From Halorussus litoreus (GTDB lineage: Archaea; Halobacteriota; Halobacteria; Halobacteriales; Haladaptataceae), in NCBI RefSeq assembly GCF_003382685.1, contig NZ_QLVG01000002.1:1-64000 (forward strand): a DNA stretch of 64,000 nucleotides, read 5' to 3'. The notes under the pieces were generated by a model. It had not been told where the DNA came from, ran no database searches, and worked only from the letters and a program-made list of their open reading frames with translations. The translations under genes and the position numbers were made by a program. The first letter of the stretch is position 1; the number at the start of each line of letters is the position of its first letter. Shown here one piece after another: positions 1-64,000 of this stretch.

Positions 1-226
1 AGAGGTTCGACTGATCACTCTCGGACGATTGTTCTACCTCCGGACGGTCGTCGACGCCGAACTCACTCGCCTCGGGCCGATCGAGCCGTGAATCACGGTC
101 GCGGTGGTCCACGTCCGCACCGAAGTCTTCGAGCGAGGTTTCGACGCTCGTTTCAGTCACTTCGAGCTTGCCATCGTCTCCGAAGGCGGTCTGCTGTTGA
201 ATTTCGATTTCTGGTCGATTGCTCAT
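1..226 (-). CDS. Hypothetical acidic protein, C-terminus cut by window edge
   Basis: Unrecognised small acidic protein that runs off the left edge of the window. It begins MSNRPEIEIQQQTAFGDDG and is plainly the counterpart of the complete 106-residue protein at 54716-55036. The ATG at 224-226 is preceded on the transcript strand by a hairpin (234-256) whose 3' arm carries a GGAGG ribosome binding site. It is the last visible gene of the left minus-strand array. The family contains many Asp, Glu, Gln and Ser residues and no motif I can assign. Confidence 0.75.
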   Translation of the reverse strand, partial: MSNRPEIEIQQQTAFGDDGKLEVTETSVETSLEDFGADVDHRDRDSRLDRPEASEFGVDDRPEVEQSSESDQSNL

Positions 227-233
227 GTGAATT

Positions 234-256
234 GAGCCTCCACCCACTGGAGGCTC
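234..256 (-). promoter_or_regulatory. 5' leader hairpin with embedded ribosome binding site
   Basis: Perfect 9-bp stem (GAGCCTCCA / TGGAGGCTC) with a 5-nt loop, 8 nt before the start codon at 226. On the transcript strand a T-tract (259-263) precedes it, and the GGAGG lies in the 3' arm. This is one of about 19 such elements in the two arrays. Confidence 0.65.
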
Positions 257-281
257 CGAAAAACTGCCCCCGAGCGTCGTC

Positions 282-503
282 TCAGTCTTCTTGAGAGCGG
301 AGCTCGGTGGCGCGATGTTCGAGTCGGCGAAGGATCTGGACACGCTGCTGGTGGGCGTTCTCGTAGGCGACGCAGGCCCGCAGCGTCTCCATGTCGTTGA
401 TCGTCACGATACCGGCGTTGAGAAGTCGCGTGTTTGGGGGTTCAAGACGCTGCTCTGGTGATAGGCCGCTCGATACCGTGGATTGCTCTGACGAGTTGCT
501 CAC
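282..503 (-). CDS. Hypothetical 73-residue array protein
   Basis: Unrecognised 73-residue protein, near-identical to the one at 55093-55314. The start is GTG at 501-503: both copies share it and the N-terminus MSNS(S/A)EQSTVSSGLSPEQR. The middle (INDMETLRACVAYENA) looks helical and resembles METLRAYIHDLAEDA in the neighbouring family at 55363-55641, so the two may share a short helical module. The hairpin at 509-534 stands directly upstream and supplies GGAGG. No function can be assigned; the pairing with the 226/55036 family is conserved in both arrays. Confidence 0.7.
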   Translation of the reverse strand: MSNSSEQSTVSSGLSPEQRLEPPNTRLLNAGIVTINDMETLRACVAYENAHQQRVQILRRLEHRATELRSQED

Positions 504-508
504 TGACT

Positions 509-534
509 GTCGCCTCCGCCCCTGCTTCGGCGAC
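509..534 (-). promoter_or_regulatory. 5' leader hairpin with embedded ribosome binding site
   Basis: Stem GTCGCC / GGCGAC upstream of the GTG start at 503. A T6 tract lies on its 5' side on the transcript strand. Counterpart of 55320-55345. Confidence 0.6.
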
Positions 535-634
535 GAAAAAACAGCGCCAGTTCGCTCTCCGTTTCGCGTACCTTCTCAGCGACAGACACGGACAGACACT
601 GTCCGATGCAGGACTCGCGGTGAGGATTGCCCCA

Positions 635-1327
635 CTACTGCTGTTGATCGAGGAATTCGAGAAGCGTCTCGATATCCTCGGCCGAGGCCGATGATTGGCC
701 GAACAGACTCTTGAACCGGTGATCGAGCCCACCCTCTTCGATGAACGCGTGTGCGTCACTGAGCTGTTGACGAAGGGCATCAGCATCTCCGCGATGCAGA
801 TGTGTCTCGACTCGATCTAAATCGATCGAGGGAATCGCAGCAAGGACATCTGCGAGATCTGTTTTCCGGCCACTGTGGAGTTTCGCGGCGACGAGGACCT
901 CGCCGGCAGCTGCTCGTGCAGTCGTTGACCGAGTACCGCCTGAAATCGTCGTCGGGGAACTGTGCGTGCGCAGATAGTCGAACGACCACTCCGCTTCGGT
1001 CTGTCGGCAGCCGAGGCCGTTCACAAGGATGTCCACGCCGACCGGGTGGGGTAGTCCCTCGGTTCGCTCGAAGCATTCGATTTCCCGGTTGTAGATGGTT
1101 TCCTCTGCTGGCACTTCGAGCTCTGCCGTTCGTTCGAAGTCGCGTGATTCGAGAAATGCAACGACTTCGTCGTAGTCGTCCGGTGCGATGACGAGATCGA
1201 GATCGGTCGAGAACCGTGGTTCGAACTGACTAATCGCGTATCCGCCAACGAGGACGAACCCAATTTCTGACTGCTCTAGTTCTTCGAGTACTTCGATGAG
1301 TGCCTCACTTCGGTCTTCCTGGCTCAT
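635..1327 (-). CDS. AbiEii-like nucleotidyltransferase (toxin candidate)
   Basis: 230-residue protein with the nucleotidyltransferase signature of the AbiEii/DUF1814 type: a GG near residue 28 (VLVGGYAIS) followed by RFSTDLDLVI, the catalytic Asp-X-Asp. Such proteins act as the toxin half of type IV toxin-antitoxin or abortive-infection pairs by transferring nucleotides. It starts 2 bases after the stop of the HTH gene at 1330-1995, the usual AbiEi-AbiEii order and spacing. The pair occupies the place where the right array carries two unrelated genes (55363-56066). A different pair of the same design is at 62140-63583. Target and activity are unknown. Confidence 0.8.
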   Translation of the reverse strand: MSQEDRSEALIEVLEELEQSEIGFVLVGGYAISQFEPRFSTDLDLVIAPDDYDEVVAFLESRDFERTAELEVPAEETIYNREIECFERTEGLPHPVGVDILVNGLGCRQTEAEWSFDYLRTHSSPTTISGGTRSTTARAAAGEVLVAAKLHSGRKTDLADVLAAIPSIDLDRVETHLHRGDADALRQQLSDAHAFIEEGGLDHRFKSLFGQSSASAEDIETLLEFLDQQQ

Positions 1328-1329
1328 AC

Positions 1330-1995
1330 TTAGGCTGGCTCCATGCGGTAGGTCGCATCAGTGTCGACGTCGTCGTACATTCGGCCGAGCATGTCGAGTG
1401 CCGACTCGAAGGTCGCGTAGTACTCGTTTGCGAACGCCACGGTCTCTTGGAGCGAGATGACGGGCCGGCCGTCGACCATCTCGGCCTCGATCTGTGACCG
1501 CGGCTCGAGAACAACCTGTATCGCACCATCGAGGTCGTCGGCCGGTTGTCGTTCCTGTGCGACCGGAATCCCGAATCGGTCGAAGAACGCTGTCCAGCCG
1601 TCGACGTCCTGCTCGCGAACAGCGATGAACAGCGGATAGTCCTCCGGGTCGCGGGCGACCTGGTAGCCACCGCGTGTCCAGACGTAGACGGCATCGATAG
1701 CGGTGAATGCGTAGTCCATGCCAGCGAACTGTGGGAGGACGTACGCCTCCGGGATCGATGGTGTCGAGGTGTCTGCTGCCACGGCCAAGAACTCGAGACC
1801 GACATCACGGAGCGTCTGATCGACGAGCTGGAGGCCGTCATCGTACGCGACGTACCCGGCCTCCTCGATGCGGTTCACGACGCGACGGATCGTCTCCCGG
1901 TTTTCGTCGATCTTCCGCGCGACGCCCGAGATGGAGTCCCCTGTATCGAGCGCGAGGAGGACCTTGAATTCCTTCTCGCCACACGCTTCGTACAT
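1330..1995 (-). CDS. AbiEi-like winged-helix antitoxin/regulator
   Basis: About 221 residues from ATG 1995. The N-terminal third is a helix-turn-helix (SGVARKIDENRETIRRVVNR), followed by a longer domain as in AbiEi-type antitoxins. It forms a tight two-gene unit with the nucleotidyltransferase at 635-1327 and probably represses the operon as well as neutralising the toxin. The frame stays open to 2067, but the extra N-terminus does not look like protein, and part of it reads across the remnant start of another array gene (2033-2071). I therefore prefer 1995. Confidence 0.75.
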   Translation of the reverse strand: MYEACGEKEFKVLLALDTGDSISGVARKIDENRETIRRVVNRIEEAGYVAYDDGLQLVDQTLRDVGLEFLAVAADTSTPSIPEAYVLPQFAGMDYAFTAIDAVYVWTRGGYQVARDPEDYPLFIAVREQDVDGWTAFFDRFGIPVAQERQPADDLDGAIQVVLEPRSQIEAEMVDGRPVISLQETVAFANEYYATFESALDMLGRMYDDVDTDATYRMEPA

Positions 1996-2032
1996 CCTAT
2001 AGATACACAATTCTGTGCAACAACCAAAAGAT

Positions 2033-2071
2033 TTACTCTTCGTGTGAGTGTGGGTTGCTGATTCCACTCAT
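2033..2071 (-). pseudogene. 12-codon remnant of the 55665-56066 array gene start
   Basis: The minus strand encodes MSGISNPHSHEE then a stop. It matches the first residues of the protein at 55665-56066 (MSGTIDSQSGEQ) and sits behind the same type of leader hairpin (2101-2120). It looks like the 5' end of that gene left behind when the AbiE-like pair replaced the rest of it in the left array. Confidence 0.55.
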
Positions 2072-2100
2072 AGGTCGGGTCGCGGAAGTTCGTTCGAACA

Positions 2101-2120
2101 CCCCCGCACCCCTCGGGGGG
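2101..2120 (-). promoter_or_regulatory. Orphan array leader hairpin
   Basis: CCCCC / GGGGG stem with a GAGGGGTGC-type loop on the transcript strand, very close to the hairpin at 56096-56115. It now leads only into the 12-codon gene remnant and the AbiE-like pair. Confidence 0.55.
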
Positions 2121-2296
2121 CGACAAACAACCACCGTGACTGCCTGCCCCATGAGGGTGTCGTCGAACTATCCCCGAGAATTGGGTTTCCGCCGACAGTC
2201 GGTGATTCGACTGGTAGCAAGAGCGGGCATATCGATCGAACCCGTGGGGTTATGATGAACCAGAGCGGTAGCGTACATGATTGGAGGATTCCGTTC

Positions 2297-2977
2297 ATGG
2301 CACAGCCAAATCAAGGCGATAAGACCGTCAAGGAACTCGTCCAACAGCACTGGAATGGCCGGGCAGCGACGTTCGACGACGAGAGCCAACATGGAATCCA
2401 TTCCGACGAACAACACGACCGCTGGCTCACAGTATTGCGCGAGTGGACCGGCGACGATTCTCTTGACGTCCTCGATGTCGGCTGTGGGACGGGCGTTGTC
2501 TCGATATTATTGGCAGAGCTTGGCCATGCTGTCATAGGGGTCGACTTCGCGCCAGAGATGCTCGAACGTGCCCGAGCGAAAGCCCGACGGACAGACTACT
2601 CGGTCACGTTCCAGCGAGGGGATGCCGAGGCTCTCGCCCTGCCAGACGATACGGTCGACCTGGTCACTGCGCGCCACCTCGTCTGGACGCTCCCTCGTCC
2701 CACTGCGGCACTACAGGAGTGGCAACGTGTCGTTGAGCCCGGTGGCCGGATTCTCCTGATTGAGGGCTACTGGGACCACGACGAGCCGTGGGATGAGTAC
2801 GAGCAGATGCACGACGACCTCCCGATGTACGATGGCCGACCCCCAGACGAACTGCGCGACGTGCTTGCCGACCAGGGATTTGCCGACATTACGCATGAAC
2901 CGCTGATGGATGCGACACTCTGGGGTCGGGAACCCCACCACGACTACTACATTATGAGCGGTACGGTCCCCCGTTGA
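2297..2977 (+). CDS. Class I SAM-dependent methyltransferase
   Basis: 226-residue Rossmann-fold methyltransferase. Motif I is LDVLDVGCGTGVVS at about residues 55-68, followed by VIGVDFAPEML and a GDAEALALPDDTVDLVTARH stretch typical of the UbiE/Coq5-like small-molecule methyltransferases. The start was chosen because GGAGG at 2283-2287 lies 9 bases before ATG 2297; upstream in-frame ATGs lack this. It is a single gene reading away from the minus-strand array. The substrate cannot be told from sequence. Confidence 0.85.
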   Translation: MAQPNQGDKTVKELVQQHWNGRAATFDDESQHGIHSDEQHDRWLTVLREWTGDDSLDVLDVGCGTGVVSILLAELGHAVIGVDFAPEMLERARAKARRTDYSVTFQRGDAEALALPDDTVDLVTARHLVWTLPRPTAALQEWQRVVEPGGRILLIEGYWDHDEPWDEYEQMHDDLPMYDGRPPDELRDVLADQGFADITHEPLMDATLWGREPHHDYYIMSGTVPR

Positions 2978-3063
2978 TGGCCGCTAATTGCTTATTCAAC
3001 ATGTACCGGAAGGTGGAGTCGGACACCACTGGAACCGGAACTGTTCAGTGACACTCTGTCTCC

Positions 3064-3459
3064 CTACGCGAGGTGGGAAACGTCTGCAGGCTCGTCGACG
3101 TCGTCGAACTCGCCCCGCCCAACCGGCTTCCAGTCGTCGTCGGGTTCTGGACTCCACCAGTCGACCTCGTAGGCGCCTGGCGCGCCGAAGACCTTCACCC
3201 GCGCCGATCCATCCGGCAGGTCGCGACGCAGTTTCTCGTCGACGTGGAGGTTCCAGGTCGAGTCCGTGTCGAAGCAGGCGAGGACGGCTTCCTCGTAACC
3301 ACGTGTCTCTCGGGATTCTTGGAGTTCCACCTGCGTGTTACAGTGCTTGCAGAACACCCCCTCGAACGGGATGTGGCTGAACACCTCGTGCCCGCAGACC
3401 GGACACCAGAGGAACTCGATCAGTGCCTCACTGTAACGGTCAATGACTTCCAGACTCAT
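3064..3459 (-). CDS. Hypothetical zinc-ribbon protein
   Basis: 131 residues. Near the N-terminus two Cys pairs (CPVC at about 19-22 and CKHC at about 37-40) form a zinc ribbon. The rest is acidic with several Trp residues (VDWWSPEPDDDWKPVG). Function is unknown; zinc-ribbon proteins of this size are frequent on haloarchaeal accessory elements. It stands alone between two plus-strand methyltransferases. Confidence 0.65.
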   Translation of the reverse strand: MSLEVIDRYSEALIEFLWCPVCGHEVFSHIPFEGVFCKHCNTQVELQESRETRGYEEAVLACFDTDSTWNLHVDEKLRRDLPDGSARVKVFGAPGAYEVDWWSPEPDDDWKPVGRGEFDDVDEPADVSHLA

Positions 3460-3794
3460 CTGTGGATCTGGCCTGATCGGGACGGGCCACCCTTCTCGGC
3501 CCGAAAACAGACTTCACCGCAGGTACGCGTCCATCCTCAGGGCCTTGTTTAGACGCGGGACGAGACTGGGGGTTTCTTTCGCCAGAGACGTTACGAACCA
3601 CGCGGTCAGTTAATCTGTGAGTGTTCGAGGTAGTTCGTACCCTCGGGACGCTCGGACTTATCGTTGTCCACGTTACAGCCTACATACGCAGTGTACAGAG
3701 AGCAAGACAAACTGAAATCCGGGGTACGCTTACGGCTGAAACACAACTCGCCGAATCAGTATTGTTATTAGACGGCCGATACAACTTGGCCGAA
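3460..3794. other. Intergenic stretch with a leaderless promoter
   Basis: No supported gene. A TATA-like TTATTAG around 3765 lies about 28 bases before the ATG at 3795, which fits leaderless transcription of the methyltransferase. A reading frame continues upstream to 3621, but its translation is not protein-like. Confidence 0.5.
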
Positions 3795-4454
3795 ATGGGG
3801 ATTCTTGAAGACAAATCTAACGCTCAGTTCTTTTACAAGTACCTTTCAAAGGTATACGACCAAGTCAACCGGATAAATTGGACTGAAGAGATGCGGTCGG
3901 AAGCGTTGGAATGGCTGGAGTTTGGCGCCAATGATAGAGTTCTTGACGTGGGATGCGGGACTGGATTCGGAACTGCAGGATTATTAGAATACGCTGACAA
4001 TGTTCATGCTCTCGACCAGAGCATCCATCAGATGGAGAACGCTTTTGAGAAGTTCGGCAAGCAAGGTCAGGTAACCTTCCATATGGGTGACGCCGAACGC
4101 CTCCCCTTCACGGACAACACCTTCGATATTGTCTGGTCTTCCGGATCTATCGAATACTGGCCAAACCCAATTCAGGGTCTCAAAGAGATTCGTCGTGTTG
4201 CCAAACCAGGCGGTCAAATACTCATTGTCGGTCCAGATTACCCCTCCAACCCAATCCTTCAACGCGCTGCCGACGCCATTATGCTGTTCTATGACAAGGA
4301 CGAAGCCGACTATATGTTCACCGAGGCAGGGTTTGTTGACTTCCACCACTACATCCAGCAAGCTTCATCTCGAAGTCCGAGAGCTATCACGACCGTCGCA
4401 CGTGTTCCTGACGAAAATATACAAACCCACGAATCCTTCGCCGCTTCGCCATAA
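3795..4454 (+). CDS. Class I SAM-dependent methyltransferase (MPBQ/UbiE-like)
   Basis: 219 residues. Motif I VLDVGCGTGFGTAGLL, then HALDQSIHQMENA and GDAERLPFTDNTFDIVWSSG mark a SAM-dependent methyltransferase. The N-terminal FFYKYLSKVYDQVNRINW resembles quinone or sterol methyltransferases of the Coq5/MPBQ type, so a lipid or quinone substrate is possible. The start is the ATG about 28 bases after a TATA-like box. Base composition is clearly more AT-rich than the flanking array, suggesting separate acquisition. Confidence 0.8.
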   Translation: MGILEDKSNAQFFYKYLSKVYDQVNRINWTEEMRSEALEWLEFGANDRVLDVGCGTGFGTAGLLEYADNVHALDQSIHQMENAFEKFGKQGQVTFHMGDAERLPFTDNTFDIVWSSGSIEYWPNPIQGLKEIRRVAKPGGQILIVGPDYPSNPILQRAADAIMLFYDKDEADYMFTEAGFVDFHHYIQQASSRSPRAITTVARVPDENIQTHESFAASP

Positions 4455-4502
4455 TTAACCCAGGTGAACGATGAATCGGCCAGTGCAGTAAATTGACCGA
4501 AG

Positions 4503-4600
4503 TTAGCAGGCAAGCTCGATATTTCTCACGGCTTCTTTCAGCACGAGTTCACGGAACTGACCAAACCACGTTCTGCTCGGAGCGTACCGCACTGCTCGGT
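4503..4600 (-). pseudogene. C-terminal remnant of an IS transposase
   Basis: The minus strand reads VRYAPSRTWFGQFRELVLKE, then AVRNIELAC and a stop. This matches the C-terminal end of haloarchaeal IS4/IS5-type transposases, where RTW(Y/F)xQFRExVLK-AVxNIE is characteristic. Only about 30 codons remain and no terminal repeats are visible, so this is insertion-sequence debris. Confidence 0.5.
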
Positions 4601-4668
4601 TTTGGCTTTGTTGTTGGTCAGTTCACCGGAACAGAATGCTCTCTCAAGCGTCTAAATAAGACCCATTC

Positions 4669-5034
4669 TCATCGTTCGGCGCCGTACACGATGCGTGAGG
4701 GGGCTTCGTATCCACAATCGGGGCAGTCGTACCATCGCTGTACCTTCGCCCCGTCTGCTGACTTCTGCCCAACGACAACGTCGTCGTTCGGACACTCGGG
4801 ACAGGTCAGTTCGGGAGTCGGCTTGTCCCGAAGTATATCCCGGAACGTGGTGGTCTCCTTCGTCTCGAAGCCCCGCGACCAGACAGGATAGCCGTCAACG
4901 AGGATTGCTCCACGCCATTTGTACCGGTAGGAGTCCGGTGCCCGATACAGGACGGCTCTCGCCCCGGCCTCGGTATTCCGGTACGCAAGCGTCGGTGTAC
5001 GGCTCTCACGCCGCCAGTTTGTGATTCGAGGCAT
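4669..5034 (-). CDS. Hypothetical protein with C-terminal zinc ribbon
   Basis: 121 residues beginning MPRITNWRRESRTPTLAYRN. The N-terminal half is a small beta-rich region (YRYKWRGAILVDGYPVWSRG). The C-terminal half is a zinc ribbon made by CPEC and CPDC. The ATG at 5034 is 3 bases from the stop of 5038-5529, so the two are co-transcribed. The right array lacks this gene at the matching place. Function unknown; nucleic-acid binding is possible. Confidence 0.65.
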   Translation of the reverse strand: MPRITNWRRESRTPTLAYRNTEAGARAVLYRAPDSYRYKWRGAILVDGYPVWSRGFETKETTTFRDILRDKPTPELTCPECPNDDVVVGQKSADGAKVQRWYDCPDCGYEAPSRIVYGAER

Positions 5035-5037
5035 CTG

Positions 5038-5529
5038 TTAGAAGTGGACGTCAGCGGGTACGATCCAGAGTTCCTCACTCTCCTCGAGGAGTCGATCCAG
5101 CTGTCCACGGTGGCGAATGCCGGTTCCGTGTTCGGTGTACAGGAAGATAGTCGGGCCGTCGTACGCACCGACCTGATGGAAGGCGTGCCGAGCGAGATCT
5201 TCGTCGCGCATGATCTCCTCATCGGAAAGTTCGTCAAGTGCCTCCCTCACCCGTTCGAGATTCCGCTTGAACTCCTCTTTCGTCGCCTCCCAGCCACGCT
5301 CAAGCAGGTCTTGGCCGTCATCGGAGTCGACGGGGGCTGCAGTCGGTAACTCACCCCATCGCGCCTTCCCCGCAACGGACGTGTCCTCCTCATCGAACGT
5401 CACGTGGTAGTCGAAGACGGCGCTGGCATGTGGGTCCGCGCCGACCAGGCGGTCGAACACCGTCTTTCCGGTGGCCAGTGCGTCGTCGTGGGTCGATTCT
5501 TCTACCAGAGCGTAAATCACCATGTGCAT
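5038..5529 (-). CDS. Conserved 163-residue array protein
   Basis: Paralogue of 57979-58470, same length (163 residues). It begins MHMVIYALVEESTHDDALATG and ends with a conserved HRGQLDRLLEESEELWIVPA region. The start at ATG 5529 is set by GAGGTG 6 bases upstream and by the same start in the right copy. An upstream in-frame ATG inside the leader hairpin would add 23 residues, but the right copy shifts frame there. The mix of predicted helices and an N-terminal beta strand resembles small stress or ferredoxin-like folds; I cannot assign a family. Confidence 0.75.
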   Translation of the reverse strand: MHMVIYALVEESTHDDALATGKTVFDRLVGADPHASAVFDYHVTFDEEDTSVAGKARWGELPTAAPVDSDDGQDLLERGWEATKEEFKRNLERVREALDELSDEEIMRDEDLARHAFHQVGAYDGPTIFLYTEHGTGIRHRGQLDRLLEESEELWIVPADVHF

Positions 5530-5584
5530 CTCGAACACCTCGAAGCGCCGACGCACCGGGAATGATTGCTCGCTCACTCCTGCT

Positions 5585-5607
5585 GCGCCGGCACCCATCG
5601 CCGGCGC
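5585..5607 (-). promoter_or_regulatory. 5' leader hairpin
   Basis: 8-bp stem GCGCCGGC / GCCGGCGC with an ATGGG loop on the transcript strand, preceded by a T5 tract. Unlike most array hairpins it lies about 55 bases before the start codon at 5529. Counterpart of 58525-58551. Confidence 0.55.
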
Positions 5608-5635
5608 TCGAAAAACCTGATCTAGCGGTCGATTC

Positions 5636-6058
5636 TTAGGACTCGTTCGCTCGGTCGACTGTGATGGTTAGATCGCCCGACGCGTAGTCGGCCTCGAAGT
5701 CGACGGTGAACGCATCCGAGTCGTACGCGGCGTGGTAGGCACAGTGTCGTTCGAGTGACCCCGTCGCCTTGAAGTGGAAGAACGCAGCTGAGGTGTAGGG
5801 CTTGCTCTGGGTCTCGACCTGCGTCTCGACAGAGGCCGGGAGCGCGATTTGTGGTGTGTCCGTGTCGATACTCGCAGCGAACGCCTTCGCTTCCTCGACG
5901 GTCGCCTGCGAATGTGCGGGCGTCTCGCCGGTTAGCACGTTTACCGGCGTCTCGGTATCGTTGGTGAACAGGACATCGTGGAAGGTGCGTGTCCCGAGGA
6001 CTGCGTCGGGATCTAACTCGCAATCGTGGAATGGGTCGTCGTCTGGTTTCTCGGGCAT
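5636..6058 (-). CDS. Conserved array protein, about 140 residues
   Basis: Paralogue of 58579-59016. Shared blocks include VLTGETPxHS, AAFFHFKATGSL, and an acidic C-terminus ending in a beta-rich DFEADYASGDLTITV. No known motif. The start ATG 6058 is supported by the right copy and by its leader hairpin (6077-6100). It sits between the 163-residue gene and the 220-residue gene, an order kept in the right array except that the latter is absent there. Confidence 0.7.
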   Translation of the reverse strand: MPEKPDDDPFHDCELDPDAVLGTRTFHDVLFTNDTETPVNVLTGETPAHSQATVEEAKAFAASIDTDTPQIALPASVETQVETQSKPYTSAAFFHFKATGSLERHCAYHAAYDSDAFTVDFEADYASGDLTITVDRANES

Positions 6059-6076
6059 CCAATCACGAGCCTACGG

Positions 6077-6100
6077 TGGGGCTCAGTCCTTTTTGCCCCA
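6077..6100 (-). promoter_or_regulatory. 5' leader hairpin
   Basis: TGGGGC / GCCCCA stem; the loop AAAAGGACTGA is almost the same in the right copy (59037-59057). A T5 tract lies on the 5' side of the transcript. Confidence 0.6.
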
Positions 6101-6133
6101 GAAAAACCACCATCTGCTTCGACGCAAATCGGC

Positions 6134-6796
6134 CTACGAGCGGCTGAGTGTCGCGTCCGGAGACGGTGCTTCACCGCCCGGGATACGCAGTTCCTGGCGT
6201 TTCCCGACCCACTCGCCGAGCTTCTGCTTGAGGTACTGGCGAGCAGTCGACTGGGTGAACACACCCTTGTTGACCATATCGACAACGACGTCTTTCAGTG
6301 CCCGGAACTGCCCCTTCAGATGGCCGTCGCCGACCGGCTCGCCATCGTGCCACCGAACGGTCGCGAGCGCGCCGTTCCCGACCGTCTCGCCGTGGTCGAT
6401 TGTCTCGGAGTCGTACTGCAGGCCGAACCACAGCGTCCGGTAGGCGGCCACCTCGAAGGTGGGTGACACCACGTAGAACGCCTCGTGATGGAGGTAGTCG
6501 AGATGGTTAGCGATGATCTCCTCGAGCGTGAGCCCGGTGACGCGAGGCTTCGGCTCGACGACCGTCGACGGTCGGTCTTCGCCGGCGAGGTACCCGTCGA
6601 CGGCATCTGCCTCGAGGCCATCGGCCAGTTCCGCCAGCAGCTGTTTCGCCCACTTGGAGTCGGTGTCCTCGCCACCGAACGGCGACTCAGCCGAGATTCG
6701 GTGCTTGAGCTTGAGATTCGCTGCACCCCAATGAGAGTAGTGGAGCGTGTACTGTCCGTCAGTTCGTTCGTACGCAACGAGTGCGCGGTGGCCCAT
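6134..6796 (-). CDS. Hypothetical 220-residue protein (DUF6735-like)
   Basis: Begins MGHRALVAYERTDGQYTLHY, then SHWGAANLKLKH, a start I associate from memory with a haloarchaeal family of unknown function (DUF6735). The start at ATG 6796 has GAGGTGA 8 bases upstream; an in-frame extension to 6862 runs through the leader hairpin and is rejected. The C-terminal 70 residues are helical and basic (KGQFRALKDVVVDMVNKGVF). It is present only in the left array; at the corresponding position the right array has an exonuclease-family pseudogene on the other strand. Confidence 0.7.
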   Translation of the reverse strand: MGHRALVAYERTDGQYTLHYSHWGAANLKLKHRISAESPFGGEDTDSKWAKQLLAELADGLEADAVDGYLAGEDRPSTVVEPKPRVTGLTLEEIIANHLDYLHHEAFYVVSPTFEVAAYRTLWFGLQYDSETIDHGETVGNGALATVRWHDGEPVGDGHLKGQFRALKDVVVDMVNKGVFTQSTARQYLKQKLGEWVGKRQELRIPGGEAPSPDATLSRS

Positions 6797-6834
6797 TGAA
6801 CAATCACCTCGCAGGACGACCCACGACTGGATCG

Positions 6835-6853
6835 CCCCGCACCCCTCCCGGGG
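6835..6853 (-). promoter_or_regulatory. 5' leader hairpin
   Basis: CCCC / GGGG stem with a GGGAGGGGTGC loop on the transcript strand, about 38 bases before ATG 6796. It has the same loop type as 7270-7294 and 56096-56115. Confidence 0.5.
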
Positions 6854-6864
6854 GACGAACAACG

Positions 6865-7245
6865 CTACTCGTCGATCGGGTCAGGGGAACTGAGGTCCGC
6901 GTACAGCACCTCACCGTCGCGGACGACGTACCGTTTCGCCAGCACGGGAAATCGGCATTTGGTAAATCCGGCTGTCTGGATGTCGAATTCTTCGTCCGGT
7001 TCGAGATATTCTGCGAGCGACCGGAGGAACTCGTGGGTGACGATGCCACCGTCGTAGTCAGGAAGACCGTTCTCACGGGCCTCGTACACTTCGAAGCTAT
7101 CGTAGCCCCAGATAACGAGTTCGCCGTCGTCGTCCACTTCCCAGTTGAGCGTCCCGAAGCAGTGGTTCTCACAGAGCTGGCGGGCTGCCTGTGGATCCGA
7201 TACGAGCGCGCCGGTCGATGTCGTTGCGGCTTGGAGTGTTGCCAT
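6865..7245 (-). CDS. Conserved 126-residue array protein
   Basis: Paralogue of 60276-60656, equal length. Shared blocks: MATLQAATxSTGA, CFGTLNWEVDxxxEL, IWGYDSFEVYEARxNGLPDY, GGIVTHEFLRxLAEY and a C-terminal CRFPxLAxRYVxRDGEVL. The conserved Cys residues are too few for a clear metal site. It looks like a small globular alpha/beta protein of unknown role. Leader hairpin 7270-7294 lies upstream. Confidence 0.7.
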   Translation of the reverse strand: MATLQAATTSTGALVSDPQAARQLCENHCFGTLNWEVDDDGELVIWGYDSFEVYEARENGLPDYDGGIVTHEFLRSLAEYLEPDEEFDIQTAGFTKCRFPVLAKRYVVRDGEVLYADLSSPDPIDE

Positions 7246-7269
7246 GGGTTGTTCTCGGGAGCGGTCTCG

Positions 7270-7294
7270 CGCCCCCGCACCCCTTCAGGGGGCG
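7270..7294 (-). promoter_or_regulatory. 5' leader hairpin
   Basis: Perfect 7-bp stem CGCCCCC / GGGGGCG with an 11-nt loop, 24 bases before ATG 7245. Counterpart of 60683-60702. Confidence 0.6.
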
Positions 7295-7351
7295 AACAAC
7301 CGCTCACGCTGTAACGGCCACAGGACACTGCACCGCCGACGCGTCGAGCTG

Positions 7352-7540
7352 TCAGGATTCTTTGTTGACGTCACCGTCCCCCGTTGTATTCGGTTGGGTG
7401 AGAACATCCACCTGCTCAAGGAGCGTCGTCGCTGTGCTAATTCGCTCTCGATCAGCGGGCTCCAATTGGTCGACGTCGATACTGGTGAGGCTGCTGAGCG
7501 CGCGGTGGAGTCGATAGCCGGGGGTGTCTCGTGGGTCCAT
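7352..7540 (-). CDS. Conserved 62-residue array protein
   Basis: Matches the 62-residue protein at 60762-60950 over its full length: M(D/N)PR(D/N)TPGYR(L/M)HRALS, then a helical SIDVDxLxxxDRERI and LLEQVxxLT. The start at ATG 7540 follows GGAGG by 7 bases and agrees with the right copy. An extension to 7576 is possible but unconserved. No function known. Confidence 0.65.
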   Translation of the reverse strand: MDPRDTPGYRLHRALSSLTSIDVDQLEPADRERISTATTLLEQVDVLTQPNTTGDGDVNKES

Positions 7541-7544
7541 GTGT

Positions 7545-7567
7545 GCGCCTCCGCCAATTTGCGGCGC
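7545..7567 (-). promoter_or_regulatory. 5' leader hairpin containing the ribosome binding site
   Basis: GCGCC / GGCGC stem, with GGAGG partly in the 3' arm, ending 4 bases before ATG 7540. Nearly identical to 60955-60977. Confidence 0.6.
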
Positions 7568-7627
7568 GAAAAACACCGGCGAGCTGTCAGCAGGGCAGTC
7601 CGGGGGTAATCACGAACGGGCCTCCAG

Positions 7628-7668
7628 TTAACCAACAGAACGAATCGACATCAGGATTCGTTGGTTAA
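7628..7668. repeat. 41-bp inverted repeat, copy 1
   Basis: TTAACCAAC, 23 bp, GTTGGTTAA. It lies between the stop of 7682-8569 and the leader hairpin of 7352-7540. Only the arms are shared with the other copies; the spacer is not conserved. Confidence 0.8.
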
Positions 7669-7681
7669 ACGGCCACCGTCT

Positions 7682-8569
7682 CTACTGACTGGCTTCGGGT
7701 TCGGGCCCATAGCGAGGTGTCCCGCACCGCTGACACTCCCACAAGGGCTGTCCGGTCCACTCGTCATCGGGGACAGCCTCGAGTTCGCGGAATCGATGCT
7801 TCGTCTCCCGACCGCACTCCCGGCACTCGAGGTGAGTTCTGTTCGGGCGCTCGCGTCGTGGCTGTTCGGTATCGGTCTTGTCAACGGATTCCTGGAGCGC
7901 AATCGCTGGCACCAGCCAGAGGTCGTTGTCTGCGTTCTCACGAAGGCTTCCAAGACCCTCTTCGGTGCGAACCGCGCTCCCGGTTTCGTCGTAGAGAAAC
8001 GTCGCGTGCTCGCCGTCGTGACGGGACTGCGTCGTCTCGGTCCACGCCGTCCGCTCACGAGCAGCCGCGAGCAGCTGATTACCACATTCAGACGTGATCC
8101 GTGTTGCCGAGGGGAACGAGGTCCACTGATCAACAAGCTGTGGGGCCGGTTCCTCGTCGAGATCGTAGATTAGCTTGCAGTCATCGACTACTGGGTCATC
8201 ATCTCCCTTCGCGAGGAGGGTGGCCGCAGCAGATCCCTTCCCGACGGCGCCGTAGAACGTCGACGCCTCAACGAGCAGCTGGATGACGTGGCGGTGAGTC
8301 GTTTCGGCAGTCGATGTGTCCTGATCATCGGCTCCTTCGAGATGATTCGTGAGACAGAACCGGCACTTCGACTGGTCGGTGGGGATTGACGCTCCACAGG
8401 AAGCGCACTCGCTCTCATCTGCTGTGGGGCCGTCTGGATAGTCCGTGTCGACGCCACCAGAGCGTTGGCGCCGGGGCTGGCCACTACTACTGGCGAGTTG
8501 GTCGTCGGGAACGTGGGTCGCTTCACCGAGCGGTCGGAGGGCTTCGTAGTCGGCGTACTGATTGGTCAT
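7682..8569 (-). CDS. Conserved array protein with two zinc ribbons
   Basis: 295 residues from ATG 8569, paralogue of 61094-61987. Order of parts: N-terminal LRPLGEATHVPDDQL; a first zinc ribbon (CASC then CRFC, near residues 55-75); a helical middle with HVIQLLVEASTFYGAVGKGS; and a C-terminal second ribbon (CREC, CQRC) ending RYGPEPE. Both copies have a TTTAAA box about 40 bases before the start and share the bases that follow. Probably a nucleic-acid- or protein-binding factor of the element; biochemical role unknown. Confidence 0.75.
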   Translation of the reverse strand: MTNQYADYEALRPLGEATHVPDDQLASSSGQPRRQRSGGVDTDYPDGPTADESECASCGASIPTDQSKCRFCLTNHLEGADDQDTSTAETTHRHVIQLLVEASTFYGAVGKGSAAATLLAKGDDDPVVDDCKLIYDLDEEPAPQLVDQWTSFPSATRITSECGNQLLAAARERTAWTETTQSRHDGEHATFLYDETGSAVRTEEGLGSLRENADNDLWLVPAIALQESVDKTDTEQPRRERPNRTHLECRECGRETKHRFRELEAVPDDEWTGQPLWECQRCGTPRYGPEPEASQ

Positions 8570-8769
8570 AGAGTATTCTGGCCGTATCATGCTTCGTCTT
8601 CGGGTTTAAACAATAGCTCTCACATTAATTAGCCTACAGACAGGGGGTGTCATAGAGCGGTTCGGCTCTATTGAAATCCTCAACGGATAACATATTCTGA
8701 CGCAGGTCGGTAAGTACAGGCGACCCACAGATCGTTCGGTACAGCGACCGAATCAACCTACACAACTTC

Positions 8770-9102
8770 TTATAAGTCGTCGAAGTCAGCAACGGTAGTC
8801 GCCATGCCGAGAAACATCAACCCAAACCCAGCGGCACCTGCCGGGATCGAGCTCTGTAGGAGGAATCCGCCGGTGAACGCACTAACACCGCCAACAATAG
8901 CTCCACGCTTCCTTGCCGGGGCGGCCTCACGAGAGAGAGAAATAAACGTTCGGCGATGTGCTATCATCATTGAACTCACAGCCACATAGAGCGGTAATAG
9001 TGAGATTGTAAGCAAGTGATCTGTCGCAGCGAATTCTGCGACGGACGCCGTAACTAACAGTCCAACAAGTAGTGACACAGCGTACCGGAGGGCACGACGC
9101 AT
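8770..9102 (-). CDS. Small integral membrane protein
   Basis: 110 residues with about four membrane-spanning stretches: RYAVSLLVGLLVTASV, LLTISLLPLYVAVSSMM, GAIVGGVSAFTGGFLL and AGFGLMFLGMATTV. A short basic loop (AHRRTF.. and APARKRG) separates the halves, which puts positive charge inside. No family recognised. It belongs to a run of small membrane and zinc proteins from 8.7 to 11.5 kb. Confidence 0.65.
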   Translation of the reverse strand: MRRALRYAVSLLVGLLVTASVAEFAATDHLLTISLLPLYVAVSSMMIAHRRTFISLSREAAPARKRGAIVGGVSAFTGGFLLQSSIPAGAAGFGLMFLGMATTVADFDDL

Positions 9103-9190
9103 ATCCCGAACTGTGGTTACTGCGGCTAAAAAACCATCTGTGTTACATACACTGGCCGACTGGCTTTCCGGTTATTGTGCACACCGACTA

Positions 9191-9261
9191 AGCGGCTGTT
9201 TCACTCCAAATAGGCTGGTAAGAATCCGTCTCGATGTGATGCGTAGCTTCGGTAAGTACAG
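9191..9261 (+). repeat. 71-bp dispersed repeat, copy A
   Basis: Matches 11043-11113 at 63 of 71 positions by eye, with differences mostly in one 7-base block. It ends in GGTAAGTACAG, which also occurs near 8710 and 10774. A weaker relative of the left part is near 9509-9545. Confidence 0.65.
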
Positions 9262-9266
9262 TTGAA

Positions 9267-9365
9267 TCAGTTATCGGATTCCGCTGCTCCATCTCCACGA
9301 CGACGGAGAAGAATACTAATGATAGCAACAATAGCGACACCTGCGATGAGCTTTGACCGTGACAT
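9267..9365 (-). CDS. 32-residue single-span membrane peptide
   Basis: MSRSKLIAGVAIVAIISILL, then RRRGDGAAESDN: one hydrophobic helix followed by a basic stop-transfer segment and an acidic tail. The ATG is at 9363-9365. It is short, but the layout is typical of haloarchaeal membrane micro-proteins. No function known. Confidence 0.5.
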   Translation of the reverse strand: MSRSKLIAGVAIVAIISILLRRRGDGAAESDN

Positions 9366-9768
9366 ACTGAATTAGTCTACGTACTACCGCATAAAAAGTG
9401 TACGGCTACCGTAGAACGGGTGACAGCGTTCCGCTCCGAGTAGCCCTATCTTTGTGTAGCTTGTACTGTCTTCTTTAAGTGTGAGTATACAAAATGCGCC
9501 ACCTACTGAGCGGCTATTGCACCGGACACACTGGTGAAGAGAAGCGCACTAGAAGTTAATCGTCGGCACACTATACCTCCAGGATTTCACCAATAAGAGC
9601 CAGTGATACGACTGATATCGTTCTCTCCGAGTCTACTAGTAGTTACTGTATATGGAACGCCCTCTCCCCGAAAGTGTCACTGAGTGTGTGGCTGCACCAC
9701 ACCAATCGTCTACTAGGACGAGCTCACGGGCCAGCACTCGCTCAGACAGATATCAGACCCGGGAATTG
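9366..9768. other. Non-coding stretch
   Basis: I see no supportable gene. It is relatively AT-rich and holds a weak relative of the 71-bp repeat near 9509-9545. Confidence 0.45.
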
Positions 9769-10179
9769 TTAGTCGTGATTTTCGCGCTCGGTGATCTCGG
9801 CAAAGGCAACGTTCTCAGTGACGTCGGTGATTTCGACGGTGACACGCTCGCCGCGCTCGGTATCAGGGACAATGACGACGAAGCCACGCTCGACACGCGT
9901 GATGCCGTCTCCTTGATCGCCAATATCTTCGATTTCGACGGTACGCTGCTCGCCTTCGGCAACCGGTGGCGTGCTCGGCGTCTGCCCGCGCTGTGAGTCG
10001 GTGGGAGTCTCGGCAGCGTCGTCGGTGGCTGCTGCTCCGAGAACAGCCACGCGGTACGTGTCGCCCTGCTGCAGCTCGCCACGGTCTATCTCGCGCTCGG
10101 GAATCTTAATGAGATACGTCCCGTCTTGCTGTTCGACAGCGCCAGCGAATAGACACCGCAGTTGGGTGGGAATCTCCAT
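9769..10179 (-). CDS. TRAM-domain protein
   Basis: 136 residues. The C-terminal 65 residues form a TRAM domain (VAEGEQRTVEIEDIGDQGDG, GITRVERGFVVIVPDTERGE, RVTVEITDVTENVAFAEI), a beta-barrel RNA-binding fold found in archaeal small RNA-binding and RNA-modifying proteins. The N-terminal 50 residues (KIPEREIDRGELQQGDTYRVAVLG) form another small beta domain, with a low-complexity Thr/Pro linker between. Likely binds RNA, perhaps as a chaperone like cold-shock proteins. Single gene. Confidence 0.8.
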   Translation of the reverse strand: MEIPTQLRCLFAGAVEQQDGTYLIKIPEREIDRGELQQGDTYRVAVLGAAATDDAAETPTDSQRGQTPSTPPVAEGEQRTVEIEDIGDQGDGITRVERGFVVIVPDTERGERVTVEITDVTENVAFAEITERENHD

Positions 10180-10233
10180 TACTCGTGTTCTGATCGAGAT
10201 ACGCAGTGAAGCCCACTTGAGGCTGCGGTCTGG

Positions 10234-10386
10234 CTACTCCGGCGCGACGACGTCCCCACACGATGGACACTCTGCCCAAACGCCGTCAGTCCCGTCGTCT
10301 TTATTGTATTCAACAAGCAGCCACGCAGAGGTAATCGGGTCGCCACAGTCCGGACACTGACCAAGCGACGAGTCATCGGTAGGCAT
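10234..10386 (-). CDS. 50-residue zinc-ribbon protein
   Basis: MPTDDSSLGQCPDCGDPITS, AWLLVEYNKDDGTDGVWAEC, PSCGDVVAPE. Two CPxCG knuckles (residues 11-15 and 40-44) flank a beta hairpin, a complete zinc-ribbon micro-protein. The ATG is at 10384-10386 and the stop at 10234-10236. Such small zinc proteins are abundant in haloarchaea and mostly uncharacterised. Confidence 0.65.
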   Translation of the reverse strand: MPTDDSSLGQCPDCGDPITSAWLLVEYNKDDGTDGVWAECPSCGDVVAPE

Positions 10387-10547
10387 GCCTAGGGGTGAAA
10401 GGAGCGTGTGACAGGTCCTTCCACGTGGAGTTCACTCCGGTTGGAAGATAAGCCTTTGGCGGGTTTACTGGTTGTACACCCCCGGATTTCCGGAGAAAAT
10501 CCCGCACCAGTACCATTAACTCACTGCTGCCGGAATATCGGATACTC

Positions 10548-10703
10548 ATGAGTGTCCGTGCGGTACTCGCTCAGCTACTCCCCGGTGACGAGCCGGAGGT
10601 CGTCGTTGAGTGCCGCCACTGCGGAACGAAGCTCCCACCAGACGCAGATCAATGTCCTGACTGTGGATCAGACGAGATCGGGCACCACCGGATTTCCGAG
10701 TAA
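10548..10703 (+). CDS. 51-residue zinc-ribbon protein
   Basis: Begins MSVRAVLAQLLPGDEPEVVV, then ECRHCGTKLPPDADQCPDCG and a short tail. Two CxxCG knuckles make a zinc ribbon. The ATG at 10548 lies about 33 bases after a TTAACT box, consistent with a leaderless or near-leaderless transcript. Function unknown. Confidence 0.65.
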   Translation: MSVRAVLAQLLPGDEPEVVVECRHCGTKLPPDADQCPDCGSDEIGHHRISE

Positions 10704-10844
10704 CTGATCGTGCTCCTCGGCAGCGAGCGTCATCAAACGGCACACACACCGTCTATGACTACCCCGACAAACGGTAAGTACAGGTGGAACACGCATCGTT
10801 TCATATGGAAAACCTATTTACTACGCTGGGTATTCGGTCGAAAT

Positions 10845-11018
10845 ATGCTTGACTCCCCACACGTTCGCTTTATTATCAGCTTCCTCGCCGCGTTTCCGCT
10901 CTCAGCGATTATTTCGCCACCCGATATATTCGGACAGCTGTTCGTCCTCGTACTCCTCGTAGTGGTCTCGTACTACCTGAGCTACAAAGGCGGATACGAT
11001 GCTCTCCTGGGCAACTGA
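10845..11018 (+). CDS. 57-residue membrane protein
   Basis: From ATG 10845: a hydrophobic FIISFLAAFPLSAIIS segment and a second span FGQLFVLVLLVVVSYYLSY. A TATTTA box at 10815-10820 lies 25-30 bases before this ATG, so I prefer it over upstream in-frame ATGs. No family recognised. Confidence 0.55.
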   Translation: MLDSPHVRFIISFLAAFPLSAIISPPDIFGQLFVLVLLVVVSYYLSYKGGYDALLGN

Positions 11019-11042
11019 CTCGATACATTCGCACACCTACGG

Positions 11043-11113
11043 AGCGGCTGTTTCACTCAGGATTTGCTGGTAAGAATTCGCCTCGATGTGGTGCGTAGCT
11101 TCGGTAAGTACAG
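11043..11113 (+). repeat. 71-bp dispersed repeat, copy B
   Basis: Second copy of the repeat at 9191-9261. Its right end runs into the promoter of 11152-11535 (TTATC about 30 bases before the ATG), so part of the repeat may be a promoter module. Confidence 0.65.
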
Positions 11114-11151
11114 AGAAACAACTTATCATCCAGCCAGCCGTGGTTTCCGGT

Positions 11152-11535
11152 ATGAAGTCTTGGTCCTCGGCGTTAATCGGTCTCGGAATAGGTGGCGTGC
11201 TTGGCTATCTATTCGGTATACGGCGTGGAGATTGGTGGATTGGGGGTAGTATCGCAGTTACGTCATCAATCGCAGCGTACGGGTTTCTTGCATATCCCCA
11301 GTATCGATTCAAATGGTCTGGTCCTCACTCGAAATTCTGGTACACTCTCCTCAGCGTGCTTGCCCCGATAATAATGCTTCTCACGCCAATTAGCCCGCTC
11401 CTCCCGGATGACCTGTCGATAGTGGCCCTCTTAGGGAGTATCTGGACCGGTGGCGTGTATGCTGGAGTGGCGCTCGCACACGAGTCTCCAGACACTACTA
11501 ATAACGAAGCACCATCTTCGTCTCCCAGTGATTGA
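11152..11535 (+). CDS. Membrane protein with four predicted spans
   Basis: 127 residues from ATG 11152: spans SALIGLGIGGVLGYLFGI, WWIGGSIAVTSSIAAYGFLA, FWYTLLSVLAPIIMLL and IVALLGSIWTGGVYAGVALA, with a polar Ser/Thr-rich C-terminal tail. Longer in-frame starts upstream lie within the 71-bp repeat and are not preferred. Unknown role. Confidence 0.65.
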   Translation: MKSWSSALIGLGIGGVLGYLFGIRRGDWWIGGSIAVTSSIAAYGFLAYPQYRFKWSGPHSKFWYTLLSVLAPIIMLLTPISPLLPDDLSIVALLGSIWTGGVYAGVALAHESPDTTNNEAPSSSPSD

Positions 11536-11652
11536 CGCTCGGTACGCAGGCTTGCTTATCGGCGTGTTCACCGTAGAGATAGATGAAATCAACTTCGCTG
11601 AAAGCGTTCTATGACAGCCTCTACAGACAACTGAAAATCAACAGTAGAGGCG

Positions 11653-12552
11653 TTAGACAGCCAGTTCGTCCAGTGTGTCGCGGTGGGTCCGAACGGTGAC
11701 CGCTGAGACGTTCGCTACTTCAGCGATGTCCGACTGGGTGAGCCACCGCCCGTCTTCGCGTCCGGCTTTGTACAGACAGGCTGCAGCGAACCCGGACGGC
11801 TGAACCCCCGTGGTTGCCCCGGTCGATTCGGATGCTTCCGCCAGCTGCCGAGCCCGCTGCCGGATCTGATCGGAGACGTCGAGCTCCGACGCCAACCGTG
11901 GAACGAACGCACTGGGCGTCACGGGCTGGGCAGGAAGGCCAAGCTCCGTATTCAGCGTCTTGTACGCGTTCGTCACTCGCGATTGCTCGACGCGCGCCGG
12001 GTCGGTGACGTCCTCGAGGGTTCGCGAGAGTCCGTCGCACCGACAGGCGCCGTAGACGCTCGCGGTGGCCATCGCTTCGATCGACCGGCCCTGCAGGAGG
12101 TCCTCGTTCTGGGCGCTCCGGAAGAGCTGGCAGGCCTGGTCACGAATCATCTCGGACAGCTCAAGTGCGCTCACGATCCGGCGAACCTCACCCAGACCGT
12201 GCGCGAGATTGCGCTCGGCTTTCGACTGAAACCGCCCACGGGTCTGTTCACGCCGCATCCGAGCGAGCCGCCGTCGCTTCCGTCCTGAGAGTTCGTTCCC
12301 GTTCGCATCGGTCCCGCGGCCGATCTCCGTCGACAACCCTCGATCGTGTCGTGCCGCCGTCAACGGAGCGCCAGTTCGTTCACGCTCGTCGTCGAACGCT
12401 CGCCACTCTGGCCCGTGGTCGATCCGCTCCTCGTCGATGACGAGCCCACACTCCTCGCAGATGGTTTCGACTGCGTTGGTGGTGACCCGGCCGTCGCACT
12501 CGGGACATTGGTTAGGGTTCGCTTCCTTCTGGGTTTTCAACCTCCGCCCCAC
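11653..12552 (-). CDS. tfb: Transcription initiation factor TFB
   Basis: About 299 residues. N-terminal zinc ribbon CPECDGRVTTNAVETICEEC, then a B-finger region with WRAFDDERERTGAPLT, and two cyclin-like repeats; the C-terminal helix-turn-helix contacts the BRE beside the TATA box. It recruits RNA polymerase to TBP-bound promoters; haloarchaea carry several TFBs with different promoter choice. The start is uncertain: no ATG is near the zinc ribbon. GTG 12552 or TTG 12540 are candidates, both inside the end of the ATPase gene, implying coupled translation. A second, truncated-by-window TFB is at 63552-64000. Confidence 0.85.
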   Translation of the reverse strand: MGRRLKTQKEANPNQCPECDGRVTTNAVETICEECGLVIDEERIDHGPEWRAFDDERERTGAPLTAARHDRGLSTEIGRGTDANGNELSGRKRRRLARMRREQTRGRFQSKAERNLAHGLGEVRRIVSALELSEMIRDQACQLFRSAQNEDLLQGRSIEAMATASVYGACRCDGLSRTLEDVTDPARVEQSRVTNAYKTLNTELGLPAQPVTPSAFVPRLASELDVSDQIRQRARQLAEASESTGATTGVQPSGFAAACLYKAGREDGRWLTQSDIAEVANVSAVTVRTHRDTLDELAV

Positions 12553-15220
12553 ACTCGGCACAGGTAGCAACCGTCTGTTCTGGCCGGTCGATTTCGTCGA
12601 GGTGGTCGTCGACGAGCGCGTCGATATCTCGATAAACGACGAATGCACTCCCGATTTGGACATCGCTGTCCCGAATCGAGGTCTCGACATCGGGAGATTT
12701 CGCGAACGGTTCCGGATGCGGCCACGTTTCAGGCTCCGCTGTCCCGACCCAGTACGCTGTCCCAGACTCGCCATCCCAGTATGCGTACCCGTGGTCACTA
12801 ACGAGGGAGGAGACAGTCTCTCGAATCGGTTTTGTGCTGAAGAGGTAGTCCAGCCCCGGCTTCTTCGCGTATTGGTTGACCAGCGCTTCGGTGGACATAG
12901 CGTCCTGGGTCTGCTGCCAGAGTTTCTGTTGGACGTGAGCGGACCCACGAGCGCCGGCGTCGCGTTTCACGATCTTATCCTCGAGCGTTGTCTGGACAGC
13001 GTCGACCAGTGTCGTCCCGCCGTTGGATTCGGTCGCACCGATGGTGATGTGGGTAAGCCCGTCCCGGTCAGGGTAGTAGAGGTGCCGGTAGACGTTCCGA
13101 ACGAGCTCTCCGAGCATCAGCTGTGCCTCGTCGCTCCGTTCTCGAAGCTCCTCGATTTGTTCCGAGGAGAGGTCGGCTTTCTGTTCGGGGCTATCAAGCA
13201 GGGCCTCTATAGCCTCGAGACGCCGAGCCTCGTCGATTGCCGCATCCATTCGATCAGCGTCAGGGGCGAGGAACAGAGCGTAGTTCTTGTAGATTCGCGT
13301 CTCAGTCTCTCCCTCGTGTTTTGCGGCTTGCTGCTCGTAGAGCTGAGTCACACGATTTGGCGGCGTATCGCCGCCGTCTTCGACAGCAGCGGTGTCCGGA
13401 TGCATCACCGCGAGCTTCGGCGTATCCGGGGTATCCGGTAAGTCCGCTGGCGATTCAGGGAACTCCACCGGCTGGAAGCCACCATCGCCGATTTCCTTCG
13501 AGGTGAGACGGTTCTGGAAACGCGAATGAGCGCTCGCTTCGGGGGTAGACTCGATCCGCTGGTCGATGATCCGGATCAGATTTGGTTCTTGCTTGAATCG
13601 GAGGCGCTCTTCCTCGTAGAGGAAGTAACACGCGACGTCCATATCGTCGCCCCGGAGTGCGGATAGTGCGGCATCGTAGTCGTCGAAGTTCAGATTGGGA
13701 TGACCGATGGCGAGGTTCAGATCGGCGTGAGTTAGGCCGGCGGCCTGTTCACCGTATGCGAGGCTGTGCCAGAGAACTGTCGTTGTCAGATGGGTTCCGA
13801 GGGGCGGGAGACCGTTTTCGGTCCATTTCCGATCCTCAAGCTGGGCGTGCGCGGTACCATCGTCGTCGTAGATGTCGGCGGTCACTGCGGGGCCGAGATC
13901 GACGAAGTCGAATAGGCGCTCACGAAGGATCGTCTGAATCCCGCCGCCAGGATCGTCATCAGCGACTGTGAGGTCGTAGATCCGAATCCAGTGGCGGTCG
14001 TAACTGTCGGGCTGGTGATTCCAGAGGTAGTAGACGGCTCGAGCAAGCAAGCGGAGGGCGTCACGAGTGCGTTGGAATCGAGGGATCGTATCGATCTTGT
14101 CCGTGAGAGCGTCGATTAAGGAGGGATGGAAGGGGTATTCGCGAGCGAGGACATCCACGTAGCCAGCGTCGGTGGCTTCCTGTGGATACTGCCGGTCTTC
14201 CTGGTCATAGAATTGGAAGTATGAGTCGGCGGCTTCGTGCGCGGCGTTTTCTGGAACTTCCGAGAAGAGTCGGTGCTGAAGGACTTGTCCGATCTCGTTT
14301 TCGTCGGTCGGCGTGACCGTCTTGTGCTGCCGCCGGCCAATCTCATTGACCTCCTCGATATGGTCACGGACGCCATCACGAACCCGGTCAGCCTGCTCAC
14401 CAAAGGCCGTATCCGCGATAGAGTAGACGACCGTGACGTGCTCCGATTCGGCAGCCGCTTCGAGGAGCGCCATCACGAACGAAAGCGTCTGATCGGCGAG
14501 CGTCTTGTCGCCGACAGGCGTGCCCGCGGCTTTGTTCATGTAGTCGGCGATTTCGTCGATCAGAATGAGGGCCGGCTGGTCGTGCTGAGCGAAGAGTTTC
14601 GAGAGCGTCCCCTCACCGGGGGCGTCCCGGTCTTGGTCGTAGTCCTTGAGGTACTCGTAGCCATCGAGCCCATAGAGCTGGTACGCGAGTTCACCCCACA
14701 TCGTCCGGGTATTCGGAGCATCCGGATCGTCGTCGGTATGGCGGGCATCCTTGCTATCAGCCTTCGTTCCGATGAAGACCCCCGTCGCAATATCGAGGCC
14801 CTCTGCCACCGCATCTTGATAGTCGGCCGCAAGCTCCTCGTCGCCGTCCAGCAGGTAGTGTGAGAGGTCGTCAATATCTACGGGGTTCTCAGCAAGATGG
14901 TAAGAGGCGATGAGGTCGTGCGTTTTCCCACCACCGAACCGTGTGTCGAGACAGAGAATGCTCGAAGTATACGAGCCGGGGTCGTACTTTGTGGTCGCCA
15001 AGAAACGCCCCGTGAGATTGGAGAGCAGCGTGCGGAGACCCTCCGTGGGATAGGTCATATCGTAGAACGAGTCGGGGTCTCGATAGACTGGTGCTGCCTT
15101 CTCAGGGTTGTGGACGACAGTCGAGAGTTTCGCAGCGAACTGTTCCTCTTGGAGCGAGCCGTCTAAGACGTCGTCTCGTGGCTGACAGCTTTCGAAGAGA
15201 GAAGGGTACTCATTACTCAT
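12512..15220 (-). CDS. DUF499-like P-loop ATPase
   Basis: 902 residues. Walker A is TRFGGGKTH (about residues 93-101) and Walker B is PALILIDEIADY (about 216-227). The long helical remainder and the sequence around the P-loop fit the DUF499 family, giant ATPases often found in DNA-modification-linked phage-defence clusters (a role like PglY/BrxC). The C-terminus has a lone CAECG knuckle. The usual methylase, helicase or PglZ partners are not nearby. The start overlaps the stop of 15213-15440, so the two are translationally coupled, and tfb follows downstream. An orphan or repurposed defence ATPase is the best guess. Confidence 0.7.
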   Translation of the reverse strand: MSNEYPSLFESCQPRDDVLDGSLQEEQFAAKLSTVVHNPEKAAPVYRDPDSFYDMTYPTEGLRTLLSNLTGRFLATTKYDPGSYTSSILCLDTRFGGGKTHDLIASYHLAENPVDIDDLSHYLLDGDEELAADYQDAVAEGLDIATGVFIGTKADSKDARHTDDDPDAPNTRTMWGELAYQLYGLDGYEYLKDYDQDRDAPGEGTLSKLFAQHDQPALILIDEIADYMNKAAGTPVGDKTLADQTLSFVMALLEAAAESEHVTVVYSIADTAFGEQADRVRDGVRDHIEEVNEIGRRQHKTVTPTDENEIGQVLQHRLFSEVPENAAHEAADSYFQFYDQEDRQYPQEATDAGYVDVLAREYPFHPSLIDALTDKIDTIPRFQRTRDALRLLARAVYYLWNHQPDSYDRHWIRIYDLTVADDDPGGGIQTILRERLFDFVDLGPAVTADIYDDDGTAHAQLEDRKWTENGLPPLGTHLTTTVLWHSLAYGEQAAGLTHADLNLAIGHPNLNFDDYDAALSALRGDDMDVACYFLYEEERLRFKQEPNLIRIIDQRIESTPEASAHSRFQNRLTSKEIGDGGFQPVEFPESPADLPDTPDTPKLAVMHPDTAAVEDGGDTPPNRVTQLYEQQAAKHEGETETRIYKNYALFLAPDADRMDAAIDEARRLEAIEALLDSPEQKADLSSEQIEELRERSDEAQLMLGELVRNVYRHLYYPDRDGLTHITIGATESNGGTTLVDAVQTTLEDKIVKRDAGARGSAHVQQKLWQQTQDAMSTEALVNQYAKKPGLDYLFSTKPIRETVSSLVSDHGYAYWDGESGTAYWVGTAEPETWPHPEPFAKSPDVETSIRDSDVQIGSAFVVYRDIDALVDDHLDEIDRPEQTVATCAECGAEVENPEGSEP

Positions 15221-15440
15221 CGATTTCCTCCGTGGGTGAGGAATCAGCTTCTGGTTTGGATACGATTACGAATTCACACTCCGTGCTGTTCTCGATGATC
15301 GCCTTGGCGATCCCCTTCGACTCCGCGACATCGACCTTGATAGTGTCCCCAACCTCCGCATCGAATTGGTCGAGTTCGGGTCCCGACAGATTCACCCGGC
15401 CCGATTGGCCGGTGTTCTGTCCAATTGTCTTCTGAGTCAT
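15213..15440 (-). CDS. Small partner protein upstream of the ATPase
   Basis: 75 residues from ATG 15440 (a GTG at 15452 is an alternative). It has an N-terminal Gly/Gln-rich stretch and a beta-rich middle (SGRVNLSGPELDQFDAEVGD, TIKVDVAES) reminiscent of the swapped-hairpin AbrB/MazE DNA-binding fold, then an acidic tail. Its stop overlaps the ATPase start by 8 bases, which suggests a fixed stoichiometric or regulatory partnership. AbrB-like identity is a guess from pattern only. Confidence 0.6.
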   Translation of the reverse strand: MTQKTIGQNTGQSGRVNLSGPELDQFDAEVGDTIKVDVAESKGIAKAIIENSTECEFVIVSKPEADSSPTEEIDE

Positions 15441-15583
15441 CTGGATAGTCACATCACCTAGCGGGAATGTTATAACCTTTACTTAGTCTAAGTTCCCGAT
15501 TTGTAGTATGGTAGTTCTTCTATAGCCCCTCCCCCCACTACCCCCTGAATACTAAGTGACTGGGGGTAATCGGTCTACTCACA

Positions 15584-16552
15584 ATGCAAATTAATCGCGG
15601 TCCTCGCGACCACCGATATGGGACGTACTGGAATCGTATCCCGGAGTGTATGCCAAGGCACGTCCCGGTAGCAGACCTGAGGGGCTTCTCCATACCCCGT
15701 AACGAGGGGGGAGTACCCTCTAGAGAAGAGTTCCCCTATCCAGTAGTCCCGGTCACCGACCAATACCAGTTACATCTGTTCCCGGCACCTGACCATATCC
15801 GGCCGATGCTGGTTCGGCTCACCGATGGCGAAGTGCTCACCGATGGTCACGAACCGTACGGATTCTGGTTGACCGTCGATGGGATTGCCGAAGCTCGAGA
15901 GACACTCATCGCACAGGCAGAGAACTATACGAACCAGACAGCACCTCGAGAGCTCGGAACCGCCCTCCAAGACGCACTCGTCACGGATGAACTGCTACAC
16001 GACATCTTCTCAGAGCAACTTACTGAGAAGCTCCGTCCACCGACCGTTCGTTGGCTTCGTGACCGTACCAAGTCTGTAAGCGCAGACACTGTCGAATACA
16101 CCGGTGGGGCGTACGTCAAAACGGAGTGGACCATCGAGTTGGAGCCTGAATCAAACAGGGGAGAGCGATCCCCACGGACACTCGAGTTCCACACCGATGA
16201 CCTCATTCAGCAGGATTCGCAACGGTTCACGGTTGATTACCGGCAGCTCTTCCGCCAGCAAATTCGATGCTCGAACACCTGGTGGACGGATCTCAGCAGA
16301 TACTGGATTACCTCGGCAACGGTCGAAGATATTGTAGACGACGATTATCCCACAGAAGACGAATCTGCGTTCTCGCTCCGCCAATCTGGGAAGGCGAAGT
16401 ACCACCTCGTACGGAATGAAACTGGGACGACCGTCTGTGGTCATGAAGCCCGTTCAGGCGACACCCGGCAATTCTCCCCAGATACGCTCCCGATACCAGC
16501 GGCACTCTGCAACCATTGTTCCAGAGAAGTCAAACGACACCTGATTCCCTGA
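15584..16552 (+). CDS. Hypothetical protein, 322 residues
   Basis: No family recognised. It starts MQINRGPRDHRYGTYWNRIP, has a DGEPYGFW-like region in the first third, and a C-terminal block with CGHEARSGDTRQF and LCNHCSREVKRHL that could be a small metal site (Cys/His). A long helical region lies between residues 100 and 170. It is divergent from the ATPase operon; the 140-base gap is rich in homopolymers. Confidence 0.6.
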   Translation: MQINRGPRDHRYGTYWNRIPECMPRHVPVADLRGFSIPRNEGGVPSREEFPYPVVPVTDQYQLHLFPAPDHIRPMLVRLTDGEVLTDGHEPYGFWLTVDGIAEARETLIAQAENYTNQTAPRELGTALQDALVTDELLHDIFSEQLTEKLRPPTVRWLRDRTKSVSADTVEYTGGAYVKTEWTIELEPESNRGERSPRTLEFHTDDLIQQDSQRFTVDYRQLFRQQIRCSNTWWTDLSRYWITSATVEDIVDDDYPTEDESAFSLRQSGKAKYHLVRNETGTTVCGHEARSGDTRQFSPDTLPIPAALCNHCSREVKRHLIP

Positions 16553-16691
16553 GAATAGTGTCAATTCGAGCTGAATCGCTGATCGTGAATAGCGGAACAC
16601 GATAGAATCAGTCGGTCCGCAACACCTGTTTAAACCAGACAGAAGCGGTACAGCACCAGAATATTATGACGTTCCAGTCGTGGTATTTTGT

Positions 16692-17147
16692 ATGAGCATC
16701 CCCGATCTCACCCCGATACGAGAGTCTCTTGATGTCAGAATCGAGGAGCTGGAAGAGGAGCAAAAACGCCAGGAAGAGCGGCACGAAGGAGATGGAAGCA
16801 CACCCGCGGTTTGGGACAAGGTGGAACCGAAAATTCGGCGCGATGTCGTGGAGGATTGCCAGGAGGATCTTGATGGCGTGGACGAACAAGACGAGGTTCT
16901 CCGAATATTGGCTGAATGGCGCCGTAACGAAAATCGAGAGTGGGAATTCAACAGGAACAGTTCCACAGTAGAGAACGAACGAAACAACATCAAGACGGCT
17001 GAAATTCGGATCTGGAAGGAGGAGCTCATAGAACTAATTCCTGAGTCTGAATTCAAGACCTGCGGCCTCTGTGAGTCTATTCAAATGCCAAAAATCGACC
17101 GGCGCAGGAGTCGAGAGTATGTATGGGAATGTCCTGACTGCTTCTAG
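16692..17147 (+). CDS. Hypothetical coiled-coil protein with terminal zinc knuckles
   Basis: 151 residues. A charged heptad-rich segment (RIEELEEEQKRQEERHEGDG) suggests a coiled coil. The C-terminus has CGLCESIQMPKID and WECPDCF, a zinc ribbon. A TATTAT box lies about 28 bases before ATG 16692, so the message is probably leaderless. AT-richer than most neighbours. Function unknown. Confidence 0.65.
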   Translation: MSIPDLTPIRESLDVRIEELEEEQKRQEERHEGDGSTPAVWDKVEPKIRRDVVEDCQEDLDGVDEQDEVLRILAEWRRNENREWEFNRNSSTVENERNNIKTAEIRIWKEELIELIPESEFKTCGLCESIQMPKIDRRRSREYVWECPDCF

Positions 17148-17192
17148 TCTGGGCCCACGGACATCTATTATACTGACGACAAGAGGGGGAGT

Positions 17193-17552
17193 ATGGGCGC
17201 ATCTGATTGGGCTGGCAGGATGTGTTTGCGACTAGAAGAGGAGTTTGACATAAGCGAGGACCGGGCCCTCCGTATCACGACACTCGTTCGACTACTCCGA
17301 GGGGAAGGATATGAGGATGTCTTTGGCGAGTACGGAAGCGAACGACACCAGAAACTCCAAAAGCAGCTGATCGACGAACTCGATAAGTCACTCCTCGAGC
17401 AGTCCGGCAATACGATCGAAGAACGCTGGAATAACTTGATGGATGAGTTGGACTGTCAAAGTCGCGCTGACAACGGAGTATACCTCATCCCCTGGAGTGA
17501 ACACGAAGCCGACGACTGGCAAAATCCCGGTGTGACGAGTTCTCGCCCGTGA
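17193..17552 (+). CDS. Hypothetical 119-residue protein
   Basis: Helical, acidic protein (LEEEFDISEDRALRITTLVR, LQKQLIDELDKSLLEQ). GGGGGAG lies just before ATG 17193, and a TATTATA box about 28 bases upstream. The stop overlaps the GTG start of 17549-17794 by 4 bases, so the two form an operon. No recognised motif. It is the last unit before the origin region. Confidence 0.55.
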   Translation: MGASDWAGRMCLRLEEEFDISEDRALRITTLVRLLRGEGYEDVFGEYGSERHQKLQKQLIDELDKSLLEQSGNTIEERWNNLMDELDCQSRADNGVYLIPWSEHEADDWQNPGVTSSRP

Positions 17553-17794
17553 CACGATGTTCCGGAAATCCCGGAACCCTTGAATTTCCACGAGTGGTCG
17601 TCGACGACGAGAAGAGCTCGCGAGACCGGGTCGCTCTCGCCCACGAAGCGATCGAGACCTACGACGCCTCGTACTACGAGACGCAGCTGGTTCGAGCGGT
17701 TGAGAGCATACTGGCACCTCTTGACTGGGATCGGAATGACATCCGACGAGAACTCAACGAAACACATGTAGTCGGGATCACAGACTGGACCTGA
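17549..17794 (+). CDS. Hypothetical 81-residue protein
   Basis: The GTG start overlaps the previous stop (GTGA). Acidic helical protein (SSRDRVALAHEAIETYDASY, YETQLVRAVESILAPL). Its position directly beside the origin repeats may be meaningful for plasmid maintenance, but nothing in the sequence proves a role. Confidence 0.5.
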   Translation: MTRCSGNPGTLEFPRVVVDDEKSSRDRVALAHEAIETYDASYYETQLVRAVESILAPLDWDRNDIRRELNETHVVGITDWT

Positions 17795-17798
17795 CGAA

Positions 17799-17826
17799 CC
17801 CCCTCCCCCCTTTTTCGAGTTGTAAA
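17799..17826 (-). repeat. ORB-like origin repeat, inverted member
   Basis: Read on the minus strand: TTTACAACTCGAAAAAGGGG followed by GGAGGG. Together with 18163-18190 it forms an inverted pair that brackets the AT-rich segment. Confidence 0.8.
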
Positions 17827-18162
17827 CTCGTGACGCCGGGGAGGGGGTGAACAGCAGGAGGGCTTGCAAAACAGCCGATTGTGGCGGATATACGCGATAG
17901 AGAGTCTGAGAGTCTAATATTCTAACTTGCAACTAGATATGCCAAAGTTTATGTAACACGTTGCCTTACCATAACCGCACTAGAGACAAATAGTACATAT
18001 CGTCTAGCTCAGCTAGACGATTGATGTCTCGGGATGTAGATAACGACTCCATCTCGCTTGTGGTTCTCATCCCGTGTATTATCGCGTCTCACCGCCTCTA
18101 TACCAACTTTAGTTACCTCAACTCTCGTTACACTACGTCTTGGATGGCCTGTTCCCCGCGAC
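17827..18162. other. AT-rich putative duplex-unwinding segment of the origin
   Basis: No credible gene. It is clearly more AT-rich than flanking DNA, particularly 17900-18120, and lies between two inverted ORB-like repeats, the classical layout of haloarchaeal origins. A perfect palindrome (18000-18020) is near its centre. Confidence 0.7.
18000..18020. repeat. Perfect palindrome in the origin
   Basis: TCGTCTAGCT, one C, AGCTAGACGA: 10-bp arms with a single-base spacer, near the middle of the AT-rich segment. Confidence 0.8.
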
Positions 18163-18190
18163 TTACAACTCGAAAAAGGGGGGAGGGGGT
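18163..18190 (+). repeat. ORB-like origin repeat
   Basis: CTTACAACTCGAAAAAGGGG followed by GGAGGGGG; the closest match, in inverted orientation, to 17799-17826. Confidence 0.85.
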
Positions 18191-18303
18191 GAAACATTCG
18201 AGATCACCAAAGCGGCTTCTCCAGCAATATGTCCGAAACCCGGCATTCCTCTCACTCGTGAACGGATTCTACGAGCGGCGTTCTTTCGCAACCATTCTGG
18301 CGC

Positions 18304-18324
18304 TTACTACTCGAAAACGGGGAG
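18304..18324 (+). repeat. ORB-like origin repeat
   Basis: TTACTACTCGAAAACGGGGA; plus orientation. Confidence 0.8.
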
Positions 18325-18467
18325 TGTGAGAAAGACCGTATCACCCTGGGCATCATTCACAAAATCCGGATTATGTGGATTTTGCTCCGAGACCCACCTC
18401 GACTCACTTCTCCTTACAACGTGAGGGTGGGTGCATCGAACCATGTGTGTTACAGCCTCCCAACATC

Positions 18468-18490
18468 TTACAACTCGAAAACGGGGGGTC
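18468..18490 (+). repeat. ORB-like origin repeat
   Basis: TTACAACTCGAAAACGGGGG, consensus copy, plus orientation. Confidence 0.85.
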
Positions 18491-18534
18491 CGGGTCATCG
18501 AGGAAGTTCGACGATAGCGAGCTTCGTTGAACCG

Positions 18535-18557
18535 TTACAACTCGAAAACGGAGGGTG
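18535..18557 (+). repeat. ORB-like origin repeat
   Basis: TTACAACTCGAAAACGGAGG, plus orientation. A degenerate relative (TTACAACTCCACAAGGG) follows near 18634, just before the orc promoter. Confidence 0.8.
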
Positions 18558-18687
18558 ATAGATTCCGAAGACGGTATCTGACTCATCCAGAGGATACGGG
18601 GCTGTAGTCGTTAGATAGCCTGTTTTCGCCCGGTTACAACTCCACAAGGGTCCATATTTTTATACCCAGAGTTCGAGGGGGTTCATA

Positions 18688-20187
18688 ATGGGACGAGAGG
18701 GACGTAGAGCAGGATCGAATAATCCGGAAGGTGAGGAGGATCGTGAATCTTCTGCTGCTGATCCTGAAACTCCTGAATCGACGGATGAGGAGGTGGCGTC
18801 TCCTGGCACGTCACAAACGACCTTCGAAAACGGATCAGATCCCGCTGATTCGTCTCAAGAAGCAACTAATGGCGACGGTGGCGGCATCTCAATTCGTGAT
18901 AGGCTCCAAACCGAGTCGTCCGGCGGGGTCTTCGCGAACAAAGACCTCGTCCGGTCAGATACCATCATCGACGAGGACCGGATCGTCGGTCGTGACGACC
19001 AGCTAGGCCGTGTCGTCGACAACCTAAAACCGGTCCTCCAGAATGAGGGGATCCCCGATATGCTTCTGAGTGGTCCTTCTGGAACTGGGAAGTCGCTCAT
19101 CATTCATGCGGTCTGCAAACAGATCGTCGAACTGTGTGAATCCCAAGGCAAGACCTTCGGGGTCATTTCAATCAACTGCGAGGGGCCGAAGACTGCAGAT
19201 CGGGCTGTCTATCGGTTAGTCAAAGCTGCTGCCGACGACCTCGGCGTTGATCCTGGTGTTCCCCAAACCGGTGTCTCAACGGATCAGAAGCTGGAGCGAC
19301 TGTACGAACTCATGCGAGAGTATTACGACGGTGTCATCTTCATTCTCGATGAGATCGATATGCTCGAGGGGCCGTATCAGGAAGCAGAGTACAATTCTCT
19401 CATCTACCAGCTTTCACGGGCTCGCAAACTCGCTGACTTTGATGGCCCCATCTCGCTCACAACGATTACGAACTACGCCGACTTTATGAAGGACCTCAAC
19501 AGCCGCGCACAGAGTTCTTACAACCCTGACGACATCTTCTTCGATGATTACGATGCGAACCAGCTCCGTAGTATTCTCCGCAACCGGCGGGACGCCTTCA
19601 AGCCAGACTCACTTGCAGATGACGTTGTTCCGCTTGTTGCTGCGTTCGGCTCCCAAACGCACGGGGATGCGCGGAAAGCGATTGATCTCCTCAGATGGGC
19701 TGGTGAATTAGCCGAGCGGCGTGGGGCTGACACGGTTATCGAGACTGATGTCCGTGATGCTCAGGAAAAATACACCGAAAACCGCAAGCTCCGGCATATC
19801 AGCGGCATTTCGACTCAAAAGAAACTCTCCATCTACGCTGTGGCGGCCACTGCCCACTACGCAAGAGAACATCCTGAGTGGATCCCTGCCGGACCTGCGT
19901 TCAAGACGTATCAATTCATTGCCGATACGATGGATGCGGACCAGTACAGTCGCGAGACGTTCGTGAATCACGTCACAGAGCAGAGTACGTACGGTGTACT
20001 GGACTTCGAGCGTCGGGGCAAGGGGCGAGGCAGAGGAGTGCATATGTATTTCTCCCTCTCCGAGGATCCGGAAACAATCATGGAGACGATCCGTGAGGAT
20101 TCCCGGTTCGAAGATCTAGCTCACGAAGAGGCGACTATCAGCGCGGTTGTCCGCGAACGGCTGAAGCAGTTCCGGAGTAAAAACTAA
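18688..20187 (+). CDS. orc1: Orc1/Cdc6 replication initiator
   Basis: 499 residues. Binds origin repeats and loads the MCM helicase. Walker A GPSGTGKS (129-136), Walker B VIFILDEID (216-224), sensor 1 TTITN (258-262), sensor 2 GDARKA (326-331), and a C-terminal winged helix (about 400-499). The first 80 residues are an acidic, Ser/Pro/Glu-rich extension not needed for the fold and longer than in many homologues. A TATTTTTATAC box about 28 bases before ATG 18688 implies a leaderless transcript. ORB-like repeats flank the gene on both sides, so this is the cognate initiator of the origin. Confidence 0.95.
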   Translation: MGREGRRAGSNNPEGEEDRESSAADPETPESTDEEVASPGTSQTTFENGSDPADSSQEATNGDGGGISIRDRLQTESSGGVFANKDLVRSDTIIDEDRIVGRDDQLGRVVDNLKPVLQNEGIPDMLLSGPSGTGKSLIIHAVCKQIVELCESQGKTFGVISINCEGPKTADRAVYRLVKAAADDLGVDPGVPQTGVSTDQKLERLYELMREYYDGVIFILDEIDMLEGPYQEAEYNSLIYQLSRARKLADFDGPISLTTITNYADFMKDLNSRAQSSYNPDDIFFDDYDANQLRSILRNRRDAFKPDSLADDVVPLVAAFGSQTHGDARKAIDLLRWAGELAERRGADTVIETDVRDAQEKYTENRKLRHISGISTQKKLSIYAVAATAHYAREHPEWIPAGPAFKTYQFIADTMDADQYSRETFVNHVTEQSTYGVLDFERRGKGRGRGVHMYFSLSEDPETIMETIREDSRFEDLAHEEATISAVVRERLKQFRSKN

Positions 20188-20210
20188 TCTCGCCCGTATT
20201 CTCCCCGCAC

Positions 20211-20233
20211 TTACTTCTCGAAAACGGGGGGTG
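20211..20233 (+). repeat. ORB-like origin repeat, downstream set
   Basis: TTACTTCTCGAAAACGGGGG, plus orientation, 23 bases after the orc1 stop. Confidence 0.8.
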
Positions 20234-20253
20234 TTCGTATCCCGCGCGATGCG

Positions 20254-20277
20254 TTACAACTCGAAAATGGGGGGGTG
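20254..20277 (+). repeat. ORB-like origin repeat, downstream set
   Basis: TTACAACTCGAAAATGGGGG, plus orientation. Confidence 0.85.
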
Positions 20278-20297
20278 TCATTCGTCGGGATGTCTCG

Positions 20298-20320
20298 TTA
20301 CTACTCGAAAACGGGGGGTG
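20298..20320 (+). repeat. ORB-like origin repeat, downstream set
   Basis: TTACTACTCGAAAACGGGGG, plus orientation. Confidence 0.85.
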
Positions 20321-20382
20321 GGTGAGCCAAGAGATTTGACGTGCCGGTCGATGTACTGTGCTTTCCCCTTGCCCTCTCCCAT

Positions 20383-20405
20383 TTACAACTCGAAAACGGG
20401 GGGTG
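20383..20405 (+). repeat. ORB-like origin repeat, downstream set
   Basis: TTACAACTCGAAAACGGGGG, consensus copy, plus orientation. Confidence 0.85.
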
Positions 20406-20523
20406 TGTCCTACGATTTCTTTGTCGTCGGTCCCATCGATGATGCGGAGACGGTGGAGAAACGACGGAAATACGGGGGTGTGGTCCCTTCAAAATCAGCG
20501 TCACCCCCTCCACACACATCCTG

Positions 20524-20545
20524 TTACGACGGAAACGTGGGGTGG
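20524..20545 (+). repeat. Divergent ORB-like repeat
   Basis: TTACGACGGAAACGTGGGGT. Closer to the generic haloarchaeal ORB core (GGAAAC then a G-run) than the others. A still weaker relative is near 20464-20482. The rest of 20406-20667 holds no gene I can support. Confidence 0.6.
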
Positions 20546-20667
20546 ATGTCCTCTCCCTTCGAGTTTCACTCATCCGGGTTGACTGGGCCCATTCACACTC
20601 TGGGGGGTGCCGCCTGCTACGTCTCTAATGGTACTGAAAAGAACATCAGACTACAGTTCAATCTCGT

Positions 20668-20994
20668 CTACTCGTCAGGATTCACTGGCCCTTTGTACTT
20701 CGACGTCACCGAATCTCCTTCCCGCCACTGCCAGTAGTAGTAGCGGTTGTCGTTGATTTCCTTGATCGTGATCGTCGCCTTCGCTGGCACGTCGTCCGGG
20801 AGGTCATCGGGGCGCTCCTTGACGTCGGCGTCATCCGCCTCTTCCTCCTCGAGACGAGCTTCACGCTCCTTGTATTCGGCCAACGCCTCGGCGTAGCTGG
20901 CAACGTCCCGAAGATGCTCCGGTGTGGCTTCATTGAGCGTGTTGACGATTTGCGTCGGAAGGTTTGCCGGTGGGGTCGGGGGTTCGTAGGACAT
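20668..20994 (-). CDS. Small haloarchaeal protein (DUF6788-like)
   Basis: 108 residues from ATG 20994. An N-terminal helix (QIVNTLNEATPEHLRDVASY), an acidic coiled stretch (YKEREARLEEEEADDADVKE), and a C-terminal beta domain (KEINDNRYYYWQWREGD, SKYKGPVNP). The YYYWQWREGD block resembles an archaeal family of unknown function (DUF6788, from memory). The start lies 14 bases after the 41-bp inverted repeat (21009-21049), suggesting control from that site. Confidence 0.65.
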   Translation of the reverse strand: MSYEPPTPPANLPTQIVNTLNEATPEHLRDVASYAEALAEYKEREARLEEEEADDADVKERPDDLPDDVPAKATITIKEINDNRYYYWQWREGDSVTSKYKGPVNPDE

Positions 20995-21008
20995 CGGCTG
21001 CTCTCGTG

Positions 21009-21049
21009 TTAACCAACACAATCCGAGACTCCATAGTTTTGTTGGTTAA
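21009..21049. repeat. 41-bp inverted repeat, copy 2
   Basis: TTAACCAAC, 23 bp, GTTGGTTAA, in the divergent promoter region between 20994 (minus) and 21133 (plus). The position fits an operator. Confidence 0.8.
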
Positions 21050-21132
21050 GACGATAGGGACGGCTCCGGTGCCTGCTGGTTGTAACACTACTTGAAACTT
21101 CTTTATATGCTAGTTTCGTACTATGTTACACC

Positions 21133-22053
21133 GTGCTCCGGCGCATCGAACTCGAGGTCCTCGCCACGGTCGACCGCGGCGACACGATCTCCGAACTCGC
21201 GACGAAGCTCGACCACAGCGAGAGCTACCTCTCTCGTGCCGTCGGGGACCTCGTCGAGAAGGGGCTCGTCTACACGGAACGCGACGGCCGCCGAAAACGA
21301 GTCGTCCCATCAGATGCTCGCGCCGTCGAACGCTACCAGGACCTCGTCCGCCAGCACTCCCACATCGACTTCCCCGAGCTACTGACCGGCAAGGCACTCG
21401 AGGTGCTGCACTACCTCGACCAGCCGCGAACTGTCTCCGAGATTGCGGACCGGAGCGACAACTACCGCAACACGGTCAACCGCGTCCTCAAGCGGTTTCG
21501 CGACCGTGGGCTCGTCCGGACGGCCGACGGCCGCTATGACTTCAACGCCGACTTCGACCGCCTCCACGAGTTCGCCCGTGAACTCGCACACCATCTACAT
21601 CGCCAGCGCCTCGAAGCCGTTGCCCCGAAGGGCACGATTCTCTGGGAGGACTACGACGAATTCCTCGCCCAGGCCGAGACAGAGATCGATGCGGAGGCGT
21701 TCCACGAAACCGGCCTCGCTCGGTTCGCGGCCTTCGACCTCCAGTTCCTGCTCACCGGCCACCGCTACTACGTCTACTCCGAGGAGCTCGACGTAGTCTC
21801 GCCGGCGGAGCTCTGCTGTCACACGCTACTAATCGACGACGGCAGCCGCCACCGCTCGTACTGTCTCCTCCTGCTCAGCCACGTCGACGTCGACGAGGAG
21901 GGCCTCCGAGAGCAGGCGGCGAAGTATGACCTCGAAGACGAAATCGATGCCTTACTCCGCTACCTCGAAACGCACGGCGAGGTCGATGACGAGCGGCTCC
22001 CGGAGTGGGACGAGTTCCAGAAGCTGGCGGCTGACTACAAAATCGAATCCTGA
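21133..22053 (+). CDS. HTH transcriptional regulator with two winged-helix motifs
   Basis: 306 residues from GTG 21133. Two successive helix-turn-helix units: SELATKLDHSESYLSRAVGD (about 19-38) and SEIADRSDNYRNTVNRVLKR (about 100-120), then a C-terminal domain of about 170 residues with CCHTLLIDD and SYCLLLLSH. The architecture matches haloarchaeal MarR/AbiEi-like regulators that usually precede a nucleotidyltransferase, but none follows here. A TTTATATGC box about 27 bases before the GTG indicates leaderless transcription. Confidence 0.75.
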   Translation: MLRRIELEVLATVDRGDTISELATKLDHSESYLSRAVGDLVEKGLVYTERDGRRKRVVPSDARAVERYQDLVRQHSHIDFPELLTGKALEVLHYLDQPRTVSEIADRSDNYRNTVNRVLKRFRDRGLVRTADGRYDFNADFDRLHEFARELAHHLHRQRLEAVAPKGTILWEDYDEFLAQAETEIDAEAFHETGLARFAAFDLQFLLTGHRYYVYSEELDVVSPAELCCHTLLIDDGSRHRSYCLLLLSHVDVDEEGLREQAAKYDLEDEIDALLRYLETHGEVDDERLPEWDEFQKLAADYKIES

Positions 22054-22085
22054 TCAAGTGCTAATTTGGGGCGAACTGTCGGGAG

Positions 22086-22499
22086 TTACGCTTCTTCCGG
22101 ACGGGGAGCGTTCTCATACTTGACCATCTTCTCGGGTTTGTCTGAGATGGTGTCGTAGATCTGCTGGAGCGTCTCCTCTGCTGCGAGGAGATTATGGTCG
22201 TCGAGGAACGCCCGTCCCCTCTCGGTGAGCCCGTAGAACTTCCAGGGGTAGCCCTGTCGGCGCTGGTCATCGTCCAGGGCGACTTCCTTGACGATGCCGG
22301 CGTCGATGAGCTTCTGGATGTGCTTGTAGACGGTCGCGTCGCTCACGCTAGGGTTGAGTTCCTCGAGCTCGTACATCGAGGGAAGCTGCTCGGGGTGCTG
22401 GAGGATGTTATTGATCAGCACGAACCGCGTCTGTTGGGTGACGAAGTGGACGAGTTCGCGGGATTCCATCCCCTCAGCAGTTCCCAGGTCAGTGCTCAT
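22086..22499 (-). CDS. Winged-helix regulator (PadR/ArsR-like)
   Basis: 137 residues from ATG 22499. Core: QTRFVLINNILQHPEQLPSM, YELEELNPSVSDATVYKHIQ, KLIDAGIVKEVAL, then a wing (PWKFYGLTERGRAFL). Short winged-helix regulators of this kind act as dimers. Divergent from 22628-23176. A perfect inverted repeat GTTTACC-4-GGTAAAC (22530-22547) plus further GTAAAC motifs lie between the two genes and are the likely operator. Confidence 0.75.
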   Translation of the reverse strand: MSTDLGTAEGMESRELVHFVTQQTRFVLINNILQHPEQLPSMYELEELNPSVSDATVYKHIQKLIDAGIVKEVALDDDQRRQGYPWKFYGLTERGRAFLDDHNLLAAEETLQQIYDTISDKPEKMVKYENAPRPEEA

Positions 22500-22529
22500 A
22501 CTGTATCGTACACGATGGGGCACCAAGTA

Positions 22530-22547
22530 GTTTACCTCTGGGTAAAC
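22530..22547. promoter_or_regulatory. Operator-like inverted repeat between divergent genes
   Basis: GTTTACC, TCTG, GGTAAAC: perfect 7-bp arms. Further GTAAAC/GATTTAC half-sites occur at about 22557 and 22583, so three or four half-sites share the intergenic region. Confidence 0.6.
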
Positions 22548-22627
22548 CACTCTTCAGTAAACTATACTTATTTGAGCAGGTGATTTACTCCATAAATCAT
22601 ATCTCTCCGCCACGAGACACTCACATA

Positions 22628-23176
22628 ATGACCGAGGAGGAGTCTCCCGTTCCCGATGACGTTCTCAGAAGTGCCAAAGACCAGCTTGACGAGGAAGAGA
22701 TAACGCTGGCCGACAACGAGGAAGTCCTCCACGCCTTGAGCGAGTTAACCCCAGTCTACGAGAACGACCGGTCGTATTTCGTCCTCGGAAACTATGACCG
22801 GGAACCGATCCAACGGCTGAATCTGGTGGTTGACCGCCTCAACCGGCGCACCGACGCGTACGCGTTCCGGATGGTCGACATCCGCGGGGAGTGGGACAAC
22901 AGCATCCAGAAGTTCTGCCTGATCGCCGACATCGTGACCTACCTCGTCGGCGTCGCCGAGAAAGAGCCGAGTGACTTCCTCGTCGAGCAGGGACTGCTCG
23001 TCGGCACGACGGAGTTTTTCGCGAAAAGTCACGTCCTCAAGCGAGAGTACGAGGACGAAGAACACCCATTTGGGTGGATGCAGGACGGTGTCTTCGAACT
23101 GTTCGACCGGGAGGGACGGCTCTATTGCTGGCGAACCGAAGCGGACCTCGTTGACGTGACTGGCGAGCTGCCGTAA
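22628..23176 (+). CDS. Hypothetical protein, 182 residues
   Basis: No family recognised. Acidic N-terminus (MTEEESPVPDDVLRSAKDQL) and a C-terminal aromatic-rich block (PFGWMQDGVFELFDREGRLY, CWRTEADL). It is controlled from the same region as the divergent winged-helix gene, so a regulator-target pair is likely. Start ATG 22628. Confidence 0.6.
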   Translation: MTEEESPVPDDVLRSAKDQLDEEEITLADNEEVLHALSELTPVYENDRSYFVLGNYDREPIQRLNLVVDRLNRRTDAYAFRMVDIRGEWDNSIQKFCLIADIVTYLVGVAEKEPSDFLVEQGLLVGTTEFFAKSHVLKREYEDEEHPFGWMQDGVFELFDREGRLYCWRTEADLVDVTGELP

Positions 23177-23243
23177 CGGCGGGTGGACCGATACTGACTG
23201 AGTCACCCAACGCAAGCGTAGTCTTGAGACCCCTGTTGATTAC

Positions 23244-24074
23244 TCAGGTTTTGTTCGAGTCAGATGGGAGCCGACCGTCTGGTCGAGGAACGCGGCCCCG
23301 TTTGATCTCGTGATCGACGCGACGCAGGTGCTTGCAGCCGCCTTCGGGTGAGCGTTGCTGCCAGTCGGGACAGGTACACGATTCGTCGATGACGTCGACT
23401 TCGTACCGGTTCCCGGACGCGGACTGCACCTCGTAGCGGCCGCCTTTCGAGAGGAGCGAAACGTCCATCGCTTCGGCGACGGCACGCTTCGTGCGGGGCT
23501 CGAGATCGTCCTGTGACTCTGCGTTCTCGTCGACGACCAGTCGGTCGCGAACGTCGCCCGTTCGGCCACCGTCCGGCGCGACGGCTTCCGCAGGGCCGCT
23601 GAGCCGCTCGTGGAGCAGTTCCTCCACCGGATGGCCTTCCGGCCAGAGGTAGTGGACCTCGCAGCGCTCGCGATGGTCGTAGGAGCCGCACGCCGCTGCG
23701 CTCCCGGTCCAGACGCGCCAGGCCCCGAGCGCGGCCATCACGTCGACGATGTCACGGGGAACTGTCTGGTGGTCGTCCGGGAAGAACACCCGGAAGCGGG
23801 TACACGCCTCCTGCGGCGGGACGGTCTCCCACCAGTCTTCGCTGGAGCCCCAGCTGTCGTACATCGCCTCGTCGCTCCCGTAGCCGACGGTCACGCCATC
23901 GACCGGCGTCCAGTCTGCTGGGAGGTGGTCCGCCTCGCCTTCGAGCACTCGAAGAACGGCGTATCGGAGGTACTCGTGAGCTTGGTGGTCTGTCGTTCGA
24001 GCGACCTGGTCGTGCTGCTCGGCAACGTGCTCGGCTTCCTCAAGGACCGTCGTGAGATATGGTTCAGTCATCAT
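23244..24074 (-). CDS. SWIM zinc-finger protein
   Basis: 276 residues. The C-terminal SWIM motif is CTCPDWQQRSPEGGCKH (CxC...CxH), a zinc fold used for DNA or protein contacts in archaeal and plasmid proteins. The upstream 200 residues are acidic with few motifs. The start is MMTEPYL at 24074, behind a leader hairpin (24092-24115) and a 41-bp inverted repeat (24124-24164). It is therefore a member of the minus-strand array that lies on the far side of the sulfur island from the rest of that array. Confidence 0.8.
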   Translation of the reverse strand: MMTEPYLTTVLEEAEHVAEQHDQVARTTDHQAHEYLRYAVLRVLEGEADHLPADWTPVDGVTVGYGSDEAMYDSWGSSEDWWETVPPQEACTRFRVFFPDDHQTVPRDIVDVMAALGAWRVWTGSAAACGSYDHRERCEVHYLWPEGHPVEELLHERLSGPAEAVAPDGGRTGDVRDRLVVDENAESQDDLEPRTKRAVAEAMDVSLLSKGGRYEVQSASGNRYEVDVIDESCTCPDWQQRSPEGGCKHLRRVDHEIKRGRVPRPDGRLPSDSNKT

Positions 24075-24091
24075 TCGACGGAGGTCAGAAC

Positions 24092-24115
24092 GCGCCTCCG
24101 CCCCTCCGCGGGCGC
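24092..24115 (-). promoter_or_regulatory. 5' leader hairpin
   Basis: GCGCC / GGCGC stem around a GGAGGGGCGG-containing loop, preceded by a T5 tract on the transcript strand; 17 bases before the start codon at 24074. Confidence 0.6.
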
Positions 24116-24123
24116 AGAAAAAC

Positions 24124-24164
24124 TTAACCAACAGTAGCGATTTCGTACTCAGACTGTTGGTTAA
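24124..24164. repeat. 41-bp inverted repeat, copy 3 (left edge of sulfur island)
   Basis: TTAACCAAC, 23 bp, GTTGGTTAA. It stands between the SWIM gene and the first island genes. Confidence 0.8.
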
Positions 24165-24245
24165 GAACTCCTGCATCTGAACGCCGTACGAACACGGTCT
24201 CGGCAGATCCTACGAAAAAATCAGTCCAAAAACGCACTAGACGAT

Positions 24246-24806
24246 TTACTTAGTACGTCCGATCAGCAGGAATGTTTCGGGCCGCTCCGCCCCGAACTCG
24301 ATTTCGAACCCGTGCTCGCGGAGTGCGTTTGCGGTCTCCGTGGCCGAGAACCGCTCGTCGACCGGCGGCCCGTGGGTCCCGCTTCCGGTAGCCGACCAAT
24401 CGGCGATGACGAACGTCCCTCCCGGGTTGAGTACGCGTGTAATCTCACCTACCGCGTCCTCTCCAGCGAACTCGTGGTAGGTCATCGTCGAGAAAGCGGC
24501 GTCGAGGCTGTCAGTGTCGAACGGGAGGTCGTCAACGCCGCTCGTCACGAGGCCGACGTTCTCGGGGACCCCTTTCTCCCGGTAGTAGTCGTGCATCGCG
24601 TCTTGGATGTCGACGGCGTGCACGTGGTCGACAGCCGGCGCGACGTCATCGGTGTAGAAGCCGGTCCCGCTACCGAGATCTGCGACCGTTTCGTCGCCCT
24701 TTGGTGACAGCGCCCAGAGCAATTCCTCCGCGGAGAGGAAGCGGTACCGTCGCTGGGCGTTCTCGAGTTTGTCGGCGCGGTCAGCGTCGAACGTGTGATA
24801 TCCCAT
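24246..24806 (-). CDS. SAM-dependent methyltransferase
   Basis: 186 residues from ATG 24806. Motif I VADLGSGTGFYTDDVAP, then VHAVDIQDAMHDYY and TMTYHEFAGEDAVGEI. It follows the DUF302 gene by 1 base, so the two are co-transcribed. The pairing beside a thiol-redox regulon suggests a small-molecule (possibly sulfur- or metalloid-containing) substrate, but that is inference. A frame extension upstream overlaps DUF302 and is not real. Confidence 0.85.
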   Translation of the reverse strand: MGYHTFDADRADKLENAQRRYRFLSAEELLWALSPKGDETVADLGSGTGFYTDDVAPAVDHVHAVDIQDAMHDYYREKGVPENVGLVTSGVDDLPFDTDSLDAAFSTMTYHEFAGEDAVGEITRVLNPGGTFVIADWSATGSGTHGPPVDERFSATETANALREHGFEIEFGAERPETFLLIGRTK

Positions 24807-24807
24807 A

Positions 24808-25248
24808 TTAGAGGTTCGCGAACGCCTCGTCGACGAGTTCGCCGGTGTCGGCGACGATGTTGGCCATCTCCTCGTTGTCGGGCGCCATCCCGACGAGGCG
24901 GGCAATGCGCATAATCGAGACGTGATAGACGACCTGCTTTCCGGGTTCCTCTTCCCAGATGACGACGTTACAGGCCATGAGCGCACCGAGTCTGTTGTCG
25001 GTCGCGTCAAGCGCGCGGTCGGCTACCTCTGGATTGCACGCACCGAGCACGTAGTAGGGATCGCGGCCCGCGTCGACCTTCTCGTTGAGCATCTCGGAGG
25101 GCGAGAACTCGACGGGGACGCCGAACCCGGCGTCCGTGAACACGTCGCGGACGTGTTCGATCGCGTCCTTGTGGCTCATCTCGAGGGTCGCTTGTTCTTC
25201 ACCGATGTCCTTCGGGTCGATCTGGCTCGGGTCGATTGGGAGCATCAT
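24808..25248 (-). CDS. DUF302 family protein
   Basis: 146 residues. The DUF302 fold is marked by AIEHVRDVFTDAGFGVPVEF, YYVLGACNPEVADRALDA, and GALMACNVVIWEEEPGKQVV. DUF302 proteins are small cytoplasmic proteins, often near thioredoxin or heavy-metal genes; their biochemical role is not settled. First gene of a two-gene operon; divergent from the HTH gene at 25408. Start ATG 25248 (25245 is also possible). Confidence 0.85.
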   Translation of the reverse strand: MMLPIDPSQIDPKDIGEEQATLEMSHKDAIEHVRDVFTDAGFGVPVEFSPSEMLNEKVDAGRDPYYVLGACNPEVADRALDATDNRLGALMACNVVIWEEEPGKQVVYHVSIMRIARLVGMAPDNEEMANIVADTGELVDEAFANL

Positions 25249-25354
25249 TCGTGTACTATCTTGGGTTTTCAGAACAAAGTCTCTTCGGGTATTCTCCCGC
25301 GAAAGCCCAGATTCATGTGGAAAGGGTCGTTTCAGTACTTATCGGCCAACGGAG

Positions 25355-25375
25355 TATTGTGGTATTCGGGAACAG
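25355..25375 (+). promoter_or_regulatory. Weak copy of the sulfur-island operator
   Basis: TATTG then 11 bases then AACAG; only the left half fits. It ends at the TTTAAT box of the HTH gene 25408. Confidence 0.4.
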
Positions 25376-25407
25376 CTTTAATCGTCTCTGCCACCCTATC
25401 TTCGGAC

Positions 25408-25827
25408 ATGGTGGCCACGTCAGTGCGTGAGGACCTGGAGCGCGACCTGGGGTGCCTCGACCTCCTGGGCTGCATTCACGGGCTCAACGAGCGGGATAAG
25501 ATGGTCTTTCAGCTGCTACAACAGGCAGAAGAGGGACTTACCGTCGACGACGTCGCAGATCGAATGGATTGTGAACGTTCGACTGCGTATCGCTCGATAT
25601 CTCGGCTCCTTGAGGCCGGCGTGGTAGTTCAGGAGCAAGTAAACTACGAGCACGGAGGGTACCACTACGTGTATCGTTCGCGGACATCCGAGGAAGTTGC
25701 ACACGACATGCAGCGATTGCTCAACGATTGGTATGCGGCCATCGGACAGCTTATTCAGGAGTTCGAAGACCGGTACAGCCGAGACTTGGAGGATCGCGAG
25801 AAGCAGCCGATTGAGTCTTGTCTCTGA
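25408..25827 (+). CDS. HTH regulator with N-terminal Cys-X5-Cys pair (paralogue 1)
   Basis: 139 residues from ATG 25408. The winged helix (TVDDVADRMDCERSTAYRSI, SRLLEAGVVVQEQVNYEHGG) resembles TrmB/MarR-like archaeal regulators, and a C-terminal helix (VAHDMQRLLNDWYAAIGQLI) probably dimerises. C16 and C22 (LGCLDLLGCIHGL) match C15 and C21 of the paralogue at 46386-46790. A dithiol that could be oxidised or persulfidated suggests a sulfur or redox sensor. The next gene is a thioredoxin, as in the paralogous unit. Long in-frame upstream extensions are not supported. Confidence 0.8.
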   Translation: MVATSVREDLERDLGCLDLLGCIHGLNERDKMVFQLLQQAEEGLTVDDVADRMDCERSTAYRSISRLLEAGVVVQEQVNYEHGGYHYVYRSRTSEEVAHDMQRLLNDWYAAIGQLIQEFEDRYSRDLEDREKQPIESCL

Positions 25828-25855
25828 CCCTATCGTTCAAATCCTACCGGAACAG

Positions 25856-25876
25856 TATTGTGCGGGTTATGCAAAA
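25856..25876 (+). promoter_or_regulatory. Sulfur-island operator TATTG-N11-CAAAA
   Basis: TATTG TGCGGGTTATG CAAAA, directly upstream of the ATACATAA box of the thioredoxin gene 25910. The arms form an imperfect inverted repeat. Confidence 0.7.
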
Positions 25877-25909
25877 TACATAAGGCGGCGCGGTTCAAAC
25901 GGACACCTA

Positions 25910-26323
25910 ATGGCTGAAGATATCGAGGAGATCCGTCGACAGAAACTGGCGGAGCTTCGAAACAAGGCTGAAACGGGCGATGCTGAGGCGTCCACCCCGA
26001 AGAGCCCGTCCGAACCGATCCATATCGACGGCGGCGCCGAGCTGTCAGAAACTGTCGCCGAGTACGGTCTCGTGCTAGCCGACTTCTATGCCGATTGGTG
26101 TGGTCCGTGCCAGATGCTCGAACCAATCGTCGAAACGATCGCGGCCGAGACCGATGCGACCGTAGCGAAGATCGACATCGACGCGAATCAGCAACTCGCC
26201 GCAGAGTACGGTGTCCAGGGGGTTCCGACCCTCGTCCTGTTCGCTGACGGCCAGCCGGCGGAACGACTCGTCGGAATGCAGGACGAAGCGCAGCTTCGCT
26301 CCGTGATCGAAGCGCACGCGTGA
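25910..26323 (+). CDS. trxA: Thioredoxin with N-terminal extension
   Basis: 137 residues. Active site WCGPC at 63-67 and cis-Pro in GVPTLVLF. The first 45 residues (EDIEEIRRQKLAELRNK...) are an extra charged helix missing from the close paralogue at 46955-47314. Reduces disulfides, and in this setting probably protein persulfides. The start is ATG 25910, about 28 bases after a TATA-like box. 26331-26729 follows after 7 bases. Confidence 0.9.
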   Translation: MAEDIEEIRRQKLAELRNKAETGDAEASTPKSPSEPIHIDGGAELSETVAEYGLVLADFYADWCGPCQMLEPIVETIAAETDATVAKIDIDANQQLAAEYGVQGVPTLVLFADGQPAERLVGMQDEAQLRSVIEAHA

Positions 26324-26330
26324 ACCAACG

Positions 26331-26729
26331 ATGACCGATGAGTCTACTGACGCGGATAACCGCTCACTGGGGGAAATCGCTGAATCCCTCGAATCGACAC
26401 TGAAGGCTGATCTCGGTGAGACGCTGGTCGGCCTGGCGTCCTACGAGGGTGGCGAGTACGATGTCTTGTACCGAGACGAGGCGGCGTCCTCACAGTACGC
26501 AGCGTCGGATATCCGGGCGATTCTGGAGCACATTCAGCTGGAGGCGATCGGCACTGCAGTCTACGAGGAGTACCACGGAGAGTCGCTGCATGCGACCGTC
26601 CGCGTGTACGATACGCTGGTCACCATCACCGTACCAGTCGAGGAGACGACCGGGCTCGTTGTCGTGGTACGGAATGATGACACACATGATCCGTATTCGA
26701 TAATTGAGACCGTCGAAAACGCGGTATAG
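26331..26729 (+). CDS. Conserved haloarchaeal protein of unknown function
   Basis: 132 residues, co-transcribed with thioredoxin 25910. Blocks: SLESTLKADLGETLVGLASY, YDVLYRDEAA, HGESLHATVRVYDTLVTITV, GLVVVVRNDDTHDPYSIIE. It lacks Cys, so is not itself a thiol enzyme. Reminiscent of a small alpha/beta family often found as single genes in haloarchaea (DUF7522-like, from memory). Confidence 0.65.
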   Translation: MTDESTDADNRSLGEIAESLESTLKADLGETLVGLASYEGGEYDVLYRDEAASSQYAASDIRAILEHIQLEAIGTAVYEEYHGESLHATVRVYDTLVTITVPVEETTGLVVVVRNDDTHDPYSIIETVENAV

Positions 26730-26807
26730 GTGCCCATAGAGGGAGATTTTGGAATTCTATTAGGACCACAACGTCTATCAGCCGATGCGAAGTGGTATTG
26801 TATATAG

Positions 26808-27545
26808 ATGGACGAAGAAGGCAATATCACTCGGCGGAGAGCACTCATCGCCGGCGGCGCGGTACTCACGTTCGGTGGTGTCGTCGCCTACACTGGGTCG
26901 CAGTCTGGAGCGACCGCGCAGCACTACGTCCCGGACAATACGCACGCCGGCACAGGGACGACCGGATTCGACGTCGACCTCGACGGCCGCCCCATCGCCG
27001 GTGAACGCGACGCGCCGATAGACATCTACTACTGGACGGACTATCTGTGTCCGTTCTGCAAGCAGTTCGAGACGGAGACACTCCCGGAACTCGGCCGAGA
27101 GCACCTCGACACCGGCGACGCGCGCCTGGCCGTGCTGCCCTACCCGAACATCGGAGAATACTCCACGCCAGCGGCGGTCTGGGGGCGTTGCGTGTGGTCG
27201 CAGGTCGCCGACAGCGACCCGGACGCGTTCTGGAACTGGCACGCGGCGGCCTTCGCCGAACAGCCAGAGTCCGGCACGGACTGGGCCGACGACGAGACGT
27301 TTGCGGCGGTCACCGAACAGACGGCTGGCGTTGACCTGTCCGCGGTCGAGACCTGCCGCGAGGAACGCGGCGCGTCGATCCGGGAGCGCATCGAGCCGAA
27401 CGTCGCCGTGGCCCGGGAGTCGAGAATCCAGGGGACGCCCGGGTTCGTACTCTACAACCGTGACTCCGGGGCGGCTGGAAAGCTCGTCGGCGCCCACCCC
27501 TACGAGAACTTCGCCGAGGCGATCGAGAAGGTGATGGAGGCGTGA
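26808..27545 (+). CDS. DsbA-like thiol-disulfide oxidoreductase, TAT-exported
   Basis: 245 residues. N-terminal twin-arginine signal (ITRRRALIAGGAVLTFGGVV), so folded and exported to the cell surface. Thioredoxin fold with CPFC at 81-84 and cis-Pro in QGTPGFVLY. Related to DsbA/DsbG (thioredoxin_4) proteins that make or shuffle disulfides outside the cell. The stop overlaps the next start (GTGA), so it forms an operon with the two CxxC membrane proteins at 27542 and 28093. A half operator (TATTG at 26796) is near its start. Confidence 0.9.
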   Translation: MDEEGNITRRRALIAGGAVLTFGGVVAYTGSQSGATAQHYVPDNTHAGTGTTGFDVDLDGRPIAGERDAPIDIYYWTDYLCPFCKQFETETLPELGREHLDTGDARLAVLPYPNIGEYSTPAAVWGRCVWSQVADSDPDAFWNWHAAAFAEQPESGTDWADDETFAAVTEQTAGVDLSAVETCREERGASIRERIEPNVAVARESRIQGTPGFVLYNRDSGAAGKLVGAHPYENFAEAIEKVMEA

Positions 27546-28096
27546 CCGGGAACCACACCGCCACGAGTCGCGATTGGACTCGCGACCTCCGCGACGCGCT
27601 CGGCTATCCGCTCACGTCGGACGCCCGGTTGCTATCGGCCGCCGTCGTGACACTCGCCACGTACGTCGTCCTAGTGTTGAGCTCATTCCCCCAGTTCTCG
27701 GTCCAGGTACTCACGACCGACCCGACCGACGTCGGCTACGCGGTTACGGCGCTCACGCGCGAAGTGTACCTGACTACTGGCTACCTTGGGCTCGCGCTAG
27801 TCGCCACGTACGCCGTCCTAACCGGTGTCGCGGTGACCAACGCGCTCGCGCTGGTCCAGCGCGCACGTCGCCGGAGTGCGTCGACGATCGTCGGCGTGCT
27901 CCCCGGACTGCTCGCCGCCGGCTGTGCGAGCTGTGGTGCGGGCGTGCTCGGCGCGCTGGGCTTCGTCGGTGCGATGGCGGTGCTGCCGTTCGACGGCAAC
28001 CTTCTTCGACTCGGCGGAATCGCCCTACTCCTCTTCTTCCTCGGTCGCGCCGGCGACCCACGAACGTGTTCGCTGGACGGAGGTGGGCGTGCATGA
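27542..28096 (+). CDS. Membrane protein with intramembrane CxxC
   Basis: 184 residues, four or five spans, GTG start overlapping the DsbA stop. The motif AAGCASCGAGVLGALGF (about residues 121-137) puts a CxxC at the start of a span. It resembles the thiol-active membrane proteins that pass electrons to DsbA-like partners (compare CcdA/DsbD), but I do not recognise the family. It overlaps the next gene by 4 bases (ATGA). Confidence 0.7.
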   Translation: MTGNHTATSRDWTRDLRDALGYPLTSDARLLSAAVVTLATYVVLVLSSFPQFSVQVLTTDPTDVGYAVTALTREVYLTTGYLGLALVATYAVLTGVAVTNALALVQRARRRSASTIVGVLPGLLAAGCASCGAGVLGALGFVGAMAVLPFDGNLLRLGGIALLLFFLGRAGDPRTCSLDGGGRA

Positions 28097-28506
28097 CGGC
28101 GCTGCCGCGCCCGCATCTGCTCCGGAGTGTCGGCGTGAGCATCGGGATGTTTGTCCTGTTCGGGGTGGTGACCGGCCTGCTGCCGAACCCGGTCTACGTG
28201 CGGATGGTCTCTCGGACCCCGGCGGACTACCTGTTCCTCGTCGCGACCGCCGCCTTCGCCGGCGCGTTCGTCTACCAGCGCTCGCTAGCCGAGGAGCCAA
28301 TTGGCGATCGATTCGCTGCCGGTGGAATCGTCGGCGGCTTCCTGGCGTTCGGCTGTCCGATCTGTAACGCCGTGTTGCTCGCACTGTTCAGCTCGTCGGC
28401 GCTCATGACGTACTTCGACCCGCTCCGCCCAATCCTCGGTGTCGTGAGCGTCGCGTGCTTCGCCGCGCTCCTGGTCTACCAGCGCCGGCGTTGCGAGGTG
28501 TGCTGA
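28093..28506 (+). CDS. Second membrane protein with intramembrane CxxC
   Basis: 137 residues from ATG 28093, about four spans. FGCPICNAVLLALFSSSAL repeats the GCxxC-at-helix design of its neighbour. Paired genes of the same architecture suggest a heterodimer that acts with the exported DsbA-like protein. The C-terminal tail RRRCEVC has another Cys pair. The longer in-frame reading upstream is the shadow of 27542-28096. Confidence 0.7.
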   Translation: MTALPRPHLLRSVGVSIGMFVLFGVVTGLLPNPVYVRMVSRTPADYLFLVATAAFAGAFVYQRSLAEEPIGDRFAAGGIVGGFLAFGCPICNAVLLALFSSSALMTYFDPLRPILGVVSVACFAALLVYQRRRCEVC

Positions 28507-28573
28507 CAGTGCGACCGACGGCCTCGACGACCCAAACGCACTTGGGTCGATCAGGCGAACGAGAGACCAATCG

Positions 28574-28840
28574 ATGATTGGTTCGGACGCGGAGGCGAGT
28601 ACGGAGGACGCGTCGACACGGCCGTGGCGACTACTCGGTGTTGGCGGCGCGTTGAGTCTCTGCTGTCTCTTCGCGGCGCCGGCCGCCGGCGCCGCGGCTG
28701 CCGGGGGAACGGCGGCTGCACTCGGTGGTGGGCTCGTCAGAATCATCGTGACCGCGCTAACGGTCGGTGTGTTCGGTGCCGTCTATCGAGTCCGCTTATC
28801 TGGCTGTGCGTGTAGCGCGCAGGACGACAGCGAACCCTGA
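28574..28840 (+). CDS. Small membrane protein with Cys-rich ends
   Basis: 88 residues, two hydrophobic spans: LLGVGGALSLCCLFAAPAAG and IIVTALTVGVFGAVYRV. CC in the first span and GCACS in the C-terminal tail recall small metal or thiol transport proteins such as MerT, without a firm match. It probably belongs functionally to the DsbA membrane operon just upstream. Confidence 0.6.
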   Translation: MIGSDAEASTEDASTRPWRLLGVGGALSLCCLFAAPAAGAAAAGGTAAALGGGLVRIIVTALTVGVFGAVYRVRLSGCACSAQDDSEP

Positions 28841-28860
28841 CGCATATCGGTCGGCACTCG

Positions 28861-29505
28861 TCAGGGCTGCGTGAACTCTTCTGCGGCGAACCAGGTGATG
28901 ATGCTGCTCTCACAGCGGTGGAGGATGTCGCTGCACGTCGACTTCGAGACGCCCAACGTCTCTGCAACGTCGGTGAGCGTCGCTTCGCGCGGAACGGCGT
29001 AGTACCCCTCGTCGATCGCGATGGCCAGCACCTCGTGCTGTCGAGGTGTCAGTAGTCGGTCGGCTTCCGAGGAGCCGATTTCGACGACGGACTCGATGTC
29101 GTACTCGATGCCCGCCTCGTCGAGGTGCTCGCCGAGTTCGGACAGTCGATCCGACGACGTCGTCAGTTCCCACGCCGCGCGTCCAGCAAGTACGGTGAAC
29201 GGCAACTCGACGGGGACGCCTGCCTGCCACAGAGGAAAGAGGAGCGGTGGACTCGTCGTTTCGACTTGCACGAGCGCAGTCCGCTCGCGCTTCCAGAGCA
29301 AGTCGACGTCGACGACGTCCGGTTGGCCCCGAACGTCAGCGAGGATGTCGAGGAGATCGGTACTCTCGATTCGGAGGAGTGCGATTCCTGTGTCCTCGCC
29401 TGCAAGCGCTGTCACGACTTCGAACGTTGTGGCGTCGTAAGACGTCGACAGATCGCGAATCCAGACGTCCGACGGCAGGGAAATAGAGAGCTGGGCTCGG
29501 GGCAT
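28861..29505 (-). CDS. HTH-10 (bat-type) regulator
   Basis: 214 residues. The C-terminal HTH_10 domain (LTPRQHEVLAIAIDEGYYAV, TLTDVAETLGVSKSTCSDIL) is typical of haloarchaeal bacterio-opsin-activator-like regulators; the N-terminal 140 residues are a ligand- or protein-sensing beta-rich domain. Divergent from the 12-span membrane protein at 29645, which it probably controls. A sister regulator is at 40560-41336. Confidence 0.9.
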   Translation of the reverse strand: MPRAQLSISLPSDVWIRDLSTSYDATTFEVVTALAGEDTGIALLRIESTDLLDILADVRGQPDVVDVDLLWKRERTALVQVETTSPPLLFPLWQAGVPVELPFTVLAGRAAWELTTSSDRLSELGEHLDEAGIEYDIESVVEIGSSEADRLLTPRQHEVLAIAIDEGYYAVPREATLTDVAETLGVSKSTCSDILHRCESSIITWFAAEEFTQP

Positions 29506-29644
29506 ACTGGAACATCGTCACTGGGATCTCTTGAACTACCTCCTGACATGTTCGAGTTATGTTCACATGTTCGAATACATCCGGCAGGTTCGTCCGAACT
29601 GGTACACGGACCGGATGATAATTCTGGGGCAGGTGTCCACGACG

Positions 29645-30892
29645 ATGCAAACACGAAACAACCCGTTCTTTCTCATGGCCGGTCTGTATCTATCCGTCGG
29701 CTTGCTGGCCGTCATCGGAAAGCTGGGTGTCGAATTCGGAGCGATCGACGCGTTGCCGCGGCTCCGTTGGTTGACGATCCACTTCGTTACTGTCGGAGGG
29801 CTGACACAGGCGCTGTTCGGCGTTCTCCCGGCCCTCGCGGGTTCTGCGTCCGCGACGACGGCCGCGACCACCCGGAACAGGTGGTTCCAGTGGCTGACAC
29901 TGAACGCGGGATACCCGCTCGTTCTGATTGGGATGGCGACCGGCGACACGACGACCGCTATGGTCGGTGCGACGCTCGTCCTCACGGCCCTCGGCGGGCT
30001 GCTGGTGACGGTTTTCCGGACGAGTACGTCCGGCGACCGAGGGACTCGGTTCTTCAGAACCGCACCTTGGTTCCTAGTCGTCGGCATCCTCGCCGCGTTC
30101 GGGATGCTGTTGAACCTCCACGGGCCTGGCGGGTACTTCGGTTTGATCGAAGCACACGTCCACGCCAACGTCTGGGGCTTCCTCGCGCTCGTCGCCGCCG
30201 GCGCACTCCTCACATCGATCCCGCACCTGTTCGGAGCCGACCTCCGGTACCCGTGGCTCCGTAGCGTCACCTACTGGGGGGTCACTGTTGGGGCGGCGGG
30301 ACTCGTCGCTGGGCCGTGGCTCGCCCGCCACGAACTTACGATGGGCGGACTGGCTGTGTACGTCATTGGAACCGCAGCGCTGCTGGCGAACGTCGTCGGG
30401 ACGTACCGTGCCGGTGACCGGACTCGCACTCGGCGACTCGCGCTCGTTCTCGGGGCGTATCTCTGGCTGGCGTTCCCGGTCCCGTGGGCGCCGCTCGTGT
30501 TGTTGTTCCCGGAGACCGTTCCCGGGGCGGTAATCGAGTTAGCGGCGATTGACAGCCTGGTGTTCGGGTGGATGCTCCAGCTAGCGATGGCGTTTCTGCC
30601 CGCCGTTGTGGTTTCCCTCGGGAACGAGACGCAGGACGTCGGCTCCCTGCTGGATGTGGGCGTCGAGGCCGTCGGCCGACCGTCATGGGTTCAGATTACA
30701 AGCGTTAACGTCGGAATGCTCGCACTCTGGGGCACGGCGATACCGCCACTCGAGGGACTCGCGGACCCGCTGGCGCTCGTCGGCAACCTGCTGATCGCCG
30801 TCGCTTGGGCGTTCCTCGTTGTCGACCTATGGACCGCACTGACCCCGCGAGCTCCCGTGACTGGCCCTGCTACGGAATCTCTCTCCGAGTGA
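29645..30892 (+). CDS. Multi-span membrane protein, heme-copper-oxidase/NnrS-like
   Basis: 415 residues, about 12 spans. Conserved-looking histidines lie in spans: TIHFVTVGGLTQALFGVL and EAHVHANVWGFLALVAAGAL. Such His patterns occur in the NnrS and cytochrome-oxidase subunit I superfamilies, so heme binding is possible. The link to nitric oxide or sulfur stress is inference. Start ATG 29645 (29618 is an alternative). Controlled by the divergent HTH-10 gene. Confidence 0.65.
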   Translation: MQTRNNPFFLMAGLYLSVGLLAVIGKLGVEFGAIDALPRLRWLTIHFVTVGGLTQALFGVLPALAGSASATTAATTRNRWFQWLTLNAGYPLVLIGMATGDTTTAMVGATLVLTALGGLLVTVFRTSTSGDRGTRFFRTAPWFLVVGILAAFGMLLNLHGPGGYFGLIEAHVHANVWGFLALVAAGALLTSIPHLFGADLRYPWLRSVTYWGVTVGAAGLVAGPWLARHELTMGGLAVYVIGTAALLANVVGTYRAGDRTRTRRLALVLGAYLWLAFPVPWAPLVLLFPETVPGAVIELAAIDSLVFGWMLQLAMAFLPAVVVSLGNETQDVGSLLDVGVEAVGRPSWVQITSVNVGMLALWGTAIPPLEGLADPLALVGNLLIAVAWAFLVVDLWTALTPRAPVTGPATESLSE

Positions 30893-30949
30893 GGTCGCTC
30901 TGGGCCACCGGAGAGACTCTAGCAATATTGTGAATTTCGCGAAATACTT

Positions 30950-30967
30950 TTGGTGCTACCGCACCAA
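30950..30967. promoter_or_regulatory. Inverted repeat at the start site of the disulfide reductase operon
   Basis: TTGGTGC, TACC, GCACCAA: perfect 7-bp arms just upstream of ATG 30977, overlapping the expected transcription start. A half copy of the island operator (TATTG at 30926-30930) lies upstream. Confidence 0.55.
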
Positions 30968-30976
30968 CGCCGAAAT

Positions 30977-32329
30977 ATGAGCGACACGTTCGTGGTTGTC
31001 GGCGGTGACGCCGCGGGGATGAGCGCCGCGAGCAAGGCCAAGCGCGAGGACCCGGAGTTGGACGTCGTCGTCTTCGAGAAGGGCGAGTGGGTGTCCTACG
31101 CCGCCTGCGGGATGCCGTACTACGTCAAAGGCGAGGTCGAGGACCTGGAGGACCTCGTCGCCGTGACGCCCGAGGAGTTCCGCGACGACCGCGATGTCGA
31201 CCTCCGGACCGGCCACGAGGTCGTCGGCATCGACCCCGTGGCCGAAACCGTCACCGTCGAGGGTGATGGCGAGACGTTCGACCACCCCTACGACCATCTA
31301 CTCGTCGCGACGGGCGCGAGCGCCATCGAACCGCCGTTCGACGGGCTCGGCCTCAACGGCGTGTTCACGATCCACGACATGGACGAGGCCGACGCCATCG
31401 AGAACTACGTCACCGAACACTCGCCGGACTCCGCAGCGATCGTCGGCGGCGGGTACGTCGGCATCGAGATGGCCGAGGCGCTGTCGGCGCGCGGCGTCGA
31501 CGTCCACCTCTACGAGATGCTGTCGCACGTCCTCCAACCGTTCGGTGACGCGGTGGCCGAAGTCGTCGAGGACCACCTCCGCGAGCAGGGAGTCGAGCTG
31601 CACCTCGACACCGCCGTCTCAGGCTTCGAGGGTGCCGACCGGGTCGAGCGCGTCACGCTCGACGACGAGTCCCATCCCGCCGACGTCGCCATCGTCGGCG
31701 TCGGTGTCGAACCGAATACGGATCTGGCCGCGGACGCCGGCATCGAGCTGGGCGAGACCGGAGCCATCGCGACTGACGAGTACGGTCGGACGAACTACGA
31801 GAACATCTACGCTGCGGGCGACTGCGCGGAGGCACGCCATGTCGTGACCGGCGAGCCGGACCACGTGCCGCTGGCGCTGACGGCCAACCGCGCCGGCCGC
31901 GCAATCGGCCAGACCGTCGCCGGGAGTCCGGAGCCGGTCGGCGAAATCGCCGGAACGGCCATCGTCAAGGCATTCGACCTTGGCGCCGCCCGGACTGGCA
32001 TCCTTGATGAGGAACGGGCACGGGACGCCGGCTTTGATCCCGTCTCAGTAACGATATCGGCACCGACGCGGGCTCACTACTACCCCGATGGTGCAGAGCT
32101 CACCGTCACGCTGGTGGCTGACCGGGAATCCGGCCGGCTACTGGGCGGGAGCGTCGTCGGTCAGGAAGGGGCGAAACGGATCGACACGGTGGCGACGGCG
32201 CTCGCGGCTGGTATGACCGTGACTGAACTCCGGAACGCCGATCTGGCGTACGCCCCGCCGTTTAGCCCCGTCTGGGACCCGATACTCACGGCGGCGAAAG
32301 TCCTCGAGGGGAAGTTAGCGGGCGAATGA
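30977..32329 (+). CDS. CoA-disulfide reductase / NADH oxidase-like flavoprotein
   Basis: 450 residues. FAD site VVVGGDAAGMSAASKA, a single catalytic Cys at C44 (SYAACGMPYYV), an NAD(P) site AAIVGGGYVGIEMAEAL, the C-terminal FAD motif NIYAAGDCAE, and a dimerisation domain ending PPFSPVWDPI. The single SxxxC site marks the CoADR/Npsr group, which reduces CoA disulfide, CoA persulfide or polysulfide with NAD(P)H. This fits a sulfane-sulfur cluster. It overlaps the peptidase gene by 4 bases (ATGA). Confidence 0.9.
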   Translation: MSDTFVVVGGDAAGMSAASKAKREDPELDVVVFEKGEWVSYAACGMPYYVKGEVEDLEDLVAVTPEEFRDDRDVDLRTGHEVVGIDPVAETVTVEGDGETFDHPYDHLLVATGASAIEPPFDGLGLNGVFTIHDMDEADAIENYVTEHSPDSAAIVGGGYVGIEMAEALSARGVDVHLYEMLSHVLQPFGDAVAEVVEDHLREQGVELHLDTAVSGFEGADRVERVTLDDESHPADVAIVGVGVEPNTDLAADAGIELGETGAIATDEYGRTNYENIYAAGDCAEARHVVTGEPDHVPLALTANRAGRAIGQTVAGSPEPVGEIAGTAIVKAFDLGAARTGILDEERARDAGFDPVSVTISAPTRAHYYPDGAELTVTLVADRESGRLLGGSVVGQEGAKRIDTVATALAAGMTVTELRNADLAYAPPFSPVWDPILTAAKVLEGKLAGE

Positions 32330-33576
32330 GCGACGCTACGCTATCCGAGTACGTGCGAGCACACCGAGAGGAACTGGTCACACTCGCCCTTGACCTCCTC
32401 GCGATTGAGACGTCGAACCCGCCCGGCGATACGCGCGAAATCGTCGCCAAAATCGAACAATTCCTCGACCCGCTTTCGGTCGAAGTAGAGCGTTTTGTAG
32501 TCGATCCAGCAAAGCCGAATCTGCTCGTTCGACTACCGGGTGGGTCTGACCACACACTGCTCTATAATGGCCACCTCGATACGGTGCCCTTCGACGCAGA
32601 TGCCTGGTCCCACGATCCACTTGGTGAGCGCGTCGATGAACACGTCTACGGCCGTGGTGCAACCGACATGAAGGGTGCCGTGGCGTCGATGCTGTTCGCA
32701 CTACAGGCCTTCGCAGCCACCGATACTGAGCCACCTGTCGACCTCCAATTTGCGTTCGTGAGCGACGAGGAAGTGGGTGGTGACGCCGGCTTGCCAGCGT
32801 TACTGGACGCTAGTGAGCTCGACGCTGACGCATGCGTGATTGGCGAGCCGACCTGCGAGGAAGGCCGTCACTCCGTCACAATCGCGGACCGGGGCAGCAT
32901 CTGGCTGACGCTCGAAGCCAGCGGTGAGGGGGCCCACGGCTCCCGACCGGTACTCGGCGTCAATGCCATCGACCGGCTCTACGACGCCGTCGGGACTATG
33001 CGCGAACGGTTTGGCACCCAGCGACTCGAGATCGACGCTGACGTGGCACCGATCGTCGAGGAGTCAGTCGAATACTACGCCCCCTCGATGGGTGAGGACG
33101 CCGCTCGAGAGCTGTTCCGGTACCCCTCGATCAATCTCGGCGTCCTCGAGGGCGGGGACGCGATAAACACCGTCCCGCAGTCTGCGCACGCCGAAGTTGA
33201 CGTGCGACTGACCGCAGGTGTCCACACGCCCGATGTGCTCGCGGAGATTCGGGAGTGTGTCGCCGACTGCGACGGTATCACAATCGCCGACGTCTCCTGG
33301 AGCGTCGGTACGGCCGAAGCACCCGCCAGCCCACTCGTCGAAGCCGTCGCGTCGACCGCGGAGGAGGCCACGGGTGATCGCGTCTTCCGGCGGAGCGCTA
33401 CGGGTGGTGGTGACGCCAAGAAACTCCGGAATGCGGGCATCCCGACCGTCGAGTTCGCGCTAGGAACCGATACTGTCCACGCGCCGGATGAGTACATTCC
33501 GGTCGACGTACTCGTCGACAACGCCGTCGTCTACGCTCAGCTACCAACACGGTGGCAGTCACAGATCGGTCAGTAA
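32326..33576 (+). CDS. M20-family metallopeptidase/deacylase
   Basis: 416 residues. The two-zinc M20 signature is complete: YNGHLDTVP, GRGATDMKG, VSDEEVGGDAG, VIGEPT, and a late TDTVHAPDEYI. Related to ArgE/DapE amidohydrolases that remove acyl groups from amino acids. In an operon with the CoA-disulfide reductase it could act on an acylated low-molecular-weight thiol or amino acid; substrate unknown. Confidence 0.85.
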   Translation: MSDATLSEYVRAHREELVTLALDLLAIETSNPPGDTREIVAKIEQFLDPLSVEVERFVVDPAKPNLLVRLPGGSDHTLLYNGHLDTVPFDADAWSHDPLGERVDEHVYGRGATDMKGAVASMLFALQAFAATDTEPPVDLQFAFVSDEEVGGDAGLPALLDASELDADACVIGEPTCEEGRHSVTIADRGSIWLTLEASGEGAHGSRPVLGVNAIDRLYDAVGTMRERFGTQRLEIDADVAPIVEESVEYYAPSMGEDAARELFRYPSINLGVLEGGDAINTVPQSAHAEVDVRLTAGVHTPDVLAEIRECVADCDGITIADVSWSVGTAEAPASPLVEAVASTAEEATGDRVFRRSATGGGDAKKLRNAGIPTVEFALGTDTVHAPDEYIPVDVLVDNAVVYAQLPTRWQSQIGQ

Positions 33577-33639
33577 CGCCTCCAGACTGACGGTTCTACC
33601 GGATTGCTTGGGTGGTGAGGGGATGGCCGAGCATAATTA

Positions 33640-33660
33640 TATTGTATGATTAGACCAAGA
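33640..33660 (+). promoter_or_regulatory. Sulfur-island operator TATTG-N11-CAAGA
   Basis: TATTG TATGATTAGAC CAAGA, directly followed by the CTATTAAAC box of thioredoxin gene 33692. Confidence 0.65.
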
Positions 33661-33691
33661 CTATTAAACACTCGGTGCGTAGAGTCTCGTA

Positions 33692-34030
33692 ATGGCAACA
33701 CAGACAGCGGAGACGGACCGCGTGGTCTCGCTCGGTGACGACGACCTCAAAACGGTCGTCGAAGACAGTAACGTCGCGCTCGTGGAGTTCTACACTGAGT
33801 GGTGTGGCACCTGCAAACGAATGAAGCCAGTCCTCGAAACACTCGCCGAAGACACTGACGCGACCATCCTGACGATCGACATCGAATCGAATCTCGAAAC
33901 GGCGATCGAGTTCGGTGCCCAGAGTACGCCCACGTTCGTCCTCTTCGTCGACGGGCAACCGGTGAAACAGCTTCGCGGCGGCCAGAACGAACAGACACTC
34001 CGCGACCTGATCGCCCGGTATCGGGACTAA
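33692..34030 (+). CDS. Thioredoxin with WCGTC active site
   Basis: 112 residues. WCGTC at 37-41 (Thr in place of the usual Pro, which tends to shift redox potential), cis-Pro in STPTFVLF. More distant from the other two thioredoxins than they are from each other. It is followed 15 bases later by a PLP enzyme, so this thioredoxin may serve that protein. Confidence 0.9.
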   Translation: MATQTAETDRVVSLGDDDLKTVVEDSNVALVEFYTEWCGTCKRMKPVLETLAEDTDATILTIDIESNLETAIEFGAQSTPTFVLFVDGQPVKQLRGGQNEQTLRDLIARYRD

Positions 34031-34045
34031 CTCACCGACAACGAG

Positions 34046-35164
34046 ATGAACCCCAGAGAACTTCGCGCCGACACGCCCGCCTTACACGAGGACGTCTACC
34101 TGAATTTCGGCGCTCACGGGCCGAGTCCACGGTACGTTGTCGAGGCTGCTGACGAGTTCGTACGGTCACACGAGTACGAAACGAGCACGCGAAACGACCC
34201 CTACGAGGTTGCGTTCGACACCTATGACCGCGTGCGGGAGCGCGTCGCCACCTTCGTCGGTGCGGATGACGACGAGATCGCGCTCACGGAGAGCACGACC
34301 GCGGGCATCAACGCCGTCGCGACCGCCATCGACTGGGAGCCCGGCGACACCGTCGTTCGAACCGACCTCGAACACCCAGCTGGGACGCTCCCGTGGCAAC
34401 GCCTAGAACAGGAGGGCGTCGAGGTTCGCGTCGTCGAGACGGAGAACGGTCGCGTCGACCTCGACGCCTTCGCCGAGGCTGTCGCCGACGCGCGCCTGGC
34501 CTGTTTCAGCGCGGTGACGTGGACGCACGGCACCCAGTTGCCCGTCGCCGACCTCGTCGACATCGCTCACGAGGCTGGCGCGTTCACGCTCGTCGACGCT
34601 GTGCAAGTGCCGGGACAGCTTCCCCTCGATGTCGGCGAATGGGGGGCCGATGCCGTCGCGGCGGCCGGTCACAAGTGGCTGCTGGGGCTGTGGGGCGGCG
34701 GCTTCCTCTACGTCGACCGGACAGCTGCTGACTCCCTCCTACCCACCACAGTTGGGTACCGAAGCGTCGAGACGCCGACTGCAGATCCCTACGAGTTCGC
34801 AACTGGCGCCCGCCGATTCGAGGTCGGCTCGGCGAACCCGGCTCCACACGTCGCCTTGGCGGAAGCCATCGAGGCGATCGACGAAGTTGGAGTCGACCGT
34901 ATCGCTGCCCGAATCCAGGAATTGGCTGGCCAGGTGGCCGATGGGGTTCCCGACGACCGGCTTCTCAGTCCTGCGGACCCCGAGTCGGGACTCGTGACCA
35001 TCGACGTGGACGACCCCGAAGCGACCGTCGACCGACTCGCGTCGGAGGGAATCGTCGTTCGTGCCGTGCCGACGCCGGATGCTGTCCGCGCGTCGGTCCA
35101 CGCGGTCAACACTCACGCTGAGGTCGAGCGGCTGCTGGACGCCCTCGAATCGGAGTGGACCTGA
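34046..35164 (+). CDS. Class V aminotransferase (cysteine desulfurase-like fold)
   Basis: 372 residues. PLP lysine K210 in AAAGHKWLLG, the Asp of VDAVQVPG (about 184) and a TESTTAGIN phosphate site. The fold is that of cysteine desulfurase/isopenicillin N epimerase proteins. The mobile-loop Cys needed for persulfide formation is not seen (the only Cys is about residue 143), so a desulfurase function is doubtful; a lyase, epimerase or kynureninase-like role is possible. Operon with thioredoxin 33692. Confidence 0.85.
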   Translation: MNPRELRADTPALHEDVYLNFGAHGPSPRYVVEAADEFVRSHEYETSTRNDPYEVAFDTYDRVRERVATFVGADDDEIALTESTTAGINAVATAIDWEPGDTVVRTDLEHPAGTLPWQRLEQEGVEVRVVETENGRVDLDAFAEAVADARLACFSAVTWTHGTQLPVADLVDIAHEAGAFTLVDAVQVPGQLPLDVGEWGADAVAAAGHKWLLGLWGGGFLYVDRTAADSLLPTTVGYRSVETPTADPYEFATGARRFEVGSANPAPHVALAEAIEAIDEVGVDRIAARIQELAGQVADGVPDDRLLSPADPESGLVTIDVDDPEATVDRLASEGIVVRAVPTPDAVRASVHAVNTHAEVERLLDALESEWT

Positions 35165-35292
35165 CGCCTGCAAAGAACCGTCACCACTGGCACACCCATG
35201 GCCGGCGATGTTCTAGACTCAGGTTCGGGTGTTCGAGCGAGCGGATGATGGATACGAAAGCGTTGAAATAGCCGCTCCTGGGGAGTGAACGT

Positions 35293-35988
35293 ATGCCACG
35301 TACCGAGGCAGTTCTCTTCGATCTCGACGATACGTTGGTCCGGTACGAGCGGTCCCCCGGGGAGGTGTTACTGGCGGCCTTCGAGGCAGTCGGGTGTGAC
35401 CCGTTGTTCTCGGTCGAGGAGTACTATGCGCGATACGACGAGTTCGCCGAGAAGTGTGATTCGATGGACGAACTTCGTTCCGAATGCTTCGCAGCGCTCG
35501 CGGAGTCGAATGGGTACGAGCGACGGCGTGGACGGGCCGTCGCGGCCGCGTTCAGCGAGGAGCGCGATCAGACGCGCGTCGAGTTGCTGCCGTCCGTCGG
35601 GGACGTTCTGGGAGAAGTGAGTAGCGAGTACCGAACCGCTATCGTGACGAACGGAGCACGGGACGCCCAACACCAGAAAATCGACGCCGTTGGGCTCGAT
35701 CGATGGGTCGACGAAATCGTCGTCGCGGGCCACGATGTCCCACCGAAACCTGACCCGGAGCCGTTTGAACGAGCGATTCGAACGCTCGGCGTGACGCCTG
35801 AATCCACCGTCCACGTCGGCGATTCACCGGACACGGACGTCGCTGGAGCGTCTGCGGCCGGACTCGACTCCGTACTGGTCGCCGAGGGGAGCGCGGCCGT
35901 AGAGCCTTCACCGACGTATCGTATCGAGTCCATCGATGCACTTCGCTCCCTTCCGTGGCTGGAGGAATCCGCATCTGGTCACCGGTAG
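35293..35988 (+). CDS. HAD-superfamily hydrolase
   Basis: 231 residues. HAD motifs: LFDLDDTLV (nucleophile Asp), AIVTNG, KPDPEPFE, and HVGDSPDTDVAGA. Mixed helical cap (type 1). Phosphatase or phosphoglycolate phosphatase-like; no specific link to sulfur. Single gene, probably a passenger. Confidence 0.9.
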   Translation: MPRTEAVLFDLDDTLVRYERSPGEVLLAAFEAVGCDPLFSVEEYYARYDEFAEKCDSMDELRSECFAALAESNGYERRRGRAVAAAFSEERDQTRVELLPSVGDVLGEVSSEYRTAIVTNGARDAQHQKIDAVGLDRWVDEIVVAGHDVPPKPDPEPFERAIRTLGVTPESTVHVGDSPDTDVAGASAAGLDSVLVAEGSAAVEPSPTYRIESIDALRSLPWLEESASGHR

Positions 35989-36075
35989 TTCCACACTACT
36001 CCTGCGGTCGGATCTCTGTGCATCGCTGGGTCCCTGAAAAGCTCTGTTCGACGGAACGAGCGTAGCTGCCGACCG

Positions 36076-36648
36076 TTAGACGAGGAGCTGGATGTCGGCG
36101 TCGGCCATGTCTTGGAGGGCGGTCGCCGCGCCGACGCCCGTGGTGACGCCGTCGTAGAAGTTGTCCTCGTCGTAGTCCATCAGGTCGATGGTCATCTGAC
36201 AGGCCTGGAACTCCACGCCCATGTCCAGGCTCGTCTCGATGAGCTCCTCGATGGTGGCGGTGTCGTTGTCGGCGATCTTCTTCTCCATCATCTTCGTCGT
36301 CACGCTGTCCATGCCCGGGAGCGCCGCGACGGCGTTCGGGACAGGCATGTTGGGGTTGCCGACGGAGCTGAGTTTGAGGTTCTTCGAGCGCTCCTCGTGG
36401 AGGATGTCCAGCCCCCAGAACGTGTGGAAGACGGTCACGTCGTAGCCGAACGCGGCCGCGGTGCTGGCGAGGATGAGCGGCGGGTACGCCATGTCCAACG
36501 TGCCCTTCGTCGCGATGATGCTCATCTTCTTGGCGTCGTCCTCGCTCGTGGCTTCGGCGAGCGCGTCCTCGAGTTCGTCGACGCGTGCGGCCAGCTCCGC
36601 GCGGGAGGGCGCGTCGTCGGCCGACGCGTCGGGTGTGTCCGTACTCAT
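36076..36648 (-). CDS. DsrE/DsrF-like sulfur-transfer protein
   Basis: 190 residues. The DsrE-like alpha/beta fold starts at KKMSIIATKGTLDMAYPPL; a candidate sulfur-carrying Cys is C150 (VEFQACQMTIDLM). An N-terminal acidic coiled stretch (ELAARVDELEDALAEA) precedes it. DsrE-type proteins accept sulfane sulfur from rhodaneses and pass it to TusA. The gene follows TusA by 2 bases, so the two are one operon. Confidence 0.9.
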   Translation of the reverse strand: MSTDTPDASADDAPSRAELAARVDELEDALAEATSEDDAKKMSIIATKGTLDMAYPPLILASTAAAFGYDVTVFHTFWGLDILHEERSKNLKLSSVGNPNMPVPNAVAALPGMDSVTTKMMEKKIADNDTATIEELIETSLDMGVEFQACQMTIDLMDYDEDNFYDGVTTGVGAATALQDMADADIQLLV

Positions 36649-36650
36649 CG

Positions 36651-36896
36651 TTACTCCGTCTTCCGGACGTAGTGTTTGTACACCTCGTCGCCTTCCTCCT
36701 GGTCGACGAGCTCGACGCCCTCGGTTCCGGACGCCCAGCCGTCGATGTCGCTCATGCTTCCGGGGTCGGTCGCCAGCACTTCGAGGACCTCACCTTCCGC
36801 GAGGTCGTCGATGGCGGACTTCGTCTTCACTACTGGCATGGGGCACGATGCGCCTTTGACGTCGAGCGTCTCCGTGATGTCGAATTCAGCACTCAT
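36651..36896 (-). CDS. tusA: TusA-family sulfur carrier
   Basis: 81 residues. The hallmark CPMP is at C18 (KGASCPMPVVKT), which carries a persulfide. First gene of the tusA-dsrE operon. The perfect TATTG-N11-CAATA palindrome lies 24-44 bases upstream of its ATG. Divergent from the rhodanese/MBL gene at 37145, so both sides of one promoter region encode sulfur-transfer proteins. Confidence 0.95.
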   Translation of the reverse strand: MSAEFDITETLDVKGASCPMPVVKTKSAIDDLAEGEVLEVLATDPGSMSDIDGWASGTEGVELVDQEEGDEVYKHYVRKTE

Positions 36897-36919
36897 TGGT
36901 TATCTGCTCCGTGAGTCTG

Positions 36920-36940
36920 TATTGGAGCTATCGCACAATA
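36920..36940 (-). promoter_or_regulatory. Sulfur-island operator, perfect palindromic form
   Basis: TATTG, 11 bases, CAATA. Near the expected start of tusA-dsrE transcription, downstream of a TTTTACTT box, a place typical for repression. Confidence 0.65.
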
Positions 36941-37144
36941 CCCCCTACCCAAGTAAAAGATTGTCGATTCTTGTGGACACCACCAACTACTCTAAGCCCT
37001 AATCAGGTCACTGAATCGGAAGTAGGTCCTGTACAGGCGGTTTAATCCGGTTGAAGTGGGGGAAGCCCTGAATAGTATTGTCCGAAGAAGGAACTACTAT
37101 GCAAATGCTTTTGTGCGTCCACCCAGTAGAAGCGACTGCACAAC

Positions 37145-38338
37145 ATGAACGCTGACGACTTCCCGACTCCGGACGTCGACGTGGAGTCCGTCGACCCAGA
37201 GACACTGAAGGATCGTATCGACGCCGGCGAGGACGTCACGCTCCTCGACGCGCGCATGCAATCGGACTACGAGGAATGGCGTATCGACGGCGAGAACGTC
37301 ACGTCGATCAACATCCCGTACTTCGAGTTCCTCGAGGACGACATCGACGAGGACGTGCTCGTCGAAATTCCCGACGACCGCGAGGTGACCGTCCTGTGTG
37401 CGAAGGGCGGCGCCAGCGAGTTCGTCGCGGGCACGCTCGCGGAGCGCGGCTACGACGTGAACCACCTAGAGGACGGCATGAACGGCTGGGCGCGCATCTA
37501 CGAGGCTGTCGAGGTCGAGCGCTACGACGGCGCCGGCACCCTGCTGCAGTACCAGCGCCCCTCCTCGGGCTGTCTCGGCTACCTGCTGTACGATGACGGT
37601 GAGGCCGCGATTATCGACCCGCTGCGGGCGTTCACCGACCGCTACCTCGAGGACGCGGACGACCTCGGCGTTGACCTGCAGTACGCCCTGGACACGCACA
37701 TTCACGCCGACCACATCTCCGGCGTGCGCGACCTCGACGACGAGGGCGTCGAGGGCGTCATCCCCGAGGCTGCTGTCGACCGTGGTGTCACGTACGCGGA
37801 CGAACTGACGACGGGTGCGGACGGCGACACCTTCCAGGTCGGGAACGCCACCATCGAAGCGGTCTACACGCCCGGTCACACGACTGGGATGACCTCGTAC
37901 CTCGTCGACGATAGCCTGCTCGCGACCGGCGACGGGCTGTTCGTCGAGAGCGTCGCCCGCCCCGACCTCGAAGAGGGTGACGACGGCGCGCCCGACGCCG
38001 CGCGCATGCTCTACGAGTCCCTGCAGGAGCGCGTGCTGACGCTGTCCGACGACACGCTCGTCGGTGGGGCACACTTCAGCGACGCCGCCGAGCCCGCTGC
38101 GGACGGTACCTACACCGCACCGATCGGCGAGCTCGTCGACGAGATGGACGCACTCACGATGGACGAACAGGAGTTCGTCGACCTCATCCTCTCGGACATG
38201 CCGCCGCGGCCGGCCAACTACGAGGACATCATCGCGACGAACCTCGGCCAGAACGCCGTCGACGACGACGAAGCGTTCACCCTGGAGCTCGGCCCGAACA
38301 ACTGCGCAGCTAGCCAAGACTCCCTCGCGGGTGACTAA
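37145..38338 (+). CDS. Rhodanese/metallo-beta-lactamase fusion (persulfide dioxygenase-like), paralogue 1
   Basis: 397 residues. N-terminal rhodanese domain (1-115) with active Cys C85 (VLCAKGGAS), then a metallo-beta-lactamase domain with THIHADH (184-190), the metal site of the ETHE1/persulfide dioxygenase group. Predicted to move sulfane sulfur from the rhodanese Cys to the dioxygenase, producing sulfite. The C-terminus has ELGPNNCAA, shared by all three paralogues, here followed by a short tail. Rhodanese-first order is the reverse of staphylococcal CstB. A TTTAATCC box and a half operator (37076) precede it. Confidence 0.9.
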   Translation: MNADDFPTPDVDVESVDPETLKDRIDAGEDVTLLDARMQSDYEEWRIDGENVTSINIPYFEFLEDDIDEDVLVEIPDDREVTVLCAKGGASEFVAGTLAERGYDVNHLEDGMNGWARIYEAVEVERYDGAGTLLQYQRPSSGCLGYLLYDDGEAAIIDPLRAFTDRYLEDADDLGVDLQYALDTHIHADHISGVRDLDDEGVEGVIPEAAVDRGVTYADELTTGADGDTFQVGNATIEAVYTPGHTTGMTSYLVDDSLLATGDGLFVESVARPDLEEGDDGAPDAARMLYESLQERVLTLSDDTLVGGAHFSDAAEPAADGTYTAPIGELVDEMDALTMDEQEFVDLILSDMPPRPANYEDIIATNLGQNAVDDDEAFTLELGPNNCAASQDSLAGD

Positions 38339-38346
38339 CCACGCCG

Positions 38347-38904
38347 ATGGTTACTGACCCAGTACTGCTCCAGACGGGTGCTGACCTCTTCCCCAACGGG
38401 ATCAGTCGGTACGCCGTCGGCGGCCTGCTTGTCGGCCTGGGGACCGTCCTGATCTATATCGGGACGGGGATCCCCGCCGGCGCGAGCACGTTCTTGGAGT
38501 CGACGCTGTCGTACGTTTCCGACCAGTCGCGGTTCCAGCAGTACGTCGGCTCGCGTGACTGGCGGCTCGTGTTCACGGCCGGCATCATCCTTGGCGGGCT
38601 GGCGTTCGCGGCGACGTTCCAGTCCGGGCTGGTCACGAGCTCGCTGTACGAACCCGGGACGACCGGCCAACTGTACGAGGTCGCTGGCGTGACGCTCTGG
38701 ACGACCGACGTCCAGCCGTGGCGACTGTTTATCGGCGGCATCCTCGTCGGCATCGGCACCCGAGTCGGCAAGGGCTGTACGTCAGGCCACGGCGTCTGCG
38801 GCGTCGGCTCGGCGTCGAAAACGTCGCTGGTCGGCGTCGTGACGTTCCTGACCGTCGCCATCGGGACCGCACAGGTCGTCGCCGCGCTGGGGGTGAGCCC
38901 ATGA
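38347..38904 (+). CDS. YeeE/YedE sulfur-transport protein, first half
   Basis: 185 residues, about four or five spans. GTRVGKGCTSGHGVCGVG is the signature of the YeeE/YedE (DUF395) family, which imports thiosulfate through conserved Cys residues. Its partner at 38901 overlaps by 4 bases; together they equal one full-length YeeE. It follows the rhodanese/MBL gene by 8 bases, placing thiosulfate or sulfane-sulfur uptake and oxidation in one operon. Confidence 0.9.
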   Translation: MVTDPVLLQTGADLFPNGISRYAVGGLLVGLGTVLIYIGTGIPAGASTFLESTLSYVSDQSRFQQYVGSRDWRLVFTAGIILGGLAFAATFQSGLVTSSLYEPGTTGQLYEVAGVTLWTTDVQPWRLFIGGILVGIGTRVGKGCTSGHGVCGVGSASKTSLVGVVTFLTVAIGTAQVVAALGVSP

Positions 38905-39359
38905 GCGACCGCCACCCGCTGTTCAAGCCGCTGATCTTCGTCGGCGGCATCGTGTTCGGGTTCGGGCTCGGGTTCAGCCACATGGCGCGGCCGGAGGTCG
39001 TGCTAAACTTCCTCCAGTTCGACGACCTCGGCCTCCCGTTCGTGATGTTCGGGGCCGCAATCGTCTCCGGGATCGCGTTCGCGCTACTGCCCCGGATTCG
39101 GGACGCCGCCCCCCTCACGGGCGACCCCTACGAGCGGCGCCTGAAGCCCTTCGACCGGAACGTCCTGGTCGGCGGCGCCATCTTCGGCGTCGGCTGGGGA
39201 CTCTCCGGCATCTGCCCGGGCGCGGCGTACGCGAGCCTCGGCACCGGCAACGTCACCATCCTTTGGGCGCTCGCCGGCATGTTCGTCGGTGCGTACGCCC
39301 AGGGCTACTGGCGGAGTCGTAGCCAGAGCCGCGACACGTCCCCAGCAGGCGCAGACTAA
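38901..39359 (+). CDS. YeeE/YedE sulfur-transport protein, second half
   Basis: 152 residues from ATG 38901. SGICPGAAYASLG is the second conserved Cys motif of the family. Four spans. Split YeeE halves are common in archaea and many bacteria. The longer frame open upstream is a shadow of 38347-38904. Confidence 0.9.
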   Translation: MSDRHPLFKPLIFVGGIVFGFGLGFSHMARPEVVLNFLQFDDLGLPFVMFGAAIVSGIAFALLPRIRDAAPLTGDPYERRLKPFDRNVLVGGAIFGVGWGLSGICPGAAYASLGTGNVTILWALAGMFVGAYAQGYWRSRSQSRDTSPAGAD

Positions 39360-39368
39360 CCCACTTCT

Positions 39369-40544
39369 ATGGACCCTGCTCTCATCGCCCTCTTCGTCGG
39401 TGCAGCGCTCGCCAGCCTGTTCATGGCGTGGGTCATCGGCGCCGGGTCGAGCGGCGCGACCCCCTTCGCACCCGCCGTCGGCGCGAACGCCATCGCGACG
39501 ATGCGCGCCGCCTTCGTGGTCGGCATCTTCGGCTTCGTCGGCGCCGTCACGCAGGGCGGCAACGTCTCGGAAGCCATCGGGAGCGGGCTTGTCGGCGGCA
39601 TTAGTCTCCCCGTCGCCGGCGTCATCCTCGTGCTCGTGCTGGGCGCGGGGCTGATGGCGGTCGGTATCATGACCGGCTATCCGATCGCGACCGCGTTCAC
39701 CGTGACCGGCGCCGTCATCGGCGTCGGTCTCGCGCTCGGCGGCTCGCCGGTTTGGCCGAAGTACCGCCAGATCGCCGCCGTCTGGGTGTTGACGCCGTTC
39801 GTCGGCGGCGGTATCGCGTTCACCATTGCGAGTCTCCTCCCGCGCCCCGACGTCCCCGAACGGTACAGCATCCCGGCGCTCGCCGGGCTCATCGGTGCCG
39901 TCCTCGTGAACATTCAGTTCAGTTTTCTCGGCGAGGGAAGCGCGGCAGGGACCGTTCGCGGGCTCGGACAGCGAGTGCTGGCAGTCGACGGACTCACGTC
40001 GGCGGCCGGGCTCACCGGGCTCGCGGCGCTGACCGTCGCGGCGGTCGTCTGGTGGGACGTCAGCCGTGACGAACGCGGCGGCCTGCGGCGCGTGCTACTC
40101 GCGCTCGGGTCGCTGGTGGCGTTCTCCGCGGGCGGAAGCCAGGTCGGTCTCGCCGTCGGGCCGCTGCTGCCGCTGCTCGACGAGGTCGAGATGGTCTCGA
40201 CGTTCGCCGTGCTCGTCGGCGGCGGCCTCGGGATGCTCGTCGGGTCGTGGACGGGCGCGCCGCGGATGATCAAATCGCTCGCCCAGGACTACTCGTCGCT
40301 GGGGCCGCGGCGCTCCATCTCGGCGCTCGTCCCGTCGTTTTTGATCGCACAGCTGGCAGTGCTGCTTGGCGTTCCGGTCTCGTTCAACGAGATCGTCGTC
40401 AGCGCCATCATCGGGAGTGGCGCCGCTGTCGGGGGTCGGGAAGCAGTGGATGCCAGAAAGATTCTCCTGACAGTCGGGGCGTGGGCAGGGTCGTTCATCC
40501 TCTCGTTCGCGCTCGCGTATGCCGCTGGCGCGCTGCTGTTGTAG
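39369..40544 (+). CDS. PiT-family permease, probable sulfate/thiosulfate carrier
   Basis: 391 residues, about ten spans with the two-fold PiT repeat: GANAIATMRAAFVVGIFGF in the first half and SFNEIVVSAIIGSGAAVGG in the second. PiT relatives include phosphate permeases and the sulfate permease CysP. Location at the end of the rhodanese/MBL-YeeE operon favours a sulfur oxyanion, by context only. Confidence 0.85.
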   Translation: MDPALIALFVGAALASLFMAWVIGAGSSGATPFAPAVGANAIATMRAAFVVGIFGFVGAVTQGGNVSEAIGSGLVGGISLPVAGVILVLVLGAGLMAVGIMTGYPIATAFTVTGAVIGVGLALGGSPVWPKYRQIAAVWVLTPFVGGGIAFTIASLLPRPDVPERYSIPALAGLIGAVLVNIQFSFLGEGSAAGTVRGLGQRVLAVDGLTSAAGLTGLAALTVAAVVWWDVSRDERGGLRRVLLALGSLVAFSAGGSQVGLAVGPLLPLLDEVEMVSTFAVLVGGGLGMLVGSWTGAPRMIKSLAQDYSSLGPRRSISALVPSFLIAQLAVLLGVPVSFNEIVVSAIIGSGAAVGGREAVDARKILLTVGAWAGSFILSFALAYAAGALLL

Positions 40545-40559
40545 CAGCTGCCGATAGCG

Positions 40560-41336
40560 TTAGTCGGCGGCCTGTTCGGTTCGTCGACCGTCCTCGATGC
40601 CCAGTGGGTCGGTCGTCGAGGTCGCGGTGACCAGCCGGAGGAACTGGCCTGCGTTCGTGAGCAGTTTGTTCTCTGCCTTCCGGAGGTGTTCTTCGTACGT
40701 TGAGCGAGCGACGGCCGTCTGTTCGGCGAGGTCGCGGAGCGACGTCTTCCGGGGTTGTTCGTAGTACCCGTTTTCGAGGGCGAGCTGGAGGGCGGCTAAC
40801 TGCCGGTCAGTGATGTCCTCGAACAACTGATTCGCCGGCGCCAGCATACTATGCGGAATCTGTGTTTCCGAGATCGATGTTTTCGAGAGGAGTTCGATCT
40901 CTCTGTCGGAACGGAGCGATTCGAGCAGTTCGCGCACGTCCTCGCTGTCGAACGCGACGACCGTGTAGTGCTCCCAGCCCTGGCGGTAGATCGTCGGTGA
41001 CTGGTACAGGCAGTTGTGCTCCTCGAAGCGGTCGATGACGGAGTCTTCGAGCGAGCAAAGACAGGACTGGGTGACGACGTGATACCCGTTGTCGTCCGCC
41101 GATTCGTACAGTACGGTGCCGATCTCGTTGATCTCGTCGAGTAGTTCGTCGGTTGGCGTCGTCTCCGTTGTGATTTCGAGCACTTGGCAGTCGCTCAACG
41201 GCCACTCACGTATTGTCAGATCCGGGTATCGCTCCGAGATCCGTCGGTACGGGCATTCGTGTTTAACTCGAATGGAGGCCTCGTACAGTCCCATACGCGT
41301 AGTTTCGAACTCGACGTAATTAGCGGTGCCGGTCAT
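40560..41336 (-). CDS. HTH-10 (bat-type) regulator
   Basis: 258 residues from ATG 41336. The N-terminal sensing domain has several Cys (KHECPYRR, DCQVLE, QSCLCSLED, EHNCLYQ), which could sense thiol reagents. C-terminal HTH_10: ITDRQLAALQLALENGYYEQ, SLRDLAEQTAVARSTYEEHL. It shares a 47-bp divergent promoter with rhodanese/MBL 41384; a single ATATATTAG-like box can serve both strands. Confidence 0.9.
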   Translation of the reverse strand: MTGTANYVEFETTRMGLYEASIRVKHECPYRRISERYPDLTIREWPLSDCQVLEITTETTPTDELLDEINEIGTVLYESADDNGYHVVTQSCLCSLEDSVIDRFEEHNCLYQSPTIYRQGWEHYTVVAFDSEDVRELLESLRSDREIELLSKTSISETQIPHSMLAPANQLFEDITDRQLAALQLALENGYYEQPRKTSLRDLAEQTAVARSTYEEHLRKAENKLLTNAGQFLRLVTATSTTDPLGIEDGRRTEQAAD

Positions 41337-41383
41337 GGCCGGCAGTACCCATATGCTAATATATCTGCTAATCCGGACTACCG

Positions 41384-42493
41384 ATGCAGGAACTCTCGCC
41401 AGCGGAACTCGGCGAACAGTTACAGGATGATGATGGCCCACTCGTGCTGGATATTCGCCACGAAGAAGACTTCCAGGAGTGGCACATTCCGGGCAGCCGT
41501 AACGTCGACGTCTACGACGAACTGACTGACAACCCGGAACAGGCCATCGAACCGCTCTCCGTCCTGCCCAGTGACGAACAAATCGTTACTGTCTGTGCAG
41601 CAGGCGTCGTCTCCCAGACTGCGACGGCCGTCCTCCGAGAGCTGGGGTACGACGCGGTGACGCTGACGGACGGGATGAACGGCTGGAGCCGCGTCCACCG
41701 GCACGCGGAAGTCCCCGTAGACGTCGATGGGGCCCTCGTGCAAGTCGCCCGTCCGGGGAAGGGCTGTCTCTCTCACGTGCTCGTCTCCGACGGCGAGGCC
41801 GCCGTCTTCGACCCGTCACACTACCTCGACGAGTACGACACTGTCCTCGACGAGTATGATGCCGAGCTTGTCGGCGTCTTCGACACGCACGCCCACGCGG
41901 ACCACGTTTCAGGGGCGGCAGACCTCGCTGACCGCCACGACGTTCCATACTATCTCCACCAGAAGGATGCGCTCGCCGTCGACGCGACGCCGGTCGAGGA
42001 CGGGCAGACTGTGACGGTCGGGAGCCTCGACATCGAGGTCGTCCACACGCCCGGCCACAGCGAGGGCAGCGTCTCCTTCGACGTCGAGGGGGCGGCGCTT
42101 CTGACTGGCGACACGCTGTTCCACGACAGCGTCGGCCGCGTCGAACTCGGCGTCGAGGCCGGCATCGAGGACGCCGACGTCGAGGGGAACGCCGCGACGC
42201 TGTACGAGAGCCTCCAGCGGTTGCTGGACTGCCCTGATGACGCGCTGGTCCTGCCGGCGCACGATCCGGGCTCGCCTGAACCGCCAGTAGCCGCCACGCT
42301 CGCGGAGGTCAGAGAACGGAACGACGACCTCGGCCGCGACCGAGAGGCGTTCGTCGAGGAGCTCGCGTCGGACATCCCGGACCATCCGCCGAACTTCGAA
42401 CGCGTCAAACGGACGAACGTCGGCCAGGAGTCGGTCCCCGAGGATGAACTAGCTGAACTGGAACTGGGCCCAAACAACTGTGCGGCCGAGTAA
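41384..42493 (+). CDS. Rhodanese/metallo-beta-lactamase fusion, paralogue 2
   Basis: 369 residues. Rhodanese Cys C71 (VTVCAAGVVSQT) and metal site THAHADH (168-174). The C-terminus is LELGPNNCAAE. The metal loop is THAHADH rather than TH(I/V)HADH of the other two, and the rhodanese loop differs in each, so the three may favour different sulfur donors. Controlled from the divergent HTH-10 promoter; the MFS gene follows after 3 bases. Confidence 0.9.
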   Translation: MQELSPAELGEQLQDDDGPLVLDIRHEEDFQEWHIPGSRNVDVYDELTDNPEQAIEPLSVLPSDEQIVTVCAAGVVSQTATAVLRELGYDAVTLTDGMNGWSRVHRHAEVPVDVDGALVQVARPGKGCLSHVLVSDGEAAVFDPSHYLDEYDTVLDEYDAELVGVFDTHAHADHVSGAADLADRHDVPYYLHQKDALAVDATPVEDGQTVTVGSLDIEVVHTPGHSEGSVSFDVEGAALLTGDTLFHDSVGRVELGVEAGIEDADVEGNAATLYESLQRLLDCPDDALVLPAHDPGSPEPPVAATLAEVRERNDDLGRDREAFVEELASDIPDHPPNFERVKRTNVGQESVPEDELAELELGPNNCAAE

Positions 42494-42496
42494 TCC

Positions 42497-43768
42497 ATGA
42501 GTACGACAACTGAACTCCGCCAGGGGATCCGCGAACACCTCGGGCAGTTCTCGCTGCACGTCCTGCTCGTCTTCGCGACCGGCCTGACCATCGGCTCCGA
42601 ACGGACAGTCGTTCCCGTGCTGGGAGAGGACGTCCTCGGCGTCGAGTCGTTCCTCGTGATCGGCTCGTTCGTCGTCTCGTTCGGCGTTGTGAAGTCGATC
42701 CTCAATCTCTACGCCGGTAAGTGGGGCGAGAAGTACGGCCGCAAGCCCGTCCTAATCGCCGGATGGGCGACGGCGCTCCCGCTGCCGATCATCCTCATCT
42801 TCGCTCCGAGCTGGGGCTGGATCACGGTGGGGAACGTCCTGCTGGGGATTAACCAGGCGTTGACCTGGAGCATGGCGATTAACGCGAAGATCGACCTCGC
42901 GGGCCCCGACCAGCGCGGACTCGCGGTCGGCATCGACGAGGCGTTCGGCTACACTGGCGTCGCCGTCGGCGCCTGGATCACGGGTGTCATCGCCGGCCAG
43001 TGGAGTCTGCGGCCCGAGCCGTTCTACTTCCTCGCCGTAGTCGTCGTGCTGGCGTTCCTCATCTCCATCTTCTTGATCAAGGAGACCGTCCAGTACGCCC
43101 AAGCCGAGGGGGACGACGACCACCACGACGCGAATCTGCCGTTCGACGAGGTGCTGAAGCGCGCGACGTACGGCGACCGGACGCTGTTCGCGGCGGCGCA
43201 GGCCGGCCACATCGAGAACTTCGTCGACACGCTGTTTTGGATCGCCGTCCCGCTGTACCTGACGAGCGAGGGACTCGGTATCGCGGCGGTCGGGGTAGTC
43301 GTCGGCGTCCACAGCGCGATGTACTTCCTCCAGATCGCGACCGGCGGGCTCGCCGACCGCATTGGCCGTCGCCCGCCCGTTATCGCCGGGATGTTCCTTG
43401 CCGGCGGGGGCGTCCTCGGGATGGTGCTCGTTGATGGCTACCTCCCGTGGGCCGTCTTGGCTGGCGTCTCCGGGCTCGGCATGGCACTGCTGTACCCGAA
43501 CCTGATGACGGTTCCGAGCGACGCGGCCCACCCGACGTGGCGCTCGGCGGGGATGGGCGTCTACCGGATGTGGCGTGACTCCGGCTACGCTGTCGGCGCG
43601 GTCCTGATCGGACTCTCGATGGAGTTCGCGAACGCCGAAGTCGCGTTCTACCTGACCGCTGGTCTGATGTTCGCGTCAGGTGCAGTGGTGTACGTCTGGA
43701 TGGAGGAGACCCATCCCGAGTTCGGTACTCACAAGCCGCCCCGCGCCTGCGAGGGCCGGAAGGGGTAG
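42497..43768 (+). CDS. MFS transporter
   Basis: 423 residues, 12 spans. The inter-helix 2-3 motif is GKWGEKYGRKPVLIAG, repeated in the second half as GGLADRIGRRPPVIAG. Operon with a rhodanese/MBL protein suggests export of a product such as sulfite, or uptake of a sulfur compound; the family covers many substrates. The C-terminal tail is cytoplasmic and short. Confidence 0.9.
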   Translation: MSTTTELRQGIREHLGQFSLHVLLVFATGLTIGSERTVVPVLGEDVLGVESFLVIGSFVVSFGVVKSILNLYAGKWGEKYGRKPVLIAGWATALPLPIILIFAPSWGWITVGNVLLGINQALTWSMAINAKIDLAGPDQRGLAVGIDEAFGYTGVAVGAWITGVIAGQWSLRPEPFYFLAVVVVLAFLISIFLIKETVQYAQAEGDDDHHDANLPFDEVLKRATYGDRTLFAAAQAGHIENFVDTLFWIAVPLYLTSEGLGIAAVGVVVGVHSAMYFLQIATGGLADRIGRRPPVIAGMFLAGGGVLGMVLVDGYLPWAVLAGVSGLGMALLYPNLMTVPSDAAHPTWRSAGMGVYRMWRDSGYAVGAVLIGLSMEFANAEVAFYLTAGLMFASGAVVYVWMEETHPEFGTHKPPRACEGRKG

Positions 43769-43883
43769 CGTCACTGAAGATTGAATGTTCCGTGGGGCCC
43801 CGTCTCGTGGAGCCCCCACGCGACCTGAGAGCTGGCAGGGGTTGCCGACGCCCAACGATATCGAAGCCCTGCTGTTGTCTCTC

Positions 43884-44729
43884 TCAGACTGCCCGAGGTG
43901 GCGGGACGAGAAAGACGTTTCCCGTTGCCTGTGCGACGATCTCCTCCGAAACGCTCCCCAACAGCAGCCGTCGGATACGGCTTCTCCCTTTCGACCCGAC
44001 AAGGATCATCGACGGTGTTACCTCAGATTCGACAGCGAGGATTTCGTTGGCAGGATCGCCGTGTCGGACCTTGACCTGTGTCTCGATGCCCCAGTTTTCC
44101 AGCGTGCTCGCATGCTCGGCCAACTGCTCCTGTGGGCTGGCATCGGCGTCGACATCCTTGTCTTTCGGCGACCGAACGTGAACGAGCGTCACCTCCTCGG
44201 TCGCGTGACGGAGGTACGAGAAGGCGTCGAACGCTCGGTTGGCGTTTTCAGAGAAGTCCGTCGCGAAGAGAACACGCTGAAAGAGGTGTTCCCGGAGAAC
44301 CTCGGGGTCGTCGGTCCCCCGCTCGACGCGGTTGACCAACAACGGAACGACAGTCGTCCGCGCGAGGTTGCGGGCCGTCGAGCCGATGATCCGGTTCTCT
44401 AACGGGCTTTGTCCCCGTGAGCTGACGACCGATAGATCGGCGTGGACGGTCTCAGCGATGCCGTTAATACGTCGATAGGGGGTCCCACGGACGACGTGAG
44501 TCTCGACGTCGAATCCGGCGGCCTCGATCACTGTCCGATACTGGTCGAGCGCTCGTCGACGTTGCTCCTCGAAATTCATGCCGGGCATCCCGGAGTGGAC
44601 GTTCGCCGGAACGACTGTCACGAGGTGGATTGTATCGACGCCGATACGGCCCAAGCACTCGAGGCAGGTTTCGTTCTCTATTGCGGCCTCACTTGCAGCC
44701 GACAGGTCGGTCGCGCACAGGGCCCTCAT
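43884..44729 (-). CDS. Tandem universal stress protein
   Basis: 281 residues from ATG 44729, two UspA domains. The second has the nucleotide-binding GSKGRSRIRRLLLGSVSEEI; the first has SSRGQSPLENRIIGSTARNL, a weaker version. Upstream in-frame sequence to 45047 is not protein-like. Stress adaptor beside the sulfur genes; partner unknown. Confidence 0.9.
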   Translation of the reverse strand: MRALCATDLSAASEAAIENETCLECLGRIGVDTIHLVTVVPANVHSGMPGMNFEEQRRRALDQYRTVIEAAGFDVETHVVRGTPYRRINGIAETVHADLSVVSSRGQSPLENRIIGSTARNLARTTVVPLLVNRVERGTDDPEVLREHLFQRVLFATDFSENANRAFDAFSYLRHATEEVTLVHVRSPKDKDVDADASPQEQLAEHASTLENWGIETQVKVRHGDPANEILAVESEVTPSMILVGSKGRSRIRRLLLGSVSEEIVAQATGNVFLVPPPRAV

Positions 44730-44883
44730 AGCGACCCTTTTGTCGAGTGTCCACAACATGGTTTTGTTCGATTTCGTAGGAATAGTCGACAACGGCATCT
44801 CCGCTGAGCAGTTTCGTGAGCGGCCAGCGTCCATATGTTTCCTATAAGTTATCGATACTCTGAGCGAGGTTACCAGAATATAA

Positions 44884-44904
44884 TATTGTACAGCAATCCC
44901 AAAA
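44884..44904 (+). promoter_or_regulatory. Sulfur-island operator TATTG-N11-CAAAA
   Basis: TATTG TACAGCAATCC CAAAA, followed at once by a CCGTTATAGG promoter box serving 44992-46204. Confidence 0.7.
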
Positions 44905-44991
44905 CCGTTATAGGCACGAGGCGGGTAGGGCCTACTGAGCAGAAATGTGCAACCAGCGAATTTCCGTGTTCGAAACTCAGAGGGAGAACCG

Positions 44992-45156
44992 ATGGCAGGA
45001 TTAGAGATTCCCACATGGGATCCGGAGACAGCCTTGCTTATCGGCACGATACTACTGGAAGCGATCGTGCTCTACGTGGGCTACGGCGGCCTCGAACGGC
45101 TCTTCGGACCGTATCTAATGAAGGTCCTCGTCGGGGGTGACGTGGATGCTCGATAG
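44992..45156 (+). CDS. 54-residue membrane protein upstream of the TauE exporter
   Basis: One hydrophobic span (ALLIGTILLEAIVLYVGYGG) and a short tail. AGGGAG precedes ATG 44992. The gene overlaps the exporter start by 11 bases, so the two are coupled. Similar one-span proteins accompany haloarchaeal TauE genes and may be an accessory subunit (DUF7512-like, from memory). Confidence 0.7.
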   Translation: MAGLEIPTWDPETALLIGTILLEAIVLYVGYGGLERLFGPYLMKVLVGGDVDAR

Positions 45157-46204
45157 TCTCCTCGACGGCCTCGGGATCTTGGGAACCAGCCCTGAGATGC
45201 TGGCGCTATTCGTCGGCTTCGGTCTCGTTGTCGGGGTCCTGTTCGGCTTCTTCGGCATGGGCGGGTCGTTCCTCGTCACTCCGGCCCTGCTGATGCTGGA
45301 CTACGAACCGTCGGTCGCCGTCGGGAGCGGGATGGCGTTCGTGTTCGGGACAGCCGTCATCGCGACCCTGAAACACCACGACCTCGGGCAGGTCGACTAC
45401 AAACTCGGCGCGATCATGATCACCGGGACGACAATCGGAATCGAGGCCGGGCGCGCCAGCGTCTACTACCTCGAGTCACTGGGACTCGCAGGCGGTATCA
45501 TCAGCGTCGCCTACGTGGTCCTGCTCGGAGGTGTCGGCGCGATGGTAACCCGTGACGCCCTCAACAGCGACGGCGGCGGTGGAATCGACCACGAGGCGGC
45601 CGACCAGGACCTCAGTGAGTACGAGATTCCCGAAATCGCTAAAACCATCCAACGGACCGTTCGGATACCACCGATGGTGACGCTCCGCGGCGACGTCCGT
45701 GTCTCCGTGTGGGTAATCACGGCCGTCGCCTTCGCGACTGGTCTTCTGTCCGGCTTCCTCGGCGTCGGTGGCGGGTTCATCCGGATGCCGGCGATGATCT
45801 ACGCCATCGGCGTCCCGGTACCCGTCGCCGTCGGGACCGACCTCTTCGAGATCGTCTTCTCCGGCGGTCTCGGAAGTTACCTCTACGGACAGGGCGGCGG
45901 CGTGAATCTCGGTATCGTCGCCCCGCTGTTGTTCGGGAGCGCACTCGGTGCGCGTATCGGCTCTGCTGCGACCGCCGTCGTCGACGCTGACGGCATCAAA
46001 ATCTACTTCGGCGGGATGCTCCTGATCGGTGCCATCGCCGTGGGTATCGGCGAAATCGGCTCCTACGTCGGAAGCCCGACGCTTGAGCTGCTCGGGCTGG
46101 TACTGGTTATCGGCGCGGCAGTCGTCGTCTCCTTCGCGATTCTATACACGACGATTTCGTCGCTCCGGCAGAAGCGTCAACAGGGAACCACGGTTACCGA
46201 CTAA
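45146..46204 (+). CDS. TauE/SafE-family sulfite/sulfonate exporter
   Basis: 352 residues, about eight spans in two repeats: GFFGMGGSFLVTPALLM and GFLGVGGGFIRMPAMIY are the paired TauE/SafE signatures. Family members export sulfite or sulfoacetate. Sulfite is the expected product of the three dioxygenase-like proteins here, so this is its likely exit. Start ATG 45146 with GGGGGTGA 5 bases upstream; GTG 45137 is an alternative. Confidence 0.9.
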   Translation: MLDSLLDGLGILGTSPEMLALFVGFGLVVGVLFGFFGMGGSFLVTPALLMLDYEPSVAVGSGMAFVFGTAVIATLKHHDLGQVDYKLGAIMITGTTIGIEAGRASVYYLESLGLAGGIISVAYVVLLGGVGAMVTRDALNSDGGGGIDHEAADQDLSEYEIPEIAKTIQRTVRIPPMVTLRGDVRVSVWVITAVAFATGLLSGFLGVGGGFIRMPAMIYAIGVPVPVAVGTDLFEIVFSGGLGSYLYGQGGGVNLGIVAPLLFGSALGARIGSAATAVVDADGIKIYFGGMLLIGAIAVGIGEIGSYVGSPTLELLGLVLVIGAAVVVSFAILYTTISSLRQKRQQGTTVTD

Positions 46205-46205
46205 T

Positions 46206-46216
46206 CTGTTTTTCCG
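46206..46216 (+). terminator. T-rich terminator candidate after the exporter
   Basis: TCTGTTTTT immediately after the TauE stop. Archaeal transcription ends at T-tracts; the only support is the position. Confidence 0.4.
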
Positions 46217-46325
46217 CCAACCCGCTACCCGGTCGGGTTAATTGATTGTTTACTCCCTGGATCTCCCCAGAGTGACAAGTAGCTGTTCACGCCTTTTCCT
46301 GTTTCCCTCTCTTGGTTCACCGCGA

Positions 46326-46346
46326 AATTGTGCGAACTGTGCAAAA
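46326..46346 (+). promoter_or_regulatory. Sulfur-island operator AATTG-N11-CAAAA
   Basis: AATTG TGCGAACTGTG CAAAA, just upstream of the CTTTTAATGG box of the HTH gene 46386; suggests autoregulation. Confidence 0.65.
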
Positions 46347-46385
46347 GTCTTTTAATGGGCTAGGACCTACGTAGTATTGATAACA

Positions 46386-46790
46386 ATGCCAGATTCGATG
46401 TCTGAACAGCTCCGTAGGGACATGGAGTGCGAGGGGCTGCTGGAGTGTTTCCACGGTCTCAAAGAACTCGATAAGGAGTGCTTCCAAGCGCTCGTCGAGG
46501 CCGAAGAACCGCTGACCGTGGACGAGATCGCCGATGCAGTCGACCGTGAGCGCTCGACGGCCTACCGGGCCGTCCAGCGCCTGCTCCAGACCGGTTTCAT
46601 CGAGAAGAACCAGATCAACTACGACCAGGGTGGCTACTACCACGTCTACTCGCCGACGGACCCCGCGAAGATCGCCGACGACATGCAGCGGCTGCTCAAC
46701 GACTGGTACGCGAAGATGGGCCAGCTCATCCAGGAGTTCGAGACCAAGTACGAACAGACCGAGGCTGCGGCCCCGGCCGCCGAAAGCTAA
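46386..46790 (+). CDS. HTH regulator with Cys-X5-Cys pair (paralogue 2)
   Basis: 134 residues from ATG 46386. Same build as 25408-25827: C15 and C21 (DMECEGLLECFHGL), winged helix TVDEIADAVDRERSTAYRAV, then QRLLQTGFIEKNQINYDQGG, and a C-terminal dimer helix (IADDMQRLLNDWYAKMGQLI). A further C32 lies in the first helix region. The strict conservation of the Cys pair in two otherwise diverged copies is the reason to see it as a thiol or persulfide sensor. Confidence 0.85.
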   Translation: MPDSMSEQLRRDMECEGLLECFHGLKELDKECFQALVEAEEPLTVDEIADAVDRERSTAYRAVQRLLQTGFIEKNQINYDQGGYYHVYSPTDPAKIADDMQRLLNDWYAKMGQLIQEFETKYEQTEAAAPAAES

Positions 46791-46900
46791 CGCTTCCTTC
46801 TTCTCTTTCCCTAGAGTTCTAGTACTCGCCTCGGGAAGCAGATTCTTGCGTGTTACAACGTTACCACCACTCTTTCCTGCCGACAATCTATATTGGGTAG

Positions 46901-46921
46901 TATTGTACATATTATCCAAAA
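46901..46921 (+). promoter_or_regulatory. Sulfur-island operator TATTG-N11-CAAAA
   Basis: TATTG TACATATTATC CAAAA, next to the CCTTAATTAG box of the trx-trxB operon. Eleven-base spacing as in the other copies. Confidence 0.75.
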
Positions 46922-46954
46922 CCCTTAATTAGCGCTGGTGCATACGTACTGGTG

Positions 46955-47314
46955 ATGGCAACTGATACTGCATCCGACGCTGGCACCGCGTCCACGACCG
47001 AACCGCTGTACGTCGACGGGCAGTCCCAGCTCGACGACGTCATCGCAGAGAACGATGTCGTCCTCACGGACTTCTACGCCGACTGGTGTGGGCCGTGCCA
47101 GATGCTCGAACCGACTGTCGAGACGCTCGCCGCCGAGACCGACGCGACTGTGGCGAAAGTCGACGTCGACGCCAACCAGCAACTCGCCTCCGCGTACGGC
47201 GTCCGGGGGGTTCCCACCCTCGTCCTGTTCGCTGACGGTGAACAGGTCGAGGAAATTGTCGGTCTCCAGGGCGAAGACCAGCTCCGAACGCTCATCGAGA
47301 CCTACACCGAGTAA
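46955..47314 (+). CDS. trxA: Thioredoxin
   Basis: 119 residues from ATG 46955. WCGPC at 44-48, cis-Pro in GVPTLVLF. Close paralogue of 25910-26323 across the whole domain, including FYADWCGPCQMLEP and DANQQLA, without the N-terminal extension. The stop (TAA) directly abuts the ATG of thioredoxin reductase, so the two form a classical reductase-substrate operon. Confidence 0.95.
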   Translation: MATDTASDAGTASTTEPLYVDGQSQLDDVIAENDVVLTDFYADWCGPCQMLEPTVETLAAETDATVAKVDVDANQQLASAYGVRGVPTLVLFADGEQVEEIVGLQGEDQLRTLIETYTE

Positions 47315-48340
47315 ATGACTCAGGATATCCACGACCTCGTCATCGCCGGGTCGGGAATTGCCGGCCTCTCGGCTGCGGTTTACGCTGCGCGGGCCGACCT
47401 CGACCCCCTCATTCTCGAGGGCGACGAGCCGGGCGGCCAGCTCACGCTGACGACCGATGTCGAGAACTATCTCGGCTTCCCCGACGGCGTCGGCGGCATG
47501 GAGCTCGTCCAGCGCGGCAAAGAACAGGCCGAGCAGTTCGGCGCCCAGTTCGAACACGGTCGCATCGAGGATGCGGACCTGGACGGCCAGCCGCTGGAGC
47601 TATCGCTGTCGACCGGCGACACGATCTACACGCGATCGCTGATCGTCGCGACCGGTGCGAGCGCGCGCTGGGTCGGTGCCGAGAACGAGGACGAACTGAT
47701 GGGGGCCGGGCTGTCGACGTGTGCGACCTGTGACGGTGCGTTCCACCGCGGCGACGACGTCCTCGTCGTCGGCGGCGGCGACAGCGCCATGGAGGAGGCG
47801 CTGTTCCTCGCGAAGTTCGCCGACTCCGTGACGGTCGTCCACCGGCGTGAGGAGCTGCGGGCCTCAGAGATCATGGCCGACCGTGCTCGCGAGCACGAGG
47901 ACGTTCAGTTCCGCTGGAACACGGAGCTCGAAGCTATCCACGGCTCCCAAGCGGAGGGTGTTACCGGCGCGACGCTAGTCTCCCATCCCGACGGATACCC
48001 CCGGGAGAAGGCCGAGTCCGGTGTCGACGTCGAACGAGAGACGGTCGACGTGGGCGGCGTGTTCTATGCTGTCGGTCACACGCCGAACACGCAGTTCCTC
48101 GAGGGGACCGGCGTCGAACGGGACGAGAACGGCTACATCTTCACTCAGACCGACGACGCTGGGCGGCCCACAGCTCAGACGGCCGTCGATGGCGTGTTCG
48201 CTGCTGGCGACGTTGCTGACCCCCGCTACCGACAGGCGATCACGTCTGCGGGAACCGGGAGCATGGCTGCCCTCGACGCCGAGGAGTTCCTTGAGACACT
48301 TCAAGACGCAGACGAATCGACGGTAACCGCGACCGCGTAA
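47315..48340 (+). CDS. trxB: Thioredoxin reductase
   Basis: 341 residues. FAD site AGSGIAGLSAAVYAARA, redox pair CATC (C136, C139), NAD(P) site VLVVGGGDSAMEEALFLA, and C-terminal VFAAGDVADPRYRQAITSAG. HRREELRAS after the second Rossmann motif is the usual NADPH-type contact. It regenerates the thioredoxins of the island. Confidence 0.95.
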   Translation: MTQDIHDLVIAGSGIAGLSAAVYAARADLDPLILEGDEPGGQLTLTTDVENYLGFPDGVGGMELVQRGKEQAEQFGAQFEHGRIEDADLDGQPLELSLSTGDTIYTRSLIVATGASARWVGAENEDELMGAGLSTCATCDGAFHRGDDVLVVGGGDSAMEEALFLAKFADSVTVVHRREELRASEIMADRAREHEDVQFRWNTELEAIHGSQAEGVTGATLVSHPDGYPREKAESGVDVERETVDVGGVFYAVGHTPNTQFLEGTGVERDENGYIFTQTDDAGRPTAQTAVDGVFAAGDVADPRYRQAITSAGTGSMAALDAEEFLETLQDADESTVTATA

Positions 48341-48355
48341 CCACCTGAGAAATCC

Positions 48356-48688
48356 ATGAGTACTCCTACATTCAGGTCTGCCGTGGCTCACGGCGTTTCT
48401 GCAGCTGCGCTTATAGTACCCTTCTCGAGTATTGCGACCGCCCAGCACGGCGGCGGTTCCGGTGGGATGGGTGGGATGGGCGGCTTCACCTGGTGGCCAC
48501 TCGTCTGGTCGGTCGTCCTGCTAAGTGTGCTTCTCATTGTCGGCTATGGAGTTTACACACACGGGCGTACCCCGGCTAATGAGCGAACTCACACGGATAC
48601 TGCACTGTCGACGCTACGTTCCCGGTACGCTCGTGGAGAGCTCTCCGAGGAGGAATTCGAAGAGCGTCGTCGCCGACTTGAGGAGTAA
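48356..48688 (+). CDS. SHOCT-domain membrane protein
   Basis: 110 residues: an N-terminal hydrophobic segment ending ATAQ (possible signal), a Gly/Met-rich linker (GGGSGGMGGMGG), one firm span (WPLVWSVVLLSVLLIVGYGV), and a C-terminal SHOCT motif (LSTLRSRYARGELSEEEFEE). SHOCT segments are short oligomerisation or partner-binding tails. Last gene of the trx-trxB region; role unclear. Confidence 0.8.
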   Translation: MSTPTFRSAVAHGVSAAALIVPFSSIATAQHGGGSGGMGGMGGFTWWPLVWSVVLLSVLLIVGYGVYTHGRTPANERTHTDTALSTLRSRYARGELSEEEFEERRRRLEE

Positions 48689-48809
48689 TTTGCGGACAAC
48701 CGTCCGACCAGATCCGTCTCTTGTGATGACTACTGTTCCTGATTCGAATGACGCGATGAGTAGCCTTCGACGAGTTCTTCTAGCGTTCGACTGCTACACC
48801 TCAAACGGT

Positions 48810-49065
48810 CACGAACCCCCTCCGAATCGCCCGACTCCCACGCGGCGGGTAGAACGTTGACTCACTGGTGTCGAGCCCGCAAAAGCGCACGACGACGTTG
48901 CAAGACTGCCTCTGCCTCGGCGTCGCGTTCGACCGCTCAGTGTCATCGCCAACGCCGAAGTAAAGCTGGGCGTGCGTGTTTTCGTGGATCCGCGTCCGCG
49001 CAAGGTTGGCACCGTTCTTACAATCACGAACCTCGACGAGCGGTTGGACGCCGAGTTAGCGGCTC
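48810..49065 (-). pseudogene. Degenerate fragment of the ArdC-like gene
   Basis: The DNA follows 51280-51510 closely (for example CCGACTCCCACG, GTGTCGAGCCCGCA and a GACGAGCGG block) but carries frameshifts, so only shadows of the HEYAH-region protein remain. It corresponds to the C-terminal third of the ArdC-like protein at 51212-52135. Its place at the right-hand end of the sulfur island hints at recombination during island insertion. Confidence 0.6.
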
Positions 49066-49091
49066 GATGCCGGGAGCACAGTTCCAGGGTG

Positions 49092-49352
49092 CTACTGGTA
49101 GTGCTGTTCGAGGTGGTTGACGATGTCGTCGCTACCGTACACCGTAACAGCGTGGTCGATGTCTACGAGATACGGAATTTGGTCGTTTCCGCCGGCCACC
49201 AGCTCGTCGTGTGTGAGTTCGTTGGTCACGTCGCCACCTTGGTCTCCAGGGAGCCGCGGGTTGTGAATGACGTACGAGACGCCGAGCTCGGAGAGCTTCT
49301 CGCGGACCTTGCCGGAGTGCGGACAGCCTTCGGACTGGTAGAGTTCGAGCAT
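49092..49352 (-). CDS. Glutaredoxin-like protein
   Basis: 86 residues, thioredoxin-fold. Active site CPHS at C10 (a single Cys), then IPYLVDIDHAVTVYGSDDIV, the GST-N/glutaredoxin pattern with cis-Pro. Single-Cys glutaredoxins handle mixed disulfides with small thiols. It fits the thiol theme of the island. Confidence 0.85.
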   Translation of the reverse strand: MLELYQSEGCPHSGKVREKLSELGVSYVIHNPRLPGDQGGDVTNELTHDELVAGGNDQIPYLVDIDHAVTVYGSDDIVNHLEQHYQ

Positions 49353-49762
49353 CGTTGAGAGTATGGTGGCGACCGCGCTAAAAATTGGCTCTCGACGTGG
49401 CTACTCCAGCGCGAGTTCAGCAACTGCGGCGTCCCGTTTCAGGACGACAGCGGTCGCGACGATACTGGTCGACGTCATCGTCGAATATATCGCGGAACAC
49501 TCGCCCGCTGACGAGGAGGTGATGGGACTGATCGGGAGCGCGGGCGACGATGGTCGGGCCCAGAACACGCCCGTAAACGCGCTGTATCCGTTCATCCAGC
49601 GCAGTGGTGACTACACGGCCGGCGAGGCGTACCGCGAGGCGGCCACGATTCCGCGCAAGAACACTTTCCCCGAAGGAGGGCGTAATCGAACGCGCTAGGC
49701 AGTGACAGCGTACGGGGGAGAGGTGACAAGCGGAAACCCAGACACGACACAGGTCAGAAATA
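49353..49762. other. Unresolved stretch, probably gene debris
   Basis: Open frames exist on both strands (plus 49363-49698; minus 49401-49595), and parts show G/C-rich third positions, but none has a convincing start, motif or full-length look. Possibly old coding sequence that has decayed. I could not assign it. Confidence 0.3.
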
Positions 49763-50911
49763 ATGGTCAAAACTATCACTGCGGAACAACTCGCGGAGAA
49801 GACCGACGCGAACGAACGGTTCACACTCGTCGACACACGCCCTGAAGACAGCTTCGAGGCCTGGCACGTGCCCGACGCAGAGAACGTCCCCTACGACCCG
49901 GCCGACGGACTGAGTGAAGACCCACTGAACGGGGAAAACGAACTGGACGCCAGCCAGCCGGTCGTCGCCATCTGTGGCAAGGGCCTGACGTCGACGGCGT
50001 TCGCGTTCGAACTCGAAGAGTACGGCTACGACGACGTCTCCGCGGTCACTGGCGGCATGGAGGCGTGGAGCAAACTCTACGAGACCGTCCCCATCGAGAC
50101 AGTTAGTGACGACCTCGTCGTTCGACAGGTCCAGCGACGAGCGAAGGGCTGTCTCGGCTACGTCGTCGGCTCGAAGGAGGCGGAGGAGGCTGTCGTGGTC
50201 GATGCGAGCCGACAAACTGACCAGTTCAAAGTCGCCGCTCAGGACGCCGGACTCTCCATAACTCGTGTACTCGATACGCACGTCCACGCCGACCACATTT
50301 CTGGCAGCCCGGTACTCGCCGACAAGATCGGCCTGCCTTACCACCTCGGCGACACAGCCAGCGAGCGTGGCGTCCAGTACGAATACGAACCACTATCGGA
50401 TGGAGAGACCATTGAGGTCGGGGAGGTCGAAATCGAGGCATTACACACGCCCGGGCACACCTCGGAGATGCTGAACTACCTCGTTGACGGCGAACTCCTG
50501 TTGACGGGCGACACGCTGTTCGTCGACTCCGTTGGACGGACCGAACTCCAGTTTGGTGAGGACGACGCCTCGCGTGGAGCGGAACTGCTGTACGACTCGC
50601 TCCACGAGACGATCCTCGAACTTCCAGACGACACGACGATCCTGCCGGGTCACCTCACCGTCATGAGCGACGGCCGATACGAGAACGGCTCACCAGGCGA
50701 TCCCCTCAAGGCCCGACTCGGGGACCTCCGTAACGAACTCGGCTTTCTCGGGCTGGACCGCGACGCGTTCGTTGAGCGTCTGACCGAGGACGTCCCGGAG
50801 AAACCCCCGAACTACGAGGCAGTCATCGCCATCAACACGGGCAAAGACACTGTCGACAACGAGAGCGAGGCGACTGAACTCGAACTAGGACCGAATAACT
50901 GTGCCGCGTAA
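49763..50911 (+). CDS. Rhodanese/metallo-beta-lactamase fusion, paralogue 3
   Basis: 382 residues. Rhodanese Cys C71 (AICGKGLTSTAF), metal site THVHADH (172-178), C-terminus LELGPNNCAA at the very end. It reads without the neighbours seen at the other two copies. The CGKG(L)TS loop differs from CAKGGAS and CAAGVVS, so donor preference may differ. Confidence 0.9.
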   Translation: MVKTITAEQLAEKTDANERFTLVDTRPEDSFEAWHVPDAENVPYDPADGLSEDPLNGENELDASQPVVAICGKGLTSTAFAFELEEYGYDDVSAVTGGMEAWSKLYETVPIETVSDDLVVRQVQRRAKGCLGYVVGSKEAEEAVVVDASRQTDQFKVAAQDAGLSITRVLDTHVHADHISGSPVLADKIGLPYHLGDTASERGVQYEYEPLSDGETIEVGEVEIEALHTPGHTSEMLNYLVDGELLLTGDTLFVDSVGRTELQFGEDDASRGAELLYDSLHETILELPDDTTILPGHLTVMSDGRYENGSPGDPLKARLGDLRNELGFLGLDRDAFVERLTEDVPEKPPNYEAVIAINTGKDTVDNESEATELELGPNNCAA

Positions 50912-51211
50912 CCGGACCGGCTTTCCCGTCGTAGTCCTCTCCAGCTGACGGGAGTGATCACCATCGGCGTACTCGAGGGTTGTGGCGGTCAGTTTCTGGA
51001 TTCCGGCGACGAGGGGATCGTGAGGTGACGCCGCCCCGACAGCTACGGCCGAGCCAGGTACTTCTCTCACCCTCACTGCGGTGTCCGGGACTATTCGATT
51101 AGCCCCGAAAATATCGAAGACCAACTGATAACGATAGGCGAGACTGATAGACTTAACAAACGAATAGGCGGAGTAATGGCTATTTGTTGGTTAACAAAAT
51201 TAGCGTGAGAA
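50912..51211. other. Intergenic stretch between sulfur island and right array
   Basis: Apart from the 41-bp inverted repeat at 51153-51194 I see no gene, hairpin or promoter I can support. This is the right-hand junction of the island. Confidence 0.45.
51153..51194. repeat. 41-bp inverted repeat, copy 7 (right edge of sulfur island)
   Basis: TTAACAAAC, 24 bp, GTTGGTTAA; one mismatch in the left arm. It stands between the last island gene and the stop of the ArdC-like gene. Confidence 0.65.
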
Positions 51212-52135
51212 TTAGTCTTCGAGGACATCGATGAGTTCTTCTGCCGTTCGACTAATCCGTCCGAGGCGCTCGCGAACGATCTCGGGATCGTCCGACTCCC
51301 ACGCAGCGAGGTAGAACGCTGACCCGCTAGTGTCGAGCCCGCAGTAGCGCCCGACGACGTACGCGACGGCTTCGGCCTCGACTTCGCGTTTCGCCCGCTC
51401 GGTGTCGTCGACGTCGAAGTGGAGCAGAGCGTGCGCGTACTCGTGAATCAGCGTCCGCGCCAGGTCGGCCTCGTTCTCCCGATCACGCACCTTGACGAGC
51501 GGCTGGACGTCGACGGGGCTCAGCTGTTCGCAGATGCCCTTGGCCTCGCCGTGGGTCCACTCCTCGGCTGGAACGATCCGCACCGTGACGCCGAGGTCGT
51601 CAGCGGCGACAGTCAACTGTTCGACGAGGTCGCCGGCGTCCCCGGTTGCTTCCGTGTCCAGGTCGGGAAGAGGCTCGCCCTCGGTCTGGGAGACATCGAA
51701 CACCGGCGCGGGCTTGAATCCGACCAGACCCTCGGACCACTCCTCGGGCGGCGTCTCGTCGTACTCACAGTCGCTGTCCTCGTGGTAGCTCGGCGAGTTC
51801 TCGCACTCCGGGCACTGCTTGGTGATGATCGGCGCCCAAATCCAGATGGCCGACTCGCCCTCCGTGACGTGGCGGTCGAACTCCTCCTGCCACGTCCGGT
51901 AGCCCGCAACCCCGCTCGCCTCGGGACACTGCCGCTTGATGAGGAGCGTGTTCCGGTAGGAGTAGTCCTGGAAGCGACTCTGGACGTCCAGCCACTCCTG
52001 GAACTCCGCGCTGGCCTGCGCGTCGTCGACGCCGGCGACGAGCTCGTCGATCCACGCTTCGATGGTACTGTGCATCTCGTCGCGTCTGGCGTCGGTCTCC
52101 TCGAATGAGACCGACGAGTTACTGGTCGGAGTCAT
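51212..52135 (-). CDS. ArdC-like antirestriction protein with metallopeptidase motif
   Basis: 307 residues. N-terminal domain with SRFQDYSYRNTLLIKRQCPE and GYRTWQEEFDRHVTEGESAI, the ssDNA-binding N-terminus typical of plasmid ArdC proteins. An extra Cys-rich insert (QCPECENSPSYHEDSDCEYD) may bind zinc. C-terminal zinc peptidase motif HEYAHALLH. These proteins protect entering plasmid DNA from restriction, which supports a mobile-element origin. Leader hairpin 52180-52200. Confidence 0.85.
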   Translation of the reverse strand: MTPTSNSSVSFEETDARRDEMHSTIEAWIDELVAGVDDAQASAEFQEWLDVQSRFQDYSYRNTLLIKRQCPEASGVAGYRTWQEEFDRHVTEGESAIWIWAPIITKQCPECENSPSYHEDSDCEYDETPPEEWSEGLVGFKPAPVFDVSQTEGEPLPDLDTEATGDAGDLVEQLTVAADDLGVTVRIVPAEEWTHGEAKGICEQLSPVDVQPLVKVRDRENEADLARTLIHEYAHALLHFDVDDTERAKREVEAEAVAYVVGRYCGLDTSGSAFYLAAWESDDPEIVRERLGRISRTAEELIDVLED

Positions 52136-52179
52136 GATTTCAGTAAATCGCGTTCACGGCGACTGCGTCGGAGTAGGAC

Positions 52180-52200
52180 GCGCCGCACCCCTCGGGGCGC
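52180..52200 (-). promoter_or_regulatory. 5' leader hairpin
   Basis: GCGCC / GGCGC stem with a CCGAGGGGTGC loop on the transcript strand, T6 tract on the 5' side; 44 bases before the ArdC-like start. Confidence 0.55.
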
Positions 52201-52217
52201 AAAAAACACTCGTGGCG

Positions 52218-53219
52218 TCACGCCAGTGGGACGTAGACGCTCTGCTCACCGACGAGTTCCTCGAGGTTGTTCCCATGGCGGTGCGAGAAGTAGCAGTCGT
52301 AACTACAGTAGCCACAGATCTCGCCCGTGTCGTACTCAGCGACGTACGGACCGCGCTCGGTCGTCCACACGTTCGCTCCACACTTGGTACAGGCTGCGCT
52401 CTCGATATCGCCTGGTGACGGGCCGCGATATGTGAGTTCGGGCCCGTCCTCCTGGGGCGTCGACTCGGGCCAGACGTCGTGTGCCTGCCAGAACTCACGA
52501 ATCCGGGCAAGGCCGTGGCGCACGGTCTTGCGAATCGTCATATGCTCGGCGTCGCGACCGCTGTCGTTCCAGCCGTCGGGCGTCCAGAACTCGCCGAACT
52601 GCGCTCCGCGATGGACACCGTTCCAATCGAGGCCGACGATATCGGCCGGTGGGTCACCCGTCAGCGTCGGACGGGTGAGCTGGTCGATCACGTCGAGTTG
52701 CTTGGGGGGACTCCCACCGAGAATATGGACACGTCGGCCACGCCAGTCCACAGGGTCAGAGAACTCGTGGGCGAGTCGATCGGCGTAGCCGCGCGAGTAG
52801 CCGACGACGAGGTCATCGGGGACAGCGTGAATCGCAGCACGGCACTTCGGGACGATCACGGGGTCTGCGTCCGGGTAACTGCCCTGGATCTCGCGGGCAG
52901 CAGCAACGTATTCGTCGACCTTGTCGACGTCGTAGGCGTCGCCAATCACACCGACCTCCGGTTCGTATTCGAAGAAGCGCTCGACGTATCGATCGAGGTC
53001 GGGATTGCGAAAGTCGTTGTCGAGCATCCCGACCGGTAGGTCCAGGTCCGTGTACTGGTGCTGTTGGTAGGTACAGTCCTCGCGAAAGCCCGTGAGAAAG
53101 CCGAGTCGGAATGCGTCAAGCGCGAACGGAACACGGTGAAGAAACGCTACGTGGTCGGCCTGCCGAGCAGCTGTAATTTCGGTGGCGATGCTGCTGGTCG
53201 GACGTGCTGAGAGCGCCAT
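52218..53219 (-). CDS. Conserved haloarchaeal protein with TGT-like features (DUF6610-like)
   Basis: 333 residues. The middle (VIVPKCRAAIHAVPDDLVVG, YSRGYADRLAHEFSDPVDWR, GRRVHILGGSPPKQLDVIDQ, then DIVGLDWNG) reads like a TIM barrel of the tRNA-guanine-transglycosylase type, where a conserved Gly-rich VH-LGG strand lies at the substrate pocket. The C-terminus has CTKCGANV and CGYCSYDC, a zinc site. Possible relation to DpdA-like enzymes of DNA 7-deazaguanine modification is inference. Leader hairpin 53250-53273. Confidence 0.65.
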   Translation of the reverse strand: MALSARPTSSIATEITAARQADHVAFLHRVPFALDAFRLGFLTGFREDCTYQQHQYTDLDLPVGMLDNDFRNPDLDRYVERFFEYEPEVGVIGDAYDVDKVDEYVAAAREIQGSYPDADPVIVPKCRAAIHAVPDDLVVGYSRGYADRLAHEFSDPVDWRGRRVHILGGSPPKQLDVIDQLTRPTLTGDPPADIVGLDWNGVHRGAQFGEFWTPDGWNDSGRDAEHMTIRKTVRHGLARIREFWQAHDVWPESTPQEDGPELTYRGPSPGDIESAACTKCGANVWTTERGPYVAEYDTGEICGYCSYDCYFSHRHGNNLEELVGEQSVYVPLA

Positions 53220-53249
53220 CTCGAATCACCCAGAAGATGCAGGGTTTAT

Positions 53250-53273
53250 CGCCCCGCGCTCGTTCTCGGGGCG
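53250..53273 (-). promoter_or_regulatory. 5' leader hairpin
   Basis: Perfect 7-bp stem CGCCCCG / CGGGGCG with a 10-nt loop; T6 tract on the 5' side; 30 bases before ATG 53219. Confidence 0.6.
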
Positions 53274-53300
53274 AGAAAAAACCACCAGCAGACGCCAATC

Positions 53301-53341
53301 TTAACCAACAATAAGAGCTAGCCGCTTCTGATGTTGGTTAA
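53301..53341. repeat. 41-bp inverted repeat, copy 4
   Basis: TTAACCAAC, 23 bp, GTTGGTTAA. It ends 1 base from the stop codon of 53343-53609. Confidence 0.8.
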
Positions 53342-53342
53342 C

Positions 53343-53609
53343 TCACCGTTGATATCGTGCCTCGAGTGGTTCGATCTGTCCTGCGTTGACGAGACTCGTC
53401 TGTGAATCTACCTCTTCGTGAAGAAGATCGACGAGTGCAAACTGCGCGCAGGCAGTGAACGAACACGTCTGGTTCTGACACCACACATCGGCGTAGGCGA
53501 TGTCGGTCTGCTCGCCTGCATAGACGGGTTTCCCGATACCAAGCTGCGAGTCGCAGTCGTCACGGGGGCAGATCGGTTCGATACGCGTGAACGTGGGCGT
53601 GTCTTCCAT
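53343..53609 (-). CDS. Hypothetical zinc-binding protein
   Basis: 88 residues. Cys residues in CPRDDC and CQNQTC form a likely zinc ribbon at residues 14-49. The C-terminus is helical. It starts 10 bases after the stop of 53620-54039 and is probably co-transcribed. Unknown role. Confidence 0.6.
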   Translation of the reverse strand: MEDTPTFTRIEPICPRDDCDSQLGIGKPVYAGEQTDIAYADVWCQNQTCSFTACAQFALVDLLHEEVDSQTSLVNAGQIEPLEARYQR

Positions 53610-53619
53610 CGAATCTACC

Positions 53620-54039
53620 TCAGTACGGGTCGAAGCTCGGCGTGATATCGCCGGTTAGGACGCTGCTCTCGACGGCGTCACTCTCGCTGCCTTCGAGGTC
53701 GATGATGCGATAGACGGCGTCACCGCTCCACTCGCAGTTCTCGTCGGGACATTTCGCGCTCGCGTATGCACCGTTCTCGTTGTCCAGATGAACGCTCAGG
53801 AGGTCAAGTTGCTCGCCGCAGAGTGGACACTCAGCCGGGACCTGCATGTAGCGGTAGCCCGTTGTGACGGTGACGTCGTCCTGGTCCACCTCGACACCGT
53901 GGCTCTCCACGAGCAGGTCTCGGAACTCTGTGCGGAGATCTTCGAGAAGTGCATGGCGTACGTCCTCGTTGACAGGGAGGTCGACACCGTCGACGGTGAT
54001 TGTGAGCCGATGCGCTGCCGTTTCTTCTGTATGTTCCAT
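53620..54039 (-). CDS. Hypothetical protein with zinc ribbon
   Basis: 139 residues from ATG 54039 (AGGTGA just upstream). N-terminal acidic alpha/beta region (EDVRHALLEDLRTEFRDLLV) and a zinc ribbon made by CPLC and CPDENC. A longer frame to 54144 crosses the leader hairpin and is not used. Unknown function. Confidence 0.65.
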   Translation of the reverse strand: MEHTEETAAHRLTITVDGVDLPVNEDVRHALLEDLRTEFRDLLVESHGVEVDQDDVTVTTGYRYMQVPAECPLCGEQLDLLSVHLDNENGAYASAKCPDENCEWSGDAVYRIIDLEGSESDAVESSVLTGDITPSFDPY

Positions 54040-54069
54040 TGTGGTCACCTCTAGGGGGCACGTTCGCTC

Positions 54070-54092
54070 GCGCCCGCGCCCCTCTCGGGCGC
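54070..54092 (-). promoter_or_regulatory. 5' leader hairpin
   Basis: Perfect 7-bp stem GCGCCCG / CGGGCGC, loop AGAGGGGCG, T6 tract on the 5' side; 30 bases before ATG 54039. Confidence 0.6.
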
Positions 54093-54183
54093 TCAAAAAA
54101 CGGCCTTCGTTCGACGGCTCTCGAATCACGCTGTTACGCGTCACCCCAACGACTTATCTGGTGGCTCGGACCAGTATACAGAT

Positions 54184-54648
54184 GTGACTGGCACGAGCGT
54201 CGATGACTTCGAACACGATTCGCATCTACGCAGGACCTTCGATCTCGCTCGTGAGGCTGCTGACCGCGGCGACAAGCCGTTCGGCAGCGTGCTCGTCCAC
54301 GACGATACGGTCGTCATGGCCGACTCGAACCGTGAGGTCACGGAGGACGACATCCGCCGCCATCCCGAACTGCATCTCGCCTACCGCGCGTGTCGCGAAC
54401 TCGACCCGGACGAACGTACGGAGACGGTGATGTACACGAGCACGGAGCCGTGCCCGATGTGTGCCGGGGGGATGGCCAAGGCCGGATTCGACCGCGTCGT
54501 CTACAGCGTCGGCAGCGACGAGATCGCGGAATTCACGGGTCACGAGCCGTCGGTCCGATCGGCAGCAATCCTCGACGGCGTCAGCGACGTCGTCGGGCCT
54601 GTTCTGAACGACGAGGGGCGGCAGATCCACGAGGAATTCGACTGGTGA
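54184..54648 (+). CDS. Nucleoside/cytidine-type deaminase
   Basis: 154 residues from GTG 54184, with a TTATCT box about 28 bases before it (leaderless). Zinc site: HPELHLAYRAC supplies His and the catalytic Glu (HPE where HAE is commonest), and PCPMCAGG supplies both Cys. Family of guanine/cytosine/tRNA-adenosine deaminases; the sequence is closest in style to small nucleoside deaminases. Reads against the array and interrupts it. Confidence 0.85.
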   Translation: MTGTSVDDFEHDSHLRRTFDLAREAADRGDKPFGSVLVHDDTVVMADSNREVTEDDIRRHPELHLAYRACRELDPDERTETVMYTSTEPCPMCAGGMAKAGFDRVVYSVGSDEIAEFTGHEPSVRSAAILDGVSDVVGPVLNDEGRQIHEEFDW

Positions 54649-54715
54649 CCCAGCGACGACCTGAGCCGCTATGGGGGAACATCTCTAGTTCGTCACCAGT
54701 GCGGTCGAAGACGAG

Positions 54716-55036
54716 TTAGCAGGTGTCGTCAGCCTCACCGTCCTCGAAGAGACACTGTTTGGTAGCCTGCTCGCCGGCGAGCGTCTGCTGATCCTTGTCC
54801 GTATCGGCGAAGAGGGTCGACTGGTCGCCCTCGGCCGACCGTTCTACTTCGGGCCGGTCGTCGACGCCGAACTCACTCGCTGCTGGCCGATCGAGCCGTG
54901 AATCGCGGTCGCGGTGATCCACGTCCGCGCCGAAGTCCTCGAGGGAGGTTTCGACGCTCGTTTCGGTGACTTCGAGCTGGCCATCCTCGCCGAATGCAGT
55001 CTGCTGTTGAATCTCGATGTCCGGTCGATTGCTCAT
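54716..55036 (-). CDS. Hypothetical acidic array protein
   Basis: 106 residues; full-length copy of the partial gene at 1-226. Begins MSNRPDIEIQQQTAFGEDGQ. Strongly acidic and Asp/Gln-rich, with one late Cys-containing block (QCLFEDGEADDTC). Leader hairpin 55044-55066 with a GAGGCTC arm. Nothing points to an enzyme. Confidence 0.7.
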   Translation of the reverse strand: MSNRPDIEIQQQTAFGEDGQLEVTETSVETSLEDFGADVDHRDRDSRLDRPAASEFGVDDRPEVERSAEGDQSTLFADTDKDQQTLAGEQATKQCLFEDGEADDTC

Positions 55037-55043
55037 GTGAATC

Positions 55044-55066
55044 GAGCCTCAACCCATTGGAGGCTC
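55044..55066 (-). promoter_or_regulatory. 5' leader hairpin
   Basis: GAGCCTC / GAGGCTC stem with an AATGGG-containing loop on the transcript strand; T5 tract; 7 bases before ATG 55036. Counterpart of 234-256. Confidence 0.6.
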
Positions 55067-55092
55067 CGAAAAACTGCCCTACGAGTGTCGTC

Positions 55093-55314
55093 TCAATCCT
55101 CCTCAGCGCGGATTTCGTTGGCCCGGTGTTCGAGCCGCCGAAGGATCTGGACTCGCTTCTGATTCGCGTTCTCGTAGGCGACGCAGGCTCGCAACGTCTC
55201 CATATCGTTGATCGTCACGATACCGGCGTTGAGAAGCCCCGTATTTGGTGGCTCAAGCCGCTGCTCTGGTGATAGGCCGCTCGATACCGTGGATTGCTCT
55301 GCCGAGTTACTCAC
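55093..55314 (-). CDS. Hypothetical 73-residue array protein
   Basis: Counterpart of 282-503, differing at few positions. GTG start at 55314. Directly upstream is the best hairpin of this gene type (55320-55345). Order with 54716-55036 is the same as in the left array. Confidence 0.7.
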   Translation of the reverse strand: MSNSAEQSTVSSGLSPEQRLEPPNTGLLNAGIVTINDMETLRACVAYENANQKRVQILRRLEHRANEIRAEED

Positions 55315-55319
55315 TGAGT

Positions 55320-55345
55320 GTCGCCTCCACTCCTGCTGAGGCGAC
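55320..55345 (-). promoter_or_regulatory. 5' leader hairpin that pairs the ribosome binding site
   Basis: Perfect 8-bp stem GTCGCCTC / GAGGCGAC; the GGAGG ribosome binding site is partly inside the 3' arm and would be hidden when folded. T6 tract on the 5' side. Confidence 0.65.
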
Positions 55346-55362
55346 GAAAAAACAGCGCCGGG

Positions 55363-55641
55363 TTATTCGTCTTCTTCCTCGGGTTGAATTTGGCGGGCGT
55401 CCTCGGCGAGATCGTGGATGTACGCTCGAAGCGTCTCCATGTCCTCGCGGGCATCTTCCAGCGTTTTCGCCTTCACCTTGGCCTTGATCTGGTCTTCATC
55501 CCGTGTCCCGGTTCCACGTTTGAGCTTTACGGTCAGCGAGACACCGACGTCAGTGCGTTCGACGTACTCCGTTAGCGACGATCGCTCATCGTTCGCTGTC
55601 GATTCGACATCCGCACGAGACGGCTGGTTTTGTTCCGACAT
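55363..55641 (-). CDS. Hypothetical 92-residue protein
   Basis: 92 residues: an N-terminal polar region, a beta stretch (GVSLTVKLKRGTGTRDEDQI) and a C-terminal helix (AREDMETLRAYIHDLAEDAR). METLRA(C/Y) is shared with the 73-residue neighbour. It follows 55665-56066 by 23 bases. No left-array copy remains; its place is taken by the AbiE-like pair. Confidence 0.65.
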   Translation of the reverse strand: MSEQNQPSRADVESTANDERSSLTEYVERTDVGVSLTVKLKRGTGTRDEDQIKAKVKAKTLEDAREDMETLRAYIHDLAEDARQIQPEEEDE

Positions 55642-55664
55642 GTGTGGCTCTCGGTGATCGTTGT

Positions 55665-56066
55665 TCAGATAGACGGTGCGACTGCTTCGTCGGCCGTCTC
55701 GCGAAGGACCGCGTCGATGTCACTGCCGGTGAGTCGCCAGCGCCCGTCGCGACCAGTGCAGTCCAGTTTGCTCACAACCTCGTTTTTGAACTCGGTATAG
55801 TGTGCTAGGGCGACCTCCTCATCGTCCGTGTAATCGAGCAGGAGCGCGAGTGCGAGCTGTGCTGGACCACTCCCACCGTATCCCCACTCGAATCCCGAGG
55901 GACTGTGGTTCGCCAACTCGAGACTCCGACGCGGGGTTAAGCGTTCTTGTCCAGGAAGTGTCTCTACGACGGCGCGTCCTCGCTGTCGATAGCCGACGTA
56001 GACGACGTTGCGGTCACTTCTCGGGCGTGTCTGTTCGCCTGATTGTGAGTCGATAGTTCCACTCAT
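55665..56066 (-). CDS. Hypothetical 133-residue protein
   Basis: From ATG 56066. Blocks: VVYVGYRQRGRAVVETLPGQ, SLELANHSPSGFEWGYGGSG, PAQLALALLLDYTDDEEVAL, then a helical tail. The 'SGFEWGYGGSGPAQLALALL' signature occurs in a widespread family of small haloarchaeal proteins without known function. The left array retains only its first codons (2033-2071). Confidence 0.65.
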   Translation of the reverse strand: MSGTIDSQSGEQTRPRSDRNVVYVGYRQRGRAVVETLPGQERLTPRRSLELANHSPSGFEWGYGGSGPAQLALALLLDYTDDEEVALAHYTEFKNEVVSKLDCTGRDGRWRLTGSDIDAVLRETADEAVAPSI

Positions 56067-56095
56067 GGGTCTGTTCGAAGGTACTCGTTCGAGCA

Positions 56096-56115
56096 CCCCC
56101 GCGCCCCTCGGGGGG
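56096..56115 (-). promoter_or_regulatory. 5' leader hairpin
   Basis: CCCCC / GGGGG stem with a GAGGGGCGC loop, T5 tract on the 5' side; 29 bases before ATG 56066. Counterpart of 2101-2120. Confidence 0.6.
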
Positions 56116-56162
56116 CGAAAAACTCCCTCGCAATACTAATTCACAGCAGCAAGGACGCCGCC

Positions 56163-56202
56163 TTAACCAACACTACGAGATTTTGTATGTATTGTTGGTT
56201 AA
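56163..56202. repeat. 41-bp-type inverted repeat, copy 5 (40 bp)
   Basis: TTAACCAAC, 22 bp, GTTGGTTAA, upstream of the leader hairpin of 55665-56066. Confidence 0.75.
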
Positions 56203-56341
56203 ACAAGGGCGGTGAGTCGTCGTCCACCGTTTTGGCCAACACAACACGTATTCCCGTCACTCCATCTTCATATCTCCGACCCGGAGATCAATGAAATTGC
56301 CTAACATAGCGAAATGTATCATCTCCCGCATCTCTATTCCC

Positions 56342-57811
56342 TCACTTCATCTGCCGAATCTCCTCAACCATATCAATATCTGACTGGCGGTCATCTTCAA
56401 GGTGTTCAAGCGCCGCATCACTCTTATCCGCGTGCTCGAAGAAAAACAGAAAATCCTCATGTTCCCACTCACCGCTCTTATCGACGTAAAGGCAAATGAG
56501 GACTTCCAGCATATCCTTCACTGTATTCGTATCATCCGTCGTAATCTCTACTGAGTCACCTTCATGCACCAGTTTGTTCCGTTTGTCACGAACCGTCGAC
56601 TGACTTACCACATTGGAGGCTCTCGCCACCGTTCTCGCTCGCTGCACAACGGTCGATGTCGTGTCCGTCTCAGTAGTCAATGTGAGCCGTTCAGCACTCC
56701 GCCAGTAATCCAAGAACGCGTCTTCTCGGTTAGTGTTCGTTACCGCGTCCTGGAACGAAGACACCGATCTGACGAGCCGATTTTCCATGTCGTTTAGATT
56801 TCCGTTTAACGAGGAAATTTCATCAAAGTATTCCGTATACCGGGAGGCGTCATGTCCGGACAATATCGTTGAACGGCGTGGTGTCGGGTCCGTACTGTAC
56901 GAAAACTTCAGGTAATCATCCTCCTCAAAAATTAGATAGATAAATGGGAGTCGTAGATCCTGCCACCGTGTGTTCCAGACACTGCTGTTTATTTGATTGC
57001 CCTCGAGTTGATTCCGGGTCAGCGCGAAATTGATCCGGCCCAGCAGAAATTGGAGTGCCTCTACACACGTATCGCTTGCATATTTTGGATCTAGGGCATC
57101 AATTTCCATCAGCCAGTAGGATTGCGCGTCCCGATCTAACTTGTTCGGTGAATCGCTAAACCACTTCTTGAGTTTATTTCTATCATTGATTGCGTCCGAT
57201 TCTTCAGCCCTATTCTGCTCGGCCTCATACGCCTTATCGCAGTAGTCGCCCCACTCATTGGACGAAATAGCCTGCACGGAGTGTCCTAAACTGCGGTACT
57301 TGTCCGGCCGCTCAACCTTATTGAATACTATGTTAAGCGGGAACACGATGGTGTATGTGGTGCAGTCTTGCGTTCCGAGAGTTCGATGGATGTCATCCAT
57401 ATCCGACCAGAATACTTCTGCTGTATCACCACTCTCAGTCTTCGCCTTCCAGACGAACTCCTTAATCCGCATCCGCAATCTCTGTTCACTCAGCCGGAAC
57501 TGGTCCGTATCAACATTCACTCGTTCAATAATGGCACTGATGCCTTCCTCAACCTGATTCTCATCAGAGTGACTGTACTGATACCCTCCGCCGTCTTCTC
57601 TCTCGTGGAGATACTCAGCAACGTTCTCGACGATTTCCTGCTTCGAAGGCTCTCGAACTGCAATATCGTGTTGTTCTAAAATATCACGAAATACCTCCGG
57701 GGCGACCGAGATTTCGATTGCCGCCTCAATGAGCTCCACATTCCCGGTCGTATACCGACCGAGTACTTCAAACACCTCGGCCTCGGTCGCGGTCCCTATC
57801 TCATCAAACAT
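56342..57811 (-). CDS. HEPN-domain protein (defence/toxin candidate)
   Basis: 489 residues, clearly more AT-rich than the array around it and with no leader hairpin. The C-terminal domain holds RDKRNKLVHEGD: R411 and H416 form the R-X4-H catalytic motif of HEPN RNases. The N-terminal half is unassigned, with a helical EIVENVAEYLHERED region. Resembles large single-gene HEPN proteins (Apea-like) thought to block phage growth by cutting RNA. Flanking array genes suggest insertion as a cargo gene. Confidence 0.7.
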   Translation of the reverse strand: MFDEIGTATEAEVFEVLGRYTTGNVELIEAAIEISVAPEVFRDILEQHDIAVREPSKQEIVENVAEYLHEREDGGGYQYSHSDENQVEEGISAIIERVNVDTDQFRLSEQRLRMRIKEFVWKAKTESGDTAEVFWSDMDDIHRTLGTQDCTTYTIVFPLNIVFNKVERPDKYRSLGHSVQAISSNEWGDYCDKAYEAEQNRAEESDAINDRNKLKKWFSDSPNKLDRDAQSYWLMEIDALDPKYASDTCVEALQFLLGRINFALTRNQLEGNQINSSVWNTRWQDLRLPFIYLIFEEDDYLKFSYSTDPTPRRSTILSGHDASRYTEYFDEISSLNGNLNDMENRLVRSVSSFQDAVTNTNREDAFLDYWRSAERLTLTTETDTTSTVVQRARTVARASNVVSQSTVRDKRNKLVHEGDSVEITTDDTNTVKDMLEVLICLYVDKSGEWEHEDFLFFFEHADKSDAALEHLEDDRQSDIDMVEEIRQMK

Positions 57812-57978
57812 ATCTGGACTGTTCTAAGAATATCGCCAGCAGGTGGTCTTGTAGCTGTTGAAATAGTGGTACCTTTCCCAGGAGCTGCAGCTACACCTTG
57901 CCCTGCATTCCGATACTCCAGATTCGGTATACGGCTCTCTCAAGCTCAGTTTGAGATGGGTAGCATCTCGGGTATTCC

Positions 57979-58470
57979 TTAGAAGTGGACGTCTGCCGGG
58001 ACGATCCAGAGATCGTCACTCTCGTCGAGAATCCGATCGAGCTGCCCTCGATGTCGGATACCACTTCCATGTTCGTCGTACAGGAAGACCGATGGTCCGT
58101 CGTACGCGCCGACCTGGTGGAAGGCATGCCGGGCGAGGTCCTCGTCGCGCATGATCTCCTCGTCGCTGCGTTCGTCGAGTGCCTCTCTCACTCGGTCGAG
58201 ATTCCGCTGGAACTCCTCCTTCGTGGCTTCCCAGCCACGTTCGAGCAGCTCCTCGCCCTCGTCGGACACCACAGTGGCTGCAACCGGGAGTTCGCCCCAT
58301 CGGGCTTTTCCAGCTACTGACGTGCCCGCTTCGTCGAACGTCACATAGTAGTCGAAGACAGCGCCTGCGTGTGGCACGGCGCCGACGAGTCGATCGAATA
58401 CCGTCTTTCCGCTGGCCAGTGCGTCGTCTTGTGTCGATGCTTCTACCAGGGTGTAAATGACCATATGCAT
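57979..58470 (-). CDS. Conserved 163-residue array protein
   Basis: Counterpart of 5038-5529 (same length, most residues identical). Starts MHMVIYTLVEASTQDDALAS; GAGGTG lies 7 bases before ATG 58470. HRGQLDRILDESDDLWIVPA forms the C-terminus. The DNA upstream carries the longest leader hairpin of the window. Confidence 0.75.
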   Translation of the reverse strand: MHMVIYTLVEASTQDDALASGKTVFDRLVGAVPHAGAVFDYYVTFDEAGTSVAGKARWGELPVAATVVSDEGEELLERGWEATKEEFQRNLDRVREALDERSDEEIMRDEDLARHAFHQVGAYDGPSVFLYDEHGSGIRHRGQLDRILDESDDLWIVPADVHF

Positions 58471-58524
58471 CGGTGTTCACCTCGGTCTGCCGACGCACGC
58501 GACTGCACTCCGCTACGCTGCTTG

Positions 58525-58551
58525 GTGCGCCGGCACCCATTGCCGGCGCAC
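58525..58551 (-). promoter_or_regulatory. 5' leader hairpin, longest stem
   Basis: Perfect 11-bp stem GTGCGCCGGCA / TGCCGGCGCAC around a 5-nt ATGGG-type loop; about 54 bases before ATG 58470. Counterpart of 5585-5607. Confidence 0.7.
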
Positions 58552-58578
58552 AATAAACATCGCCGGAATACGCACTCG

Positions 58579-59016
58579 CTAGGCTTCGTCTCTTTCCGAC
58601 CCAGTGACCTCCTCGACGGTTATCGTCAGGTCACCGGATTCGTAGTCGGCCTCGAAATCGACCGCAAACGCCTCTGACTCGTAAGCCGCGTGGTAGGCGC
58701 GATGCCGTTTGAGCGACCCCGTCGCCTTGAAGTGGAAGAACGCCGCTGCGGTGTACGGTTTGCTCGCGGTTTCGATCTGTGCTTCGACCGACGCCTGCAG
58801 CGCGATCTGCGGAGTGTCGCTATCGATTCCGGCGGCAAAGGCTCTGGCTTCGTCGACATTCGTCTTCGAATGCTCGGGCGTCTCGCCGGTCAGTACGTTC
58901 ACTGGCGTCTCGGTCTCCTCGGTGAACAGGACGCCCTCGTAGATCTGTGTTCCGAGGATCGCGTCGGGGTCTAGCGCACAGTCATCGAATAGGTCGCCGG
59001 GTGGTTGCTTGGACAT
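58579..59016 (-). CDS. Conserved array protein, 145 residues
   Basis: Counterpart of 5636-6058. Blocks VLTGETPEHS, AAFFHFKATGSLKRHRAYHA and DFEADYESGDLTITV are preserved; the C-terminus is a few residues longer (EEVTGSERDEA). Start ATG 59016 behind leader hairpin 59037-59057. Confidence 0.7.
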   Translation of the reverse strand: MSKQPPGDLFDDCALDPDAILGTQIYEGVLFTEETETPVNVLTGETPEHSKTNVDEARAFAAGIDSDTPQIALQASVEAQIETASKPYTAAAFFHFKATGSLKRHRAYHAAYESEAFAVDFEADYESGDLTITVEEVTGSERDEA

Positions 59017-59036
59017 TGATTATCGAAGCCTAGTGT

Positions 59037-59057
59037 GGGGCTCAGTCCTTTTGCCCC
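59037..59057 (-). promoter_or_regulatory. 5' leader hairpin
   Basis: GGGGC / GCCCC stem; loop AAAAGGACTGA as in 6077-6100. Confidence 0.55.
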
Positions 59058-59131
59058 CGATAAACGAGAACATAGCTATGGTCTTACGGACCTCCGGTAC
59101 TCTAATCCCCGTTTCCGCTGTGTGGGACGAT

Positions 59132-60184
59132 ATGAGAGACAGTCTGACTATTCTGTCGTGGAATCTAAACGGTGAAACCGCTGTCTCTGACTCCCAACTA
59201 CAGGGACAACTTCAGTTCCTCGACGAACACTGCACTGACGTTGATGTGTTTCTCTTCCAAGCTGTCCGAAACAAAAACACAGAGGACGGTGAGTGGGACG
59301 ACCACTTGGAGGCCTTCCTCGACTACTTCGAAGGGCACTCTCTGGAGTACTACGCTGCGCATACTGGTGATTGGTCGCGTGAACTCATGGACTCAGATGT
59401 GTAGCCGCATACAGATATTAGCGGGACGCACAACCGCTGCAACGTAACGGTCAGCCGGTGGCCAATCGAGAGACAACCGCTCAATCTTCAGAATATTGGC
59501 CATCGGAAACCGCGGGCGCTCAATTACTACTACACACACTTCCCCGAGAAGATGCTCGTCGCGAACATCGACACGTCTGCAGACGACACGGTCGAGGCTG
59601 ACACGGTTGAGGTGTGGAACGTCGGGATCATCAACGGGGCAAACTGGGGCGAAGAGAAGGTCAACATGCTCGAAACGGTGTATGGCCGGATCTATCTACA
59701 GAATACGAAACTGGAGCATCCGGTGATTCTGGGCGGTGATTTTAATGCTCCAAAAGAAGAAACGAGCGACAAGCAAATCATTCCGCACGGTGGGACAGAG
59801 TACACGCACTATCCCTTCTACGGCGATCCCTATTATTTCCAGGAGGCTGGTGAAGTCGCCGTCGAACAGACGTTCGGGCAGTGCTGGCGAACCGCAGAGA
59901 AGCAACTCTTCGGTCAAGCGCTTGGGGAGTGGGAGATACAGGATACGTATCTAGCGTCTCCCAGCGGGGAGTACGAAGCCAGCACCGAGGAGTATACGCA
60001 CATCGTCCATAATGGGAATCCGTCCAAGAAGCGGTTGGACCATATCCTCGTGTCTGCTGACTTCACCGTACGAGGGTGTGAGATCTGGAACGGCCGAGAC
60101 GGGTCACTGGACGGGATGAACGGGAATGGGACGTACAAGAGCGACCATGCCCCGGTCGTTGCTGAGGGCGTGATTAAACGGTAA
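59132..60184 (+). pseudogene. Endonuclease/exonuclease/phosphatase-family gene with in-frame stop
   Basis: From ATG 59132 the protein reads TILSWNLNGE, the opening strand of the EEP (DNase I/ExoIII-like) fold. A TAG at 59402-59404 then ends the frame after RELMDSDV. The same frame continues open to 60184 with SGTHNRCNVTVSRWPIE, VILGGDFNAPKEE, KKRLDHILVSADF and SDHAPVVAEG, the remaining EEP motifs. A single nonsense change separates two intact halves, so this is a fresh pseudogene. A shorter protein could start at 59552 but would lack the first catalytic strand. Confidence 0.75.
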
Positions 60185-60275
60185 CTCTCATTCAGGGAAC
60201 AATCATCGATGCTGACCCTCCGGGACAGGGCCGCTTTCGGGCACACCCTGTACTCTTCAATGGGCTAAACAACAG

Positions 60276-60656
60276 TTACTCGTCGATCGGGTCGAGTCCA
60301 CTGAGATCGGCGTGCAGGACTTCCCCATCTCGGATGACGTACCGTGTGGCGAGGATCGGGAATCGACACTTCGTGTACCCGGCCGTCTGGATGTCGAGTT
60401 CCTCGTTGCCGTTGATGTACTCGGCGAGCTGTCGGAGGAACTCGTGGGTCACGATCCCACCCTCGTAGTCGGGGAGGCCGTTGTCACGCGCTTCGTACAC
60501 CTCGAAGCTATCGTAGCCCCAGATGATGAGTTCGCTCTCCTCGTCCACCTCCCAGTTGAGAGTCCCGAAGCAATAGCTCTCACAGAGCTGGCGGACTGCT
60601 TGTGCGTCCGATACGATCGCGCCGGTTGACGCCGTCGCTGCTTGGAGTGTTGCCAT
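60276..60656 (-). CDS. Conserved 126-residue array protein
   Basis: Counterpart of 6865-7245, equal length, with the same CFGTLNWEVDEE, IWGYDSFEVYEARDNGLPDY and KCRFPILATRYVIRDGEVL blocks. Start ATG 60656; leader hairpin 60683-60702. Confidence 0.7.
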   Translation of the reverse strand: MATLQAATASTGAIVSDAQAVRQLCESYCFGTLNWEVDEESELIIWGYDSFEVYEARDNGLPDYEGGIVTHEFLRQLAEYINGNEELDIQTAGYTKCRFPILATRYVIRDGEVLHADLSGLDPIDE

Positions 60657-60682
60657 AGGTTGTACTCGGGGGCGTTCTCTTG

Positions 60683-60702
60683 CCCCTCACCCCTTCCAGG
60701 GG
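60683..60702 (-). promoter_or_regulatory. 5' leader hairpin
   Basis: CCCCT / AGGGG stem, loop GGAAGGGGTG. Counterpart of 7270-7294 with a weaker stem. Confidence 0.5.
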
Positions 60703-60761
60703 ATAACAAACTCCCACTCCGAGGCGGATCTGGAAGAAGCGCTGACCGTCGATTCGTACTA

Positions 60762-60950
60762 TCAGGACTCTACCTGAACGTTGGCCTCCTTCGCGGCATC
60801 TGGTCGAGTGAGCAGACTCACCTGCTCTAGGAGCGTCATCGATTCGTCGATTCGCTCCTGATCGTCGAGATCCAATCGATCGACGTCGATACTGCTGAGA
60901 TTGCTGAGAGCGCGGTGCATCCGGTAGCCGGGTGTGTTTCGTGGGTTCAT
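60762..60950 (-). CDS. Conserved 62-residue array protein
   Basis: Counterpart of 7352-7540. MNPRNTPGYRMHRALSNLSS, then SIDVDRLDLDDQERIDESMT and LLEQVSLLT. Start ATG 60950 with GGAGG 7 bases upstream inside its hairpin. Confidence 0.65.
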   Translation of the reverse strand: MNPRNTPGYRMHRALSNLSSIDVDRLDLDDQERIDESMTLLEQVSLLTRPDAAKEANVQVES

Positions 60951-60954
60951 GTGT

Positions 60955-60977
60955 GCGCCTCCGCCGATTTGCGGCGC
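60955..60977 (-). promoter_or_regulatory. 5' leader hairpin containing the ribosome binding site
   Basis: GCGCC / GGCGC stem, nearly identical to 7545-7567, ending 4 bases before ATG 60950. Confidence 0.6.
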
Positions 60978-61038
60978 AGAGAAACATAGGCTAGCGAACA
61001 GCAGGACATCTCCAAGATGGTTCTGGAGTGGTCTTCAG

Positions 61039-61081
61039 TTAACCAACGATTCCAGAACTTCACCCCTTTTACGTTGGTTAA
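61039..61081. repeat. 41-bp-type inverted repeat, copy 6 (43 bp)
   Basis: TTAACCAAC, 25 bp, GTTGGTTAA. Same place as copy 1: between the two-ribbon gene and the 62-residue gene. Confidence 0.75.
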
Positions 61082-61093
61082 GCTCGGCATCCC

Positions 61094-61987
61094 CTACTGA
61101 TCTGCGTCTGGTTCTGGCCCGTATCGAGAAGTTCCGCATACTTGGCACTCCCACATCGGCTGCCCGGTCCACTCGTCGTCAGGTACGTCTTCGAATCCGT
61201 TGAATCGATGCTCAGTCTCTCGATTGCACTCCCGACACTCGAGGTGATCTCTGTTCGGGCTCTCGTGTCGTGGGGTCCCGGTACTGGCATCGGTGACGGA
61301 TCGCTGTAGTGCAATCGCCGGTACCAGCCAGACGTCGTCGTCTGCGTCCTCACGAAGGGTCACGAGACGTTCCTCGTCGCGAATCCCATTCCCACTTTTG
61401 TCATAGAGGAATGTCGCGTGCTCGCCGTTGTGACGCGACTGCGTCGTGTCTCGCCACATCGTTCGCTCATAAGCCGTCACGAGCAGCTGTTCGCCGCTCT
61501 CTGATTTGACCCGGGTCGCCGACGGGAGCGTGGGCCACTGGTCGACAAGCTGCGCTGCAGGCTCCTCATTGAGGTCGTAGATGAGCTGGTAGTCGTCGAC
61601 CGCAGGGTCGGACTCCGGTTTCGCGAGGAGATTGATCGCAGCAGATCCCTTGGCCACGGCGCCGTAGAACGTCCGCGACTCGACGAGCGCATGGATGACA
61701 TGGCGGATATCACACTCCGAATCAGGGGTGTCATGGTCAACGGTGGATGCATTGAGTTGATTCGTGAGACAGAATCGGCACTTCGTCTGTCCAGTGGGGA
61801 TCGATGTCCCGCAGGAGGTACACTCGGCCGCAGTTGCTGTCGTGGTGTCTGGATAGCCTGCGTCGACGCCACTCGTTCGTTGACGTCGGGGCTCTCCGTC
61901 GGTACTGCTGGAGAGTTTGTCGTCAGGAAGATGCGTCGCTTCGCCAAGCGGCCGGAGCTCTTCGTGATCAGCATTCTGTCTGGTCAT
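61094..61987 (-). CDS. Conserved array protein with two zinc ribbons
   Basis: 297 residues from ATG 61987, counterpart of 7682-8569. First ribbon CTSC/CRFC, second CREC/CQVC, C-terminal RYGPEPDADQ. The shared TTTAAA box about 40 bases upstream and the bases after it are conserved between the copies. An in-frame extension to 62071 runs into the promoter of the AbiE-like pair and is rejected. Confidence 0.75.
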   Translation of the reverse strand: MTRQNADHEELRPLGEATHLPDDKLSSSTDGEPRRQRTSGVDAGYPDTTTATAAECTSCGTSIPTGQTKCRFCLTNQLNASTVDHDTPDSECDIRHVIHALVESRTFYGAVAKGSAAINLLAKPESDPAVDDYQLIYDLNEEPAAQLVDQWPTLPSATRVKSESGEQLLVTAYERTMWRDTTQSRHNGEHATFLYDKSGNGIRDEERLVTLREDADDDVWLVPAIALQRSVTDASTGTPRHESPNRDHLECRECNRETEHRFNGFEDVPDDEWTGQPMWECQVCGTSRYGPEPDADQ

Positions 61988-62074
61988 TTGTGGTCGTGAA
62001 CTGCGTTGCTTCGGTTTCGCATTTAAATATTCGCTGCACATCACTATTCCGGGTGCGTATATAAGTACCAAGAA

Positions 62075-62093
62075 TTACCGGATGTTCCGGTAA
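62075..62093. promoter_or_regulatory. Palindromic operator of the right AbiE-like pair
   Basis: TTACCGGA, TGT, TCCGGTAA: perfect 8-bp arms. A second, shorter CCGGATTCCGG lies at about 62115-62125. They flank a CTTATAAG box (about 62102-62109), so binding would cover the promoter. Confidence 0.65.
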
Positions 62094-62139
62094 AGCCAGA
62101 GCTTATAAGAGCTGCCGGATTCCGGTTAGGTATATAAGT

Positions 62140-62763
62140 ATGGCGAGCTACCTAGGTAGTATGCTCCTCGAACCGCCCGCTCGCGAACGCGGATTCAAGA
62201 AGGAGCGACTGCATCGAGTTCTCCTCAATCACGCGACGGACGATTTGAGTACGTACGAAGTAGCCAAGCGCGCAGACGTCTCTCAGTCGTGGGGCTACGA
62301 CTATATCGATCAACTCGAAGCGGCTGGCCTCGTCGACGATACGAGGGTTGTCGATCCGACGGCCCTCTACGAGCACTGGCGGGAGATACGAATCCAGCCT
62401 AACGATCTCAGCGTGTCCCTCCAGCAGCCCCGCGACCAAATTCAAGAAACCGAGTGTGAGTACGCCTTCACGACCTATGAGGCCGAGAACATCCACCAAG
62501 GATTTCTTTTTGTCTCAGAGACGGCCGTATACGTGAACCCCGACGATATCGAACAGTGGCTTAGATTCATTGAAGAGCAGGGGTTGATTGGTGGCGGGAA
62601 CACGGAGTTCCGGGTGACCGACGAGCACGTCTTCTACAACGCCCAGACTATCGACGGCGTCCGGACGGTATCGATTCCACAACTGATCGTCGATCTCCTC
62701 GATGAGGACGGCCCCGCTGTCGAGGCTGCCCATCGCCTGATCGAGAGGTATCACAATGAGTAG
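62140..62763 (+). CDS. AbiEi-like HTH antitoxin/regulator
   Basis: 207 residues. N-terminal winged helix: [40 protein letters not shown]. The rest ([20 protein letters not shown], then a C-terminal [20 protein letters not shown]) fits the AbiEi/type IV antitoxin layout. Start ATG 62140, about 31 bases from a TATA-like box, so leaderless. It overlaps the nucleotidyltransferase by 8 bases. Only distantly related to the left pair. Confidence 0.75.
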
Positions 62764-63583
62764 CGGCGACCGGAGCCAGTACGTCGACGCGGTGACCACG
62801 CTCTCTGAGCGGGAACTCCAGGATATCATCGCCGCTGCGAGCCCACCAGTGTGCCTCCTCGGCGGATGGGCCGTTCACCTGCACGTCACCGAGGGCTTTC
62901 AGGCCGCACACGATCGACCCTACATTGGGTCACGCGACATCGATCTCGGCATCCATATCGAGACGGACTGGACGGCCGAGGAGCTACCCACGACGTCGGT
63001 CGCGACGACGCTCCAGGAGATCGAAGACGAACTCGAGTATACTCGTGGCCGCTTCGGCTTCTATCAGCAGTTCCATCGGGACACCGGGGAGCGACTGAGT
63101 GACGACGAGGCCAAAGACCAACCGCCACACAACATCTTTCGCGTCGATATCGACATTATCCCCGATACCACCGCACTCGATGCGTTTCACGAGGTGTTCG
63201 GGTTCCGCCCGCCTGCAGAACCACTGCTCGAACCCGCATTTACGGCCGGACGTGCTGAAGCGCTTGACGAATACGTTGCGTGGGATGCGCCTGCTGAGGT
63301 TCTCATTGCAGCACCGGAACTGCTCGCAGCGATGAAAGTCCGTGCCCTTCCACAGCGAGATAAGAGCCACAAACGGCTGAAAGACCTCGCTGACCTGCAC
63401 GCACTGCTCTGGTACGTAACCGAGTATGACGAGATAACGGAGGCCGTCCACACGTATCTGAATGACGACGATATCACGGTCTTTCGAGACGCGACGACAG
63501 ATGAGATATACGACCGCGCAGCGCGACTCATCGGCGTCGATGCATCCCTTCTCAGTCAGTCGATTGAACGCCTCTTCGTGTAG
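62756..63583 (+). CDS. AbiEii-like nucleotidyltransferase (toxin candidate)
   Basis: 275 residues. [15 protein letters not shown] then [15 protein letters not shown] gives the GG...RDID catalytic core; IDIIPDT supplies the third acidic residue, and [20 protein letters not shown] the C-terminal helical motif. Longer than and different from 635-1327, so the two arrays captured different toxin families. Its 3' end overlaps the end of a TFB gene on the other strand by 32 bases. Confidence 0.8.
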
Positions 63584-64000
63584 GTAGCGGGTCGTTCCCA
63601 CCGGCTGCGAGCGGAGTACTGCTTCGATCTAGTTGATCGAGTAGCTCGTTGAGTGTGTTTCGATGAGTCCGCAACGTCACCGGCGACGTGTTCGCCACGT
63701 CGGCGATTGTCGACTGGGTGAGCAATAGCCCGTGTTCTTGGTCAGCTTTGTAGAGGCACGTCGCGGCGAACCCCGATGGTTGTACGCCGGTGGTGACGCC
63801 AGCCTCCTCCGCTTGCTCTGCGAGTTCACGTGCCCGTTGCCGAATTTGATCGGGGACATCGAGTTCTGACGCGAGCCGTGGGACGAAGGCACTGGGCGTG
63901 ACGGGCTGGGCCGGGAGTCCAAGTTCGGTGTTCAGCGTCTTGTACGCGTTCGTCACGCGCGATTGCTCGACGCGTGCCGGATCGATGACGTCATCGATCG
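63552..64000 (-). CDS. tfb: TFB, 5' part outside the window
   Basis: C-terminal half of a transcription factor B, highly similar to 11653-12552 (DPARVEQSRVTNAYKTLNTE, LGLPAQPVTPSAFVPRLASE, GVQPSGFAATCLYKAD). The frame is open to the right edge, so the start lies outside. After the shared (R)THRNTLNELL the C-terminus differs: about 30 extra residues ([14 protein letters not shown]...) read into the tail of the nucleotidyltransferase gene, where the left copy ends DELAV. This suggests the AbiE-like insertion replaced the original stop. Confidence 0.85.
   Translation of the reverse strand, partial: IDDVIDPARVEQSRVTNAYKTLNTELGLPAQPVTPSAFVPRLASELDVPDQIRQRARELAEQAEEAGVTTGVQPSGFAATCLYKADQEHGLLLTQSTIADVANTSPVTLRTHRNTLNELLDQLDRSSTPLAAGGNDPLPTRRGVQSTD

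Follow-up and report, generated by a model that had tools for sequence, protein, structure and literature searches.

We found that the DUF499 ATPase locus of the window, the 64,000-nucleotide stretch of Halorussus litoreus DNA that was analysed, is very probably the remaining 5' part of a haloarchaeal operon of the restriction type, centred on DUF499 (Hma/BR), that was cut by two breaks. The breaks would most simply be two deletions. The first would have joined DUF499 to a tfb gene without a start codon, and the second would have brought the neighbouring genes up against the final 66 codons of polB. Lacking the methylase and the helicase, the window copy is most likely inactive in defence. The first gene and the promoter of the truncated operon are probably still working. 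The features of the locus were as follows.

11653..12513, (-): tfb (TFIIB-family) gene that no longer has its own promoter, start codon or N-terminus; matches Pfam TFIIB and Zn_Ribbon_TF.
12500..12526, (-): joint DUF499/tfb; the change-over falls within a patch of about 14 bases that is similar in both parents.
12512..15220, (-): DUF499 AAA+ ATPase, 902 aa, C-terminally truncated; based on the ORF, profile matches and relatives.
15216..15440 without the stop, (-): small protein A gene, 75 aa, first gene of the operon; ATG at 15440, stop ending at 15213; a member of the same family also opens a second defence operon.
15472..15492, (-): conserved promoter element CTTAGACTAAGTAAAGGTTAT, an imperfect inverted repeat (TAGACT-AAGTAA-AGGTTA) over the presumed BRE/TATA region.
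15584..16552, (+): 322-aa protein, divergent neighbour, conserved beside the operon in some relatives; no Pfam family over cut-off and none in PADLOC, NCBIfam or PHROGs.
16680..17147, (+): 155-aa protein, divergent neighbour; no Pfam or PHROGs family.
17193..17552, (+): 119-aa protein, divergent neighbour; no Pfam family over cut-off and no PHROGs family.
17593..17594, unstranded: second joint, from the DUF499 neighbourhood to type B DNA polymerase sequence; no common bases were seen at the joint.
17594..17794, (+): type B DNA polymerase remnant, reduced to the final 66 codons; in Halorientalis marina and Haloplanus rallus the complete gene encodes 716 aa.

The 64-kb window contained no tRNAs and no Rfam families at the gathering cut-off. 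The locus lies on a plasmid of a salt-loving archaeon.

The initial annotation had reported a DUF499-like ATPase of 902 residues with two Walker motifs, and this was borne out. The motifs DTRFGGGKTH and LILIDEIAD were present in the ORF, which matched Pfam DUF499 with 113.7 bits (E 8e-33, cut-off 23) and PADLOC HmaC with 277 bits (E 8e-83). The HmaC match covered residues 12-823, the same range as in a full-length relative. DUF499 was the sole Pfam family matched, and DUF6079, the BrxC ATPase of BREX proper, gave no match. In the case of the NCBIfam anti-phage DUF499 equivalog NF042962, the score was 202.8 bits, below the curated cut-off of 1200. The window ATPase was shorter than its H. aquaticum relative (902 vs 1099 aa). 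The 197 missing C-terminal residues included a cysteine-rich stretch and were 90-100% conserved among close relatives.

The relatives carried what the window lacks. Of the fetched haloarchaeal loci, 26 showed the 3' end of DUF499, and in all 26 this gene was followed by DUF7680, a DUF1156 methylase and a helicase; 21 of these ATPases had 90-100% amino acid identity to that of H. aquaticum, and 5 had 41-62%. This spoke against an ATPase that is an orphan by design, as had been proposed. The full order was small protein, DUF499, DUF7680, DUF1156 methylase and SNF2/PLD-type helicase, with an extra gene between methylase and helicase in two loci (L073 and L074). The helicase scored 231 bits against PADLOC PLD_Helicase and 24.8 bits against Pfam PLDc_2, below the cut-off of 27. 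No PglZ was named among the annotated neighbours in these loci. Near-identical operons with exchanged methylases suggested that the specificity may be swapped while the rest is kept. Beside the window ATPase, a DUF1156 N6 methylase and a helicase were absent from the window.

We then considered the first gene. The ORF coordinates agreed with the initial description of a 75-residue partner and its 8-base overlap with the start of the ATPase gene. A profile built from both operon types gave 43 matches in 39 of 242 haloarchaeal genomes, and all 43 headed one of two operons, 18 before DUF499 and 25 before a DrmMI-like methylase; since both types went into the profile, further partner genes beside more distant members of the family could have escaped it. 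Members were 63-76 aa long. In all 18 loci of the first type the small gene ran 1-11 bases into the DUF499 gene, and in the seven second-type loci that were read it lay 0-6 bases ahead of the methylase.

The second-type operon consisted of the small gene, the DrmMI-like methylase, a helicase and often a terminal TATA-binding-protein (TBP) gene. One such sister operon was located on the same contig as the window locus and ended in a TBP gene. Its methylase scored 405 bits against DrmMI, and a 698-aa stretch of its helicase scored 403 bits against BrxHII. No DrmA/DrmB-type gene was named in the annotations viewed for this operon type. Plasmids of Halobacterium NRC-1 also carry the second-type operon, partly interrupted.

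The inverted repeat was present on the promoters of both operon types. In the window it ended about 31 bases before the ATG of the small gene. The sequence TTAGWCTAAGTAAAGGTTAT was kept in 15 of 15 aligned loci, although the DNA further upstream differed in many. The promoter element was detected in 33 of 391 genomes, and the reversed control in none. From the second-type promoters we derived a strict palindrome, TAGTCT-N6-AGACTAT, which gave 15 sites in 14 of 242 genomes, one of them not directly before a small gene. The reversed control palindrome occurred in 10 of 242 genomes; the number of sites by itself was unremarkable. The strict form was missing at 11 of the 25 second-type genes.

The small protein had been called AbrB-like, and its GRVNLSGPEL...VGDxIKVD stretch has what we take to be a resemblance to AbrB-type motifs. 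The assignment failed in all three tests that were applied. No Pfam family matched the 75-aa protein at E 0.1, and the best Pfam result for the family was MazE at E 0.77 in 1 of 18 members. PDB profile searches gave MazE at E 0.37-0.49 in a fitting register, but thioredoxin ranked higher. In the profile-profile comparison, hhalign gave 0.3% against the AbrB/MazE type, below shuffled decoys (up to 11.7%). AlphaFold on 15 small-protein sequences gave a pLDDT of 43, too low for the model to be of use.

On balance, we lean towards the view that the small protein is an autorepressor of archaeal defence operons. It would bind as a dimer to the inverted repeat over the BRE/TATA box and would thereby repress its own operon; the sister methylase-helicase(-TBP) operon of this contig would be headed by the same control module. 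An antitoxin or structural subunit, with the repeat being merely a conserved strong promoter, is the less likely reading. The tight spacing to DUF499 or the methylase is often seen for subunit genes, no DNA-binding fold was detected, and a strong promoter could be recognised by something else. However, the same family preceded two non-homologous partner genes, and a single one of the 15 strict palindrome sites lay away from the small gene. If the small protein is an autorepressor, a wider picture may be drawn tentatively. Haloarchaea might have a dedicated and portable module to control antiviral operons, in which a 63-76-aa repressor of a new family and an inverted repeat covering the repressor's own TATA box head at least two unrelated methylase-helicase systems. 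One of these operons also encodes its own TBP, and derepression and this TBP might together act as a positive switch.

The same locus could also be read as a functional reduced system, in which the truncated ATPase and the small protein work alone or borrow partners from elsewhere in the host. A methylase or complete cluster outside the window had been raised initially. No complete cluster lay to the right on the same contig, and the left side was open because the window starts at the first base of the contig. The genome search for the missing half gave no near-identical copy, with 40 of 142 first-look candidates scored. It gave a paralogous operon at 67-70% nucleotide identity on C28, another contig of the host genome, and three fragments of 35-130 bases. 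The C28 operon comprised DUF499 (1101 aa), DUF7680, DUF1156 (974 aa) and a helicase ORF of 1308 aa, and could in principle supply partners. The ATPase frame was open with the AAA+ core kept, and the promoter element was intact. Private codon changes were 3 nonsynonymous and 6 synonymous when six close copies were compared, so that decay was not visible; the changes were too few to judge selection. However, the C28 ATPase shared only about 62% amino acid identity with the H. aquaticum relative, no genome but this one had the joint, and the lost C-terminus was the conserved part described above. A working reduced system was judged improbable, and the remnant reading was preferred.

The joints were consistent with a remnant. 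The DUF499 homology of relatives, where it reached the joint, stopped at window positions 12513-12516, and tfb relatives broke at the same base from the opposite side. DUF499 sequence stopped inside the gene exactly where the 5'-truncated tfb began, with the patch GGAAnCGAAC common to both parent sequences. Among 391 haloarchaeal genomes no second case of this joint was found; the single near match was a native tfb gene. Between the joints, the 12513-17593 block was near-identical across genera. We considered a 5-kb transposon and rejected it, because both boundaries were breaks that fell within genes or next to them. Inspection of the joints by eye showed neither terminal repeats nor a target duplication. 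Assembly chimeras at 12513 and 17593, with the true plasmid holding the full operon, were considered very improbable. The host assembly is a draft of 75 contigs, and the uniqueness of the 12513 joint would suit a chimera. However, neither joint had a long repeat, so the usual cause of mis-joins was absent, and the missing 8 kb was not recovered at near identity among the candidates scored in a genome rated 99.77% complete.

These results also bore on the reported linkage of the ATPase to tfb. A tfb-like ORF did lie just past the ATPase stop on the same strand. The supposed operon of the two is, judging from the sequence, a rearrangement joint and not a system. The tfb gene no longer had its own start codon or promoter: its intact relatives start with MATSEIYETTFDEDVQTDSSAKQCPEC / MATRDIYETSFDEDVQTESNANQCPEC, and the in-frame upstream start codons in the window were all within the ATPase gene, the nearest being TTG at 12540. 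The initial description of a reduced or repurposed system was supported as to reduction, and it was not supported as to a repurposed ATPase-tfb unit. Its idea of a basal transcription factor in a defence operon did not apply to this joint; it did apply to the sister operon with its TBP gene. That the tfb gene is read from the defence promoter as a defence-controlled transcription factor was the least probable reading, because, although its TFIIB core was complete, start codons existed in the ATPase tail and the sister operon ends in a TBP gene, the arrangement was found once, the nearest start codons were TTG or GTG inside another gene, and the host has other tfb genes. The apparent ATPase-tfb oddity is corrected to a rearrangement scar.

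Among known systems, the complete relatives resembled Hma (PMC8565338) and the DUF499-centred BREX-related systems (described in parts of PMC12839542) in having a DUF499 ATPase, a DUF1156-type methylase and a helicase with a PLD-like N-terminus, all in one operon. The window copy had the DUF499 AAA+ ATPase of these systems but kept the ATPase only, without its C-terminus. The haloarchaeal relatives differed in having DUF7680 as well as the small gene at the head of the operon; the main text of PMC12839542 mentions neither DUF7680 nor AbrB. BREX-like methylases are known in haloarchaea, according to passages of PMC10609329. In the case of class 1 DISARM (DrmMI) and the BrxHII/DrmD helicase, the methylase and helicase of the sister operon were related, whereas the small protein ahead and often the TBP gene behind were different. 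Among the papers listed by searches of an open-access library, none reported the small protein, the repeat or TBP genes in operons of this kind in its title or the abstract shown. The nearest precedent was the TBP genes of TOTE/TALON systems, which have another architecture, as outlined in sections of PMC12458937. Swapped-hairpin DNA-binding proteins of the AbrB/MazE/SpoVT type shared weak MazE alignments in one register, but the match was non-significant in the Pfam, PDB-profile and profile-profile tests.

To our knowledge, the regulation of archaeal defence operons has been little studied. CapW, like BrxR, is a WYL-type regulator. BrxR regulates BREX and other bacterial defence operons, as stated in parts of PMC9122589. 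The small protein resembled this pair in being encoded by the upstream gene of its operon, in heading different defence systems (in 43 of 43 matches), and in having a specific site, the conserved inverted repeat, ahead of its own start. It differed in its size of 63-76 aa, in its archaeal origin and in having no detectable wHTH or WYL domain; no Pfam family of a wHTH-WYL-WCX architecture was found in 18 members at E 1. The candidate site also differed in lying over the presumed TATA region. With a precisely defined candidate operator and operons of two types available, the idea of a regulator can be tested directly in model haloarchaea. The small protein and its repeat would be an archaeal counterpart, open to experiment, of BrxR and similar regulators of bacterial defence.

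The ATPase gene of the window was assigned to the following ORF, which contained the reported Walker motifs.

12512-15220, minus strand, DUF499 ATPase, 902 aa

The protein matched the DUF499 family in Pfam (113.7 bits) and HmaC in PADLOC (277 bits), in agreement with the DUF499-like ATPase proposed in the initial annotation. The 75-aa partner ORF, overlapping by 8 bases on the 5' side, and the adjoining TFIIB-family ORF (tfb), 3' on the same strand, were both found. The annotation had also suggested a reduced or repurposed unit. Reduction was borne out, as the window carries a known type of system in truncated form. The ATPase-tfb unit did not stand, being a joint with a tfb gene cut at its 5' end.

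The same ATPase was encoded in seven plasmid records with 91-99% amino acid identity. Species genomes contributed 18 loci, and 11 of the 22 haloarchaeal plasmid matches listed were fetched. In the relatives reaching that point, DNA homology stopped at 12513-12516, where the window ORF has its last codon; homology of L016 and L021 ended earlier, at their contig ends. The DUF499 gene ran on past the window stop in all 16 relatives shown there. In Halosimplex aquaticum, DUF499 had 1099 aa and was followed by DUF7680 (213 aa), a DUF1156 methylase (962 aa) and a helicase (1316 aa). When these three genes were sought by tblastn in the fetched relatives, all were present in 26 of 26 distinct haloarchaeal loci with a visible DUF499 3' end. 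ATPase identity to H. aquaticum was 90-100% in 21 of them and 41-62% in 5. This count included a second H. aquaticum copy with broken frames (L019) and two loci starting inside DUF499 (L015, L020). It left out L016 and L021, whose contigs ended inside DUF499, a duplicate of L004 (L022), a Nostoc locus whose stretch ended before the helicase (L077), and the host's own paralogue. An additional gene sat between methylase and helicase in L073 and L074. None of the three genes was found in the window by tblastn. Among six close copies, the window ATPase had 3 nonsynonymous and 6 synonymous private codon changes (others 0-4 and 2-24), and these numbers did not tell decay from constraint. Plasmid unnamed2 of H. 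aquaticum carried two operon copies; L019 was frame-broken in ATPase and methylase, suggesting decay of a redundant copy.

The host genome (haloarchaeal, 3.84 Mb in 75 contigs, among them the 162,987-base C2, whose initial 64 kb form the window) was queried with the 8.1-kb missing part, and scoring covered 40 of the 142 first-look candidates. Matches were contig C28 (67-70% nucleotide identity) and three fragments of 35-130 bases. On a single strand, C28 encoded DUF499 (1101 aa), DUF7680, DUF1156 (974 aa), a 426-aa ORF that matched no family and a 1308-aa helicase ORF. On this evidence, one DUF499 system is probably retained by the host, with the window copy as a remnant. At the start of the C28 operon (L034, 12860-13125), a 71-aa ORF likewise had an 8-base overlap with the DUF499 start. 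A GAGTAAAGATCATAAC stretch lying 28 bases 5' of the ATG of this ORF resembled the promoter element described below. Membership of this ORF in the small-protein family was not detectable by tblastn.

The tfb homology from the other side halted at the same base as that of DUF499. A same-genus genome (G015) was 97.7% identical over 10154-12513 and no further. Intact tfb genes started with MATSEIYETTFDEDVQTDSSAKQCPEC and MATRDIYETSFDEDVQTESNANQCPEC (G015 and G107), and DUF499 sequence took the place of the native N-terminus and promoter in the window. The nearest in-frame starts, TTG 12540 and GTG 12552, both lay within the ATPase gene. In register, the DUF499 parent read GGAAGCGAACCCTAC and the G107-like tfb GGAATCGAACGCAAACC, compared with GGAAGCGAACCCTAACC in the window. 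This alignment, with the G107-like tfb as a comparison gene and not an established parent, fits a crossover within a short common patch; against other tfb genes, hardly any common bases were visible. Of 391 genomes, two matched the 30-base joint pattern with up to 3 mismatches: the host, and G107 at its native tfb. A second tfb copy at the window's right edge (C2:63643-64494) was 80% identical to the start-less tfb.

On the right side, homology to longer relatives stopped at 17593, and from 17594 on the window matched the 3' end of a gene for type B DNA polymerase, of which it kept the last 66 codons (716 codons in two relatives). Repeat-induced mis-assembly is unlikely at either joint because neither had a long repeat. 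The gene order on one Haloplanus rallus plasmid was an AAA ATPase that matched the window orc1/cdc6, polB, other genes, Cdc6/Cdc18, the three unknown genes, the small protein and a complete operon. The window arrangement could have been derived by deletions from such a plasmid. At 18163-18562, between the polB remnant and orc1/cdc6 (18688-20187), a 28-nt repeat of type TTACAACTCGAAAACGGGGGG was present four times, matching the reference at 75-100%; these are perhaps origin repeats.

In each of 18 loci, the small gene and the start of DUF499 shared 1-11 bases, the overlap in L135 being measured from its ATG. The promoter element TTAGWCTAAGTAAAGGTTAT was conserved in all 15 aligned loci, with unrelated DNA farther upstream in many. 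Allowing one mismatch, it occurred at 34 places in 33 of 391 genomes (reversed control, 0). The 30 places read, the window and 29 others, all preceded a small gene and a DUF499 gene, the latter with an early stop in L111; two further places (G174, G189) were covered by the small-protein profile search and tblastn of adjacent DNA. The element ended 30-31 bases before the ATG in the loci read. In haloarchaeal promoters, such spacing is the TATA-box distance for a leaderless message.

The small protein had been called AbrB-like, an identity that could not be demonstrated. Pfam gave a best E of 0.77, in 1 of 18 members. The PDB profile gave MazE at E 0.37-0.49, with a single consistent register, and ranked a thioredoxin higher (0.27). 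Comparison with three host AbrB-type N-termini by hhalign gave 0.3%, under the best shuffled decoys. Structure prediction gave no usable model.

A copy of the element with 3 mismatches was found at host C2:129047, 5' of a 63-aa paralogue of the small protein. Behind it, ORFs of 1376, 988 and 182 aa (spacings 3, -4 and 0 bases) matched a DrmMI/type IIG methylase, a BrxHII-type helicase (scanned as a partial 698-aa stretch) and TBP. The homologous methylase of Halorubrum lacusprofundi matched Eco57I, TaqI_C and N6_Mtase. A profile from 18 small-protein members hit 43 places, spread over 39 of the 242 haloarchaeal genomes. Downstream partners, typed by tblastn of adjoining DNA with seven reference proteins, were DUF499 in 18 and, as the second operon type, a DrmMI-like methylase in 25, and no place was without either; the profile contained both types, so remoter family members at the head of other operons may have escaped it. 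Among the 25, G227 had 3% of the methylase left and then helicase sequence. The small gene of G177 was a weak match (E 3.6e-4). Where the helicase was covered to at least 99% (13 distinct second-type loci, including plasmid records L115, L116 and L119, with L161 and L118 counted once as the same place), a TBP match with at least 89% coverage followed directly in 7; one had a fragment and 5 none. Besides the one on the window's own contig (L158, C2:117300-129314), TBP-ending operons of this kind occur in Halolamina, Halorubrum lacusprofundi and pNRC200. In the pNRC200 locus of Halobacterium NRC-1 (L119), an ISH3-type element interrupted the methylase and the promoter repeat looked degraded.

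The inverted repeat TAGTCT-N6-AGACTA was perfect in 14 of 23 second-type promoters displayed, at -50 to -52 from the ATG; these excluded G158 and G177 and included L173, without a recognisable left arm. DUF499-type promoters carried TAGWCT-AAGTAA-AGGTTA in 17 of 18 and AGATTA in one. For L130 the best-scoring script position differed, and the sequence itself carried the usual element. The strict palindrome TAGTCT-N6-AGACTAT was found at 15 sites, distributed over 14 of the 242 genomes; this number alone is unremarkable, as the reversed pattern occurred in 10 of 242. Fourteen sites lay directly before a profile-matched small gene, partly by construction because the pattern was taken from these very promoters; more telling is that a single site (G044) lay elsewhere. 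We infer binding of the repeat by the small protein, mainly from this co-distribution and from the repeat being common to both operon types. As the repeat lies over the BRE/TATA region, the predicted binding would most simply repress the operon. What merits further work is the small gene and candidate operator found ahead of both types of haloarchaeal defence operon, of which one often includes a TBP gene.

For DUF499-centred systems, the analysis in PMC12839542 infers that self DNA is marked by the methylase and that a scanning complex is assembled by the ATPase, and it assigns restriction to a helicase-nuclease, citing an anti-phage test for the helicase. Near-identical operons (L004-L026, L071) differed in their DUF1156 alleles; L004 and L008 were 99.5% identical in ATPase, 98.8% in helicase and 75.6% in methylase. 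Across 17 loci, methylases formed groups with 62-82% identity between them, varying over about alignment columns 1-600. In the same loci, the ATPase was 92-100% identical to that of H. aquaticum, and DUF7680 and helicase were 88-100%, except in L024 (85% and 83%). Such exchange looks like replacement of specificity and, amid conserved partners, is our own support for the published mechanism.
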